This document shows, in pieces, positions 1 through 51,868 of a stretch of 51,868 nucleotides of DNA (position 1 is its first letter; the number at the start of each line of letters is the position of its first letter). Below the pieces are notes generated by a model, which saw only the letters and a program-made list of their open reading frames with translations, did not search any database and had not been told where the DNA came from. The position numbers were made by a program, and so were the translations under genes. The stretch covers positions 1 to 51,868 of the forward strand of contig JAETUM010000013.1 in assembly GCA_021768625.1 (NCBI GenBank), given 5' to 3'. The DNA is from Candidatus Stoquefichus sp. GTDB taxonomy: Bacteria; Bacillota_I; Bacilli_A; Erysipelotrichales; Coprobacillaceae.

Positions 1-25
1 TCATTCTTAATTCAACCTTTCTCAT
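1..25 (-). CDS. Partial CDS, probable transposase N-terminus
   Basis: An ATG on the minus strand at 25 follows a strong GGGAGG ribosome binding site and opens a frame reading MRKVELRM before leaving the window. From memory, this opening resembles that of ISNCY-type transposases common in gut Firmicutes, but eight residues cannot prove it. The flanking AT-rich 60-120 stretch has no other gene and could hold the end of the element. The start is well supported; the function is an inference. Confidence 0.4.
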
Positions 26-50
26 AATGACCTCCCATACTAGGTCATTA
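25..50 (-). promoter_or_regulatory. Hairpin covering the ribosome binding site of the left-edge gene
   Basis: TAATGACCT (25-33) and AGGTCATTA (42-50) form a perfect 9-bp stem with an 8-nt loop. On the minus-strand RNA the 3' arm takes in part of the GGGAGG ribosome binding site and runs up to the start codon, so the folded RNA should translate poorly. Such hairpins are known in insertion sequences, where they stop transposase synthesis from outside read-through transcripts. The structure is seen; the role is inferred. Confidence 0.55.
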
Positions 51-142
51 TATATTATATATTTGGGACAAAGTCAATTTGGTTACAATAAGACAATATC
101 ACTTTTGTTTCACAAAATATTTTGAAATTTATTACCTTTATA

Positions 143-183
143 TTGACAAATAAAATTGACTCATTTAATATTAATACTATAAA
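143..183 (+). promoter_or_regulatory. Sigma-A-type promoter(s) for the T-box leader
   Basis: Two overlapping candidates are visible. One is TTGACA (143-148), a 17-nt spacer and TAATAT (166-171). The other is TTGACT (156-161), a 16-nt spacer and TATAAA (178-183). The second would start RNA near 190, just ahead of the T-box Stem I, and is preferred. Confidence 0.6.
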
Positions 184-199
184 TTATAAAAACAAAAAA

Positions 200-428
200 C
201 ATTGATGTGACATAGTAAAGATTCTTGAGACACAAGAGATATGATGGATGGTGCAAATCATACGATGAAGAATTTTGAATTCACCACGGAGTTGCTATTT
301 TGATAAGGGATAGCCGTTATTCATAACGTTATATATGAAAGTTATTAACTGACTGAGATTAAATTCGTGAGAATTTAATAAACTGAGGTGGTACCGCGAT
401 CACTCGCCCTCTATGGTGAGTGTTTTTT
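200..428 (+). promoter_or_regulatory. T-box riboswitch, predicted tRNA-Phe specific
   Basis: All main T-box landmarks are present: an AGTA motif (213-216), AGAGA (235-239), the GGTGCAA apical loop of Stem I, the GAA-XXX-ACC specifier context at 277-285, a hairpin at about 358-380, the T-box core GAGGTGGTACCGCG (385-398) and a terminator with stem CACTCGCC/GGTGAGTG (401-422) plus T-run. The codon in the specifier position is TTC (280-282), Phe. The antiterminator bulge TGGT pairs with A73 of the tRNA; bacterial tRNA-Trp has G73, which argues against a Trp T-box. Uncharged tRNA would open the terminator and turn on the ABC transporter genes downstream. Confidence 0.9.
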
Positions 429-454
429 GTTTTTATGGATGGGGAGGAATAAAA

Positions 455-1441
455 ATGAAAAAGATTTGTGCATGTATGCTTGCACTTGGACTTATGTTAT
501 CTGGTTGTGGAAGTGACACAAGTTCAAATGAAAAAACAAAGGATTTATCTGAAGCAAAGGTTGGAGTTATCCAATTAATGCAACATGATGCACTAGATGC
601 TTCATACAAAGGATTTGAAGAAGTGCTTCTTGAAGCTGGTGTAAAAAAAGAAAATATTGATTATCAAGTTGCTGGTGATCAAGCAAACTGTGCTACAGTT
701 GCTGATAAACTTGTTAATGGTAATAATGATTTGATTTATGCTATTGCTACACCTGCACTTCAATCTGTTGCTGCTGCAACATCAGAACTTCCAATTATTG
801 GATGTGCTGTTACTGATTATGAAAGTACTAAACTTATTAAAAGTAATGATGCTCCTGGTGGAAATGTCACTGGTGCTAGTGATTTAACACCTGTTAAGGA
901 ACAATTTGAATTAATGAAACAATTGTTACCAAATGCTAAGAAAGTAGCCATTATGTATTGTGGTAGTGAAGATAACTCTATCTTCCAAGGAAATATTGCT
1001 GAACAAGCAGCAAAAGATAATGGCTATGAATATAAAGTTTATAAAGTATCTGATTCAAATGATATTCAAGCAGTTTCTGAAAAAATTGTTGCAGATAAAA
1101 TGGATGTTATCTATATTCCAACAGATAACTTATTAGCAACTTATATAAGTAGTGTTGAAGCAGTTGCATCTCCTGCTAAGATTCCATGTATTGTTGGTGA
1201 AGAAGGTATGTGTAAATCTGGTGGTTTTGCAACATATGGTATCAACTATAAAAATTTAGGTAGATTAGCTGGTAAACAAGCTGTAGCTATTTTAAAAGGT
1301 GAAAAAACTACTGCCGATACACCAATTGCTCAATTAAAAGCTGAAGATTGTACAATGGTTATTAATTTAAAAGTTGCAAAGAAATGCGGACTTTCTACAG
1401 ACAAAGCAGATTATCCTAAAGAAGCAAACTTCATAGAATAG
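455..1441 (+). CDS. ABC transporter substrate-binding lipoprotein, TrpX-like
   Basis: Extracytoplasmic binding protein of the ABC_sub_bind family (COG2984, TrpX-like), tethered to the outer face of the membrane. The N-terminus has a basic start, a hydrophobic stretch and the lipobox LSGC with Cys18. The start at 455 is chosen because GGGGAGG lies 8 nt upstream; the longer frame from 413 begins inside the leader terminator. The gene is first in an operon with the permease and ATPase genes and sits under a T-box. Streptococcal relatives (TrpXYZ) import tryptophan, but the specifier codon here reads Phe, so phenylalanine or a related aromatic compound is the predicted ligand. Confidence 0.85.
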   Translation: MKKICACMLALGLMLSGCGSDTSSNEKTKDLSEAKVGVIQLMQHDALDASYKGFEEVLLEAGVKKENIDYQVAGDQANCATVADKLVNGNNDLIYAIATPALQSVAAATSELPIIGCAVTDYESTKLIKSNDAPGGNVTGASDLTPVKEQFELMKQLLPNAKKVAIMYCGSEDNSIFQGNIAEQAAKDNGYEYKVYKVSDSNDIQAVSEKIVADKMDVIYIPTDNLLATYISSVEAVASPAKIPCIVGEEGMCKSGGFATYGINYKNLGRLAGKQAVAILKGEKTTADTPIAQLKAEDCTMVINLKVAKKCGLSTDKADYPKEANFIE

Positions 1442-1453
1442 GAGTATTGATTC

Positions 1454-2386
1454 ATGGGTTTATTTTATACGTATTTAGGGGCTGTCGATTTAGGCTTAAT
1501 ATGGGGATTTTTAGCTCTTGGTGTCTATATTACATTTAGATTATTAGATATTGCTGATTTGACTGTTGATGGGAGTTTTGCAACTGGTGGGGCTGTTTGT
1601 GCAGTTTGTGTATTAAATGGTATTCACCCTATTCTTGCTATTTTAGCTTCTATAATTGCAGGATTTATTGCTGGAGCAATTACTGGTCTCTTACATACCA
1701 AATGTAAGATTCCAGCTATTCTTGCAGGTATTTTAACACAAATTGGTTTATATTCTATTAATTTGAGAATTATGGGTGGTCGTGCTAATCTTCCATTAAC
1801 AACAGCAAATACCTTATTTAATGATATTGCGACATCATTAAATATTAATAAATATTATGTCACATTTATTATTGCTATATTATTTGTTATGGTATTTATT
1901 GCAATACTTTATTGGTTCTTTGGTACTGAATTAGGATCATCTCTTAGAGCTACTGGTAACAGTGAACAAATGGCAAGATCATTAGGAATTAATACAGATA
2001 CAATGAAATTATTAGGATTAATGATTAGTAATGGACTTGTTGGGTTATCTGGTGCATTAAATGCATTATATGGTCAAGCAACTGATGTTCGTGTTGGAAC
2101 TGGAGCTATTGTTATTGCTCTTGCTTCTATTGTTATTGGTGAAGTTATTCTTTCTAGTAAGAAAAATAATTTTGCGTTAAGTTTAGCTTCAATTGTTGTT
2201 GGTTCTATCATTTATAGAATCATTGTAGCAATAGTTTTACAAATGGGATTAAATACAGATGACTTAAAAATTCTAACTGCTATCCTTGTTGCCATTGCCT
2301 TAACAATCCCTGTTATACTTGGAAAACGTAGACAAATATCAACATATAAAAAATTAACAGGAAAGGAGATTGACAAGAATGCTTAA
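1454..2386 (+). CDS. ABC transporter permease, TrpY-like
   Basis: Polytopic membrane subunit of the same importer (COG4120 type, related to the branched-chain amino acid permease fold). It is 310 residues long with about eight hydrophobic segments and a basic cytoplasmic tail. GGAG lies 9-12 nt before the start, and the gap to the binding-protein gene is only 12 nt. Its last 8 bases overlap the ATPase gene, indicating translational coupling. Substrate follows from the leader, so aromatic amino acid uptake is inferred. Confidence 0.83.
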   Translation: MGLFYTYLGAVDLGLIWGFLALGVYITFRLLDIADLTVDGSFATGGAVCAVCVLNGIHPILAILASIIAGFIAGAITGLLHTKCKIPAILAGILTQIGLYSINLRIMGGRANLPLTTANTLFNDIATSLNINKYYVTFIIAILFVMVFIAILYWFFGTELGSSLRATGNSEQMARSLGINTDTMKLLGLMISNGLVGLSGALNALYGQATDVRVGTGAIVIALASIVIGEVILSSKKNNFALSLASIVVGSIIYRIIVAIVLQMGLNTDDLKILTAILVAIALTIPVILGKRRQISTYKKLTGKEIDKNA

Positions 2387-3173
2387 ATTAGAAAAAGTAA
2401 GTAAAACTTTTAATCTTGGAACTGTTAATGAAAAGAAAGTTCTTCATGAAATCAACTTAGAATTAGAAGAAGGAGATTTTGTTACAATTATTGGTGGAAA
2501 TGGTGCTGGTAAATCTACATTGCTCAATATGATTTCTGGATTGTATCCTATGGATTGTGGAGTTATTACACTTGATGGAGAAGATATTTCATTACAACCC
2601 GAGTATCAAAGAGCAAAAAAAATAGGAAGACTTTTCCAAGATCCAATGCTTGGAACAGCTTCTGAAATGCAAATTTTAGAAAACTTAGCACTTGCAAAAA
2701 GAAGAGGAAAACATAGAGGTTTATCTTGGGGTGTTTCTAAAAGTGAAAAAGAAGAATATTATGAATTGGTTAAGTCTTTAAATTTAGGGCTTGAAAATCG
2801 TTTAACAACAAAAGTTGGTCTATTATCTGGTGGACAACGTCAAGCCGTTACATTACTTATGGCTACACTTCAAAAACCTAAACTTCTTTTATTAGATGAA
2901 CATACAGCAGCGTTAGATCCTGCAACAAGTGCAAAAGTTTTAAGTTTAACAGAAAAAATCGTTAATGAACAAAACTTGACTGCTATGATGGTAACACATA
3001 ACATGAAAGATGCTATTGATATTGGTAATAGATTAATTATGATGTATGATGGGCATATCATTTATGATGTTAGAGGTGAAGAAAAACACAATTTAAAAGT
3101 TTCTGATTTATTAAAGAAATTTGAAGAAGCTAGTGGTGAAGAATTTGTTAATGATAGAATGTTATTAGGCTAG
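2379..3173 (+). CDS. ABC transporter ATP-binding protein, TrpZ-like
   Basis: Cytoplasmic ATPase of the importer (COG1101 type), 264 residues. Walker A GGNGAGKST is at 39-47, the ABC signature LSGGQRQ at 149-155, and Walker B with catalytic Glu at D173-E174, followed by the D-loop and the switch His in MVTHNM. The ATG at 2379 is preferred over an in-frame TTG at 2370, because the AAGGAG site at 2363-2368 is better placed for it. It ends in a terminator that overlaps the stop codon, closing the operon. Confidence 0.9.
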   Translation: MLKLEKVSKTFNLGTVNEKKVLHEINLELEEGDFVTIIGGNGAGKSTLLNMISGLYPMDCGVITLDGEDISLQPEYQRAKKIGRLFQDPMLGTASEMQILENLALAKRRGKHRGLSWGVSKSEKEEYYELVKSLNLGLENRLTTKVGLLSGGQRQAVTLLMATLQKPKLLLLDEHTAALDPATSAKVLSLTEKIVNEQNLTAMMVTHNMKDAIDIGNRLIMMYDGHIIYDVRGEEKHNLKVSDLLKKFEEASGEEFVNDRMLLG

Positions 3174-3193
3174 ATTATCTAGCCTATTTTTTT
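3166..3193 (+). terminator. Terminator of the ABC operon
   Basis: TAGGCTAGAT and ATCTAGCCTA flank a very short loop and are followed by seven T. The stem includes the stop codon of the ATPase gene. The convergent DUF421 gene ends within it. Confidence 0.85.
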
Positions 3194-3816
3194 ATATAAA
3201 AAAGCTTATCTTTTTCTAAAACACAATAAAATATATCTTGATAATGATGTATGTTTTCTTTCTTTAATTGCTCTAATAGCCACTGACGATCCTTATGCAT
3301 AACTTTCAAAGCATCATCATTAATTTCACCATTATTAATTAAAGATGTAGGTAAAATAACATCATTATTCTTCTTTTCAATCACTGAAAGATTTCCATCA
3401 GTTTCTAATACTGCAAATTCTACATTAGATAAAGATCCTATCCCCTGCTCTCTTAAATGATGACATAAATCATCAATAGAGTAATTAAGAGCTGTCATCT
3501 TTTCTTGATTCAATTGTCCATGATAAATAATATAGGAAGGATTCCCTTCTAAAATCTTTTTAATTGGCTTATATCTTAAAGTAAGATAAGAACATAGTTT
3601 ATCTAATACAACAATTACCAATACAGATAATGCTCCTTGGAAGAAATCCACTTCTTCATTTCCTATAGAAATCGTCATCAATTCACTAATCAATAAAAAA
3701 ACAATAAGATCAAATATTGTTAATTGACTCATCTCTTTTTTACCTAAAAACCTTAATGCCGTAACCAAATAAAAATAAACAACAATGCTTTCAATAAATA
3801 TTTCTACATATTTCAT
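3184..3816 (-). CDS. DUF421 (YetF/YcaP-type) membrane protein
   Basis: A 210-residue protein with two or three N-terminal membrane segments (residues about 5-85) followed by a cytoplasmic domain typical of the DUF421/YetF family. It is slightly shorter than the B. subtilis family members. The start at 3816 is chosen because GAAAGG precedes it; the frame could extend ten codons upstream without a ribosome binding site. It is divergent from the next gene and convergent with the ABC operon, so it is probably transcribed alone. B. subtilis YetF-type proteins have been linked to spores, but no role is claimed here. Confidence 0.8.
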   Translation of the reverse strand: MKYVEIFIESIVVYFYLVTALRFLGKKEMSQLTIFDLIVFLLISELMTISIGNEEVDFFQGALSVLVIVVLDKLCSYLTLRYKPIKKILEGNPSYIIYHGQLNQEKMTALNYSIDDLCHHLREQGIGSLSNVEFAVLETDGNLSVIEKKNNDVILPTSLINNGEINDDALKVMHKDRQWLLEQLKKENIHHYQDIFYCVLEKDKLFYIKK

Positions 3817-3856
3817 AAAATCAACCTTTCTACATATAATGTACAAGGAGGAACAT

Positions 3857-4213
3857 ATGAAAAAAACAATACGTACTTATATTCATACAGTATTATTCTT
3901 TTTAATTCCCTTTGTGCTTATTTCACTTATTCTTGCCATTTTATCGTATTTCATGCAATTAAATGCATTCACGACAAATATAATTATACAAGTTATATCT
4001 TATGTTTTATTAATTATATCAGCACTTTATTTTACATCACAAATAGAACAAAAAAGATTAACTCATTGTTTATATTTTAGTTTTATGTATTTTCTAGTAA
4101 GTTTATTTATTCATTTAGGGAATCTTAATTATTTTCATTTATTATTAAAGTCTCTTATCTTTATTATAATTGGCATCTATAAAGAAGTACGAGATAAAAG
4201 ATTAAATAATTGA
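3857..4213 (+). CDS. Small four-TM membrane protein (TIGR04086/YrzE-like)
   Basis: A 118-residue protein that is almost entirely hydrophobic, with four predicted membrane helices and a short basic tail. Size and topology resemble the TIGR04086 (DUF3792, YrzE) family of unknown function; this match is from memory of the family pattern and is tentative. The start follows AAGGAGG (3845-3851). It has its own terminator and is divergent from the DUF421 gene. Confidence 0.6.
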   Translation: MKKTIRTYIHTVLFFLIPFVLISLILAILSYFMQLNAFTTNIIIQVISYVLLIISALYFTSQIEQKRLTHCLYFSFMYFLVSLFIHLGNLNYFHLLLKSLIFIIIGIYKEVRDKRLNN

Positions 4214-4238
4214 CTTCAAATATATGAAGTCTTTTTTT
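4212..4238 (+). terminator. Terminator after the 118-aa membrane protein
   Basis: GACTTCA and TGAAGTC form a 7-bp stem with a 6-nt loop, followed by seven T. Confidence 0.8.
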
Positions 4239-4269
4239 ATAAAAGAAAAGATGATGTTTCCATCATCTT
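4239..4269 (-). terminator. Terminator of the greA operon
   Basis: AAGATGATG (4248-4256) and CATCATCTT (4261-4269) form a 9-bp stem with a TTTC loop (plus-strand sequence). On the minus strand a T-rich tract follows, interrupted by one C. The stem begins at the greA stop codon. Confidence 0.7.
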
Positions 4270-4753
4270 AAGAAATATATTCGATTTTTAAAATTTTAAC
4301 CTCATATGGTTCAGCAACACCAACAGAAACAATTTCATTGACACCATGTTCTAATACTGCCTTTGCTAAAGGAGATTCATTTGAAATCTTTCCATTTAAA
4401 GGATCTGTCTCAAATGTTCCTACAATGGTATACGTTTCAGGTTCTGCATCATCTTCAGATAAATCTAAGATAGTAACTGTTGCTCCTGGTTTTGCTACCG
4501 CGCTGTCCATTTGTGTTTCATCAATAATTTGAACATGCAATAACATTTGATCAATTTCTTTAATTCTTGCTTCTATATGTGCTTGCTTATCTCTAGCAGC
4601 ATCGTAATCAGCATTTTCTGACAAGTCACCTTGTGAACGTGCTAATTGTAATTCTTCAATGACCTTAGGTCTTTCAACATTAATTAATTGTTCCTTTTCT
4701 TTACGTAATTTTTCTACACCACTTTGGGTTAAAAGAACTGCATCATGATCCAT
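4268..4753 (-). CDS. greA: Transcription elongation factor GreA
   Basis: Rescues backtracked RNA polymerase by stimulating cleavage of the extruded 3' RNA end. The 161-residue length is standard. The N-terminal coiled coil (about 1-75) carries the acidic tip motif around SQGDLSENADYDAARDKQ, and a C-terminal FKBP-like domain follows. The ATG at 4753 is used because GAGGTGG lies upstream; an in-frame GTG three codons earlier falls inside that site. It is the last gene of the mltG-trmR-trhP1-trhP2-udk-greA run, as in B. subtilis. Confidence 0.95.
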   Translation of the reverse strand: MDHDAVLLTQSGVEKLRKEKEQLINVERPKVIEELQLARSQGDLSENADYDAARDKQAHIEARIKEIDQMLLHVQIIDETQMDSAVAKPGATVTILDLSEDDAEPETYTIVGTFETDPLNGKISNESPLAKAVLEHGVNEIVSVGVAEPYEVKILKIEYIS

Positions 4754-4806
4754 AATTTCCACCTCGCGAACTATACTATATCATAAAATGATAGAAAATA
4801 CTAGCA

Positions 4807-5427
4807 TTAATCAATAATACTTTTGATTTTTGTAATTAATATATCAATAGCAATATGATTACTTCCACCTTCTGGAACAATTAAATGAGCATATTTTTTT
4901 GACGGTTCAATAAATTGTTCATGCATTGGTCTTACTGTTTCTAAATATTGTTGACAAATAGAGTCTAGACTTCTTCCTCTTTCTTGCATATCACGCTTTA
5001 AACGTCTCATTAAACGTATATCACTATCTGTATCTACATAAACAAGAATATCACACATATTTCTTATTTTTTCTTCAGCTAGCACAAATATACCTTCTAA
5101 TAAAATAACTTCTCTAGGCTCAACTCTCTCTGTTTGAGAACTTCTTGTATGTAATGTAAAGTCATATATTGGCTTTTCTATTGCTTGATTATTTTTAAGC
5201 TGTTGTAAATGTTGAACCAATAAATCAGTATCAAAAGCAAATGGGTGATCATAGTTTGTTTTCTTTCTTTCCTCCATCAATAAATGACTTTGATCTTTAT
5301 AATAATCATCCTGCTTAATAATAACAACCTTATGATATCCCTTAAAATACTCATATAATTGTTTAGAAATTGATGTTTTTCCAGAAGCACTTCCTCCAGC
5401 TATTCCTATAATAATGGCTTGTTTCAT
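4807..5427 (-). CDS. udk: Uridine kinase
   Basis: Phosphorylates uridine and cytidine to UMP and CMP in pyrimidine salvage. The P-loop GGSASGKTS lies at residues 11-19, and the KQDDYY and YDHP motifs of the uridine-binding site follow. The length of 206 residues is normal. It starts 2 nt after the trhP2 stop and precedes greA, the same order as in B. subtilis (yrrO-udk-greA). Confidence 0.95.
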   Translation of the reverse strand: MKQAIIIGIAGGSASGKTSISKQLYEYFKGYHKVVIIKQDDYYKDQSHLLMEERKKTNYDHPFAFDTDLLVQHLQQLKNNQAIEKPIYDFTLHTRSSQTERVEPREVILLEGIFVLAEEKIRNMCDILVYVDTDSDIRLMRRLKRDMQERGRSLDSICQQYLETVRPMHEQFIEPSKKYAHLIVPEGGSNHIAIDILITKIKSIID

Positions 5428-5429
5428 AT

Positions 5430-6671
5430 TTATACCTTCCTTCCCATATCATGACTTTGTACAGGATAGTCTATTTCAATATATAAAATCTCCATTGGAT
5501 GATTAGCAACTTCTATTGCTTCCATATCTTCATTATATATTTTATGAATATCTACAACAATATTTTCATGATGTGGTGAAAAGAATTCAACTTTGTCACC
5601 TAATTGAAAATAATTACGTTGTTCTATTTTAGCGAGTTTCTTTTCTTGATCATAGTCTAAAACTCTTATCACAAACTCTTGTGTTGGATGCTCATCTCTT
5701 AAATTAAACAATTGTTCATCTTTGGTAGGATTATCATAAAAGAAACCATGACATAATGCACGATTAGCTGCCTTATTCAATTCTTGACGATAAAAATCAT
5801 TGAATTGGAACTCATCAGGATTATCGCAGTAAGCATCTATAAGCTTACGATATGTAGAAACTACTGTCGCTATATAATGAAGTGATTTCATTCGCCCTTC
5901 AATCTTAAAAGAATCAACTCCTAATTCAATTAACTCACCAATATGATCAACCAAAGCCATATCTTTACTAGACATGCTAAATGGCATGTCTTTTTCTTGA
6001 TTAACTAATTCTCCTTGATCATATAAATCATAATACCAACGGCAAGACTGTGAGCAACCACCTCTGTTAGCATCTCTACGACTCAAATAATTGGAAAGCA
6101 TACATCTTCCAGAATAATGAATACACATTGCTCCATGTATAAAATATTCAATATCTATAGGTGTCTTTTCCATAATGACCTTCAAATCCTCAAAGGTAGT
6201 TTCTCTTCCTAAAACAACCCTATCCATTCCCATATCCGCATAAAATTGAATAGCTTTAAGATTTAAAGTAGATAATTGTGTAGATACATGCACTTCTAAT
6301 CTTAATTTTAACTCTTTAGCAATTCTCATAATATAAGGATCAGCAACAATAATAGCTCTCACCCCTATTTCATCTAACGTTTTCAAGTATTCCTTAATAC
6401 CTTTCAAATTATCTTGATGAAGAATAATATTACAAGTTACATGAATATGTGCTCCATATCCATTTGCAAATTCTACAGCTTCTTTAATATCATCAATTGT
6501 AAAATTAGAGGCTTGCGAACGTAATGAAAATTCCTTTCCTCCAACAAATACAGCATCAGCACCATACATAATAGTAGTCTTTAATTTTTCTAAATTTCCT
6601 GCTGGGGCTAATAATTCAGGCTTTTTTATAATTTTTCTTTTTCCATCAATGATTTGACTCACGTTTTTCAT
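5430..6671 (-). CDS. trhP2: U32 family tRNA hydroxylation protein TrhP2
   Basis: Peptidase-U32-type protein that in B. subtilis (YrrO) works in prephenate-dependent 5-hydroxylation of U34 in tRNA anticodons. The 413 residues contain the U32 signature HGAMCIHYSGRCMLSNY at about 179-195. Four cysteines (C183, C190, C206, C210) are the expected iron-sulfur ligands. A C-terminal beta-barrel follows. The start overlaps the end of trhP1 by 26 nt and has a GAGGAAG site, so the two are coupled. trmR two genes upstream methylates the product, so the three genes form one tRNA modification pathway. Confidence 0.9.
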   Translation of the reverse strand: MKNVSQIIDGKRKIIKKPELLAPAGNLEKLKTTIMYGADAVFVGGKEFSLRSQASNFTIDDIKEAVEFANGYGAHIHVTCNIILHQDNLKGIKEYLKTLDEIGVRAIIVADPYIMRIAKELKLRLEVHVSTQLSTLNLKAIQFYADMGMDRVVLGRETTFEDLKVIMEKTPIDIEYFIHGAMCIHYSGRCMLSNYLSRRDANRGGCSQSCRWYYDLYDQGELVNQEKDMPFSMSSKDMALVDHIGELIELGVDSFKIEGRMKSLHYIATVVSTYRKLIDAYCDNPDEFQFNDFYRQELNKAANRALCHGFFYDNPTKDEQLFNLRDEHPTQEFVIRVLDYDQEKKLAKIEQRNYFQLGDKVEFFSPHHENIVVDIHKIYNEDMEAIEVANHPMEILYIEIDYPVQSHDMGRKV

Positions 6672-7578
6672 TGTCTATCTTCCTCATATCTTCTAATTTA
6701 TATACAGTTTGATCAAATAAAAATCCTCTATCTAATGGTGTTTTTAGACGGTATAATAAATTCATATATTCTTTAACATCCTTATTATATGTTTCATTAT
6801 CAAAACTCTTAAGAGCATCACTATAAAGAGAAGCAACTTCAATGGCTTCTTCATCACTCATCATTAATGTTTCAATATACCAGTAATCAAAATCATGTAT
6901 TTGATTTAATAAATCTAAAGTATATAATCTTGTCTTTGAGAAAATATGTGTTCCTCTACTATCTTCATAAATATGAAACTGATATGGAGATTGATGTGCT
7001 TGTATCAATAAATTTTCTTTATCTTCTATATCAAAAGAAAGATGTGAAGCTTCTTGGTAATTTGTTAATAATGCTCGTTTTGTTGCAGCAATATACTCAA
7101 TACCATGAGCTTGTAACATTAAAGGCATACAAACTTCTTTTTGAATGATCATTTGTTCTTCCAAAGGAATAACTCTAGAAAGAAAAGCACTTGTTATACC
7201 ATAATCTTTTAGAGTATTTAATGTACATGCATTTGTATTCAATGTTTCAGGAGAATACATCATGTCAAAATGATAATGATTTTCTTTAACAATTTGTAAT
7301 ACCCCAAAATCTTGAAAAATAATTCCAGCAACATGTCTATTAGATAATGCTTCTATATATTTTTCTAAATCATCCATTTCATGTTGATCATATAAAGCAT
7401 TAATAGCCACATAAAACTTACATTGAGGATATTCTTGAATCATCTTTTCAATTTCATCAAGTGAAAAGGTACATGGGCTATAAAAAGAATATTTTCCTCC
7501 CAATACAAAGACCTCAATTCCCATACTTACATAATCATATAAATATTCTTTTTTATTTAATGATAATACTAATTTCAT
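6646..7578 (-). CDS. trhP1: U32-like protein TrhP1 lacking the cysteine motif
   Basis: A 310-residue paralogue of TrhP2, matching B. subtilis YrrN in position and size. The TIM-barrel-like U32 body is kept, but the stretch equivalent to the signature (AHGIEYIAATKRALLTNY, about 164-181) has none of the cysteines. It is therefore expected to act as a partner of TrhP2 rather than as an Fe-S enzyme. Its ATG overlaps the trmR stop as ATGA with an AGAAAGG site upstream. The same catalytic loss is usual for this subfamily, so it is not a broken gene. Confidence 0.82.
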   Translation of the reverse strand: MKLVLSLNKKEYLYDYVSMGIEVFVLGGKYSFYSPCTFSLDEIEKMIQEYPQCKFYVAINALYDQHEMDDLEKYIEALSNRHVAGIIFQDFGVLQIVKENHYHFDMMYSPETLNTNACTLNTLKDYGITSAFLSRVIPLEEQMIIQKEVCMPLMLQAHGIEYIAATKRALLTNYQEASHLSFDIEDKENLLIQAHQSPYQFHIYEDSRGTHIFSKTRLYTLDLLNQIHDFDYWYIETLMMSDEEAIEVASLYSDALKSFDNETYNKDVKEYMNLLYRLKTPLDRGFLFDQTVYKLEDMRKIDNEKRESNH

Positions 7579-8186
7579 TGCTTATCCTTTCTTTTAATAA
7601 CACAAATTCCATCTCCAACTGCATAATAATGAACATCATAATCATCATGATTAAATATCCAGTCTTTAAATCTCTTTATTTTCTTAACTAATTGTTTTGT
7701 ATTTCTATTCTTAATATGATCAATATCAAAAATCATCCCATGAAAATCTAAATTATCAACAATAATAATTCCATCATCTTTAACAAATGGCACATACTTC
7801 TCAAAGAACTTTTGATATTGTGCCTTTGCTGCATCTATAAATAAACAATCATATGGTTGATGTTGAAGATTTTGTACATCAAATGTTAAAGCATCATCAT
7901 GATAAATAGAAATAAAGCTTTCTAAATGTCTTTCCTGAATATTATGAACAGCCTCTTGATATCTTTCATCATTTAACTCTATTGTATCCACCTTTAAACC
8001 ATCCACATGTGTAACCATCATCATAGAAGAATATCCAATTGCTGAGCCTATTTCTAAACATGATGAAGCATGAATCTCTTTTAAACATGAGATCAAAAAG
8101 AGAATTCCCTCTTTTTGCATCACAGGAATATTTCTTTTTAAAGCATCTAATTCAATTTCTTCAAGTGTTTTCATTATTAATACCAT
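7575..8186 (-). CDS. trmR: tRNA 5-hydroxyuridine methyltransferase TrmR
   Basis: SAM-dependent class I O-methyltransferase that turns 5-hydroxyuridine-34 of tRNA into 5-methoxyuridine. Motif I is LEIGSAIGYSS at about 41-51. The family FIDAAKAQY and VDNLDFHG motifs bind SAM and the metal. The start at 8186 has a weak AGAGAG site and overlaps the mltG stop by 10 nt; an ATG four codons later is the alternative but lacks any site. It is followed by trhP1 and trhP2, whose product it modifies. Confidence 0.88.
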   Translation of the reverse strand: MVLIMKTLEEIELDALKRNIPVMQKEGILFLISCLKEIHASSCLEIGSAIGYSSMMMVTHVDGLKVDTIELNDERYQEAVHNIQERHLESFISIYHDDALTFDVQNLQHQPYDCLFIDAAKAQYQKFFEKYVPFVKDDGIIIVDNLDFHGMIFDIDHIKNRNTKQLVKKIKRFKDWIFNHDDYDVHYYAVGDGICVIKRKDKQ

Positions 8187-9217
8187 TTATTCTCTCTAAC
8201 AGCTTTATCATGTCCTTGATATGTTTCATTATAAATCACTGTTCCATCTTTTTTAGCAAAGAAATAATAATAATCATGATGTGTATACTCAAGACATGCT
8301 TTCATTGTTTTTTCTGTAACTGTACTAATAGGTCCTACAGGTAAACCTGGATATTTATATGTATTATAAGGAGAATCTGTTTGTGTTTGTTTTGTTGAAA
8401 CTTTCACTCCAGTTCTTTGTAATGCATAATTCACAGTAATATCACTTTGTAATGCCATTCCTTTATTCAAACGATTCATAAATACACCAGCAATGATTGG
8501 TTTATCTTTATCAAATAAAGATTCTCTTTCAACCACTGATACAAAACTTAAAAATTCGTGTAGAGTCATTCCTAATTTTTCAATATCCTCTTTATATGGT
8601 TTTAATTTTTTATCCATCATATCTAACGCTACCTTTGTCATACTTTCTAAAGATGGCTCCTTATCTGTTATATAGTATGTTTCAGGATATAAATATCCTT
8701 CTAAAGGATACATCAATTCTTTATTTAAAATACTCTTATCAATAAACCAATACTCTTTAACCAATTTTTCCAAATAATCTTTTTGAGCCCATTGTTTAAT
8801 AACATCATCCTTAGATACATTAAGTATTTTAGCAAATGATTCTGCAACTTGAGGAATTGTATTTCCATCTTTAATTGTTAATCGAGATTTCAAAATATAT
8901 TTTATATCTGGATCATTAATAATATGAAAAATCTCAGATAATGACATATTTTTATTCAAAATATATGTATTGGCTTGTAAATGATCATATGAATTAAATT
9001 TTAAAAATAACTTTCCACATAATTTATTATTAACTAATCCAGCATCATCTAATTTATCTAATATTTGACTAGATCCAGATCCATTTTTAATTTCAACAAT
9101 CACTTCTTCACTTTTTGATGAGACTGCTGATACTCCAATATTATAAAAGATAATACTTCCTATAATCACTATAGCAACAACTATACTTATAATCACTATG
9201 ATTTTTTTATTCTTCAT
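8177..9217 (-). CDS. mltG: Endolytic transglycosylase MltG
   Basis: Membrane-anchored YceG-family enzyme that cleaves nascent peptidoglycan strands during wall synthesis. It is 346 residues: short cytoplasmic N-terminus, one membrane helix at about 6-28, a LysM-like region and the catalytic YceG domain with the Glu in VVERESLFDK. The following NRL and QSDITVNYAL motifs are also present. The start follows GGAGGT; the frame extends seven codons upstream without a site. First gene of the operon running to greA. Confidence 0.93.
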   Translation of the reverse strand: MKNKKIIVIISIVVAIVIIGSIIFYNIGVSAVSSKSEEVIVEIKNGSGSSQILDKLDDAGLVNNKLCGKLFLKFNSYDHLQANTYILNKNMSLSEIFHIINDPDIKYILKSRLTIKDGNTIPQVAESFAKILNVSKDDVIKQWAQKDYLEKLVKEYWFIDKSILNKELMYPLEGYLYPETYYITDKEPSLESMTKVALDMMDKKLKPYKEDIEKLGMTLHEFLSFVSVVERESLFDKDKPIIAGVFMNRLNKGMALQSDITVNYALQRTGVKVSTKQTQTDSPYNTYKYPGLPVGPISTVTEKTMKACLEYTHHDYYYFFAKKDGTVIYNETYQGHDKAVRENKWY

Positions 9218-9238
9218 AAGTTGACCTCCATCTTTCAT

Positions 9239-9267
9239 ATTATAGGTTATTTTCTATAATTTATCAA
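9239..9267 (-). promoter_or_regulatory. Promoter of the mltG-greA operon
   Basis: On the minus strand TTGATA, a 17-nt spacer and a perfect TATAAT lie 22 nt before the mltG start, giving a very short leader. Consensus-like sigma-A promoter. Confidence 0.8.
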
Positions 9268-9296
9268 CATATCACTTATTTTTCAAAAATAGTCAT

Positions 9297-9325
9297 AAAA
9301 AAACTGAATCTTTATTAAGATCCAG
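9297..9325 (-). terminator. Terminator of the lactonase gene
   Basis: On the minus strand CTGGATCTT and AAGATTCAG pair (one G-U) around AATA and are followed by seven T. The stem contains the stop codon. Confidence 0.85.
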
Positions 9326-10415
9326 AAAAAATATCACGACCATGAACCATACAGACTGGTTCTCCAACCATATAATTAAAATGAGTTTCATAGAGAACAC
9401 CTTTAGATTCATTACGCTTTAATTCAAATGTTTCTAATGTTCCACCTTTTTGTGCAGCAACAACTAACCAACGATCTTCCAACAAAATCATTGCACGTGG
9501 ATTTTCATCAGTATCAACATATTCAATATAATCTAATTTTCCAGTTTCCTTATCAACATAAAATGCAACAACCGAATCATGTCCTCGATTAGAAACCATC
9601 AAAATATCTCCTGCATCACTCAAAAGAATATCACCTGCAAGACTATTTCCATTATATTCATTCTTAGGATATGTATCAACTTCTTGTACAAATGTAAAAG
9701 TTTCATTTTCATATCGATAAACACAAATTGTATTAGATAATTCATTAACGATATAAGCAAATTGTCCATCAGAAGAAAATATCATTTTTCTAGGTCCACT
9801 ACCTGGTTTTAAATGAATTGTTTTCTCTTCATTTCTTGAAAGCTGACCTTTTTCTTCAATATTATATATAACAACTTCATCTGTTCCTAAATCACAAACA
9901 AAAATATAGCGATGATCTGGTGTTTCTTCAATAAAATGAGGATGTGCTTCAGTCTGACGTTTAGGGACTGGACCACTACCAACATGTTTAATAGCTTGTG
10001 ATACTTTTACAATTTTTTGATCTAAAATAGGAATAACAACAACTTCCCCATTATAATAATCTGTTGCATAAGCATACTTTCTATTTTGATCAACAAAAAC
10101 ACTCATATAAGTCTTTCCTTTATAATATACTTTTGCAGCAAGACCAAATTGTAAATCCATAGCAGCATATTGAGAAATTCCACCATCTGTATTACGTCCA
10201 GAATTATTCTTATATGAAACAAATACAAAACGTTCTCTTCTAAACATTGTTATTGGATCTGCTTCAGACTTAAATTGTTTTTTCTTTAAAATTTCACCAG
10301 TATCTGTATCAATTTGAAAGGCATAAACACCTCTTGTTAAACCATTCCCATAACTTCCAACAAATATTGGTGTTACATTTCTTCTATTTCCTAAAAAAAT
10401 TGAACCAATTTTCAT
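9315..10415 (-). CDS. Lactonase-family beta-propeller protein (6-phosphogluconolactonase-like)
   Basis: A 366-residue protein of the Lactonase family (seven-bladed propeller, as B. subtilis YkgB/Pgl). The opening FVGSYGNG strand, the conserved HPHF and repeated blade sequences such as YIFVCDLGTDEV and MVSNRGHDSV are seen. In this family the typical reaction is hydrolysis of 6-phosphogluconolactone in the pentose phosphate pathway; the true substrate here is not shown. It has a GAAGGAGG site, an extended -10-like CATAAT upstream and its own terminator. It is a single-gene insertion that splits the otherwise conserved block from alaS to greA. Confidence 0.8.
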   Translation of the reverse strand: MKIGSIFLGNRRNVTPIFVGSYGNGLTRGVYAFQIDTDTGEILKKKQFKSEADPITMFRRERFVFVSYKNNSGRNTDGGISQYAAMDLQFGLAAKVYYKGKTYMSVFVDQNRKYAYATDYYNGEVVVIPILDQKIVKVSQAIKHVGSGPVPKRQTEAHPHFIEETPDHRYIFVCDLGTDEVVIYNIEEKGQLSRNEEKTIHLKPGSGPRKMIFSSDGQFAYIVNELSNTICVYRYENETFTFVQEVDTYPKNEYNGNSLAGDILLSDAGDILMVSNRGHDSVVAFYVDKETGKLDYIEYVDTDENPRAMILLEDRWLVVAAQKGGTLETFELKRNESKGVLYETHFNYMVGEPVCMVHGRDIFSGS

Positions 10416-10485
10416 AATTTGCTATAACCTCCTTCATACATACAAATTATGCCATCACAATATGAACTATCTATAAACAAAGAAC

Positions 10486-10503
10486 AAGCTCATATTTGAA
10501 CTT
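10486..10503 (-). terminator. Weak terminator after the DUF1292 gene
   Basis: On the minus strand AAGTTCA and TGAGCTT pair through 7 bp (one G-U) around AATA. The tail is only T-rich, so termination may be partial. Confidence 0.5.
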
Positions 10504-10753
10504 ATTCTTCTTCATCTTGTGCTATAAAGCTATTAAAAACTTCTTCAATCATATCCCACTCTTCAGGTGTATCTACAGGATATAAGTGCCCATCTTCATC
10601 ATAGATTGAAGAAAATACCTGAGGTTCTTCTTCATTGGCATCATAATATAAAACATATTTTTTTCCATTTTCATCGTCTTCAAATGTAAATAAGACTTCA
10701 AATTCTAATTCATTTCCATCATCATCAATCACTTGTATTTTTTCTACGTCCAT
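10502..10753 (-). CDS. DUF1292 family protein (YrzB-like)
   Basis: A small, very acidic 83-residue cytoplasmic protein of the DUF1292 family, function unknown. The family pattern of an opening strand rich in D and E (IQVIDDDGNELEFEVL) and a later YVLYYDANEEE segment is clear. AAAGGAG precedes the start, and it lies 2 nt after ruvX, as yrzB does in B. subtilis. It is last in the alaS-ireB-ruvX-DUF1292 operon. Confidence 0.88.
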   Translation of the reverse strand: MDVEKIQVIDDDGNELEFEVLFTFEDDENGKKYVLYYDANEEEPQVFSSIYDEDGHLYPVDTPEEWDMIEEVFNSFIAQDEEE

Positions 10754-10755
10754 AA

Positions 10756-11178
10756 TTATCTCCTTTGTCCATCCAAATATCCTTGTAAAATCTGTACAGC
10801 AGCCATCTTATCAATGACCTTCTTCCTCTTCTTTCTTGAAACATCTGCAAAAATAAGTTGATTTTGGGCAATAACAGTCGTTAATCTTTCATCAACCAAA
10901 ACAACTTCAACATCCATCATTTTCTCAAGTCTTTCCTTAAAATCAATAGAGATTTGTGCTCTTTCGCCCAAATCTCCATTCATATGCTTAGGAAGACCTA
11001 ATACAATTGTATGAATATTGTTTTCTTCTACAATTTGTTTCACATGATAAACCGCACTTTTATAATGATTTTCTTTAAAATGATATGTTTCCACTCCATG
11101 AGCAATCATACCAAGAGCATCACTCATTGCTATGCCACACGTTCTAGATCCCAAATCTAATCCTAATATCTTTTCCAC
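10756..11178 (-). CDS. ruvX: RuvX/YqgF Holliday-junction resolvase-like nuclease
   Basis: RNase H-fold nuclease thought to act in 16S rRNA 5' processing and possibly on Holliday junctions. The 140 residues show LGLDLGSRTCGIAMSD at the N-terminus with the first catalytic Asp, the middle VLGLPKHMNGDLG motif, and DERLTT with the acidic residues near 96-100. It follows ireB directly, with the stop and start abutting. Confidence 0.93.
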   Translation of the reverse strand: MEKILGLDLGSRTCGIAMSDALGMIAHGVETYHFKENHYKSAVYHVKQIVEENNIHTIVLGLPKHMNGDLGERAQISIDFKERLEKMMDVEVVLVDERLTTVIAQNQLIFADVSRKKRKKVIDKMAAVQILQGYLDGQRR

Positions 11179-11436
11179 TTATTTTGACTCCAAGTAAAAT
11201 TTCACTAATTCTTCAATAATTTCATCACGATCAATTTGTTGAATAATTGAACGTGCTCCTCTATGGCTTGAAATATAAGCAGGATCATTAGAAATTAAAT
11301 ATCCTGCAATTTGATGAACTGCATTATATCCTCTTTCATCCAATGCTTGAGAAACGGTCATTAAATTAGAATGAATAACTTCTCTTTTGATTTCTTCCGA
11401 ATTAAATAGACGTGTTTGTGTAAAATCTTTTGCCAT
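11179..11436 (-). CDS. ireB: IreB family regulatory phosphoprotein (DUF965)
   Basis: An 85-residue cytoplasmic protein, matching B. subtilis YrzL and enterococcal IreB. In Enterococcus it is a substrate of the Ser/Thr kinase IreK and affects cephalosporin resistance. The family stretch ERGYNAVHQIAGYLISNDP is present. The ATG at 11436 fits the AGGAGG site better than an in-frame GTG two codons upstream. It lies between alaS and ruvX, the conserved family location. Confidence 0.92.
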   Translation of the reverse strand: MAKDFTQTRLFNSEEIKREVIHSNLMTVSQALDERGYNAVHQIAGYLISNDPAYISSHRGARSIIQQIDRDEIIEELVKFYLESK

Positions 11437-11502
11437 TGTCACATACCTCCTGTCTATATAATCAATATTACACTATATTTAAGAAAATTGCTAGTAAAAG
11501 GT

Positions 11503-14112
11503 TTAGAATAACACTTTTATTTGCATGATTGCATTATCAATCAACTCAGTAGAAGCACATCCGCCTTGTGCAAAATCAGGCTTTCCGCCTCCTCTTCCAC
11601 CTGTCACTTCATTTATAACTTTCACAATATCACCTGCTTTATAGCCATTTTGAACCATAGATGCAGTCAATCCAACAAAGTATGAAACTTTGTTTGCATT
11701 TTCACTAACCAATACAACAACTCCATTTTCTAATTGATCACGTAATTCAAATGTCATTTGTTTAGCAGTTGCTGTATCTTTATTTTCTTTCACAAATAAG
11801 AATTGTATTCCATGAATATCTTCAATATTTTTAGATTTTTCTTTTGCTTCAATACTATTTAATTTATCTAAATATTGATCTCTTTGTTTTTTCACTTCAT
11901 TCATCTCTTCAACAAAATGATTGACTTTTTCAACAATTTCATTCTTATTTTTAATCTTTAGTACATCTCCTACAGTTTGTAGTGTTTCTTCATTTTTCTT
12001 TAATGCAAGATATGCCTTTTGAGCAGTGATAGCTTCAATACGTCTTACACCAGAACCTACACTTTCTTCACTGACAATTTTAAATAATCCAATTTGAGCA
12101 CTATTAGAAACATGGCATCCACCACAAAGTTCTTTAGAGTAATCTCCAACACTAACAACACGAACTTCATCACCATATTTTTCATCAAATAATGCCATTG
12201 CACCCGATTTCATTGCTTCATCTTTATTCTTGATTTGAATATCAACATCTATACCATCAAAGATTTGTTCATTCACTTCACCTTCCACTTGTCTTATTTG
12301 TTGATCAGTCATCTTTTGTGGATGTGTAAAGTCAAAACGTAATCTTTCATCATCAACATAAGAACCTGCTTGAGATACATGATCTCCTAAAGTATTCTTT
12401 AATGCTTTTTGTAATAGATGAGTGGCTGTATGGTTATTTTGAATAAGTGCACGTTTACGTGTATCAACGACAAGTGTTAATTCATCGCCTACTTTCACAT
12501 GCCCTTTAACAACTTCTACAACGTGTAAAGCTTGTTGGTGTGGGGCTTTACAAACATGTATAACTTCTAATTCAGTTGATTCATTAAACATTTTACCAGT
12601 ATCTGCACATTGCCCTCCCATTTCAGCATAAAAAGTTGTTTGGTCTAAAATCACTTCACCTTTCTGTGTGATTTCATCACATTTTACACCATCTGTAAAT
12701 GTTGCAATAACTTTAGCTTTAATAGGTGTTGGGTTATAATCAAATACACTTTTTTCATCAAATGCCATTAAATCAGGCTTTTGTGAAGACATAGATTCAA
12801 CATCACAACGAGCATTTCTTGCTCTTGCTTGTTGAGCTTTCATTTCTGCTTTAAATCCCTCTTCATCAACTGTATATCCTGATTCCTCAGCTATTTCAAC
12901 TGTTAATTCTAATGGGAAACCATATGTATCATATAATTTGAAAGCTTCTGCACCACTTAATTGTTGATGACTTGCTCTTGATAACATTTGATTTAATAAT
13001 TTTTCACCATTTGCTAATGTTTTATGAAAAGCTTCTTCTTCCTTTTTAACCAATCCACTTACATAATCAGCTTTTGATGGTAAATAATCATAAAAATCCT
13101 TCATCATATCAGCAACAACATAAACCAGTTCATACATAAATGAATGATTAATTCCAATCTTTTTACCAAAACGTACAGCACGTCTTAAAATTCTTCTTAA
13201 AACATATCCTCTTCCTGCATTATCAAATAAAGCTCCATCACTTAATGCAAAAGTAACAGTACGAATATGATCAGCAATAACACGATATGCCATCTTATTA
13301 TCAGCATATTTGACATTAGCCATCTTTTCTGTTTCATGAATAATTGGTAAGAAGAAATCTGTATCAAAGTTTGTTTCTCCACCTTGAATAATACTTACTA
13401 ATCTTTCTAATCCCATACCTGTATCAATATTCTTTTGTGGCAATTCTTTGTAATCTTTTCTATCAATTGCTGGGTTACAATCATATTGAGAGAAAACGAC
13501 ATTCCAAACTTCAATATAACGATCATTTTCTAGTTCTTCAAAAAATAATTTTTCTCCTAATCCTTCAGGATCATATTTTTCTCCACGATCATAGAAAATT
13601 TCTGAGTCTGGACCTCCTGGTCCTTCTCCAATTTCCCAAAAGTTTCCATCAGTTTTTAAAATATGACTTGGATCAACATGACACACTTCTGTCCAAATAC
13701 GATAAGCTTCATCATCATCAGTATAAACAGTAATATATAATTTTTCTTTATCAAAACCAATCCAATCAGGGCTTGTTAAAAATTCCCATGCAAATGGAAT
13801 AGCTTCTTCTTTAAAATAATCTCCAATAGAGAAATTTCCTAACATTTCAAAAAAAGTATGATGTCTTGCTGTTTTTCCAACATTTTCAATATCGTTTGTA
13901 CGGATAGATTTTTGTGCATTAGCAATTCTATGGCATGCTGGTTCTTCACTTCCATCAAAATATTTTTTTAATGCAGCAACTCCCGCATTAATCCATAAAA
14001 GCGTTGGATCATTATGGGGAATTAATGATGCTCCAGGTTCAATCATATGTCCTTTTGATTGAAAAAAGTCTAAAAACATTTGTCTTACTTGATTTCCAGT
14101 TAATTGTTTCAT
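11503..14112 (-). CDS. alaS: Alanyl-tRNA synthetase
   Basis: Attaches alanine to tRNA-Ala and edits mischarged Ser and Gly. The 869-residue class II enzyme has the aminoacylation domain first, the editing domain with HTATHLL and CGGCHV metal ligands in the middle, and a C-terminal DHHA1-type domain ending near GGRGGGKPDFAQGG. The start at 14112 has an AGGAGG site; the frame would run 21 codons upstream into the leader terminator. A T-box leader controls it and the downstream ireB-ruvX genes. Confidence 0.97.
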   Translation of the reverse strand: MKQLTGNQVRQMFLDFFQSKGHMIEPGASLIPHNDPTLLWINAGVAALKKYFDGSEEPACHRIANAQKSIRTNDIENVGKTARHHTFFEMLGNFSIGDYFKEEAIPFAWEFLTSPDWIGFDKEKLYITVYTDDDEAYRIWTEVCHVDPSHILKTDGNFWEIGEGPGGPDSEIFYDRGEKYDPEGLGEKLFFEELENDRYIEVWNVVFSQYDCNPAIDRKDYKELPQKNIDTGMGLERLVSIIQGGETNFDTDFFLPIIHETEKMANVKYADNKMAYRVIADHIRTVTFALSDGALFDNAGRGYVLRRILRRAVRFGKKIGINHSFMYELVYVVADMMKDFYDYLPSKADYVSGLVKKEEEAFHKTLANGEKLLNQMLSRASHQQLSGAEAFKLYDTYGFPLELTVEIAEESGYTVDEEGFKAEMKAQQARARNARCDVESMSSQKPDLMAFDEKSVFDYNPTPIKAKVIATFTDGVKCDEITQKGEVILDQTTFYAEMGGQCADTGKMFNESTELEVIHVCKAPHQQALHVVEVVKGHVKVGDELTLVVDTRKRALIQNNHTATHLLQKALKNTLGDHVSQAGSYVDDERLRFDFTHPQKMTDQQIRQVEGEVNEQIFDGIDVDIQIKNKDEAMKSGAMALFDEKYGDEVRVVSVGDYSKELCGGCHVSNSAQIGLFKIVSEESVGSGVRRIEAITAQKAYLALKKNEETLQTVGDVLKIKNKNEIVEKVNHFVEEMNEVKKQRDQYLDKLNSIEAKEKSKNIEDIHGIQFLFVKENKDTATAKQMTFELRDQLENGVVVLVSENANKVSYFVGLTASMVQNGYKAGDIVKVINEVTGGRGGGKPDFAQGGCASTELIDNAIMQIKVLF

Positions 14113-14127
14113 TTTTATCCTCCTTAA

Positions 14128-14345
14128 AATAAAAAAGCCATTCCTATCAAGGAACGACTTATATCGCGGTACCATCCTTATTCATAATCATATCATTATG
14201 CTCTCTAAGTCGATAACGCTGACTATGCGTTGATGTTTACATCACTCTTCAAAGTAGCTTTCTTTATGTCCTTTTAGAAATTTACACCAACCATTTCCTC
14301 TCTACAAAAAGAATCATAAATACTTTTCTTTTTCAACGATTTGAC
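14128..14345 (-). promoter_or_regulatory. T-box riboswitch, alanine specific
   Basis: On the minus strand the Stem I apical loop GGTGTAA, the codon GCT (14256-14258) in the specifier position followed by ACT, the T-box core GGATGGTACCGCG (near 14165-14177) and a strong terminator are visible. The terminator pairs AGTCGTTCC with GGAATGGCT and is followed by a T-run. GCT is an Ala codon and the TGGT bulge fits A73 of tRNA-Ala, in agreement with alaS downstream. Confidence 0.92.
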
Positions 14346-14351
14346 TTATGT

Positions 14352-14380
14352 ATTATAACTGATATTGATTATAAATTCAA
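14352..14380 (-). promoter_or_regulatory. Promoter of the alaS T-box leader
   Basis: Minus-strand TTGAAT, 17-nt spacer and TATAAT immediately upstream of the leader. Confidence 0.75.
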
Positions 14381-14397
14381 GATTTGTATAGAAAGAC

Positions 14398-14571
14398 TTA
14401 TTTTTTTCTTTGATTATTTTTCTCTTTTTCAATATTTTCTTGCTGATTTTGTGCATCTTTATAATGTTCACATTGAGATTGTGTATTATCATATGAAGAA
14501 TGACGTATAGCAAAAAAAAGTGAAACAATAACTACTATTAAAATAAAAAATATAATCAATGTTCTTTTCAT
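14398..14571 (-). CDS. Small single-pass membrane protein
   Basis: A 57-residue frame with one membrane helix at about 4-23, followed by a polar, Gln/Glu/Lys-rich tail with a single Cys. Its ATG lies 3 nt after the stop of the rhodanese gene, with the ribosome binding site GGGG inside the end of that gene, so it is translationally coupled to it. No family recognised. A 60-codon frame at 14346-14528 on the same strand is a shadow. Confidence 0.65.
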   Translation of the reverse strand: MKRTLIIFFILIVVIVSLFFAIRHSSYDNTQSQCEHYKDAQNQQENIEKEKNNQRKK

Positions 14572-14574
14572 ATG

Positions 14575-14958
14575 TTATTTCCCCTTTTCAACCTCATATT
14601 CCCAATCTTGTATACCACCTAAATCATAAACGTCATCATAACCTAAAGAAACAATTTTCTCATAAGCATCTTTACTTCTTCTACCACTCCTACAATAAAT
14701 AACAATCTTTTTATCTTTTGAAGGAACTTTAGAAGTAAAATCTTTCTCAATTGTTCCAAGTGGAATTAATAATGATTGAGGAATATGTCCCTCATTATAT
14801 TCATCCTCTTCTCTTACATCTACTAATACAAAATCTTCTTTGTTTTGTAACATTTGATGAACGGAGTCACCATCAATTGAACGAATCTCTGTTTTTGACT
14901 GACATGCACTACAAAGCATAACCATTATCAATAATAATAAATAATAAACTCTTTTCAT
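14575..14958 (-). CDS. Rhodanese-domain lipoprotein
   Basis: A surface-anchored single rhodanese domain of 127 residues. The N-terminus is a signal peptide with lipobox CSAC (Cys19). The active-site loop CRSGRR has Cys89, and the DVREEDEYNEGHIP motif lies at about 47-60. Rhodaneses transfer sulfane sulfur; outside the membrane the acceptor is unknown. It forms a two-gene unit with the following 57-residue membrane protein. Confidence 0.88.
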   Translation of the reverse strand: MKRVYYLLLLIMVMLCSACQSKTEIRSIDGDSVHQMLQNKEDFVLVDVREEDEYNEGHIPQSLLIPLGTIEKDFTSKVPSKDKKIVIYCRSGRRSKDAYEKIVSLGYDDVYDLGGIQDWEYEVEKGK

Positions 14959-14997
14959 GATTTCACCTCAATCAATATCATAACATAAAAAATCATT

Positions 14998-15438
14998 CTA
15001 TAATAGAATGAAAAGTATAAATAAAATAATTAAGATAAAAGTTAATAATATATTTATAGATAGAGAATATTTCTCACTATAAATAATATCATCTATCCAA
15101 AGAGTAAAACCTATTACTACATAAGGAATAAGTTCTTTAAGCATAAAAATAATTAATCCTGTATCTTGAATACATCTACTAGAAAAATAATAAAAAAAGA
15201 TGATAAGAAACATTATATAATATCTAAGACTTCCCAAAACGTATATAATTAAAAAATACTCTCTACCTCTCTCATTTTTTAAAGATCGATATTTAAAAAA
15301 TGAAATCATCAAAGATAATAGAATGGTGATGATATGATAAAGAGTTAAAAAGTGATGAATAGGAATGAATAATACAAACTTTATTGTGAAAAGTATTAAT
15401 GTTATAAAAATAATAATTGTACAATCGATTAAAAACAT
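14998..15438 (-). CDS. Hypothetical multi-pass membrane protein
   Basis: A 146-residue protein, not recognised, with four or five hydrophobic helices and one short basic loop (RSLKNERGRE). The start is set at 15438 behind an AGAGGA site; the longer frame runs back through the operators. It is divergent from the XRE regulator gene, and the two promoters share tandem operators, so the regulator probably controls it. Confidence 0.65.
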   Translation of the reverse strand: MFLIDCTIIIFITLILFTIKFVLFIPIHHFLTLYHIITILLSLMISFFKYRSLKNERGREYFLIIYVLGSLRYYIMFLIIFFYYFSSRCIQDTGLIIFMLKELIPYVVIGFTLWIDDIIYSEKYSLSINILLTFILIILFILFILL

Positions 15439-15460
15439 AAAGCTATCCTCTTTTATAATT

Positions 15461-15513
15461 ATGCAACTATATAGTAGCATATTATGAATAAAAATGCAAT
15501 TATTTGGTAGCAT
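15461..15513. promoter_or_regulatory. Tandem palindromic operators of the XRE regulator
   Basis: Two near-copies of one palindrome, ATGCAACTATATAGTAGCAT (15461-15480) and ATGCAATTATTTGGTAGCAT (15494-15513), start 33 nt apart, about three helix turns. The first is almost perfectly symmetric. A half site, ATGCAATT, recurs at the XRE start codon (15531). They fill the short gap between the divergent genes, as expected for autoregulation. The repeats are seen; the binding protein is inferred. Confidence 0.7.
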
Positions 15514-15530
15514 AATAAAGAGGTGTAATT

Positions 15531-15776
15531 ATGCAATTTAAACGATTAGAAGATTTACGCATTGACAATGATAAAACACAAGCAGAGATAGCAGAATACC
15601 TAGGATGTCAAAGAGAAGTTTATCGTAGATATGAAAAAGGCACAAGACAAATTCCTGTTGATTTTTTAATCGCGCTTTCCCTTTTTTATAATGTAAATAT
15701 TGATTATATTCTTGGCTTAACAAATGAAAAGAAACCTTATCCAAGAAATAAGATTTCTAAAAAAAGTCATCAATAA
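15531..15776 (+). CDS. XRE-family helix-turn-helix regulator
   Basis: An 81-residue DNA-binding protein with a single HTH_3 domain: the recognition region TQAEIAEYLGCQREVYRRYE is at about 16-35, followed by the family segment IPVDFLIALSLFYNVNIDYILG. It has no sensor domain. GAGGTG lies before the start. It is divergent from the 146-residue membrane protein gene and ends 3 nt from the convergent transporter gene. Confidence 0.88.
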   Translation: MQFKRLEDLRIDNDKTQAEIAEYLGCQREVYRRYEKGTRQIPVDFLIALSLFYNVNIDYILGLTNEKKPYPRNKISKKSHQ

Positions 15777-15779
15777 ATT

Positions 15780-16715
15780 TTATGAAGGAAGAATTTTATA
15801 AACAAGTTGAAGTAAATATTTATCAAAAAATAATGCAAACAAAGTCGTGCCAATATTGAAAAGAGTATGCATATTTGCTATTTGTGTCATGATTAAATTT
15901 GGTGTCAACATAGCTACCCATTCTATAAATGGTGTTAATAAACATATACATGTAAAAAGCATTGTTCCAAATATATTGAGAATCATATGAAATAATGCTA
16001 ATTGTTTGCCACTTCTACTTCCTGATAAAGATGCTAAAAAGGCAGTCATACATGTTCCAATATCAAAACCAAATATAATAAAAGCTGATTTTTCTAATGA
16101 TACCAAACCAATTTTTGCAAGACTTTGTAATATGCCTATAGAAGCTGATGAACTTTGAATAATCGCTGTAAAGATAATACCTACAAATATAGCCAATATT
16201 GGATATGATAACCATTGTAATAAAAATAAGAAAAAAGATGAATCTTTAAGTGGCATTAATGAAACAGACATAATCTCTAATCCCATAAATAATATACCAA
16301 ACCCACCAATAATTTCTCCCATACAATTGATCTTTTGATTATCAAGAAAAACAAACATAACAACTCCCATAAATGCAACCAATGGAGACAATGCTCCAAT
16401 GTCTAAAGCAAGCATTTGTCCAGTAATAGTTGTTCCAATATTTGCTCCCATAACAACCCATATAGCATTTTCTAATGGCATTAAACCACTATTTACAAAT
16501 CCCACTAACATCACTGTCATAGCTGAAGAACTTTGAATCAAAGCCGTTATGATAGTTCCCATACCAACAGCTATCCATTTATTATAAGTTAGTTTTTTTA
16601 GAATGTTTTCCAAATGATTTCCAGCAATTTTCTCTAATCCTCCACTCATCATACTCATACCAAAAAGAAATAGAGATAATCCTCCTATCATTCCTAATAT
16701 ATCTTGAATATTCAT
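15780..16715 (-). CDS. Na/Pi cotransporter family protein, short form
   Basis: An integral membrane protein of the NptA/PF02690 type. It has two inverted-repeat halves, each with the QSSSA signature (about residues 61-65 and 187-191) and a following TG-type loop. The length of 311 residues covers only the transport core; the cytoplasmic PhoU-like domain found in many relatives of about 550 residues is missing. The frame ends in a clean stop, so it appears to be a natural short form. Phosphate uptake is the family expectation, not shown here. Confidence 0.85.
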   Translation of the reverse strand: MNIQDILGMIGGLSLFLFGMSMMSGGLEKIAGNHLENILKKLTYNKWIAVGMGTIITALIQSSSAMTVMLVGFVNSGLMPLENAIWVVMGANIGTTITGQMLALDIGALSPLVAFMGVVMFVFLDNQKINCMGEIIGGFGILFMGLEIMSVSLMPLKDSSFFLFLLQWLSYPILAIFVGIIFTAIIQSSSASIGILQSLAKIGLVSLEKSAFIIFGFDIGTCMTAFLASLSGSRSGKQLALFHMILNIFGTMLFTCICLLTPFIEWVAMLTPNLIMTQIANMHTLFNIGTTLFALFFDKYLLQLVYKILPS

Positions 16716-16748
16716 AATATCTCCTCATTTCAATTTATGAGAAAACTT

Positions 16749-16771
16749 ATGAAAACATGCTATGTTTTCAT
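16749..16771 (-). terminator. Hairpin after the AI-2E family gene
   Basis: ATGAAAACAT and ATGTTTTCAT form a perfect 10-bp stem with a 3-nt loop. The minus-strand tail AAGTTTTC is a weak T-run, so read-through into the next gene is likely. Confidence 0.45.
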
Positions 16772-17811
16772 TATGAAGAAGATTGATGAAAAACAAGTTG
16801 CTTCATTTTTGTAATAAGATGCAAATCCTTGAATAATTGAAGAATAAAAAGACTATATGAAAGAAATAATGGTGAAAATATCATTCCTACTAAACCAAAA
16901 AGATCTCCAAAGAATGTTAAAGCAATGAATAAAGCAATAGGATGTAATTGAATACACTTTGAAAATAGATAAGGTTGTAAATAAGAAGACTCTAAATATT
17001 GTAAAACAATGACTGCAATAAATGCTCCATAACCTAACTCTGGATTAATGAAATATTCATATATAATAACAGGAATTCCTCCTATATATGGTCCAATATA
17101 AGGAATAAGGTTTGTAATTGTTAGAAATAATGATATCCAAAGGAAATAAGTGGAATCTATAAAGTAAAAAGGAATAAGACACATAAAAAAGAAAAAGATA
17201 AAATCTAGAACTAAAGACTTCATAAATTGATAAGTTAGCAGTTTTAATTTTTTTAATGTTTGCATGCATAATCCTTGTTGACGAAATGGAATAAAGACAA
17301 TACATTTCTCTATTAAATGTAAATTATCATAAGATAAATAAAAAGAAATACCCATAGCTAATAATATATTGGTTACCCAATAAATAAGAGATTGTGTCCA
17401 TCCATTTAACATCTCAACCAAATAATCTAAAACCTGATATTGTTTTAAAAACTGAATTGTTGTTTCAAAAATAGGATTGAGCTTTAATCGCCCTTGACAA
17501 TATTGATGATAAAAACTTAAACATTGATTCACAATATAAGGAGCAATAAAATAACATGCTATAACAAAAAATAAAGATAATGATATATAAACATGAACAA
17601 CAACTACTTTTCTTTCTAATCTTTCACTTGTAAAATAATCTATAAGTGGATCTAATAGAAAATGAAAAAATAATGCAATAATTAATGGAAAGAAAAGATG
17701 AAAGATATAACAAAATAACTTTTGTATTTGAAATAATGTCCATACATAATATATCAATATAATAGCTATACTATAAATGATTAATTTCTTTGCTAAGTCT
17801 ATTCTTTTCAT
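16771..17811 (-). CDS. AI-2E family transporter (PerM-like)
   Basis: A 346-residue polytopic membrane protein of the AI-2E/PerM family, with about seven helices and the signature NLIPYIGPYIGGIP in the second half. Members have been reported as AI-2 exporters or Na+(Li+)/H+ antiporters, so the substrate cannot be given. AAAGGGG precedes the start. It lies 54 nt upstream of the Na/Pi-type gene and probably shares its transcript. Confidence 0.88.
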   Translation of the reverse strand: MKRIDLAKKLIIYSIAIILIYYVWTLFQIQKLFCYIFHLFFPLIIALFFHFLLDPLIDYFTSERLERKVVVVHVYISLSLFFVIACYFIAPYIVNQCLSFYHQYCQGRLKLNPIFETTIQFLKQYQVLDYLVEMLNGWTQSLIYWVTNILLAMGISFYLSYDNLHLIEKCIVFIPFRQQGLCMQTLKKLKLLTYQFMKSLVLDFIFFFFMCLIPFYFIDSTYFLWISLFLTITNLIPYIGPYIGGIPVIIYEYFINPELGYGAFIAVIVLQYLESSYLQPYLFSKCIQLHPIALFIALTFFGDLFGLVGMIFSPLFLSYSLFILQLFKDLHLITKMKQLVFHQSSS

Positions 17812-17828
17812 AAAACAACCCCTTTACA

Positions 17829-17854
17829 TAAAAAGGACTAAAAATTAGTCCTTT
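17829..17854 (-). terminator. Terminator between the 45-aa gene and the AI-2E gene
   Basis: On the minus strand AAAGGACTAA and TTAGTCCTTT form a perfect 10-bp stem with a TTT loop, extending into a short T-run. Confidence 0.75.
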
Positions 17855-17861
17855 GTACTTC

Positions 17862-17999
17862 TTAAAGCTGTTCTTTAATAGCCTTTTTTGCCTTATGAAC
17901 AGAATGTTCAATATCATTAGCACAAGGCATATCACTCATAAAAATCATTGCTGCTGCAACAATCCCAGCTGAGAAAAAAGCAACTGTTAGTTTAGACAT
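17862..17999 (-). CDS. Small 45-residue hypothetical protein
   Basis: A short frame behind a good AAGGAGTG site. It has one hydrophobic, Ala-rich helix at about 4-21, a lone Cys in DMPCAND and a basic, amphipathic C-terminal half. It could be a membrane-anchored small protein. It lies 42 nt after recD2 on the same strand and ends before a terminator, so it is probably the last gene of the mnmA-recD2 unit. No family recognised. Confidence 0.6.
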   Translation of the reverse strand: MSKLTVAFFSAGIVAAAMIFMSDMPCANDIEHSVHKAKKAIKEQL

Positions 18000-18041
18000 A
18001 GTGTCTCACTCCTTTAAAAGTACATTCTTAGTATGTCCATT

Positions 18042-20234
18042 TTACATAAAGTCATACACAGAAATATCATCATCTAATAATAATTTTTCTTTTAAAGTTG
18101 TTCTTCTCTTCTCATCATGATTATTACTAATACCATATCTAAAAGCTTGATGATTTCCTAAAACAAATAAAGATTGTTTTGCTCTTGTTAAACCTGTATA
18201 AATCAAATTTTTTCTTAACATAATATAATAATCTTTTAACACAGGCATAATGACAATTTTAAATTCATTTCCTTGAGACTTATGAATACTCATACAATAA
18301 GCATGAGTAATTGTATAAAAATCATTAGGTGTATATTCAACGTACTCACCATCAAAATTAACAATTAAAGTATCTGTTAAAAATTCAAAATTATCTTTAT
18401 AACAAACTTCTTCTAAAATACCAATATCACCATTAAAAACATTATCATCAACACGATTCTTTAATTGTAAAATCTTATCTCCTTCTCTAAAAATACGTTT
18501 TCCCACACGTAATTCATTTTTATAACCATCTTGAGGATTTAATAATTCTTGTAAACAATCATTTAAAGCATCAATTCCCGCAACACCATTATACATTGGA
18601 GCAAGAACTTGAATATCACTAGCATCATAACCTTCTTGCATTGCTTTAGATACTAAAATTTTCACATTTTTAACAACATCATAAGGTAAACATGATTGAA
18701 AATGGATATCATGATATTGAAAAAATAGATTTTCATCATATTGATCATTTCTAATACTATGTGCAAGTTGAATAATTCCACTTTCTTGTGATTGACGATA
18801 TATATGATTTAATTGAATCGTTGGAACTAATTGACTTGCTAATAAATCTTTTAAAACATGACCAGGTGAAACTGATGGCAATTGCTGATCATCACCAATA
18901 ATCAATACTTTTGATACTCTTTGTGAAGCTTCTAAAAGATGGGAAAACAATAATGTATCCACCATTGAAAACTCATCAATAACTAATAAATCAACATTCA
19001 GAGGATTAGCAGCATTTACAGCAAATGTATTGGTATGTAAATCCCACTTCAATAACCTATGAATCGTACATGCTTCTAGTCCAGTTACTTCGCTCAAACG
19101 TTTTGCTGCTCTTCCAGTTGGAGCGACAAGTGCTATACTTTGATCTGGATTTAATTGAGAGAATAATTTGATAATTGCTTCAACAATTGTTGTTTTTCCT
19201 GTTCCTGGCCCACCAGTTAAGATCATTGCTGATTGTTGTAAAAATAGATAAATAGCTTCTTTTTGTAATTCATCATATTCAATAGATAATTCTTCTTCCA
19301 ATTGTTGAATAAGAATCTTTACTTCATCTTCTTCATAGACATATAATGGAACATTTAACCATTTTTTAAATGTTCTTGAAATAATCTTTTCACTTTCATA
19401 TAAGTCATAAGGATAAAACTTATCTACATCTTGTATAATCTTCTTTTCTTCAATAAGTTCATCTAATTTATCACAAAAAGTTTCATAACCAATTTGAGGA
19501 ATATAACGATGAAAATTTTTAAAAATAGAATCATGTTCATGATAGGTACTACCATCATGAAAACACACTTCTTTTAAAGCATAAAGAATAGCTGCTCTTA
19601 TTCTATTTTCATCAACAGGATCAACTCCTATTTTTAAAGCTAAATCATCTGCTGTTTTAAAACCAATACCATCTATATCATCTATTAATTGATATGGATT
19701 ATTTTGTAAAACATCTAGTGTTCTTTCTTGATAAACAGCTTGAATTAAAGCTAAATGCTTTGTACTAATACCGTGTCCCATAAAAAAAGATAAAACTTCT
19801 TGATCAAAATCTTGGGAAGATAAAACTTCTACAATCACTTCACGCTTTTTTTCATTCATTCCTCTGACTTGATCTAAGACATGCTTATCCTCTTTAATTT
19901 GATTTAAAGCATCTTTTCCTAATGCTTCTACAATAGCTGTTGCTTGCTTCTCACCTATTCCTTTAAATAAAGAACTAGATAAGTATCGAATGACTTCACT
20001 TTCATCATCTGCTAATATAATTTCATAAGACTTAATTTGAAATTGTTTCCCATATTTAGGATGAATAATATATTCTCCTTGAAAACGATATTTATCTTGT
20101 GGATTGACATAACTCATATATCCAGTTGCTAAAATAGGTTTATCTTCTTGTTCTGTATCAATTGTACAAACAATAAATTTTGTTTCTTCACTATAAAAGC
20201 GTACATGTTTAATAATTCCAATATACTCTAACAT
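18042..20234 (-). CDS. recD2: ATP-dependent DNA helicase RecD2
   Basis: A 730-residue superfamily 1B 5'-3' helicase of the RecD2 (YrrC) type found in bacteria without RecBCD. The N-terminal region with helix-hairpin-helix motifs (about 80-210) precedes the helicase core with Walker A GGPGTGKTT (about 340), the DEFSMVD motif II and the C-terminal TRAKQSLFVLG motif VI. Its start codon shares one base with the mnmA stop (TAATG). The position next to mnmA and close to alaS matches B. subtilis. Confidence 0.94.
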   Translation of the reverse strand: MLEYIGIIKHVRFYSEETKFIVCTIDTEQEDKPILATGYMSYVNPQDKYRFQGEYIIHPKYGKQFQIKSYEIILADDESEVIRYLSSSLFKGIGEKQATAIVEALGKDALNQIKEDKHVLDQVRGMNEKKREVIVEVLSSQDFDQEVLSFFMGHGISTKHLALIQAVYQERTLDVLQNNPYQLIDDIDGIGFKTADDLALKIGVDPVDENRIRAAILYALKEVCFHDGSTYHEHDSIFKNFHRYIPQIGYETFCDKLDELIEEKKIIQDVDKFYPYDLYESEKIISRTFKKWLNVPLYVYEEDEVKILIQQLEEELSIEYDELQKEAIYLFLQQSAMILTGGPGTGKTTIVEAIIKLFSQLNPDQSIALVAPTGRAAKRLSEVTGLEACTIHRLLKWDLHTNTFAVNAANPLNVDLLVIDEFSMVDTLLFSHLLEASQRVSKVLIIGDDQQLPSVSPGHVLKDLLASQLVPTIQLNHIYRQSQESGIIQLAHSIRNDQYDENLFFQYHDIHFQSCLPYDVVKNVKILVSKAMQEGYDASDIQVLAPMYNGVAGIDALNDCLQELLNPQDGYKNELRVGKRIFREGDKILQLKNRVDDNVFNGDIGILEEVCYKDNFEFLTDTLIVNFDGEYVEYTPNDFYTITHAYCMSIHKSQGNEFKIVIMPVLKDYYIMLRKNLIYTGLTRAKQSLFVLGNHQAFRYGISNNHDEKRRTTLKEKLLLDDDISVYDFM

Positions 20235-21367
20235 TATAAATATGTAATCTCCTTATTATCTTTATAAACCTTTTCAATTGTTCCTCCACCTAAACATATA
20301 TCTCCATCATAAAAAACAGCAGCTTGCCCTGGTGTTACAGCCTTAATAGGTTGTTTAAATGTAACATATAAAGTCATTTCATCAACAAAATGAAGAGAAA
20401 CATCGTTATCCTTTTGACGATATCTGAACTTCGCTGTACAATTCAATTCCCCTTCTGGTTTAACATGAGAAACCCAATTCACATCAGTAATCAAAGCTCC
20501 TTCACTCATTAACCATTGATTTTGATCACCTTGGCATACATATAAAATATTATCATCATATTCTTTTCCAACAACAAACCATGCCTCTCCTGGACCACCA
20601 ATATTTAACCCTTTTCTTTGTCCAATTGTATAATACATAATTCCTTGATGTTCTCCAACAACTCTCTTTGTTTCTATATCAACCATTTTTCCAGCTTTAG
20701 CAGGAATATAATTTTTCAAAAACTCTCTAAAATCTCTTTCCCCAATAAAACATATTCCTGTACTATCTTTTTTATGGGCAACAGGTAAATCTAGATCTTC
20801 AGCTAATTTTCTAACCTCTGGCTTTGTTAAATGTCCAATTGGAAATAAAGAAGATTGTAATTGTTTTTGATTTAATTGACATAAGAAATATGTTTGATCT
20901 TTATTATTGTCAACACCTCTTAGCATAACAGAATCTTGACCATGATGATGTTCAACACGTGCATAATGTCCTGTTGCTATATAATCAGCATCTATTGATT
21001 TTGCATAATCTAAAAATGCCTTAAATTTAATATGTTTATTACATAAAATATCAGGATTTGGTGTCCTTCCCTTTGCATATTCTTCTAAGAAATATGTAAA
21101 AACATGATCCCAATATTCCTTAATAAAATCCACACGTCTTAATTCTATGCCTAAATGTTCAGCCACTTTCTTAGCATCATTATAATCTTTTTCTTGAGGG
21201 CATATATCATCATTATTCGTAGGATTACCTAGAATATCATTATTTAATGAAGAATCCCAATTACGCATAAATACCCCAATCACTTCGTACCCTTGTTCTT
21301 TAAGTACATATGCAGCCACTGCACTATCGACTCCTCCACTTAATCCTAAAACAACTCTTTCTTTCAT
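20234..21367 (-). CDS. mnmA: tRNA-specific 2-thiouridylase MnmA
   Basis: Puts the 2-thio group on U34 of tRNA-Lys, -Glu and -Gln. The 377-residue protein has the PP-loop SGGVDSAVAA (about 10-19), the first catalytic Cys in NPDILCNKHIKF, and the second in STGICFIGERDFREFL. It has a strong AAAGGAGGG site and leads the recD2 unit by overlap. The two C residues are both kept, so it should be active. Confidence 0.95.
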   Translation of the reverse strand: MKERVVLGLSGGVDSAVAAYVLKEQGYEVIGVFMRNWDSSLNNDILGNPTNNDDICPQEKDYNDAKKVAEHLGIELRRVDFIKEYWDHVFTYFLEEYAKGRTPNPDILCNKHIKFKAFLDYAKSIDADYIATGHYARVEHHHGQDSVMLRGVDNNKDQTYFLCQLNQKQLQSSLFPIGHLTKPEVRKLAEDLDLPVAHKKDSTGICFIGERDFREFLKNYIPAKAGKMVDIETKRVVGEHQGIMYYTIGQRKGLNIGGPGEAWFVVGKEYDDNILYVCQGDQNQWLMSEGALITDVNWVSHVKPEGELNCTAKFRYRQKDNDVSLHFVDEMTLYVTFKQPIKAVTPGQAAVFYDGDICLGGGTIEKVYKDNKEITYL

Positions 21368-21448
21368 AAAAAACCCTCCTTTTGTCCTTATATTCTATCA
21401 CTTTATGAGCGTATTATAAAGAAAAAAGTATAAAAAGATAGATATAAC

Positions 21449-21477
21449 TTGTGATGAAAATATTAACGTTTTATAAT
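21449..21477 (+). promoter_or_regulatory. Promoter of the MGMT-family gene
   Basis: TTGTGA, 17-nt spacer and TATAAT, 31 nt upstream of the start codon. Confidence 0.7.
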
Positions 21478-21507
21478 ATAAATATTCATATGAAATGAGG
21501 TTCAATT

Positions 21508-21819
21508 ATGGAAGATGAGTTTATTTTTCAAGTATTAGAAATTGTTGCAGAAATACCTAAAGGAAAAGTTGCTAGTTATAAGCAAATTGCTATTTTAGCA
21601 AATAGAAATAAAAACGCACGCTTAGTAGGAAAAATACTTTCGCATGCTTCATTATATGGACAATATCCTTGTCATCGTGTTGTGAATAGTGTTGGAAGAC
21701 TCGTTCCTCATTGGAATGAGCAAAGAGAATTATTGATTCAAGAAGGAGTTCATTTTAAGAAAAATGGAAATGTTGATATGAAAACATATCAATGGCAAAC
21801 ATCCAATAAAAAAAGTTGA
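21508..21819 (+). CDS. Single-domain MGMT family protein with intact Cys
   Basis: A 103-residue protein consisting only of the C-terminal DNA-binding domain of O6-alkylguanine-DNA alkyltransferases. The active-site motif PCHRVV is complete, with nucleophile Cys55 and the recognition helix before it. Alkyltransferase-like (ATL) proteins of similar size usually carry Trp in place of this Cys, so direct methyl transfer remains possible here. GAGG lies upstream of the start. It is transcribed alone, with its own promoter and terminator. Confidence 0.85.
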   Translation: MEDEFIFQVLEIVAEIPKGKVASYKQIAILANRNKNARLVGKILSHASLYGQYPCHRVVNSVGRLVPHWNEQRELLIQEGVHFKKNGNVDMKTYQWQTSNKKS

Positions 21820-21845
21820 GATACCTATAAGTATTTCAACTTTTT
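21808..21845. terminator. Bidirectional terminator
   Basis: AAAAAGTTGAGATAC and GTATTTCAACTTTTT pair with one mismatch around CTATAA. A- and T-tracts on both sides let it serve the MGMT-type gene on plus and the ROK kinase gene on minus. Confidence 0.85.
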
Positions 21846-21850
21846 ATTTA

Positions 21851-22771
21851 TTATTTTAATTTTGACATTGGTAACATAGCAGCACCAATTGCACCACAAT
21901 CTTCAATTTCAGTTTCTAGTAATGGGATATATCCTCTCATACCAACATGGATTTTTGCATTAAATTGTTCAACCAAGCGATCTAAGAAATATCTCTTTGA
22001 TTTCATAACTCCACCACCAACAACAAAACAATGTGGATCAACAGTATGAGCAATATTAGCAAACATTGTTGCAAGTTCACTTACACATTCATCTACAATA
22101 CCTTGTGCTGTGACATCTCCTTCATCGGCTAATCTAAAGACATCCCCTGCATGGCTTACTTTATCTTCTCCTAAAAGTTCTTTTCCTTTTCTTGTTATGG
22201 CAGTTCCACTTGCTTCACCTTCAACAGCACCTGGATTAAGTCCACCAAATTTATATCCATTATTTTTAACAATAATATTTCCAATTTCACCAGCATGACC
22301 TCTACCACCAGAAACAAGTTGACCATTAACAATAAATGCTCCTCCAATTCCTGTAGAAATAGTTACATAATAGCAACTAGACTTTCCTTTACCTGCTCCT
22401 AAAATAGCTTCAGCTAGTCCAGCAACATTAGCATCATTATCAATAAATACAGGTAAGTTAAATCTTTCAGATAATTTTTCACAAATTGGATAATTTTCAA
22501 ATCCTGGTAAATTAGTCGCCATAATCATTACACCATTAACAGTGTCGACTGGTCCAGGTACTCCAATTCCAATTCCTTCTACATTTTGCAATCCATTACA
22601 AACAGTACAATCCAAACTTTCAATTTGTCTAATAATTTTAGCACAAACAAAGTCAGGTCCATTTTCTCTTTCAGTTGCATCTTTGACTTCACTATATGAT
22701 TGTCCATTTTCATCTACCAAAAGAGTTCTAACATTTGTTCCCCCTAAATCAATTCCAATATAGTATTTCAT
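21851..22771 (-). CDS. ROK family sugar kinase without the zinc motif
   Basis: A 306-residue kinase with the ATP-binding DLGGTNVR (about 8-15), the catalytic Asp in FIDNDANVAG and the GGRGHAGEIGN segment. ROK glucokinases normally continue with a C-x-C-G-x-x-G-C-x-E zinc site; here that stretch (around YKFGGLNPGAVEGEASG) has no Cys at all. The substrate is probably glucose or an amino sugar, but the sequence does not settle which. The gene follows the RluA-family gene on the same strand and ends in a shared terminator. Confidence 0.82.
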   Translation of the reverse strand: MKYYIGIDLGGTNVRTLLVDENGQSYSEVKDATERENGPDFVCAKIIRQIESLDCTVCNGLQNVEGIGIGVPGPVDTVNGVMIMATNLPGFENYPICEKLSERFNLPVFIDNDANVAGLAEAILGAGKGKSSCYYVTISTGIGGAFIVNGQLVSGGRGHAGEIGNIIVKNNGYKFGGLNPGAVEGEASGTAITRKGKELLGEDKVSHAGDVFRLADEGDVTAQGIVDECVSELATMFANIAHTVDPHCFVVGGGVMKSKRYFLDRLVEQFNAKIHVGMRGYIPLLETEIEDCGAIGAAMLPMSKLK

Positions 22772-22822
22772 TATAATGTTTTCCTCCTTATATTACATAT
22801 TATACAATAAATGATAGTACTT

Positions 22823-23803
22823 TCAAAGTTCATTTTCATAAAAAATCTTTATTTTTATATCTTTTAAATTTTGTGGTAAAGGTGAAGTTATTGTTTTATC
22901 TTGTAAGTACTTTAAACAACCAATAGGTTTTATAAAACGAATTTGATAAGCATGTAAAAATTGATGATGTAAATGATATTGTTTCTTTATCTTTTTATTT
23001 AATTCAAAATCTCCATACTTACTATCTCCAATAATAGGATGTCCAACACTTGAAAGATGTACTCTAATTTGATGTGTACGTCCTGTAACAAGACGAACTT
23101 TTAACAATGAAAACTGATGATTTGTTTCTACTTGTTCAACAATTGTATGCATCATTAATGCTCCAGGTGTATTTTTAGAAACAACTTTTACCAAAGATTG
23201 ATTTTCTTCTTTCTTCATATAACCAATCAAATCAGATGAATTCATATTTCCTTTACAAATAGTGAGATATGTTTTATCAATACAATGTCTTTTCTTCATC
23301 ATTTCATTGAGATCTTGTAAAGCTTTCATCGTTTTCCCAAAAATAACAATACCACTTGTATTTCGATCTAAACGATGAACAGGTCCAGGAACAAATCCCA
23401 AATCTTGATAAGGATCATATTCATTTTTTCGATATAAATATGTTAAAACTTGATTCGATAAAGTATTCATATCTTCATCTTTATCTTCATGAACCAATAA
23501 ACCTGCTGGTTTATTCACAACTAAAATATGTTGATCTTCATATAAAACATCAAATTCTATTTTTAAATCAAATATTGTTTGAGGCTTTGTATACTCTCTA
23601 AACTTATCTTCATATAAAAATAATGAAACAACATCATTTTCTTGAAGAATATAATTTTCTTTGACTTTCACTCCATTCACTTTAACATCTTTTTTTCTTA
23701 ACATCTTATAAATGAATTGTGGTGGAGCTTGACATAATAATTTTTTTAAGTACTTATCAATTCTTTGATGAGCATGATTCTTATCTATCACTAATGTTTT
23801 CAT
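22823..23803 (-). CDS. RluA-family 23S rRNA pseudouridine synthase
   Basis: A 326-residue enzyme with an N-terminal S4 RNA-binding domain (about 12-65) and the pseudouridine synthase domain holding the catalytic Asp in [16 protein letters not shown] (about 141-156). Later motifs [15 protein letters not shown] and [10 protein letters not shown] are complete. The S4 domain points to an RluC/RluD-like rRNA substrate, though the exact site is not determined. It faces away from the small RNA and Nudix gene. Confidence 0.9.
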
Positions 23804-23869
23804 TTTCTTTCACCAATATCTATTATACAAAAATAAAAAATAAAAATATATAAAAATTTACTGAAAGCC

Positions 23870-23897
23870 TTTACATAAATAGAAAATTTGTTATAAT
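23870..23897 (+). promoter_or_regulatory. Promoter of the C-rich small RNA
   Basis: TTTACA (23870-23875), a 16-nt spacer and a perfect TATAAT (23892-23897). It predicts an RNA start near 23904, right before the first hairpin. Confidence 0.8.
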
Positions 23898-23903
23898 AGT
23901 ATA

Positions 23904-24008
23904 TGTTAAGTGGTATTCACTTAATCATACCCCCTATTATCACCCTAACGTGTAAATAATAGAGAGATAAAGAAAGTATGCTCCCCCGCGTACTTTCTTT
24001 TCTTTTTT
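23904..24008 (+). ncRNA. Candidate C-rich regulatory small RNA (RsaE/RoxS-like)
   Basis: A self-contained RNA unit of about 105 nt. Hairpin 1 is TTAAGTG-GTATT-CACTTAA (23906-23924). Hairpin 2 (23934-23962) pairs CTATTAT with ATAATAG and has an inner CAC/GTG. The last is a 13-bp terminator (23969-24000) with loop TCCCCC and a T-run. Unpaired C-rich stretches lie between hairpins 1 and 2 (ATACCCCC), in hairpin 2 (CACCC) and in the terminator loop. Such motifs can pair with Shine-Dalgarno sequences, as in staphylococcal RsaE and B. subtilis RoxS. The next gene has its own promoter, so this is not simply a leader. No coding frame of note lies inside. Structure is read from the sequence; function is inferred. 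Confidence 0.7.
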
Positions 24009-24009
24009 G

Positions 24010-24018
24010 TGCTATAAT
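24010..24018 (+). promoter_or_regulatory. Extended -10 promoter of the Nudix gene
   Basis: TGCTATAAT sits just after the T-run of the small RNA terminator and would start RNA about 12 nt before the GGAG site of the Nudix gene. The -35 region is poor, as is common with an extended -10. Confidence 0.65.
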
Positions 24019-24037
24019 AAATACAGGAGTGAGAAAA

Positions 24038-24562
24038 ATGGAAAAAGAATTAAACAGTCAAGTGATTTATGATGGGAAAATACTCAAACTTACAAGAGAT
24101 GAAGTTCAATGCGAAAATGGACAACATGCATATAGAGAGGTTGTTCATCATCATGGTGGTGTATGTATTCTAGCTATGAAAGATAATCAAATTATTCTTG
24201 TGAAGCAATTTCGTTACCCTAACAAAATTGAAACTCTTGAAATCCCTGCTGGAAAACTAGAACAAAATGAAGATCCCAAAACATGTGCATTTCGTGAATT
24301 AGAAGAAGAAACAAATCATCGTGCCAAAGACATGAAAAGAATTATGAAAGTTCTTCCTTCACCTGGTTATACAAGTGAGTGGTTATATTTATATGAAGCC
24401 ATTGACTTTCAAGAAGTTGATGACTCATTAGAATGTGATGAAGATGAATTTATTGATATTATCTATATGGATATTGAAGAAGCTTATCAAAAGGTTCTTG
24501 ATGGAACAATTGTTGATGCAAAAACTGTTATAGCTATTATGTATGCTTACAAAGAAAAATAG
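24038..24562 (+). CDS. Nudix hydrolase, ADP-ribose pyrophosphatase-like
   Basis: A 174-residue hydrolase resembling NudF, which splits ADP-ribose to AMP and ribose-5-phosphate. The Nudix box runs from GKLEQNE to RELEEETN, with all metal-binding Glu present; the usual Gly after REUXEEX is Asn. The preceding strand and the EIPAGKLE context are typical of the ADP-ribose class. The start at 24038 has a GGAG site; the longer frame begins inside the small RNA terminator. Confidence 0.88.
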   Translation: MEKELNSQVIYDGKILKLTRDEVQCENGQHAYREVVHHHGGVCILAMKDNQIILVKQFRYPNKIETLEIPAGKLEQNEDPKTCAFRELEEETNHRAKDMKRIMKVLPSPGYTSEWLYLYEAIDFQEVDDSLECDEDEFIDIIYMDIEEAYQKVLDGTIVDAKTVIAIMYAYKEK

Positions 24563-24588
24563 TCATATCTTATGATGACTATTTTTTT
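24555..24588. terminator. Bidirectional terminator
   Basis: AAAAATAGTCAT and ATGACTATTTTT form a perfect 12-bp stem with an 8-nt loop, serving the Nudix gene on plus and the CapA-like gene on minus. Confidence 0.85.
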
Positions 24589-25717
24589 ACATATCTATAT
24601 GTATTTGAGAGGAAATTCTTTGATTCACTTTCTCTTTTATCTTATCTATCGAAATAGTATTATTCTTATAACCATGAACACCATGCTTCTGTGCTAAATT
24701 TTCTGTATAATCTTTTAAACGGTAAACAGTAAATCCATATCGTGTGCCTATAATATTTCTTTGATTCTCTGCATAAAAATGATTAACTAATGGAGTTAAA
24801 GTAACATTCTCAATTTTCACTTTATCATTTTCTCTAACAAAATCAAATGTCAACATTCCACCTAATTGTGTTTCTTCCTCTAACATTCCACTAATAAAAT
24901 TACCTAAGCTATAAGCAACTAACGTTTTATGATTATCTTTTCCTTCTAACCATTCAATAGATTGCAAAGTATGTGTATGTGTTCCAATAATCACATCAAC
25001 ACCTAAATCAGTTAAATATTGTGCAAATTCTTTTTGAAAATCATTAGGTTGAGTGTCATATTCTTTTCCCCAATGACAAGAAACAACAATAACATCACTC
25101 ATTTTTTGAGCTCTTTGTACATCATCTTTTATCTTCTCTTTATCAAAACTATTATAACGATATGAACTAGGTTTTTGGTCATAATTAATATATTGATTAT
25201 ATGATAATAAAGCAATACGTATACCATTTTTCTCTATCACTGGTATTTGTTTTTGATCTTCTTTTGATTGATATAAACCAATATATTTCATATCTTGATA
25301 TCTTTTAAATAATTGAATAGAGTGATCAACACCTTTTTCACCCATATCAAAAGCATGATTTGTTGCTCCATTAACAATATCAAAACCTAATTCATGTAAT
25401 GTACTAGCCATTTCATCAGGCGTATTAAACAAAGGATAACCTGTATATCCTCGACTTCTTCCAGCTAAGATTGTTTCTTGATTTACAAAAGAAACATCTG
25501 CTTCTTGGATATAAGACTGTATATGACTATAATAAGGCAAAAATTCGTAATTTTCTCCTTGCTTAGCTTTATCAATAAGTTGCTTGTGCATAAGATTATC
25601 ACCAACTGCTAAAAAGGAGACTTTTTCATCATCTTTTTTATCATCTTCTGGTAAAGAGGAAGGACTTTGGCATCCTACAAGAAGTATTAATACAAGTAAT
25701 AATTTCAACTTTTTCAT
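24587..25717 (-). CDS. CapA family lipoprotein (PGA_cap domain)
   Basis: A surface-anchored metallophosphatase-fold protein, 376 residues. The signal peptide ends in the lipobox LVGC. The family motifs AVGDNLMH (about 38-45), GATNHAFDMG and GTHTHTLQ follow in order. Bacillus CapA takes part in poly-gamma-glutamate capsule export, but no pgs synthesis genes are nearby, so another envelope role is more likely. The ATG at 25717 is spaced correctly from GGAG; an earlier ATG two codons upstream overlaps the previous stop. It is coupled to the carboxypeptidase gene. Confidence 0.87.
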   Translation of the reverse strand: MKKLKLLLVLILLVGCQSPSSLPEDDKKDDEKVSFLAVGDNLMHKQLIDKAKQGENYEFLPYYSHIQSYIQEADVSFVNQETILAGRSRGYTGYPLFNTPDEMASTLHELGFDIVNGATNHAFDMGEKGVDHSIQLFKRYQDMKYIGLYQSKEDQKQIPVIEKNGIRIALLSYNQYINYDQKPSSYRYNSFDKEKIKDDVQRAQKMSDVIVVSCHWGKEYDTQPNDFQKEFAQYLTDLGVDVIIGTHTHTLQSIEWLEGKDNHKTLVAYSLGNFISGMLEEETQLGGMLTFDFVRENDKVKIENVTLTPLVNHFYAENQRNIIGTRYGFTVYRLKDYTENLAQKHGVHGYKNNTISIDKIKEKVNQRISSQIHIDM

Positions 25718-25719
25718 AC

Positions 25720-26628
25720 TCATTGCTCCTTTTCCATATACTCTTCTAATGTCAACTCATTATCATGAAGTTCTTTTGCTAGTTTTTTTCCTACATAACG
25801 CATATGCCATGGCTCATAACCATAATTTGTAATAGAAACCTTATCTTTGGGATATCTTAAAATAAACCCATATTTATATCCATCACTTATAATAAACTTG
25901 CCTATAGCACTATCTGCTACTTTCTCACTCAAGCGATCTCCAGTAAGTTGATTAGAGACATCAATAGCTAAACCTAATTGATGTTCACTTCTTCCTGGAT
26001 AAGCACTGTATTGTGAAGCATACTCTTCTCCACGAATTTGCACTTGTCTATTCCAGTATAATGATTGTGTTTCGTTTGTTCGATAACCTGAAATAGCATA
26101 ACACTTTATCCCTCTTTCTTGGGCTGCCAAGTAAAAATCTTTATATGCTTGAGCTGCCTCTTTTCTTAACTGTTGATGACTATCAACAACATTGACTAAA
26201 TCACCGGGCTTCCATCCATCAGGAATTTGATGTGTTTTATTAACTAATGCTGTTATGTCTTCTGGATTCTCAATGATTGTTGGTTGAATATTTTGAGGAC
26301 TATAAATATGATTTTTATACATTTTCACTATATCTATTGTCAATGTTTTTCTCGTTTGTTGTCCTTGTGAATTTGTATTGATATACTCTACTTGGTATGT
26401 TCCAAGTTTTGAAGAGTCTATAGGTTTATAGTGAACATTTTCTTTATCTTCATCACTTCCAACTATATATGAAAGATAATCAATTTGACTATTTTGACTA
26501 ATTTGAACTCTTTGGCGGTTTAATTTTAGTGAGTACTCTTCTTGTTGATGAGTTGAAGAACAACCACTCAATAAAATCAAAGTCGCTAAGCATATACATA
26601 TTTTTTGATTGATATATTGAAAACTCAT
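25720..26628 (-). CDS. VanY-type D-alanyl-D-alanine carboxypeptidase lipoprotein
   Basis: An extracellular M15B zinc peptidase that trims the terminal D-Ala of peptidoglycan stems. It is 302 residues with lipobox LSGC, an N-terminal beta domain with a bacterial Ig-like look (about 30-105), then the VanY domain with SEHQLGLAIDV (zinc His and Asp) and EPWHMRYVG (catalytic Glu and zinc His). It is followed by the CapA-like gene with overlapping stop and start. The promoter carries 11-bp repeats like those of the neighbouring two-component operon. Confidence 0.9.
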   Translation of the reverse strand: MSFQYINQKICICLATLILLSGCSSTHQQEEYSLKLNRQRVQISQNSQIDYLSYIVGSDEDKENVHYKPIDSSKLGTYQVEYINTNSQGQQTRKTLTIDIVKMYKNHIYSPQNIQPTIIENPEDITALVNKTHQIPDGWKPGDLVNVVDSHQQLRKEAAQAYKDFYLAAQERGIKCYAISGYRTNETQSLYWNRQVQIRGEEYASQYSAYPGRSEHQLGLAIDVSNQLTGDRLSEKVADSAIGKFIISDGYKYGFILRYPKDKVSITNYGYEPWHMRYVGKKLAKELHDNELTLEEYMEKEQ

Positions 26629-26651
26629 CTTTTAATCTCCTTTACTTCTTA

Positions 26652-26714
26652 TCTATAGGATAAACTAAAAATGTATATGTTATGTATAGCAAATGTATCT
26701 CTTTTGCATCATTT
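26652..26714 (-). promoter_or_regulatory. Promoter with four 11-bp-phased repeats upstream of the VanY-type gene
   Basis: On the plus strand, units starting at 26671, 26682, 26693 and 26704 each open with (A/T)TG(T/C)AT: ATGTATATGTT, ATGTATAGCAA, ATGTATCTCTT and TTGCATCATTT. The last differs from the TTGTATCATTT pair upstream of the response regulator by one base. On the minus strand a -10-like TATAGA (26652-26657) lies 13 nt from the array. This is the layout expected for OmpR-type activation. Confidence 0.6.
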
Positions 26715-26722
26715 TTATAAAA

Positions 26723-27370
26723 TCACATAATAGTTAATGGTCTTATAAAAATAGCTATTTGAGAAGTTTCTACTTCAACAACATAAAATTTCTTTACATA
26801 TGAAACATCCAATCCTAAATATTTCTCACAAAGTACTTCTATATCTATTGAAAAAGATATATTCCCTTCTATCATAAATTGATATATTTTCTTTGTTTCA
26901 CTATCCATCCAAACTTCCATATAATAGTCTTGACATAATAATTGAATATGCCAAAGCGAAACATGTTTTTCAGGACTTGATACATCACTAAATATAACTG
27001 TTTCGTATCCTGTATACTCAACAGAATCTTGAATATCTATATTAGGTATAGAATTTAATGATTGTAAACTTTTCATTTCTCTTAATAAATTTCTATTTAA
27101 CATCGCCTTATTTTCTTCATTTAAACTTTCACGATGAGAAGAAGAAACAATATGACTATCGCTTTTATATTTTGATAAAAAGTCAATTTTTTCTTCTAAT
27201 TTTAAATTGCTTTTTTCAATTGGTCTATTTTCATGTTCAACATCTTCAATATATAATTTGTTTAAAATCCTTTCATCATTGAACCGATAAAAGAAGATTG
27301 GTGCAAGAACAATGAAAAGCAAAACAACAAACATACATATAAAAATACATATCTTTTTAATCCTCATCAT
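26723..27370 (-). CDS. Membrane-anchored protein of the two-component operon
   Basis: A 215-residue protein not assigned to a family. It has one N-terminal membrane helix (about 5-25) and an extracytoplasmic domain whose C-terminal half (HVSLWHIQLLCQDYYMEVWM then DSETKKIYQ) resembles a PepSY-like fold. The start is set at 27370 behind AAGGAGG and overlaps the kinase stop by 14 nt, showing coupling. Co-translation with the kinase suggests a sensor accessory or a direct output of the system. It could modulate the kinase, as accessory membrane proteins do in other systems; that is an inference. Confidence 0.7.
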   Translation of the reverse strand: MMRIKKICIFICMFVVLLFIVLAPIFFYRFNDERILNKLYIEDVEHENRPIEKSNLKLEEKIDFLSKYKSDSHIVSSSHRESLNEENKAMLNRNLLREMKSLQSLNSIPNIDIQDSVEYTGYETVIFSDVSSPEKHVSLWHIQLLCQDYYMEVWMDSETKKIYQFMIEGNISFSIDIEVLCEKYLGLDVSYVKKFYVVEVETSQIAIFIRPLTIM

Positions 27371-28763
27371 GATATTCCTCCTTAAAATGCAGTGTAACCC
27401 TTGTTCCTTGATTAATTTCACTTTCAAAAGAAATATGAGCATGATGAACATATAAAATCTCTTTAACAATTGCTAAACCAAGACCTACTCCACCTTGAGT
27501 ACGACTTCTTGACTTATCTACCATGTAGAAAGCTTCCATAATATGAGAAATTTCTTCTTTTGGAATTCCTCTTCCATTATCGCTTACACTAATAGTATAA
27601 CCATTTTTTACTTTTTTCCCCATTATTTCAATTTTTCCACAATAATCTATAGCTTTAGAAGCATTATCCAACAAATTAATAATGACTGTTTTCATTAAAT
27701 CAGGTTCAATCATGATATAGCTCTCTTCTATATCAATATCAACATCTATATCTTTTTTTGATATAAAGAATTCTTCTTTAACTCCCTTTAAAAATTCAGG
27801 AACATAAACTTTCGAAAGTATAAAATCTTGTTTCTTTAAAACAATTAAATCTAATAATTTCATAGATAAGCTTTCTAATCTTTTTCCTTCCTTAACAATA
27901 TGATCAGCATATCGAATGACTTGTTCTTCAGGTAATTTTTTAGATCTTAACATATCTCCATATCCAATGATTGTTGTAAGTGGTGTTTTTAATTCATGAG
28001 CAAAATTGCCCACAAAAAGAGATTGTTTTTCAGCATTATCTTGTATTTCATTCATTGATGTTAAAAGACGATCTGACATAACATTAAAATCTTTTGTTAA
28101 TTGAGCTATTTCGTCATCTCCTTTGACTTGAATAGGTTTAAAATTATTATCTAATGTTATTTTCTTTGTTGTCAGTGAAAGATTCTTAATTGGTGATACC
28201 AACCATCTTGTAACAATATAGATAAGAATAGTACTCATCATCAATAAAACAACAGAGTAAAATAATAGTAATTGAAATTGTTCTTCTTTATTATGAAAAA
28301 TCGCAGTAATCTCTCTTTTATTTTCAATAAATATATCATTTGAAAATGGCTTTATTGTATAAATATAATAATGTCCCTTTTCCTTCACAATACGATAACA
28401 TTGTTGTTTAGAAGTTAAACTTTCTATAGATTTATCATCATTAGAAAAACTTCCATCCATATAAATAATTTCACCTTTATTATTTTTTAAACAAAATAAT
28501 ATATTTGTATCATTTTGTATAGTGATATCTTTTAAAAAATTAATCATTATATCTTCTTGTACAGAAGAAAAGCTCACTGTTGAATCATAAAAAAACAAAT
28601 TATTTAATATAGATGAAATAATATCATTTTCATTATAAGCATTTTCTATTTCTCTTTCCAATGTTGCATGAAAACCACTTTGAATCAACATATAAGATCC
28701 AATAGAAAAACAAGACATAGTAATAACCATAATACTAAAATAAAGCTTCCAGAAAAATTTCAT
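27357..28763 (-). CDS. Sensor histidine kinase
   Basis: A 468-residue membrane kinase: helix 1 at about 8-28, an extracytoplasmic sensor of about 135 residues, helix 2 at about 164-184, a HAMP linker to about 235, the HisKA domain with His256 in FAHELKTP, and the HATPase domain with LLDNASKAI, DNGRGIP and GVGLGLAIV. The start overlaps the response regulator by 4 nt. The signal is not evident from the sequence. Confidence 0.93.
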   Translation of the reverse strand: MKFFWKLYFSIMVITMSCFSIGSYMLIQSGFHATLEREIENAYNENDIISSILNNLFFYDSTVSFSSVQEDIMINFLKDITIQNDTNILFCLKNNKGEIIYMDGSFSNDDKSIESLTSKQQCYRIVKEKGHYYIYTIKPFSNDIFIENKREITAIFHNKEEQFQLLLFYSVVLLMMSTILIYIVTRWLVSPIKNLSLTTKKITLDNNFKPIQVKGDDEIAQLTKDFNVMSDRLLTSMNEIQDNAEKQSLFVGNFAHELKTPLTTIIGYGDMLRSKKLPEEQVIRYADHIVKEGKRLESLSMKLLDLIVLKKQDFILSKVYVPEFLKGVKEEFFISKKDIDVDIDIEESYIMIEPDLMKTVIINLLDNASKAIDYCGKIEIMGKKVKNGYTISVSDNGRGIPKEEISHIMEAFYMVDKSRSRTQGGVGLGLAIVKEILYVHHAHISFESEINQGTRVTLHFKEEYHDED

Positions 28764-29419
28764 TCATCCACTTCCAATCTATAGCCAATCTTATAAACTG
28801 AAACAATTCTATGATCCAGACCACATTTTTTTCTAACACGTTGAACATGTAAATCAACAGTACGACTATCTCCTAAATACATTTCATGCCAAACTGCTTC
28901 ATAAATTCTTTCTCTAAATAATGCAATATTTTTATTTTGTAAAAAAAGAAGTAATATATCATATTCTTTATTTGTTAAATTAATCAATTCATCAGATTTT
29001 GTCACCTTTCGTGATAAAGTATCTACACAAATATCATCAACAAATAAATATCTAGAAAGTTTATGATAACGTCTTAAAACAGTTTCAACTCTTGCTAAAA
29101 GTTCAATAATTTCAAATGGCTTCACAATATAGTCTTCGCCACCAAGTTTTAAACCCTTAACGCGATCATTCACATCATTTTTCGCTGTTAAAAATATAAC
29201 TGGTATATGTAAAGGACGAATATATTCCATTAATTCAAATCCACTCATGTATGGCAACATAACATCTAAAATAATTAAATCGAAACTTTGGCTTTCTATA
29301 AGTTCAATCACTTGTTTTCCATCATAAGCACAAACACAATAATATCCTGCATCACTTAAATTGACTTTTACAAGTTCAGAAATATGTCGATCATCTTCGA
29401 CAACCAATATTCTATTCAT
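28760..29419 (-). CDS. OmpR-family response regulator
   Basis: A 219-residue regulator with receiver domain (phospho-acceptor Asp52 in LIILDVMLP, the acidic pair D9-D10, Lys in DYIVKPFE) and a winged-helix DNA-binding domain ending in SRTVDLHVQRVRKKCG. It leads the operon regulator-kinase-membrane protein. Its promoter has two perfect 11-bp direct repeats, suggesting autoregulation. Confidence 0.95.
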   Translation of the reverse strand: MNRILVVEDDRHISELVKVNLSDAGYYCVCAYDGKQVIELIESQSFDLIILDVMLPYMSGFELMEYIRPLHIPVIFLTAKNDVNDRVKGLKLGGEDYIVKPFEIIELLARVETVLRRYHKLSRYLFVDDICVDTLSRKVTKSDELINLTNKEYDILLLFLQNKNIALFRERIYEAVWHEMYLGDSRTVDLHVQRVRKKCGLDHRIVSVYKIGYRLEVDE

Positions 29420-29433
29420 TTCTACATCACCCC

Positions 29434-29474
29434 ACTATATTCTACATCAAAATTGTATCATTTTTGTATCATTT
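29434..29474 (-). promoter_or_regulatory. Promoter with two 11-bp direct repeats upstream of the response regulator
   Basis: TTGTATCATTT occurs twice in tandem (29453-29463 and 29464-29474, plus strand). A minus-strand TATAGT (29434-29439) lies 13 nt away. Phase, word and spacing to the -10 box agree with the VanY-type promoter at 26652-26714. A TCTACATCA pair (29421 and 29441) is also present nearer the gene. Confidence 0.6.
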
Positions 29475-29486
29475 CCTTTTATTTTT

Positions 29487-29515
29487 ATATAAAAAGGGAT
29501 ATTACTGAATATCCC
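29487..29515 (-). terminator. Terminator after miaA
   Basis: On the minus strand GGGATATT and AATATCCC pair around CAGT and are followed by five T. The miaA stop codon overlaps the loop and 3' arm. Confidence 0.85.
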
Positions 29516-30416
29516 CTAAAACGTCTTGAACAGTTTGATAAAAATCATCAAGATGAACTTCATACCAATGAACATCAAATTGATTTCTAAACCATGTATA
29601 CTGCCTTTTAGCATATTGACGAGAATGCTTCTTAATATTTTCATAAACTTCTTCTTGAGAAATATTTCCTTCAAAGTAATCAAACCATTCTTTATAACCA
29701 ATGGCTTTCATACTTTGATGTGTCCTTTTCAAACCTTGTTGATACAGTTGTTTCACTTCATTTTCTAATCCTAAATCCTTCATCATATCAACACGTTGGT
29801 TGATACGTTTATATAAAATTTCTCTATCTAATGTTAGTCCTACAAAATAAGCATCATAAAGACATATATGTTGTTGTGAAGCAACAATATCACTTTTCTT
29901 ATGACCTGTTTCCTCATATATCTCAATCGCTCTTAAAACACGTTGACGATTATTAGGATGAAGTTCTTGAGCACTTTTTTCATCAATAGACATTAAATAT
30001 TGGTATAAAGCAAGATTGTCATAGTCTTTATATTTATTCTTTATCTTGACATGATCATCAGATGTTTCACTAAACTCATAATCATATAAAGCAGCTTTAA
30101 TATATAAGCCTGTTCCCCCTACAATAATTGGTACTTTCCCTCTTGATGTAATATCAGCAATCTTCTCTCTCACTGTATCCTGAAAATCTTTCACACTATA
30201 ATTCTCTGTTGGATAAAGAATATCAACACAGTGATGAATAATTCCATCCATTTCTTCTTTTGTCACCTTAGCAGTTCCAATATCCATTCCTTTATAAATT
30301 TGCATAGAATCGCCACTAATCACTTCGCCATTTAGTGCTTTTGCTAATTCTACACCCATCTTTGTTTTTCCCACACTTGTAGGTCCAATCACAACAATAA
30401 CTTTAGTCATCTTCAT
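29502..30416 (-). CDS. miaA: tRNA dimethylallyltransferase MiaA
   Basis: Adds the isopentenyl group to N6 of A37 in tRNAs that read U-starting codons, the substrate later methylthiolated by MiaB (also in this window). The 304 residues contain the P-loop GPTSVGKT (about 11-18), the SGDSMQIY and DIGTAKVT motifs and the C-terminal RQYAKRQYTWFRNQ segment. The start overlaps the end of the upstream gene by 14 nt; a second ATG two codons later is possible. Confidence 0.95.
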   Translation of the reverse strand: MKMTKVIVVIGPTSVGKTKMGVELAKALNGEVISGDSMQIYKGMDIGTAKVTKEEMDGIIHHCVDILYPTENYSVKDFQDTVREKIADITSRGKVPIIVGGTGLYIKAALYDYEFSETSDDHVKIKNKYKDYDNLALYQYLMSIDEKSAQELHPNNRQRVLRAIEIYEETGHKKSDIVASQQHICLYDAYFVGLTLDREILYKRINQRVDMMKDLGLENEVKQLYQQGLKRTHQSMKAIGYKEWFDYFEGNISQEEVYENIKKHSRQYAKRQYTWFRNQFDVHWYEVHLDDFYQTVQDVLGDIQ

Positions 30417-30765
30417 CTTTATTTAATCCTAATATACTATAAAAAATAGAAATGAATATTGAACAAAGAATTGTTAATGAAAAAGATTGAATTTGAAAAT
30501 CTGGAGCTAATAAACTGGTTGCTATACTCAAGATAAATCCATTAATAATTAATTGAAATAATCCTAATGTTAAAAGCGTAATAGGAAAAGCAATAATCGT
30601 TAATATCGGTTTTAAAAAAGTATTCAACAATGAAAGAATAAAAGCAACCAAAAAAGCAACTGTAAAATCTTTCACATAGACACCTTCAAAAAGATAACTC
30701 ATTAACATAATAACAGCACCACCAAGAATAAACTTCATAACAAGTTTACCTAATCCATCTTTCAT
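30403..30765 (-). CDS. Four-TM membrane protein, phage_holin_4_2 (YvlD-like) family
   Basis: A 120-residue protein with four membrane helices and the family stretch NTFLKPILTIIAFPITLLTLG. Despite the family name it is a chromosomal membrane protein rather than a phage lysis gene; no phage genes are nearby. Start and mutL stop share a base (TAATG), and its end overlaps miaA, so it is embedded in the mutS-mutL-miaA operon. The function is unknown. Confidence 0.85.
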   Translation of the reverse strand: MKDGLGKLVMKFILGGAVIMLMSYLFEGVYVKDFTVAFLVAFILSLLNTFLKPILTIIAFPITLLTLGLFQLIINGFILSIATSLLAPDFQIQSFSLTILCSIFISIFYSILGLNKDEDD

Positions 30766-32567
30766 TAAACCACCCTCTTAAATAATTTTTCTAATTCATA
30801 ATCACTATAGAAAAGAATTGTTGGTCTTCCATGTGGACATACATATGGATTATCACAACGCATAAGATTATCAAAAATTGTTTGCATATCACTTTGTGAT
30901 AAATAAGTATTTGCTTTTAACGATGCTTTACAACTTAATGTTGCAATAGCGTGTTCTTGTAAAGTCACAACATCTAAATGATTCTTATGTAAAACTTCTT
31001 GAATCATTTCATCTACAAAAATATTTTCATCTATTTTTTTCATCCATAAAGGTAAGTTTCTTAAAATATAACCATGTTCCCCAAAAACTTCTAAAAAGAT
31101 TCCTACTTTTTCTAATAAATTTTTTCTTTCTTCTAATATCAAAAATTCACTCATTGGATATTCAAATTGTAAAGGGACTAATAATGGTTGCATTGTTAAA
31201 TCTAAATGAGAATATTGTTCTTTATAATATTCATAATTAATTCTTTCCTGGGCTGCATGTTGATCAACCAAATACATCCCTTTTTCATTTTCTCCAACTA
31301 AATATGTCCCATGAATTTGTGCTTTCGCATAAATCTTTTCTTTAATTGGTTTTTCTTTTTTTACAAAATTTTTTTCTTCTTTAATAATCTCTGTTTGATA
31401 AGTATCTTCTTTTTCCTTAATAATCGTTGTTCTTGGTAAAGTAGCCACACTTTCTTTTGTTGGTGTAATCACTGGCTCTATTTTTTGAACAGATTGTATT
31501 TCTTCTAAATCAAAAGATACTTGATCTAATTGAGGTTTAAATTTTTCTCTTTCAGTTTGTTTGTTTTTCACTTGATATTTTAAATCTATTTGTTGTAATG
31601 CATCTTGTACACCATTAAAAATCAAATCTCTTAGTTCATATTCTTTAGAAAAACGAACTTCTAATTTAGATGGGTGAACATTGACATCTACTAAATAAGG
31701 ATCAATACCAATATTGATAACAGCTATTGGATAACGATTATCTGCTAAATAAGCTCTATAGGCATTATTAATTGCATCTATACTCATAACATTTTTAACA
31801 TAACGATGATTCACCAATGTAATAATATTTGCTTTTGATGCACGGGATGTATCTATTTTACTTATATATCCATTAATTTCAAAATCATCATTATCAAATG
31901 AAATAGGAATCATATTTTTAGCAGTTGCTATACCATACATACTTGCTATAACTTCTAATAAGTTTCCTTTTCCATTTGTTTGAAAAATAGTCTTATTATT
32001 ATGATAAAGTCTAATAGCAATCTTAGGGTATGCTAATGCGATTCTTTCAATATATTGATGAATAGATGAAAATTCAGTATTTACTGATTTCAAGTATTTT
32101 AATCTTGCTGGAACATTTTGAAAAAGCTTTGTGACTGTTATTTGTGTTCCACGAGGTAAATCACATGCTCCCTCACCCATATATTTTCCAAATTCATATT
32201 CAACAAAACTTCCTTCATCACCAGTAGACGTTCTTAAATCAAAATGACTAACAGAAGCTATTGAAGGAATTGCTTCTCCCCTAAAACCTAATGTCATAAT
32301 ATTAAATAAATCATGATCGTCTTTAATCTTACTTGTTGCATGACGAGAAAAACACATCTTTGCATCAATACGTTCCATTCCTTCGCCATTATCTACAACT
32401 TTAATTTTTTGTAATCCACCATCTTCAATAAAGATATCAATACGTGATGAGTGTGCATCTATACTATTCTCAACTAATTCTTTTACAACACTGGAAGGTC
32501 TTTCAACGACTTCACCAGCTGCTATTTTATTAGAAAGAACATCATCTAATTGTCTTATTTTTGCCAC
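30765..32567 (-). CDS. mutL: DNA mismatch repair protein MutL
   Basis: Links mismatch recognition by MutS to strand removal. The 600-residue protein has the GHKL ATPase motifs ENSIDAH, DNGEGM and GFRGEAIPSI in the N-terminal third, a low-complexity Lys/Glu linker (about 335-405), and a C-terminal endonuclease domain with the metal motif DQHAAQERINYE. The endonuclease motif fits a MutH-less repair pathway. It lies 13 nt after mutS. Confidence 0.96.
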   Translation of the reverse strand: MAKIRQLDDVLSNKIAAGEVVERPSSVVKELVENSIDAHSSRIDIFIEDGGLQKIKVVDNGEGMERIDAKMCFSRHATSKIKDDHDLFNIMTLGFRGEAIPSIASVSHFDLRTSTGDEGSFVEYEFGKYMGEGACDLPRGTQITVTKLFQNVPARLKYLKSVNTEFSSIHQYIERIALAYPKIAIRLYHNNKTIFQTNGKGNLLEVIASMYGIATAKNMIPISFDNDDFEINGYISKIDTSRASKANIITLVNHRYVKNVMSIDAINNAYRAYLADNRYPIAVINIGIDPYLVDVNVHPSKLEVRFSKEYELRDLIFNGVQDALQQIDLKYQVKNKQTEREKFKPQLDQVSFDLEEIQSVQKIEPVITPTKESVATLPRTTIIKEKEDTYQTEIIKEEKNFVKKEKPIKEKIYAKAQIHGTYLVGENEKGMYLVDQHAAQERINYEYYKEQYSHLDLTMQPLLVPLQFEYPMSEFLILEERKNLLEKVGIFLEVFGEHGYILRNLPLWMKKIDENIFVDEMIQEVLHKNHLDVVTLQEHAIATLSCKASLKANTYLSQSDMQTIFDNLMRCDNPYVCPHGRPTILFYSDYELEKLFKRVV

Positions 32568-32580
32568 ATTCTCACCTCAT

Positions 32581-35076
32581 TTATAATAATTTTTTTAATT
32601 CTATTAATGTACTTAATGCTTCTAATGGTGATAAAGTCATTGGATCTATATGTTCTAATGCTTTTTCAACTTGACTTTCTTTTTCAATAAACGAAGGTTG
32701 TTGTGTTGATTCACTCACAACATTTTCAATTTCATTATTCTCTAAAGATTGAAGAATAATTTTTGCACGTTCTATCACATGATCTGGTAATTTTGCTAAT
32801 TGTGCTACATTGATACCATATGAACGATGGCTTCTTCCTTCTTTAATCTTATATAAGAAAACGATATGATCTCCCTCTACTGATGCACTTGCATGTACAT
32901 TCTGTATGTGGAATTTTTCGTCCATCATTGTTAATTCATGATAATGTGTTGAAAACAATGTTACACATTCAATTTTTGTTGCTATGTACTCAATCATAGC
33001 TTGGGCAATAGCCATACCATCAAATGTTGCTGTTCCACGTCCAATTTCATCAAATATAATCAAGGAATTTTCTGTTGCATAACGTAATGCATTATTTGCT
33101 TCTAACATTTCTACCATAAATGTAGATTGTCCAGAAATCAAATCATCACTTGCACCAATACGTGTAAATATTTGATCAAATATTGGTAATGTTGCCTTAT
33201 CACAAGGAACAAATGAACCAATTTGAGCCATAATGATACATAGTGCAACTTGTCGCATATATGTTGACTTACCACCCATATTAGGTCCTGTAATTAATAG
33301 AACTGGCTCATTTTCATGAATATGTGTATCATTAGGAACATAATTTTGTCTAGAAATCACTTGCTCAATAACAGCATGACGTCCATTGTCTATATCTACA
33401 ACATGTTGCTGATTAAATGTTGGCCTTACATAAGCATTATTGCTTGCTTTTGAAGCTAATGATTGATAAACATCAACTTGAGCCACTATACTTGCAACAT
33501 CTTGAATCAAATGAACATCTTTCTTAATATAATCTCTAATTTGAACAAAGAGTTCATATTCTAAAGCAACCATTCTATCATTAGCACTTAAGATTTTAGC
33601 TTCCATTTCTTTTAATTCTGGAGTAACAAATCTTTCAGCATTAGAAATACTTTGCTTTCTTGTATATTCAAATTCATCTTTAACCATAGGTAAGTAACTT
33701 TTTGTCACTTCAATAAAGTATCCAAATACTCTATTATATCCTACCTTTAATCCTTTAATACCTGTTTTTTCTCTTTCTTTTTGCTCAAAATCACTTAACC
33801 ACTGTTTACCATTTTCTCGCATATAACGAAGTTCATCTAATTCTTTATTAAATCCCTTTTGAATAAGTCCACCTTCTTTTAAAGTCAATGGTGGATTATC
33901 TATAATGGCTTTATCTATGAGTTCTGTAATATGAGACAAATCGACTAATTGTTCTGCTAATTCATTAGTATATGGATAATCTAAAGATAATAATTGATGT
34001 TTTAATTCAGGAATAACTTTTAATGAAGCTCCAATCCACTTTAAATCTCTTGCATTGACATTACCAAAAGCAATACGTCCTGCTAATTTTTCGATATCAT
34101 AAATATCATTAATAATATCTTTTATTGTTTCTCTTTCAATAAAGTTATCAATAAGAACTTCTATAATATCCATTCTTTTTTCTATTTTATCTTGATTAAT
34201 TAATGGCCTTTCGATCCATTGTCTTAAAAGTCTTCCACCCATAGCAGACTTTGTATCATCTAATAACCATTGTAATGTTCCATAACTATCATTATCAGCA
34301 TTTTTAACAAGTTCTAATGATTTCTTTGTATATGAATCCATATATATATAATCATCTGGTTTCACTTCTTGTATAACTTGAATATGACTTAATTCTCTTT
34401 TTTGAGTATCAATCATATAGTTTAACAACATAGAACAAACTTTAATTTCTTTTAAATCTTTGATTTTCTCAAATACTTTTTTATATGCATCATTAAACTT
34501 ATCATTTTCATAATAAGAAACAAAGACATGATCAAATTGTAATGTTTGATCATTCACAACAATTTCCTTTAATGCTAGAGAATCAATTTGATTCTTTAAT
34601 AAATGCTCTTGTTTATCAATATTAACAACATAAAACTCTCCTGTTGATATATCACAATACGCTAAAGTATAATTAAAATCAAAAACACCTAATGCTCCAA
34701 TATAATTATTTCTTTTTTCATTCAAAGAAGAATCCATAATTGTACCTGGTGTAATAATTTGAACAACACCACGCTCTACAATTCCTTTTTTTCCAGGGTC
34801 AGTTAATTGCTCAACTATTGCAACTTTATGTCCTAAATCAATCAATTTTTGAATATAACCACTTACAGAATGATAAGGAACTCCACACATAGGCACTCTT
34901 TCTTTAACTCCTGCATTTTTTCCAGTTAATGCTAAATCTAATGCTTTTGATGCTATAATGGCATCATCAAAAAACATTTCATAAAAATCACCTAATCTAA
35001 ACATGACAATAGAACCTTGATTTTCTTCTTTTATTTTTAAATATTGCATCATCATTGGTGAATATTTCTGCTTCAT
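32581..35076 (-). CDS. mutS: DNA mismatch repair protein MutS
   Basis: Recognises mismatches and small loops as a dimer. At 831 residues it is of normal length. The mismatch-wedge motif FYE is at 31-33, Walker A GPNMGGKST is in the C-terminal ATPase domain, and the following IFDEIGRGTATFDG segment is intact. It starts a mutS-mutL-holin-like-miaA operon; cotE upstream ends in its own terminator. Confidence 0.97.
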   Translation of the reverse strand: MKQKYSPMMMQYLKIKEENQGSIVMFRLGDFYEMFFDDAIIASKALDLALTGKNAGVKERVPMCGVPYHSVSGYIQKLIDLGHKVAIVEQLTDPGKKGIVERGVVQIITPGTIMDSSLNEKRNNYIGALGVFDFNYTLAYCDISTGEFYVVNIDKQEHLLKNQIDSLALKEIVVNDQTLQFDHVFVSYYENDKFNDAYKKVFEKIKDLKEIKVCSMLLNYMIDTQKRELSHIQVIQEVKPDDYIYMDSYTKKSLELVKNADNDSYGTLQWLLDDTKSAMGGRLLRQWIERPLINQDKIEKRMDIIEVLIDNFIERETIKDIINDIYDIEKLAGRIAFGNVNARDLKWIGASLKVIPELKHQLLSLDYPYTNELAEQLVDLSHITELIDKAIIDNPPLTLKEGGLIQKGFNKELDELRYMRENGKQWLSDFEQKEREKTGIKGLKVGYNRVFGYFIEVTKSYLPMVKDEFEYTRKQSISNAERFVTPELKEMEAKILSANDRMVALEYELFVQIRDYIKKDVHLIQDVASIVAQVDVYQSLASKASNNAYVRPTFNQQHVVDIDNGRHAVIEQVISRQNYVPNDTHIHENEPVLLITGPNMGGKSTYMRQVALCIIMAQIGSFVPCDKATLPIFDQIFTRIGASDDLISGQSTFMVEMLEANNALRYATENSLIIFDEIGRGTATFDGMAIAQAMIEYIATKIECVTLFSTHYHELTMMDEKFHIQNVHASASVEGDHIVFLYKIKEGRSHRSYGINVAQLAKLPDHVIERAKIILQSLENNEIENVVSESTQQPSFIEKESQVEKALEHIDPMTLSPLEALSTLIELKKLL

Positions 35077-35152
35077 TTCATCACATCCTTAATAACTTTA
35101 ATATTATATCATAAAATGTCAAATAAAGAAAAGAATTGATTCCTAGATAATA

Positions 35153-35185
35153 AAATAAAAAAGCAAATAACACAACTATTTGCTT
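35153..35185 (-). terminator. Terminator of cotE
   Basis: On the minus strand AAGCAAATA and TATTTGCTT-type arms pair around a short loop and run into a T-rich tract (35153-35160). Confidence 0.8.
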
Positions 35186-35684
35186 ATTTAATAAAATGTG
35201 GGTTAATTTGAATATCTTCTAAATCATCCCAAACTTCTTCTTCATTTTTCACTTCAACTTTAATGCATGTCTCACCACTGATTTCTATTTGCATTTCTTT
35301 TTCAATCTCAAGTGTAACGTCCTTTTCATTATATGATGCTGATAAGCATTTAGGTTTTTCTAAACATCTTGCTTTGACTTGATCAGCCGCTTCAAATTCA
35401 CGATCCTCTTTCTTAGTGACTTGCATATCATCAATATACGTAACCTGATGTTTCTCAACCATTGATTCAGTTTCATCTTTATAACTATACCAAATATGAA
35501 CATCAAATGTTCCAATAGCTTTTGGAACTCTATTTTTGATTGTTGCTTCATAATGATGATTCGCAATCCAACACCCTAATATCTCATTAGGAATATGACC
35601 TAATGTAAATGAATACGTATTCTTAGACAACTTCTTACCTTTAGCTACAATGGCCTTTGTATAAATCTCTCTGATGTTACTCAT
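35184..35684 (-). CDS. cotE: Outer spore coat morphogenetic protein CotE
   Basis: Directs assembly of the outer coat around the forespore in the mother cell. The 166 residues carry the family opening REIYTKAIVAKGKKLSKNTY and the conserved ILGCWIANHHYEA and FDVHIWYSY segments, and end in an acidic tail. The location just before mutS matches B. subtilis. Its presence implies endospore formation. The upstream stretch has a CATATAGTA that resembles a sigma-K -10, but no matching -35 was found. Confidence 0.9.
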   Translation of the reverse strand: MSNIREIYTKAIVAKGKKLSKNTYSFTLGHIPNEILGCWIANHHYEATIKNRVPKAIGTFDVHIWYSYKDETESMVEKHQVTYIDDMQVTKKEDREFEAADQVKARCLEKPKCLSASYNEKDVTLEIEKEMQIEISGETCIKVEVKNEEEVWDDLEDIQINPHFIK

Positions 35685-35751
35685 AATTCCACCTCTTTAT
35701 ACTATATGATAAGAATCATGTTTTACCACCATTTTTTATATATTTTTTAAC

Positions 35752-35781
35752 AAAAAAAGGATTATCATCCAATAATCCTTT
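35752..35781 (-). terminator. Terminator of guaB
   Basis: On the minus strand AAGGATTA and TAATCCTT pair around an 8-nt loop and are followed by seven T. Confidence 0.85.
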
Positions 35782-35788
35782 CATATAT

Positions 35789-37297
35789 TTATTGATTATG
35801 TGAAGGTGTAGAGTCTTTTAAGATAACATCATGTGCTCCACCTTCAACAATACTCGTTGAAGAAACAAGGGTAATTTTTGCTTTTTCTTGAAGTTCAGGA
35901 ATTGTTAATGCTCCACAGTTACACATTGTATGCTTAATTTTTGATAATGATAATGCAACATTATCTTTTAATGGTCCAGCATAAGGAACATAAGAATCGA
36001 CACCTTCTTCAAATGAAAGTTTTCCATCTCCTCCTAAGTCATAACGTTGCCAGTTTCTTGCACGAGCACTTCCTTCTCCCCAATATTCTTTCATATATTG
36101 TCCATTAATGCTTACTTTATTTGTTGGTGATTCATCAAAACGAGAGAAATATCTTCCTAACATAATGAAATCACTTCCCATAGCTAAAGCCAAAGTCATA
36201 TGATAATCATGAACAATTCCACCATCACTACAAATTGGTATATAAATACCAGTTTCTTTAAAATATTCATCTCTTGCTTTTGCAACTTCAATTGTTGCTG
36301 TTGCTTGACCTCTACCAATACCCTTTTGTTCACGAGTGATACAGATAGAACCTCCACCTATACCAATCTTAATAAAATCTGCACCAGCATCTGCTAAAAA
36401 TCTAAATCCATCAGCATCAACAACATTACCAGCTCCTACCTTAACAGTATCACCATAATGATCTCTAATCCATTGAATAGTCATTTTTTGCCATTCACTA
36501 AATCCCTCACTAGAATCGATACATAAAACATCAACACCAGCTTCTACTAAAGCAGGAACACGTTCTGCATAGTCTCTTGTATTAATACCTGCTCCTACAA
36601 CATAACGTTTTGAATGATCTAATAATTCATTAGGATTTGATTTTTTAGATTCATAATCTTTTCTAAATACAAATGATTCTAATCTTTGATTTTCATCAAT
36701 AATAGGTAAAGAATTTAATTTATTATCCCAAATAATATCATTAGCTTCTTTTAAAGAAATACCACTTTTAGCAGTAATTAATTGATCAAATGGAGTCATA
36801 AATTCAGATACTTTTGTATCCAAGTCCATACGTGAAATTCTATAATCTCTCCCTGTTACAATTCCAAGTAATTTTCCATTAGCTGTTCCATCTTCAGTAA
36901 CTGCCATTGTAGAATGTCCTGACTTTTCTTTTAATGCAATAACATCTTTTAATGTTTGATCAGGAGCAATATTTGAGTCACTAGGAACAAATCCAGCTTT
37001 ATATGATTTGACTTTTCTAACCATTGCTGCCTGTGCCTCAATTGTTTGAGAGCCGTATATAAATGAAATTCCGCCTTCTTTTGCTAAAGCAACAGCCATC
37101 GTATCATTAGATACAGCTTGCATAATAGCAGAAACCAAAGGAATATTTAAAGATAAAGCTGGTTCCTCCCCTTTTTTAAATTTAACTAATGGTGTTTTTA
37201 AGCTAACATTTTTTGGTTGACACTCTGCACTTGAGTATCCTGGTACTAGTAAATATTCATTAAATGTATGTGATGGTTCATCAAAAAAATATGCCAT
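35789..37297 (-). CDS. guaB: IMP dehydrogenase, Tritrichomonas-like type
   Basis: Oxidises IMP to XMP, the committed step of GTP synthesis. The 502-residue (beta/alpha)8 enzyme has an inserted CBS pair (about 105-220). Visible catalytic residues are Asp261, Cys319 in [11 protein letters not shown], Arg382, and the Arg418-Tyr419 flap in [13 protein letters not shown], with Glu431. These numbers equal those known for the Tritrichomonas foetus enzyme, so the two are gap-free at all these points. It sits between ricA and cotE, where B. subtilis has no guaB, and has its own terminator. Confidence 0.95.
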
Positions 37298-37352
37298 ATG
37301 TTTTCTCCTTTTCTATGTATTTATTTAAAAAATTATATAGACTTTTTTTTCT

Positions 37353-37691
37353 TTAGTCAACCTTTTTCTTTAATTGTTCGTTAATATCATCTTGTATTCG
37401 ACATAACAAATCATTAACCTCTTGCTTTAAACTTAAATAGTTATAAAGAAGGGGATTTTCATCAAAGACTTTTTTCTTTTGTTCATATTCTTGAATTAAA
37501 GAATCACAATGACTATGAGAATGTTTTTGAATCACAATTTCTTGTTGTAATTGTTTCAATTCCTCTTCCAATTGTTTTAATTCTTGATTATTTTCTATCA
37601 ATTTTTCATACTTTAAATATTCTTTTACAACTTCTTGATCTAAAATCCATTGATTTAATGCCTTTGCTTTTTCCTCAATTTGTTTATTCAA
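37353..37691 (-). CDS. ricA: RicA/YmcA family protein (Com_YlbF domain)
   Basis: A 112-residue, mostly helical protein, with a Lys/Glu/Gln-rich coiled coil and the family C-terminal block [19 protein letters not shown]. In B. subtilis, RicA with RicF and RicT forms the Y-complex that guides RNase Y mRNA processing and affects sporulation and biofilm formation; rny lies a few genes upstream here. The start overlaps miaB by 8 nt. The Cys-bearing C-terminal tail of the B. subtilis protein is absent, so Fe-S binding as in that complex is uncertain. Confidence 0.8.
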
Positions 37692-39126
37692 TTTCTTCTC
37701 CTTTTAATGCCCATGTTTTTGCTTCTATGATCTTCACTTTAACAATTTGTCCAATATGATCTTGATTTCCTTTAAAATTCACTAATTTATTATGTTTAGT
37801 ATAACCAGTTAACATATTCTCATCTTTCTTAGATGTACCCTCTACTAAAACTTCAACCACTTGATTTAAATACTTTTGATTTTGTTGATGTGCTTTTTCA
37901 TTAACCATATCATTTAAACGATATAATCTTTTTTCTTTTGTATGAATATCAATATCATCTTCCATCTTTGCAGCAGGTGTTCCTTCACGAGGAGAATATA
38001 TAAATGTATAAGCTAAATCATATTCACAATAATCATATAATGTCATGGTATCTTCAAATTGTTCATCTGTTTCACCAGGGAAACCAACAATGATATCTGT
38101 TGTAATTGTGCAATCAGGTATTTTCTCTTTAATTTTATTAAAGAGTGTTAAATATTGTTCTCGAGAATAACGTCTACCCATTCTTTTTAAGACTTCATCA
38201 TTTCCAGATTGTACTGGTAAATGAATAGCTGGCATGATATTATCATACTTCGCAATAACATCAATCATTTCATCACTAAAATCCCAAGGATGGCTTGTTG
38301 TAAAACGAATACGTGCTATTCCTGTTTTAGCGACATCTTCCAATAATGATGCAAAGTTATAATCATCTTGAAAATCTTTTCCATATGAATTAACGTTTTG
38401 CCCTAATAAAGTCACTTCTTGATAACCTTGGTTTTTAAGTTCAATAACCTCTTGAATAATTTCTTCCTTTAAACGTGAACGTTCTTTTCCTCGTGTATAT
38501 GGAACAATACAATATGTACAAAATTTATTACATCCATACATAATATTTACCCATGCTTTATATGGATGAGCACGATGACTTGGAAGGTTTTCAATAACAT
38601 CTCCCTCTTTAGACCATACTTCTAAAACCATTTCTTTTTCTAACATTGCTTGTTTTAGTAAAATAGGCAACCTATGAATATTATGTGTTCCAAAAATCAT
38701 ATCAACTTGAGGATGTTTTTCTAAGATTTTATTCACAACAACTTCTTCTTGAGCCATACATCCACAAATTCCAAAAATAATATTTGGATTTGTTCTTTTG
38801 ACTTTCTTTAAATAACCTATTTTCCCAAATACTTTCTCTTCTGCATTTTCTCGAATAGCACATGTATTCAAAAGAACAACTTGTGCATCTTTTATTTCAT
38901 GAGTAGCAGTATATCCCATACTCTCTAAAATTCCTGCTAATGTTTCACCATCACGTTCATTGGCTTGACATCCATAAGTTTGTATAAAATACTTTTGCCC
39001 TTTTCCTATTCCTACCATATCTTGTGGAATATAATAAGCATCATCAATATGATGTATTTCATCTTTTCCTCTATTTTTAGCATTTTTTAGAGATGGTCCA
39101 TTAAAATATTGACTATAATCTTTCAT
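37684..39126 (-). CDS. miaB: tRNA-2-methylthio-N6-dimethylallyladenosine synthase MiaB
   Basis: Radical SAM methylthiotransferase that completes ms2i6A37 on the tRNAs modified by MiaA. The 480 residues have the UPF0004 domain with cysteines in [24 protein letters not shown] and GICGCMAQE, the radical SAM motif [10 protein letters not shown] (CxxxCxxC) and a C-terminal TRAM domain. The ricA gene follows by overlap. Order rny-ymdB-spoVS-miaB-ricA-cotE-mutS is as in B. subtilis. Confidence 0.96.
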
Positions 39127-39175
39127 TCTTTCACCACTTTCTGCTCTATTATATCAAATATTAACAAATAAGAAA

Positions 39176-39203
39176 GAAAAAAATAAGGACATTGTCCTTA
39201 TTT
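39176..39203 (-). terminator. Terminator after the 81-aa gene
   Basis: AAATAAGGA and TCCTTATTT pair around CATTG; on the minus strand a T-run follows. It separates the 81-residue gene from miaB. Confidence 0.8.
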
Positions 39204-39213
39204 TCACATTTTC

Positions 39214-39459
39214 TTATCCAAAGAAACCATCTGGTTGGATTGAGAAATACATATAAGATCCCTCAGGAGTCTTTTTAAATATTCCTTTACAATGTGCAGC
39301 TGCCTCATCAGGAGTTAATTCTGTTTCACATTCCATTTCTGCCTTGATTCCAACTTTTTTAATAAATTTACATTTTACTTTATCATCTTCATATCCATCG
39401 AAGCAATCAATTAATTTTTGTACTTGTGCTGTTTGCATTAATAGTTTACATTTAGCCAT
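39214..39459 (-). CDS. Hypothetical Cys-containing 81-residue protein
   Basis: Not recognised. An 81-residue soluble protein with Cys at 4, 19, 29, 43 and 57, an acidic middle (ETELTPDEAAAHC) and an aromatic C-terminal end. GGAGG precedes the start. It occupies the place where B. subtilis carries tdh and kbl, between spoVS and miaB. The spaced cysteines could bind a metal or form disulfides; neither is shown. Confidence 0.65.
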   Translation of the reverse strand: MAKCKLLMQTAQVQKLIDCFDGYEDDKVKCKFIKKVGIKAEMECETELTPDEAAAHCKGIFKKTPEGSYMYFSIQPDGFFG

Positions 39460-39523
39460 TTCAATTTCCTCCTTTAATCTATAAAATAATTATACCCATT
39501 TTTCCTAAAAAAGAAAAGTCTTT

Positions 39524-39784
39524 TTAATGCATTTGTACATTTATTCTTAAAGAAGTGACAACTTGATCATCTATTGTTAAATCAAAAAATGATGGAATAC
39601 AATAAATATCATTACCTCCTGGAGCAAGATATCCTCTTGCAATAGCTATCGCTTTCATAGCTTGATTTAATGCTGCTGCTCCTATCACTTGAATTTGTAC
39701 CTCATCATGAGTTCTTAACAAACTCGTTAATGCACCTGCCACTTTACTTGGTTGAGACGATGATGAAACTCTAATCATTTCCAT
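39524..39784 (-). CDS. spoVS: Stage V sporulation protein S
   Basis: A small Alba-fold regulator needed in B. subtilis to pass beyond stage V of sporulation. The 86 residues contain the family core VAGALTSLLR, IQVIGAAALNQAMKAIAIARGYLAPGG (cited here only as positions about 28-54) and the ending INVQ. AAGGAGG precedes the start but lies in the 3' arm of a hairpin. It lies between ymdB and the 81-residue gene, the conserved family location. Confidence 0.95.
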   Translation of the reverse strand: MEMIRVSSSSQPSKVAGALTSLLRTHDEVQIQVIGAAALNQAMKAIAIARGYLAPGGNDIYCIPSFFDLTIDDQVVTSLRINVQMH

Positions 39785-39793
39785 ATAAAAATT

Positions 39794-39823
39794 CCTCCTT
39801 GCCCTAATATATGAACAAGGAGG
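39794..39823 (-). promoter_or_regulatory. Hairpin that buries the spoVS ribosome binding site
   Basis: CCTCCTTG and CAAGGAGG form a perfect 8-bp stem with a 14-nt loop on the minus-strand RNA. The 3' arm is the whole spoVS Shine-Dalgarno sequence, followed by AATTTTT. It can act as a weak terminator for ymdB, or as a translational lock on spoVS that opens when the ribosome or a protein prevents folding. The pairing is seen; the control is inferred. Confidence 0.6.
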
Positions 39824-39828
39824 TTATT

Positions 39829-40617
39829 TTATGCTTGAAATGGATGTAATGGATCAATCTGTATACGTTCTATTTTCTCACATTGATTTTGGTCATCGAA
39901 AGTTAACAAGGTTGCTAAAAGTTGTCCCTCACTATCTGCGACTTGAAATGGTGTCATTAGCCCACTTCGCATTCTTTGAATAATTGAATCCTTATCACAT
40001 CCAATAACACTTTCGTATGGACCTGTCATTCCCACATCACTTTGATATGCTGTTCCATGCTTTAGAATTTTCTCATCAGCAGTTGCAACATGTGTATGAG
40101 TTCCTAGTACTGCAGAAACTTTTCCATCCAAATAGTAACCAAGGGCTATTTTTTCACTTGTTGCTTCAGCATGGATATCAACAATATGAATATCACTTGT
40201 ATCATTATCAACAATTTCATCTATGACTTCAAATGGATTCTGTGATTTTCCATCCATAAATGTAATTCCTAATAAATTTGTCACTCTTATTTTTTTACCA
40301 TTGATTTGTATTTCTCTACTTCCTATTCCTGGTAAAGCTTTTGGTTGATTATAAGGAACAACCAAACGATCTGCTTCATCAATATAGTCAAATAATTCCT
40401 TTTTTGAAAATGTATGATTTCCCATAGTCATAAGTGAAATACCTTGAAATAAAAACTCCTCATAATGTCTTTTAATTAACCCTTTTCCATGAGTCGCATT
40501 TTCAACATTTGCAATAACAACATCAATTTGATATTTCTTTTTTAATTGAGATAAATATTGATTAACCATTTCTCTTCCAATAGAAGAAAAAACATCACCT
40601 ATAAAAAGAATATTCAT
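39829..40617 (-). CDS. ymdB: YmdB family metallophosphoesterase
   Basis: A 262-residue phosphodiesterase (TIGR00282 type); the B. subtilis homologue hydrolyses 2'-3' cyclic nucleotides and affects biofilm and colony phenotypes. Metal-binding motifs FIGDVFSSIGRE (N-terminus), MGNHTF, and HAEATSEK with GTHTHVATAD are complete. The second ATG (40617) is used because GGAGG touches the first. It follows rny directly, as in B. subtilis. Confidence 0.93.
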   Translation of the reverse strand: MNILFIGDVFSSIGREMVNQYLSQLKKKYQIDVVIANVENATHGKGLIKRHYEEFLFQGISLMTMGNHTFSKKELFDYIDEADRLVVPYNQPKALPGIGSREIQINGKKIRVTNLLGITFMDGKSQNPFEVIDEIVDNDTSDIHIVDIHAEATSEKIALGYYLDGKVSAVLGTHTHVATADEKILKHGTAYQSDVGMTGPYESVIGCDKDSIIQRMRSGLMTPFQVADSEGQLLATLLTFDDQNQCEKIERIQIDPLHPFQA

Positions 40618-40632
40618 CTTCATCCTCCTTCT

Positions 40633-40660
40633 TAAAAAAAGATAGGTTTCCCTATCTTTT
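40633..40660 (-). terminator. Terminator of rny
   Basis: On the minus strand AAAGATAGG and CCTATCTTT pair around GAAA and are followed by T residues. It partly separates rny from ymdB. Confidence 0.8.
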
Positions 40661-42218
40661 ATTTTGCAATTTCATTTGCACGAACTTCACGTATTACAGT
40701 CACTTTAATATGTCCTGGATAAGTTAATTCACTTTCAATCTTATCCCTAATTTCTCTAGCAAGTTTATGACTTGCAAGATCATCAACTTTATCTGGCTTA
40801 ACAATAATACGAATTTCACGTCCAGCTTGAATAGCAAAAACTTTATCAACACCATCAAAGCTCTTTGAAATCTCTTCTAATTTTTCAAGTCTTTGAATAT
40901 AGTTTTCAATTGTTTCACTACGACTACCTGGTCTTGCTGCAGATAATGTATCTGCTGCAGCAACTAAAATAGAAATAACACTTGTTGGTTCCACATCTCC
41001 ATGATGTGATTCAATAGCATTAATAACTGTTGCATTCTCGCCATACTTCTTCGCAAATTTTGCTCCAAGTTCAACATGGCTTCCTTCCATTTCATGATCA
41101 ACAGCTTTTCCTAAATCGTGTAGTAATCCAGCACGACGAGCAAGTTGTTGGTTTAAACCTAACTCAGCAGCCATCATACCAGCGAAATGGGCAACTTCCA
41201 ATGAATGTTGTAAAGCATTTTGTCCATAACTTGTACGGTATTTTAATTTACCTATCAGCATAACAATTTCTTTATTAACACGAGATAACCCTAATTCAAA
41301 AATTGCATCTTCTCCAGCTTTTTGAATAACTTCATTTAATTCATTCTTTGTTTTTTGAACAACTTCTTCAATTCTTCCAGGTTGTATACGACCATCACGA
41401 ATCAAAGTTTCTAATGAAATACGTGCAATCTCTCTTCTAATTGGGTCAAAACAAGAAATTGTAATAGCTTCTGGCGTATCATCAATAATCAATTCTGCTC
41501 CAGTAGCATTTTCTATTGCTTTGATATTACGTCCTTCTCTACCAATGATTCTTCCTTTCATTTCTTCACTTGGTAATGCAACAACATTAACAGTTCTTTC
41601 TATTGTTTCTTCTTGTGAATAACGATTAATAGCAGCTGCAATAATGTCCTTTGCATAAAGAGAAGCTTTTGACTTTGCCTCATCCTCTTGTTCTTTAATA
41701 AATGCAGTCACTTCATTTGCCATCTTGTTTTCTACTTGTTTAAACAATTCGACTTTGGCTTCATTAGCACTCATCATGGCTATCTTCTCTAATTCAGTGA
41801 TTTTTGCATCAATTTGTTCTTGTAATTGAGCCTCCAATTTGCCTAGTTCTTCACTTTTTTTCTCTAATTGCTTTGCTTTATCATCCAAAACATCTTCTTT
41901 TCCCTGTAAAGCAATATCTCTACGATCAATGTTTTGTTCCCTTTGCAATAGTTTATTTTCAAATTTAGTAACTTCTAAGCGTTGTTCCTTGATTTCCTTC
42001 TCAGCCTCAAGTTTGTATTCATATGCTTGAGTTTTTGCATCAAGAATTGCTTCTTTTACTATATTATCAGCTTTAACAGTAGCTTCTTCTACAATCTTCG
42101 CTGCATCAACATTTGCTTTTGATACTTTTAATTTTGTAAAAATATAATAACATAAAAAACCAACACCTACTGCTAGAACATAGGTCAAAATAGCGACAGG
42201 CATACTTAACTCTAACAT
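40659..42218 (-). CDS. rny: Ribonuclease Y
   Basis: Membrane-anchored endoribonuclease that starts mRNA decay. The 519-residue protein has an N-terminal membrane helix (about 5-27), a long coiled coil (about 35-205), a KH domain with [20 protein letters not shown] and an HD domain with [12 protein letters not shown]. The start at 42218 has AGGAGG; the frame runs 14 codons further without a site. It has its own promoter, so it can be expressed apart from recA. Confidence 0.95.
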
Positions 42219-42274
42219 TGTATTCCTCCTATTTCCTATGATAAATTTCATATAGTGCAAATACGCACAAACCT

Positions 42275-42303
42275 ATTATATCTTATTTTTTCACAAATAA
42301 CAA
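42275..42303 (-). promoter_or_regulatory. Promoter of rny
   Basis: Minus-strand TTGTTA, 17-nt spacer and perfect TATAAT, giving a leader of about 50 nt that can fold a short GTGC/GCAC hairpin. Confidence 0.8.
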
Positions 42304-42381
42304 TTAAAATCTTGCGTTATTGCAATGGCTTTCACTCATTAAGCAATTGTATAAATAAATATCTTCTACAATTCATTATAC

Positions 42382-42411
42382 AAAAAAGCCAAGATTACTC
42401 TTCATCTTGGC
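42382..42411 (-). terminator. Terminator of recA
   Basis: On the minus strand GCCAAGAT and ATCTTGGC pair around an 8-nt loop and are followed by six T. The stem overlaps the end of recA. Confidence 0.9.
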
Positions 42412-43432
42412 CAAACAATTTCTCTTTTAATTGACTTTCTACTTCTTCCATAATCTCAGGATGTTCTGCTAAGAAAACCTTAACATTTTCACGCCCTTGT
42501 CCAATTTTTTCACCTTTATAAGCATACCATGCTCCAGATTTATCAATAATATCATAATCAACTGCTAAATCAATAACTTCACCATCTCTAGCAATTCCTT
42601 TACCATAAATAATATCAACACTTGTTGTTTTGAATGGTGGTGCAACTTTATTTTTTACAACCTTAATATTTGTTTTATTACCTATTACTTCTGAACCATT
42701 CTTAATTGCTTCACTACGTCTAATATCAATTCTTACTGTAGAATAAAACTTTAAGGCTCTTCCTCCTGCTGTTGTCTCAGGATTTCCATACATAACACCA
42801 ATTTTTTCACGTAATTGATTAATAAATATTATTGTACATGATGTTTTATTCATTAAACCAGATAAACGACGTAATGCCTTAGACATCAAACGAGCTTGTA
42901 ATCCTACAGATGAATCTCCAATTTCTCCATCTAATTCAACCTGTGGAACTAATGCAGCAACTGAGTCAACAACAACCAAATCAATTGCATTACTTTTAAC
43001 CAATGTTTCAGCAATTGCTAATCCTTGTTCTCCACTATCAGGTTGTGACAAAATCAATTCATCAATATTCACACCTAAATTTTTTGCATATACTGGATCA
43101 ATTGCATGTTCAGCATCAATAAATGCAGCACGCCCACCTTGTTTTTGAACTTCTGCAATAGCATGAAGAGTTAAAGTTGTTTTACCACTTGATTCAGGTC
43201 CATAAATTTCAATAATACGCCCTTTAGGATAACCGCCAATTCCTAATGCTGCATCTAACGTTAATGATCCAGTAGGAATAACATCAATATCTACTGCAAC
43301 TCTATCTCCTAAACGCATAACTGAACCTTTACCAAATTGTTTTTCAATTTGTTTAATTGCATCAGTCAAAGCAACTTCTTTTTTTTCTGTTTCGCTGACT
43401 TCCTTTTTTTTACTTTTTGATTTTTCTGCCAT
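42395..43432 (-). CDS. recA: Recombinase RecA
   Basis: Forms filaments on single-stranded DNA for strand exchange and SOS induction. The 345 residues have the N-terminal Lys-rich extension, [19 protein letters not shown], Walker [10 protein letters not shown] (about 79-87), and the loop L1/L2 segments with [16 protein letters not shown]. It lies 18 nt after cinA, the gram-positive order. No convincing LexA box was found in that gap. Confidence 0.98.
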
Positions 43433-43450
43433 GATTTTTCCTCCCTACTC

Positions 43451-43930
43451 TTATATACACAAAAAATGTTCGTTTTTCTTCAAAATTTCTAAAATTTTTT
43501 CAACTCCTAATGAAACAGCTTGATTTTTAATATCATTCCTTGTTCCAGATAACTCAAAACAATATGTTTGAATCATATCTAAATAAGCAATACCTATATA
43601 AACCAATCCAACAGGTTTTCCTTCCATTGCTGTTGGACCAGCATTTCCTGTAAAAGAAATACAAATATCACTAGAAAACATTTCTTTACCATGAATAGCC
43701 ATTAACCCTGCGACTTCATTAGAAACAACCCCATAAGTATCAATAATATCTTGATCAATGTGTAATACATCTCTTTTAATACGACTTTGATAACTCACAA
43801 GACTTCCTCTATACACTTGAGAAATACCTTGAATACTTCCAATCTTATTTGCAAAAGCACCTACTGTAAAACTTTCAACACTTGCTATCGATATATTCTT
43901 TTCTTTTAAAATATCTGCTAATTCTTCCAT
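43451..43930 (-). CDS. cinA: CinA C-terminal domain protein (PncC-type NMN amidohydrolase)
   Basis: A 159-residue protein consisting only of the CinA C-terminal domain, which deamidates nicotinamide mononucleotide in NAD salvage. The family motifs IASVESFTVGAFANKIG and YGVVSNEVAGLMA, and the SFTGNAGPTA loop, are visible. Full CinA of B. subtilis is about 415 residues and has an N-terminal MoCF-like domain, missing here. Its genomic position between pgsA and recA is conserved, so the short form is a domain loss in place. Confidence 0.88.
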   Translation of the reverse strand: MEELADILKEKNISIASVESFTVGAFANKIGSIQGISQVYRGSLVSYQSRIKRDVLHIDQDIIDTYGVVSNEVAGLMAIHGKEMFSSDICISFTGNAGPTAMEGKPVGLVYIGIAYLDMIQTYCFELSGTRNDIKNQAVSLGVEKILEILKKNEHFLCI

Positions 43931-43931
43931 T

Positions 43932-44525
43932 TTACATACTCTCCGTAATATATTGGCTATTCTTTACAAAGTATTCTACTCCACTCACAATAGATATAAG
44001 TGTTGCTAACCAAATCAGAATCTGATCCATAGGTATTCCAATAGCTGCAAAAATAACATTATTTAATAATAAAACTCCAATAGCTAACATTTGTGTCATT
44101 GTTTTCGCTTTTCCAAGATAACTTGCTGCCAAAACAACATTCTTTTGACTAGCTACTAAACGAATAGCATCAACAATTGTATCTCTAGCAATCATAATAA
44201 TAGGAATAATAATTGATATATCCCCTGATGAAGCCAATAATAATAAAACAGTATTCACAATAAGCTTATCAGCAATAGGATCAATAAACTTACCAAAAGT
44301 TGTAATTAAATTTTTCTTTCTTGCAATATGTCCATCTAAAAAATCAGTAATAGCTGCAATAAAAAAAATAAAAAATAAAATAATATCTAGCAAAGATAAT
44401 TGTGTAGATAAGATTTCAAACGTTGGAATTGTCACTCCCAACGTTTGAAATGGAAATAGATATATAACAACAAAAAGTGGGACAAAAATTAAACGAACTG
44501 TTGTTAATTTGTTTGGTAAATTCAT
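43932..44525 (-). CDS. pgsA: CDP-diacylglycerol-glycerol-3-phosphate phosphatidyltransferase
   Basis: Makes phosphatidylglycerophosphate, the precursor of phosphatidylglycerol. The 197-residue polytopic protein holds the CDP-alcohol phosphatidyltransferase motif from DFLDGHIARKK to GKFIDPIADK, with all four Asp. It follows rodZ with 1 nt between the genes and is followed by cinA and recA. Confidence 0.95.
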   Translation of the reverse strand: MNLPNKLTTVRLIFVPLFVVIYLFPFQTLGVTIPTFEILSTQLSLLDIILFFIFFIAAITDFLDGHIARKKNLITTFGKFIDPIADKLIVNTVLLLLASSGDISIIIPIIMIARDTIVDAIRLVASQKNVVLAASYLGKAKTMTQMLAIGVLLLNNVIFAAIGIPMDQILIWLATLISIVSGVEYFVKNSQYITESM

Positions 44526-44526
44526 A

Positions 44527-45459
44527 TTATTGTTGTTTATCTAATTTCAATTTGAAATTAGTAACTCCTGTAGATTGGTCTTCATTTTCCAAAGGTACTT
44601 CTTGGTTATTAATATAATAATGTTGTCCCATACTGTAACCATTTTTTAATACTAATTCTTCAAAATCAGAAACATTAAACTCTAATTCAACCACTTCTGG
44701 ATCTTCAGATTCACTATTATGATATATCTTTGATTCAAATTGACTATAAACTTTATTATTAACCTTTAACTGTGCCCATGATTTTTCACCAAATTCAATC
44801 TTAAAAGTAAAACTTTCAGTTCCTTCTGGAAGCTTAAAACTAAAATCTAAACGTTGATTTCTTGTAAATGTAACATCACTATTTGTTGGTTGAGTTTGTG
44901 TAGGATTGTTTGGTTGACTTTGATCATCCTTGTTATCAGGTTTCACATCTCCCTCTACTGTTGGTTGTTCAGAAGGTTTAAACTCTGGATGATCTGCTTG
45001 GTTTCTAGTCTGTGAAAAACCATACCAAAAAACAACAATAATCAAACAAACAATAACCAATATAATCGCTGCTTTAATTATTGTAACATGTGACTTGTCT
45101 TCATAAACAGAAGGTTTTCTTGTTAATTCGGGAACTTTAAACGTAAAGTTCTTCCCCTTTTCTACAACTTCCTCATTATGAATACCTTCTTTTTCTACTT
45201 CACGTAATTTTTCTAATTCAATTTCTCTTGTTAAAGCAATATATTGTTGAGTGACATCAGCAACATCTAAATTTAGAACTTGTGATATTTTCTTCAAATA
45301 CATTTTCACATACGCTTCGTCACCTTCGTATCTATCAAACTTACCAGCTTCAATATCTTTTAAAACAGCTGGGGAAATCAATGTTTTCTTAGAAAGTTCT
45401 TCAATAGTCAACTTTTTTTGTTCTCTTTTATCACGAATATACTGACCTAAATTATCCAC
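44527..45459 (-). CDS. rodZ: Cell-shape protein RodZ-like (YmfM)
   Basis: A bitopic membrane protein that couples MreB to the wall machinery. The 310 residues consist of a cytoplasmic HTH_25 domain (about 1-70, IRDKREQKKLTIEELSKKTL), a basic linker, a membrane helix at about 127-147, a Pro/Gln/Asn-rich spacer, and an extracellular DUF4115 beta domain. A minus-strand TTGTAA, 17-nt spacer, TTTAAT lies upstream. Position before pgsA matches B. subtilis. Confidence 0.9.
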   Translation of the reverse strand: MDNLGQYIRDKREQKKLTIEELSKKTLISPAVLKDIEAGKFDRYEGDEAYVKMYLKKISQVLNLDVADVTQQYIALTREIELEKLREVEKEGIHNEEVVEKGKNFTFKVPELTRKPSVYEDKSHVTIIKAAIILVIVCLIIVVFWYGFSQTRNQADHPEFKPSEQPTVEGDVKPDNKDDQSQPNNPTQTQPTNSDVTFTRNQRLDFSFKLPEGTESFTFKIEFGEKSWAQLKVNNKVYSQFESKIYHNSESEDPEVVELEFNVSDFEELVLKNGYSMGQHYYINNQEVPLENEDQSTGVTNFKLKLDKQQ

Positions 45460-45657
45460 AAGTGTACCTCCTTCGTATAAAAAAGCATAAATCCCAATAT
45501 TAATAATATTAAATCATAAATTAGTTTTTTTTACAATAATATTGTATCACCTTTTTATGTCTATTTTATGAATTTTTATATAAACACTTTCTCTTTTAAA
45601 GTATATTCCTATTTTATAGAGAAAATTCACGTTTATTCCTATATTTTCAATATAATA

Positions 45658-45695
45658 ATAAAAATTGCTACAGGTACTTTTGTACACTATAGCAA
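45658..45695 (-). terminator. Terminator of rnpB
   Basis: On the minus strand TTGCTATAG...GTAC and GTAC...GTAGCAA pair around AAAA, with small internal mismatches, and are followed by TTTTTATT. Confidence 0.85.
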
Positions 45696-45707
45696 CATTC
45701 TATTTAA

Positions 45708-46048
45708 AAGATGCTCACTCAGATAAGCCAAGTTTTGTTTTTCAGTCGATTATTTATCTACGTTTTCACGTCTAAACCATCGTTTGATTCCTTTGGTTTA
45801 ATTCCCCTACCATTATTTGGGTTTCATCCTTGCAGAGTTTACCGCTTTTCACTCTTTTTTTCAAAAGACATTGTTTCTGTGGCACTTTATGATTGCTTCA
45901 CCATGCTTTCGTTTAGGTTAGCAATCTGTCGTTAGTTTTCACTACTCTAACTTATTGATTCGTTAGATACAAACACTACAATCATCACAGATTGTGGATG
46001 CCTGGACTTTCCTCTACATATAAATGCAGCAATCAACTCTCGTGAGCA
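45708..46048 (-). ncRNA. rnpB: RNase P RNA, class B, short form
   Basis: Catalytic RNA that cuts tRNA precursors at their 5' ends. Minus-strand landmarks in order: P1 arm TGCTCAC, GAGGAAAGTCC (CR-I), AAAGTGCCACAGAAAC (CR-II), AAGCGGTAAACTCTGC, AAACCC...GTAGGGGAA (CR-IV), AAACTTGGCTTAT (CR-V), and the closing P1 arm GTGAGCA. The length of about 340 nt is shorter than the B. subtilis RNA (about 400 nt), implying shortened peripheral helices. It lies beside gpsB, as in B. subtilis. Confidence 0.95.
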
Positions 46049-46053
46049 ATATT

Positions 46054-46081
46054 ATTTTACATATTTTTTTAATAAATGCAA
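46054..46081 (-). promoter_or_regulatory. Promoter of rnpB
   Basis: Minus-strand TTGCAT, 16-nt spacer and TAAAAT, ending six bases before the first P1 arm, so the RNA starts almost at P1. Confidence 0.7.
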
Positions 46082-46084
46082 ATA

Positions 46085-46417
46085 TTATTTATTTTTATAT
46101 ACTTCTTTTTCTAAATTTGATATTCTTTTTAAAATATCTACATTAGCAGAAAGATTTTCTTCCATTGATTTTAAATTATCTTGTTGAATAATACGTTCTC
46201 TTTCAAGATTATTCAATTTCATTTTTAATGCTTCATTTTCCTTTTGTAGATTTTCAATTTGTTCATAAGATTCATTTAACATATCAGCAAATGATTTATA
46301 ATCTTCAACAATTGCATCTAAAAAGTAATCTACCTCTGCCGCACTATATCCTTTAAAGTCTATTTGAAATTGTTTGTTCAAAATCTTTTTAGGACTTAAT
46401 TGAATTTTATTTGCCAT
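46085..46417 (-). CDS. gpsB: Cell division regulator GpsB
   Basis: A cytoplasmic membrane-associated adaptor that links penicillin-binding protein PBP1 and division proteins. The 110 residues show the DivIVA-type N-terminal fold (about 1-60; FKGYSAAEVDYFLDAIVEDY) and a coiled-coil C-terminal half. The start at 46417 follows AAGGTGAAGGAG. It is divergent from recU-ponA, whose product is a known GpsB partner. Confidence 0.92.
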   Translation of the reverse strand: MANKIQLSPKKILNKQFQIDFKGYSAAEVDYFLDAIVEDYKSFADMLNESYEQIENLQKENEALKMKLNNLERERIIQQDNLKSMEENLSANVDILKRISNLEKEVYKNK

Positions 46418-46536
46418 CTCCTTCACCTTCCTCACACATATTCTCACAAAAATAGAGAATAAATGCAAGATTTTTTTTTAAAAACATTAAATTACATAAT
46501 TTATCGATAGAAATTAAACAAGATGTGAAAAATATA

Positions 46537-46545
46537 TGTTATAAT
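46537..46545 (+). promoter_or_regulatory. Extended -10 promoter of recU-ponA
   Basis: TGTTATAAT lies 28 nt before the recU start; the -35 region is weak. Confidence 0.65.
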
Positions 46546-46573
46546 AGGTTCGATATATAAATGGAGAGTGTTT

Positions 46574-47164
46574 ATGGTTAATTATCCAAATATAAAAAAA
46601 AATACAAATACTTCTTTTCATCAAACAGAAAAGAAACATTATACTGCCCATCGTGGGATGTCTTTAGAAGAAGATATTTCTTTATCTAATGAATATTACT
46701 TAAATACTTCTATAGGCGTTATTTATAAAAAGCCAACGCCTATACAAATTGTAAAAGTTGACTATCCCAAAAGGGCAGCTGCTAAAATTGTTGAAGCATA
46801 TTATAAAACACCTTCAACAACAGATTATAATGGTATTTATAAAGGACGATACATTGATTTTGAGGCTAAAGAAACAAAAGTGAAGACATTTCCTTTTGCA
46901 AATATCTCAAAACATCAGATTGATCATTTACAAAGAATTATTGATCATGGTGGAATTGCATTTGTTATTATTGCTTTTACATCATTAAATGAGGTATACT
47001 TAATTGATGCTAGTTATATTATTGATGACTATTATCATGGAGAACGGAAATCAATGACATATGATAAGATTAAGTCTTTAGGGCATATCATTCCTCAAGG
47101 ATATCAGCCTAGACTTGATTATTTAAAAGTAATAGATGAAGTTTATATTAAGGAGGACAAATGA
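46574..47164 (+). CDS. recU: Holliday junction resolvase RecU
   Basis: Cuts four-way junctions in recombination and DNA repair. The 196 residues carry the RecU motifs HRGMSLEEDISLSNEYY (about 27-43), DYNGIYKGRYIDFEAKETK with catalytic acids and Lys, and FPFANISKHQIDHL. The ATG at 46574 has GGAGAG upstream; a GTG two codons earlier lies inside it. Its stop overlaps the ponA start. Confidence 0.94.
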   Translation: MVNYPNIKKNTNTSFHQTEKKHYTAHRGMSLEEDISLSNEYYLNTSIGVIYKKPTPIQIVKVDYPKRAAAKIVEAYYKTPSTTDYNGIYKGRYIDFEAKETKVKTFPFANISKHQIDHLQRIIDHGGIAFVIIAFTSLNEVYLIDASYIIDDYYHGERKSMTYDKIKSLGHIIPQGYQPRLDYLKVIDEVYIKEDK

Positions 47165-49923
47165 TGAAAAAGAAAAAGTCAGTAAATCCACAATCATCTC
47201 AACAAGTAAAATTACAAAAGAAAAGACAAAGAAAAAAGATTATTCAAATCAGTTTGATTGTTATTGTTGTAATTGTTGCTTCTGTAGGCATTTATTTTGG
47301 AATTAATGTTTTCAAAGAAGTCGAAGATTTTTCTAAAGAAAAATTATTAAGTAAAGAAGCTTCGGTGCAAATTTCTAATGAGACAGGAAAAGAATATTAT
47401 TCTTATGCTTCTGATGGAGCAAGAAAAAATGTTTCTTATGATGAAATTCCTCAAGTTATGATAGATGCTGTTGTTGCTGCTGAAGATTCTCGTTTCTTTG
47501 AACACAATGGTTTTGACTTACCACGTATTGTTAAAGCTTTAATGGGAAATATTGCTGCTGGTGGAATTACTGGTGGCGGTTCTACAATCACGCAACAAGT
47601 TATTAAGAAATCTTATTATCCTAAAGAAGAACAAACTATTGAAAGAAAATTAGGAGAAGTTATTCTCTCAATAGAGGCGACTTCTCAAACTACAAAGGAA
47701 GAAATATTGGAATTATATTTAAATAAGATTTATTTTGGCTATGGAAATAAAGCTATTGGTATTTATGCTGCTTCTAAGTACTATTTTGATAAAGAAGTAC
47801 AAAATCTAACATTGCCAGAAGCTGCTTTATTAGCTGGAGCTCTAAATTCACCTAATAACTATGATCCATTTAGAAATCTAGAATTAGCTCAAAAACGTCG
47901 TAATGTTATCTTAGATTTAATGGAGTTACATGGTTATATTACTGAGGAAGAGTGTGAAAAAACAAAAGCTATTCCTGTAGAAAACACATTAAAGTATAAC
48001 CCTATTAATTCAAGTGGAAAATATCAAGCCTATGCTGATATGGTTACAAGAGAAGTTAAAGAAAAAACAGGTTATGATCCTGATGAAACACCTATGAAAA
48101 TTTATACTTATCTTGATGAAGAATTACAATCTCAATTAGATGATATTGCGAGTGGTAAAACATATAAGTTTTATGATGATGATATTCAAACTGGTGCTGT
48201 TGTGCAAGAAACACAAAATGGTAGAGTTGTTGGTGTTATTTCATCTAGAAATTATGAGCCATTGGGAACAACAAATGCTTATTGTGGAGATAACAAGAAG
48301 GTTGATAGTTATGGTCAGCCACATCAACCTGGTTCTTCATTAAAACCTATCTTGGCTTATGCTGCTGCCTTTGAATTTCTAGATTGGTCAACTGCACATT
48401 ATGTACATGATATTCCATATTCATCTGGTAGTTGGCATCCAAAGAACTATAATGGAAAATTACATGGAGATATTTCTATTGAAAATGCCCTTTCTAATTC
48501 TTGGAACTTAGCGGCTATCAATACATTTAAAGAAGTTTTAGATGAAATTGGTGAAGATGGTGCTTTCAAATATCTAGAAGGCTTTGGTTTTGATATGTCA
48601 AGCGAAAAAGAAATCGGTCTTGTTTCTACTATCGGTGGTTGGGATCATGGTGTTACACCTGGTGAAGAAGCTGCTGCATATGCTGCTATATCAAATGGTG
48701 GAACTTATATTGAACCACATACAGTTGCTAAAATAGAACTTTTAACAACTGGAGAAGTGATTAATGTAGATCAAGATTTAAACAATCAAAAATCTCAAGC
48801 TATTTCAAAAGAATCTGCATTTATGATTCGTGATGTTATGACAAGTTATGTCAAATCTTCATCAAACTACTCACAATTAAATATGGGATTACAAATAGGA
48901 GCTAAAACTGGTACATCTAACTGGCCTAGTGATAGTAGTATTCCTGCTGCTTTGAGAGGAAAAAGTAAAGATAGTTGGATGTCTGCTTATTCTCCTGATT
49001 ATGCATGGAGCGTTTGGGTAGGATATCCTGATAAGGTTGCAAGAGAAAAGAATAAAGCTATGCATGGAAGAGATTCTAAAAATATTTCTGCACTTATTGC
49101 AAAATATGTTCATAGAGGAAAGTTAAAAAACTCTTATCCATCTCAACCTTCTGGTGTTGTTAAATCAACATGTATATCTGGTATTTATCCATATGTAAAA
49201 CCAGGTAAAGGTGTTCCTAAAAATAGAGTTGTTTCAGGATATTTCAAAAAAGACAATACACCTAGTGGATCAGCAAGTGGTGCAAACTTGAATGATTTAA
49301 GTGCATTTGATGCAACTTTTGTTAATGGAAAAATACAAGTAAGTTTTACTCAATATGATCCAGAAAGCATGACAAAAGAGAACCCTACACCTACTAAGAA
49401 ATATGGTTCTGTTACATTACCTTATTTAGGAGACATTAACCAAATTTATGGAAAAGTTGTTTATGTAGCTGAAGTCAAAGATTCTTCTGGTAAAGTTGTA
49501 TACACAGAGAAATTAAGTACCCCTACAGCTACACTCAAATATACACCTACAGCTGGAACATATACTGTAATTGGATATTATGCATTTGAAAATGGTGATG
49601 GTACTTCTAATAAAATTGAAAAGGTTTTAAACATTGAAGGACAATTTGGAGCAAGTTATTCACGAGTAAGTCTCTCTTCAAGTAAACTTGTTTTAAGAAT
49701 TAATATACCAACTGGAAATACTGTAGAAATTGCTATTGATGATGGTCAAAGCCAAATGATTACTAAATCATCTAATCTCACATTTAGTAATTTGGTTCCT
49801 GGTCAACAATATACAATAACATTTATTGAAAGAACAAGTGATGGAAAATCACAGGAATTAGATCCTTATATATTTACAGTTCCTTCATCTGGAGATGATT
49901 CTCCAAATAGTCCAGAAAATTAA
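47161..49923 (+). CDS. ponA: Class A penicillin-binding protein PBP1A
   Basis: Bifunctional peptidoglycan transglycosylase/transpeptidase. The 920 residues: basic cytoplasmic start, membrane helix at about 27-48, transglycosylase domain with Glu108 in EDSRFFEHNG, transpeptidase with Ser392 in SSLK, S447-x-N449 and KTGT at 582-585, then a long C-terminal region of about 230 residues with fibronectin III-like strands and an Asp/Ser/Pro-rich tail. AAGGAGG precedes two adjacent ATG codons; either may be used. It is operonic with recU. Confidence 0.96.
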   Translation: MMKKKKSVNPQSSQQVKLQKKRQRKKIIQISLIVIVVIVASVGIYFGINVFKEVEDFSKEKLLSKEASVQISNETGKEYYSYASDGARKNVSYDEIPQVMIDAVVAAEDSRFFEHNGFDLPRIVKALMGNIAAGGITGGGSTITQQVIKKSYYPKEEQTIERKLGEVILSIEATSQTTKEEILELYLNKIYFGYGNKAIGIYAASKYYFDKEVQNLTLPEAALLAGALNSPNNYDPFRNLELAQKRRNVILDLMELHGYITEEECEKTKAIPVENTLKYNPINSSGKYQAYADMVTREVKEKTGYDPDETPMKIYTYLDEELQSQLDDIASGKTYKFYDDDIQTGAVVQETQNGRVVGVISSRNYEPLGTTNAYCGDNKKVDSYGQPHQPGSSLKPILAYAAAFEFLDWSTAHYVHDIPYSSGSWHPKNYNGKLHGDISIENALSNSWNLAAINTFKEVLDEIGEDGAFKYLEGFGFDMSSEKEIGLVSTIGGWDHGVTPGEEAAAYAAISNGGTYIEPHTVAKIELLTTGEVINVDQDLNNQKSQAISKESAFMIRDVMTSYVKSSSNYSQLNMGLQIGAKTGTSNWPSDSSIPAALRGKSKDSWMSAYSPDYAWSVWVGYPDKVAREKNKAMHGRDSKNISALIAKYVHRGKLKNSYPSQPSGVVKSTCISGIYPYVKPGKGVPKNRVVSGYFKKDNTPSGSASGANLNDLSAFDATFVNGKIQVSFTQYDPESMTKENPTPTKKYGSVTLPYLGDINQIYGKVVYVAEVKDSSGKVVYTEKLSTPTATLKYTPTAGTYTVIGYYAFENGDGTSNKIEKVLNIEGQFGASYSRVSLSSSKLVLRINIPTGNTVEIAIDDGQSQMITKSSNLTFSNLVPGQQYTITFIERTSDGKSQELDPYIFTVPSSGDDSPNSPEN

Positions 49924-49933
49924 AAAGCATACA

Positions 49934-49972
49934 AAAAGCATTATCTTGATAAAAGATAATGCTTTCTTTTTG
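49934..49972. terminator. Bidirectional terminator between ponA and nth
   Basis: AAAAGCATTATCTT and AAGATAATGCTTT pair around a short loop and run into CTTTTT. The nth stop lies in the stem, so the hairpin serves both convergent genes. Confidence 0.9.
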
Positions 49973-50594
49973 GCTCCTTACATATTTCAATAAGATGGCA
50001 ATTTTGGCATTGCGGATTCATTGACTTACAATGGTACCTTCCAAAAAAAATCATTTGATGATGAGTTTTAATCCATCTTTCCTTAGGAACTTTTTTCATT
50101 AATTTCTTTTCTACTTCTAATACAGAATCATTCTTTCTTGCTATTCCCAATCTCTTGGAAATACGTTCTACATGTGTATCAACAGCTATTGCTGGAACTT
50201 GAAACCCTTCAGATATAACAACATTAGCGGTTTTTCTTCCAACACCAGGTAATGTTTGTAATGCTTCATGATCACATGGAACTTCTCCATTAAAGTCATC
50301 AATTAACATTTGTGCCATAGCCTTGACATTTTTTGCTTTGTTACGATATAAACCAATTGTCTTGATATCATTTTCTAATTGTTGAAGTGGAGCATTTGCA
50401 TAATCTTCAACTGTTTTGTATTTTTGAAATAGTGTTTTTGTCAAACGATTAACACTGGCATCTGTTGTTTGAGCAGATAACATAACTGCTATCAATAGTT
50501 CTAATTCATTACTATGTTCTAATTCACATTTTGCATCTGGAAACATATTATCAAACTCATTGAGTATGTATTCCATTCTTTCATTCATTTTCAT
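49941..50594 (-). CDS. nth: Endonuclease III
   Basis: Removes oxidised pyrimidines and cuts the abasic site in base excision repair. The 217 residues have the helix-hairpin-helix LPGVGRKTANVV with catalytic Lys, the catalytic Asp in AVDTHVERI, and a [4Fe-4S] motif of four Cys in CKSMNPQCQNCHLIEIC. The start overlaps dnaD; a second ATG two codons later is possible. Confidence 0.95.
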   Translation of the reverse strand: MKMNERMEYILNEFDNMFPDAKCELEHSNELELLIAVMLSAQTTDASVNRLTKTLFQKYKTVEDYANAPLQQLENDIKTIGLYRNKAKNVKAMAQMLIDDFNGEVPCDHEALQTLPGVGRKTANVVISEGFQVPAIAVDTHVERISKRLGIARKNDSVLEVEKKLMKKVPKERWIKTHHQMIFFGRYHCKSMNPQCQNCHLIEICKEPKRKHYLLSR

Positions 50595-51180
50595 CTTTTT
50601 CCCACCATTTTAAGTCTTTTATACTTTGTTCTATTTCTTTTTTTGAAGTTTGTTGCATAGGTGCATATCTTTTCTTTACTCCATATTTAGCCCAATTATC
50701 TAATATTTTTTCTATGTATCTAAAGTTAATAACACCAGATTTAACCGATTCATTAAGTGCATCTAGAATCATTTGGTCATCATATCCCTGATTTTTAAAA
50801 GAATTAATAATTTCTAATTCCATTTGATTTAAACTTCTCCCAAAAGCATTTTCAAAGATAGAAACTAAATTCGCTTCTTTTTCTGGTTGAGACTGTTGTT
50901 CTAATAAAAGATCATACAATGGGTCCAGATGAAGTTGTCCTCGCTTTCTAGAAATGATATGCTTGTCTAATAAAGATAATAGTGTTTGATCAATTCTTTT
51001 TAAAGACATAGATGATAATTTAGATATATTTTGAGGATTAATAGGTTTCATTTGAATATCTTTCATTGTCATAATCAATAATAATACATAACACTCCTGA
51101 TCTGTTATCTTCAATGATTTCGCTTTTATAATCAATAATTTTTTCCAATCTATACAATGATAATTTATTAATTCATCCAT
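50581..51180 (-). CDS. dnaD: DNA replication initiation protein DnaD
   Basis: Helps primosome assembly at the origin and at stalled forks. The 199 residues contain an N-terminal winged-helix region (about 1-95) and a DnaB_2 domain with the family YxxxIxxxW-type motif seen in FRYIEKILDNWAKYG. Order tseB-dnaD-nth-ponA-recU is as in B. subtilis, apart from the missing asnS and aspB. Confidence 0.92.
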   Translation of the reverse strand: MDELINYHCIDWKKLLIIKAKSLKITDQECYVLLLIMTMKDIQMKPINPQNISKLSSMSLKRIDQTLLSLLDKHIISRKRGQLHLDPLYDLLLEQQSQPEKEANLVSIFENAFGRSLNQMELEIINSFKNQGYDDQMILDALNESVKSGVINFRYIEKILDNWAKYGVKKRYAPMQQTSKKEIEQSIKDLKWWEKDENE

Positions 51181-51192
51181 AACATACTCCTA

Positions 51193-51690
51193 TTAAATCC
51201 CATGTCCAATCTTATATGCTTTTAAAAACGTTCCATCAGATATATCATAATATATATATATTAACTGGTTATCTTTTTGAACCTTTGTATAATAAACAAA
51301 CTTATTATTTTCATAACCAATATCTAACTTATCAATATCCTTTGCAGTCACATCATTTTTGTATTTCTTTAAAATAGCATTTCTAACAGCTTTTTCATCA
51401 GCTATTTGACCTTGATAAGTATCAACAAGCTTTTTATCACAATCATATGCCACATATGATAAAACATCATTAATTTTCACTTTCAATATATAATAAAGCT
51501 TTTCTCCCCTATGTTCAGTAAAATAATTCATATACTCATAATGATTCGTTTCACAAATCTCATTTCTTATAACATCCAATTGGTGATTATATTGATAATA
51601 TGGAACATGCACCCATAACATATAAAAAGAAGCAACTGCTAAAATAACAATTAAAAAAACTAAAATAATTTTAAATAAATGTTTCTTCAT
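51193..51690 (-). CDS. tseB: TseB/YpmB-like membrane protein (DUF5590)
   Basis: A 165-residue single-pass protein: membrane helix at about 5-27 and two PepSY-like extracellular repeats (around YILKVKINDVLSYVAYDCDK and FVYYTKVQKDNQLIYIYYD). B. subtilis TseB interacts with the elongation-specific PBP2A. The start at 51690 has GGAGGT; the frame extends 12 codons upstream without a site. It lies before dnaD, as ypmB does. Confidence 0.85.
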   Translation of the reverse strand: MKKHLFKIILVFLIVILAVASFYMLWVHVPYYQYNHQLDVIRNEICETNHYEYMNYFTEHRGEKLYYILKVKINDVLSYVAYDCDKKLVDTYQGQIADEKAVRNAILKKYKNDVTAKDIDKLDIGYENNKFVYYTKVQKDNQLIYIYYDISDGTFLKAYKIGHGI

Positions 51691-51754
51691 TATTATGCAC
51701 CTCCAGTATAAATTATTATATAACAAAACAACTAAAAATCAAAACAAAAATGAA

Positions 51755-51868
51755 AAAGAGGCTGTAACGAAATAAAATAGGAATACAGTCCATCAAAAAA
51801 AGACAATGTTATCAGTATTATACTGATATGCATTGTCTTTTTTGATATAATTAGATTATGGAAAACAC
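51755..51868. other. Right-edge hairpin region, possible insertion-sequence end
   Basis: GAGGCTGTAACGAAA (from about 51760) is followed by a long hairpin at 51793-51845. Its outer arms TCAAAAAAAGACAATG and CATTGTCTTTTTTGA and inner arms TATCAGTA and TACTGATA are almost perfectly paired. An ATG at 51858 opens a frame (MENT) but lacks a clear ribosome binding site and leaves the window. GAGGCTGT-type sequences recur at ends of IS1182-like elements, from memory; a plain terminator for an off-window gene is the alternative. Confidence 0.35.

Follow-up and report, generated by a model that had tools for sequence, protein, structure and literature searches.

Several small RNAs (sRNAs) of the Firmicutes, including the LhrC family, carry C-rich pairing motifs in unpaired regions. 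RsaE/RoxS, FsrA and LhrC act on mRNAs; the RsaE/RoxS promoter is regulated by Rex and/or ResD/SrrA, whereas FsrA is under Fur and LhrC under LisR. The C-rich regions of RoxS and FsrA bind mRNAs of central metabolism, RoxS pairs with Shine–Dalgarno (SD) sequences, and Rex and CcpA are both among the inputs that control RoxS (PMC8216469, PMC5419742). We compared these systems with a locus in a window of 51,868 nucleotides (the whole stretch of DNA analysed) from Candidatus Stoquefichus sp., contig JAETUM010000013.1, in which an earlier note, made from the letters alone, had proposed an undescribed sRNA. Like RsaE/RoxS (RF01820; Staphylococcus, Bacillus), the predicted RNA is ~100 nt long, has its own promoter and terminator, displays several C-rich unpaired regions and may share both action at SD sequences and metabolic control of its transcription; it differs in giving no match to the sequence model and in belonging to another bacterial order. 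With FsrA, LhrC and other C-rich-motif sRNAs of Firmicutes it has unpaired C-rich pairing motifs in common, but their sequences, regulators and hosts are different and no Rfam match occurs here. Transcription under catabolite control, which for this locus would be a conjecture, recalls the CcpA-controlled sRNAs RosA and RsaI. RosA, however, is G-rich and sponges C-rich sRNAs, whereas the conserved unpaired parts of the RNA here are all C-rich, and RsaI combines G-rich regions with one C-rich region, unlike the present RNA. RosA is repressed by CcpA (PMC8216469).

All features of the sRNA gene lie on the forward strand. A promoter scan recovered the arrangement described in the note, a -35 box TTTACA (23870-23875) and a -10 box TATAAT (23892-23897) separated by a 16-nt spacer, fitting 11 of 12 consensus positions with a TG preceding the -10. 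Across a kilobase the scan returned three sites against 7.2 expected from shuffles; the promoter is not significant by itself, and its support is its conservation, with the -10 box averaging 99.5% identity in 31 homologues. The terminator scan of the same kilobase found a single terminator, that of the sRNA, against 0.3 in shuffles. It comprises a hairpin of 13 pairs (23969..24000) with the loop TCCCCC (23982-23987), followed directly by a T-rich tail (24001..24009). With ends estimated from promoter and terminator, the predicted transcript spans 23904..24006, or ~103 nt, close to the ~105-nt unit originally claimed; the estimate of ~100-105 nt assumes a start ~7 nt 3' of the -10. These sequence features would give a free-standing transcript within the 80-200 nt range, with its own promoter and intrinsic terminator.

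Folding of region 23900-24009 gave -33.5 kcal/mol, compared with an average of -11.2 for shuffled sequences (z = -8.4). The predicted structure consists of hairpin 1 (23905..23925; GTTAAGTG-loop-CACTTAA, six pairs, with a loop whose length differs among species), a weak hairpin 2 (23934..23962; CTATTATCAC-CCTAAC-GTG/ATAATAG, leaving CCTAAC exposed, present in most single-sequence folds) and the terminator, so that folding and terminator scan together returned the two hairpins and 13-bp terminator reported from inspection. The three C-rich motifs named there are likewise all present and are conserved among relatives within unpaired regions: ATACCCCC in a linker, CACCC mostly in the loop of the middle hairpin, and CTCCCCC in the terminator loop (motif 3). 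Motifs 1 and 2 fall in the core CATACCCCCTATTATCACCCTAACGTG (23926..23952), the putative mRNA-pairing region. Mean unpaired probabilities were 0.75 for the first CCCCC (falling to 0.06 in one homologue), 0.64 for the hairpin 2 loop and 0.97 for the terminator loop, with UAUUAU at only 0.23. Loops containing CCCC are rare, occurring in just 2 of 135 terminator-like hairpins across 585 kb sampled from the window genome: the one studied here and one belonging to another apparent C-rich sRNA. We saw no conserved open reading frame inside the sRNA; the one listed at 23978-24562 is an in-frame extension of the downstream Nudix gene upstream of its SD, and its start is not conserved.

A DNA search of 60 relatives located the corresponding region in the majority of family genomes, where the loci share the core CATACCCCCTATTATCACCCTWACGTG. 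We then built a covariance model for the sRNA (R1) and ran it on 43 family genomes and 295 genomes from the order. Within the family, which comprises the Coprobacillaceae-type genera Thomasclavelia, Faecalibacillus, Massilimicrobiota, Longibaculum, Stoquefichus and Beduini, R1 identified 31 clear homologues (83-116 bits) among the 43 genomes, along with about six diverged or disrupted loci (25-47 bits; L085, L086, L087, L089, L091, L093); the window genome was the sole one of its genus among those compared. Matches among the 295 genomes of the order were marginal outside the family (E 0.003 or weaker), with sister-family matches at E 0.003-0.06. We set aside two of the latter as homologues, since L095 looks like another, distinct C-rich sRNA and the L096 locus was unconvincing. 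Exact core matches, from which we took the family name Coprobacillaceae, include those in Thomasclavelia cocleata, T. saccharogumia, Faecalibacillus intestinalis, F. faecis, Longibaculum muris, Massilimicrobiota, Candidatus Stoquefichus massiliensis and Beduini massiliensis.

Conservation is concentrated in the parts of the RNA that are predicted to be unpaired. Mean identity of the 31 homologues to the window was 0.92 for the core and 0.93 for the terminator loop, compared with 0.81 for hairpin 1, 0.79-0.82 for the terminator arms and 0.59 for the linker; the T tail (0.48), the Nudix promoter region (0.47) and the sequence upstream (0.51) vary most. The C-rich segments, ATACCCCCTATTATCACCCTWACGTG of the core and the loop of the terminator, are thus better conserved than the stems and linker, and the core retains 13 invariant columns. 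In two loci whose whole terminator stem has been replaced, the loop has kept its CCCCC (GAAAACGUCC-CCCCC in L022, AAACCAACCC-UCCCCC in L024). The hairpins and C-rich loops, whose absence from close relatives the note had named as grounds for giving up the proposal, are therefore both conserved. Irregular copies also exist. Genome G028 holds a partial second copy ~1.4 kb from the intact one (L088/L082:1566-1648, +; within the 25-47-bit range of the diverged loci), without the promoter element and with broken C-runs, perhaps a decaying duplicate. In a Thomasclavelia-type genome (L085:3689-3817) the sRNA is interrupted after its 5' part by inserted AAGGGGCTG-type sequence, and a contig end in G029 (L296) breaks with similar letters just 3' of the -10.

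Pairing is maintained through sequence change. RNAalifold predicted hairpin 1 and the terminator from 24 sequences, and in a count over these two stems 97.5% of cells were paired, with changes on both sides in 10 of 17 pairs. Cells with both-side changes numbered 33 against 5.4 in shuffles, and none of 500 shuffles reached any of the measures; the structure came from the same alignment, and the shuffles ignore relatedness, for which sliding the partner corrects. Shifting the partner by 1-3 columns destroyed the signal. Hairpin 1 (six pairs, 98.6% of cells paired) contributes both-side changes in three pairs and the terminator (11 pairs counted, 97%) in seven. Hairpin 2 varies too little in sequence to supply covariation support. 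We also considered hairpin 1 as a palindromic DNA operator, which is unlikely given that its inner spacing differs among homologues.

Judged from its sequence, the locus is a real, uncatalogued sRNA gene kept across the family, of a known kind but forming a new RNA family. We put at about 0.75 the probability that it is a free-standing gene for a trans-acting antisense sRNA of ~103 nt, as predicted. By analogy with RsaE/RoxS, the RNA most likely silences other genes by masking the signals from which their translation starts. Its C-rich linker and loops would pair with G-rich SD regions of several mRNAs, and this pairing would block translation initiation and thereby alter mRNA stability, as for RsaE/RoxS, FsrA and LhrC; the terminator loop could provide a second docking site.

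Target prediction against 5' regions, a check proposed in the note, did not single out the partners of the RNA. We searched 515 roughly called genes of the window genome (stretches totalling ~585 kb) and 355 of genome G035. In the window genome the core paired better with start regions than with gene-internal sequence (-9.5 versus -6.6 kcal/mol), but no better than shuffled cores did with starts (-10.1 +/- 0.6), since any C-rich RNA would do so; G035 gave the same picture. No target conserved through the whole family was found. The pattern AGGGGGTA-N(1,10)-ATG matched 30 times in four genomes, not far above the 25 matches of a reversed control, and in three of the four it picked darA, which encodes a cyclic-di-AMP receptor (PF06153). 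The darA SD reads AAGGGGGT only in four closely related genomes, G000 (the window genome), G005, G018 and G021, and is mostly AGGAGG-like elsewhere in the family. The gene of a 188-aa protein that matches no Pfam family has AGGGGGT in nine genomes, which span five genera. These two genes are weak target candidates, to be treated as leads only. As an observation apart, rluA, darA and the 188-aa gene all look split in the single-contig genome G034 (L007/L062), which suggests assembly frame errors.

The same results lend some weight to an alternative in which the C-rich RNA does not regulate mRNAs by SD pairing and its chief partner is a protein or a G-rich RNA. Such a partner would fit the lack of a conserved mRNA target and of pairing in excess of shuffles, and G-rich RNAs that bind C-rich sRNAs are known in B. 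subtilis and S. aureus (PMC8216469). Against it, known RNAs of like anatomy (RsaE/RoxS, FsrA, LhrC) act on mRNAs, and the conserved core AUACCCCCUAUUAUCAC is long, as suits base pairing. We regard this alternative as unlikely, though the best placed of those we weighed.

The genomic setting bears on whether the RNA acts in trans, as the note had supposed. The gene lies between a divergent RluA-family pseudouridine synthase gene (22823..23803, reverse strand; Pfam PseudoU_synth_2 and S4) and a Nudix hydrolase gene (24038..24562, forward strand; Pfam NUDIX). As read earlier, the latter has a separate extended -10, TGCTATAAT (24010-24018, forward strand), after the terminator, an element found in many of the relatives where Nudix lies next to the sRNA. 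The divergent gene is a stably linked neighbour: the putative operator of the sRNA lies 41-67 bp from the rluA start in most relatives (105 in Beduini, 17 in L093). The distance from the operator to the Nudix start is usually 139-197 bp, and Nudix is the next gene in most genomes, which could be taken to suggest a cis-acting leader or attenuator whose hairpins stop or pass transcription into Nudix. The sRNA does not, however, hold a constant position directly upstream of Nudix, which is displaced or absent in L065, L077/L098, L085 and L093; distances of 220, 271, 784, 1346 and 1982 bp occur, so that Nudix has moved by several hundred to about 1800 bases in some genomes, and in Beduini (L077/L098) no Nudix gene was found nearby. 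Because the sRNA stays with rluA in such genomes, it lacks the fixed link to Nudix expected of a leader. The separate Nudix promoter, the very strong terminator with its conserved loop and the failure to see an alternative antiterminator helix in the folds also speak against a leader, which we rejected on synteny and consider very improbable. Nudix thus appears to be a neighbour only, and a position that follows rluA makes trans action likely. Elsewhere the window contains two T-box leaders and a class B RNase P RNA (193-414, +; 14147-14345, -; 45721-46043, -).

Size, C-rich single-stranded parts and terminator type might also place the RNA in the RsaE/RoxS family itself. The covariance search called for in the note argues otherwise. 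The RsaE model RF01820, with a gathering score of 79 bits, had no match above its cut-off in any of the 43 genomes of the family, whereas the B. subtilis control matched; no hit appeared in the window genome at E up to 1, nor at the locus or in ten relatives at E up to 10. By eye, we recognized no canonical Rex box (TTGTGA-N6-TCACAA type) at the sRNA promoter, where the only conserved element is TGWAANCCTTTACA. Membership in RsaE/RoxS is refuted as far as the sequence goes and has only a very slim chance of being correct, while the likeness drawn in the note holds as an analogy. No Rfam family reached threshold at the locus, and in the ten relatives nothing did except nearby tRNAs; with no earlier description in our literature searches, the description of the sRNA as new stands.

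Further unannotated C-rich sRNA candidates came to light during this work. One in the window genome (L126:10935-11068, G000:C102, +) has the linker GACCCCTCTCCC, the terminator AAAAGAACGT-TTCCCC-ACGTTCTTTT and an upstream TTCACA-N5-TTCATA direct repeat, possibly a PhoP/CiaR-type box; it has no Rfam match over threshold and has a relative at L092:2271-2371 (-). Another from the same genome (L122:11080-11190, G000:C19, +) carries ATTCCCCTC, ATCCC and the terminator loop TTCCCC and is preceded by a -10 box, TATAAT. Similar candidates occur in the family and sister family (L090:2443-2552, -; L094:2835-2927, -; L095:2656-2776, +), of which L090 matches the RsaE model weakly (28.6 bits), and L090 and L094 have TTCACA-type repeats upstream.

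The -35 hexamer of the sRNA lies within a cre-like 14-bp imperfect palindrome, TGAAAGCCTTTACA (23862..23875, forward strand; consensus TGWAANCCTTTACA), a putative operator. Across the 31 homologues, which were anchored on the operator pattern, its mean identity was 94.5% with 12 of 14 columns invariant, against ~50% upstream and in the spacer. This 14-mer is conserved as well as the RNA core and persists at diverged loci, but a conserved DNA element of operator plus terminator without a functional RNA is a negligible prospect, given the conserved unpaired core within the transcript and hairpin 1 pairing that survives changes in loop length, as fits an RNA and not a DNA operator.

The consensus TGWAANCCTTTACA is present in 40 of 43 genomes, typically in one or two copies; one lies over the sRNA -35 box in nearly all, and in nearly every genome it occurs almost nowhere else. 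Of the 14 positions of the cre sequence TGWAANCGNTNWCA it fits 13; its centre in the homologues is CC, where cre sites of the CcpA regulon have CG. Further sites, identical or nearly so, stand before gap (G035, G004), rnfC (G014, G033), an old-yellow-enzyme-type (enoate-reductase-like) reductase (G035, G063, G065), and PTS, formate-transporter-like and secreted-protein or secreted-enzyme genes, all named from reading translations. Copies are few per genome, some in no obvious promoter, and a regulon of TGWAANCCNTTACA could not be established from so few sites. All 43 family genomes encode a CcpA-like LacI protein that falls below the curated ccpA cut-off (best LacI-family match in the window genome, 256 bits versus 442); in the window genome the CcpA-like protein is encoded at G000:C89:33842-34837. 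We tentatively suggest, at a little under even odds, that a LacI/CcpA-type regulator at TGWAANCCTTTACA represses or tunes sRNA transcription. Such control, less certain than the pairing mechanism, would make the sRNA a carbon- or redox-responsive regulator produced mainly when the preferred sugar is absent. More doubtful is the full scheme, in which carbon catabolite control in Coprobacillaceae would act post-transcriptionally through the sRNA: a CcpA-like regulator would switch it at the CC-centred operator, three C-rich docking sites would serve to repress metabolic mRNAs, and the arrangement would have evolved independently of RoxS/RosA in Bacilli.

Our literature searches, conducted outside subscription papers and preprints, returned no sRNA described from this gut family. 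Together with its strong conservation, this makes the locus a direct entry to post-transcriptional regulation in the family. With the covariance model and the operator, these readings can readily be tested in species that can be cultured, for example of Faecalibacillus or Longibaculum. As an RNA of unrelated sequence, it would take the C-rich-motif strategy outside Bacilli proper and so touch on the question whether this strategy evolved more than once.
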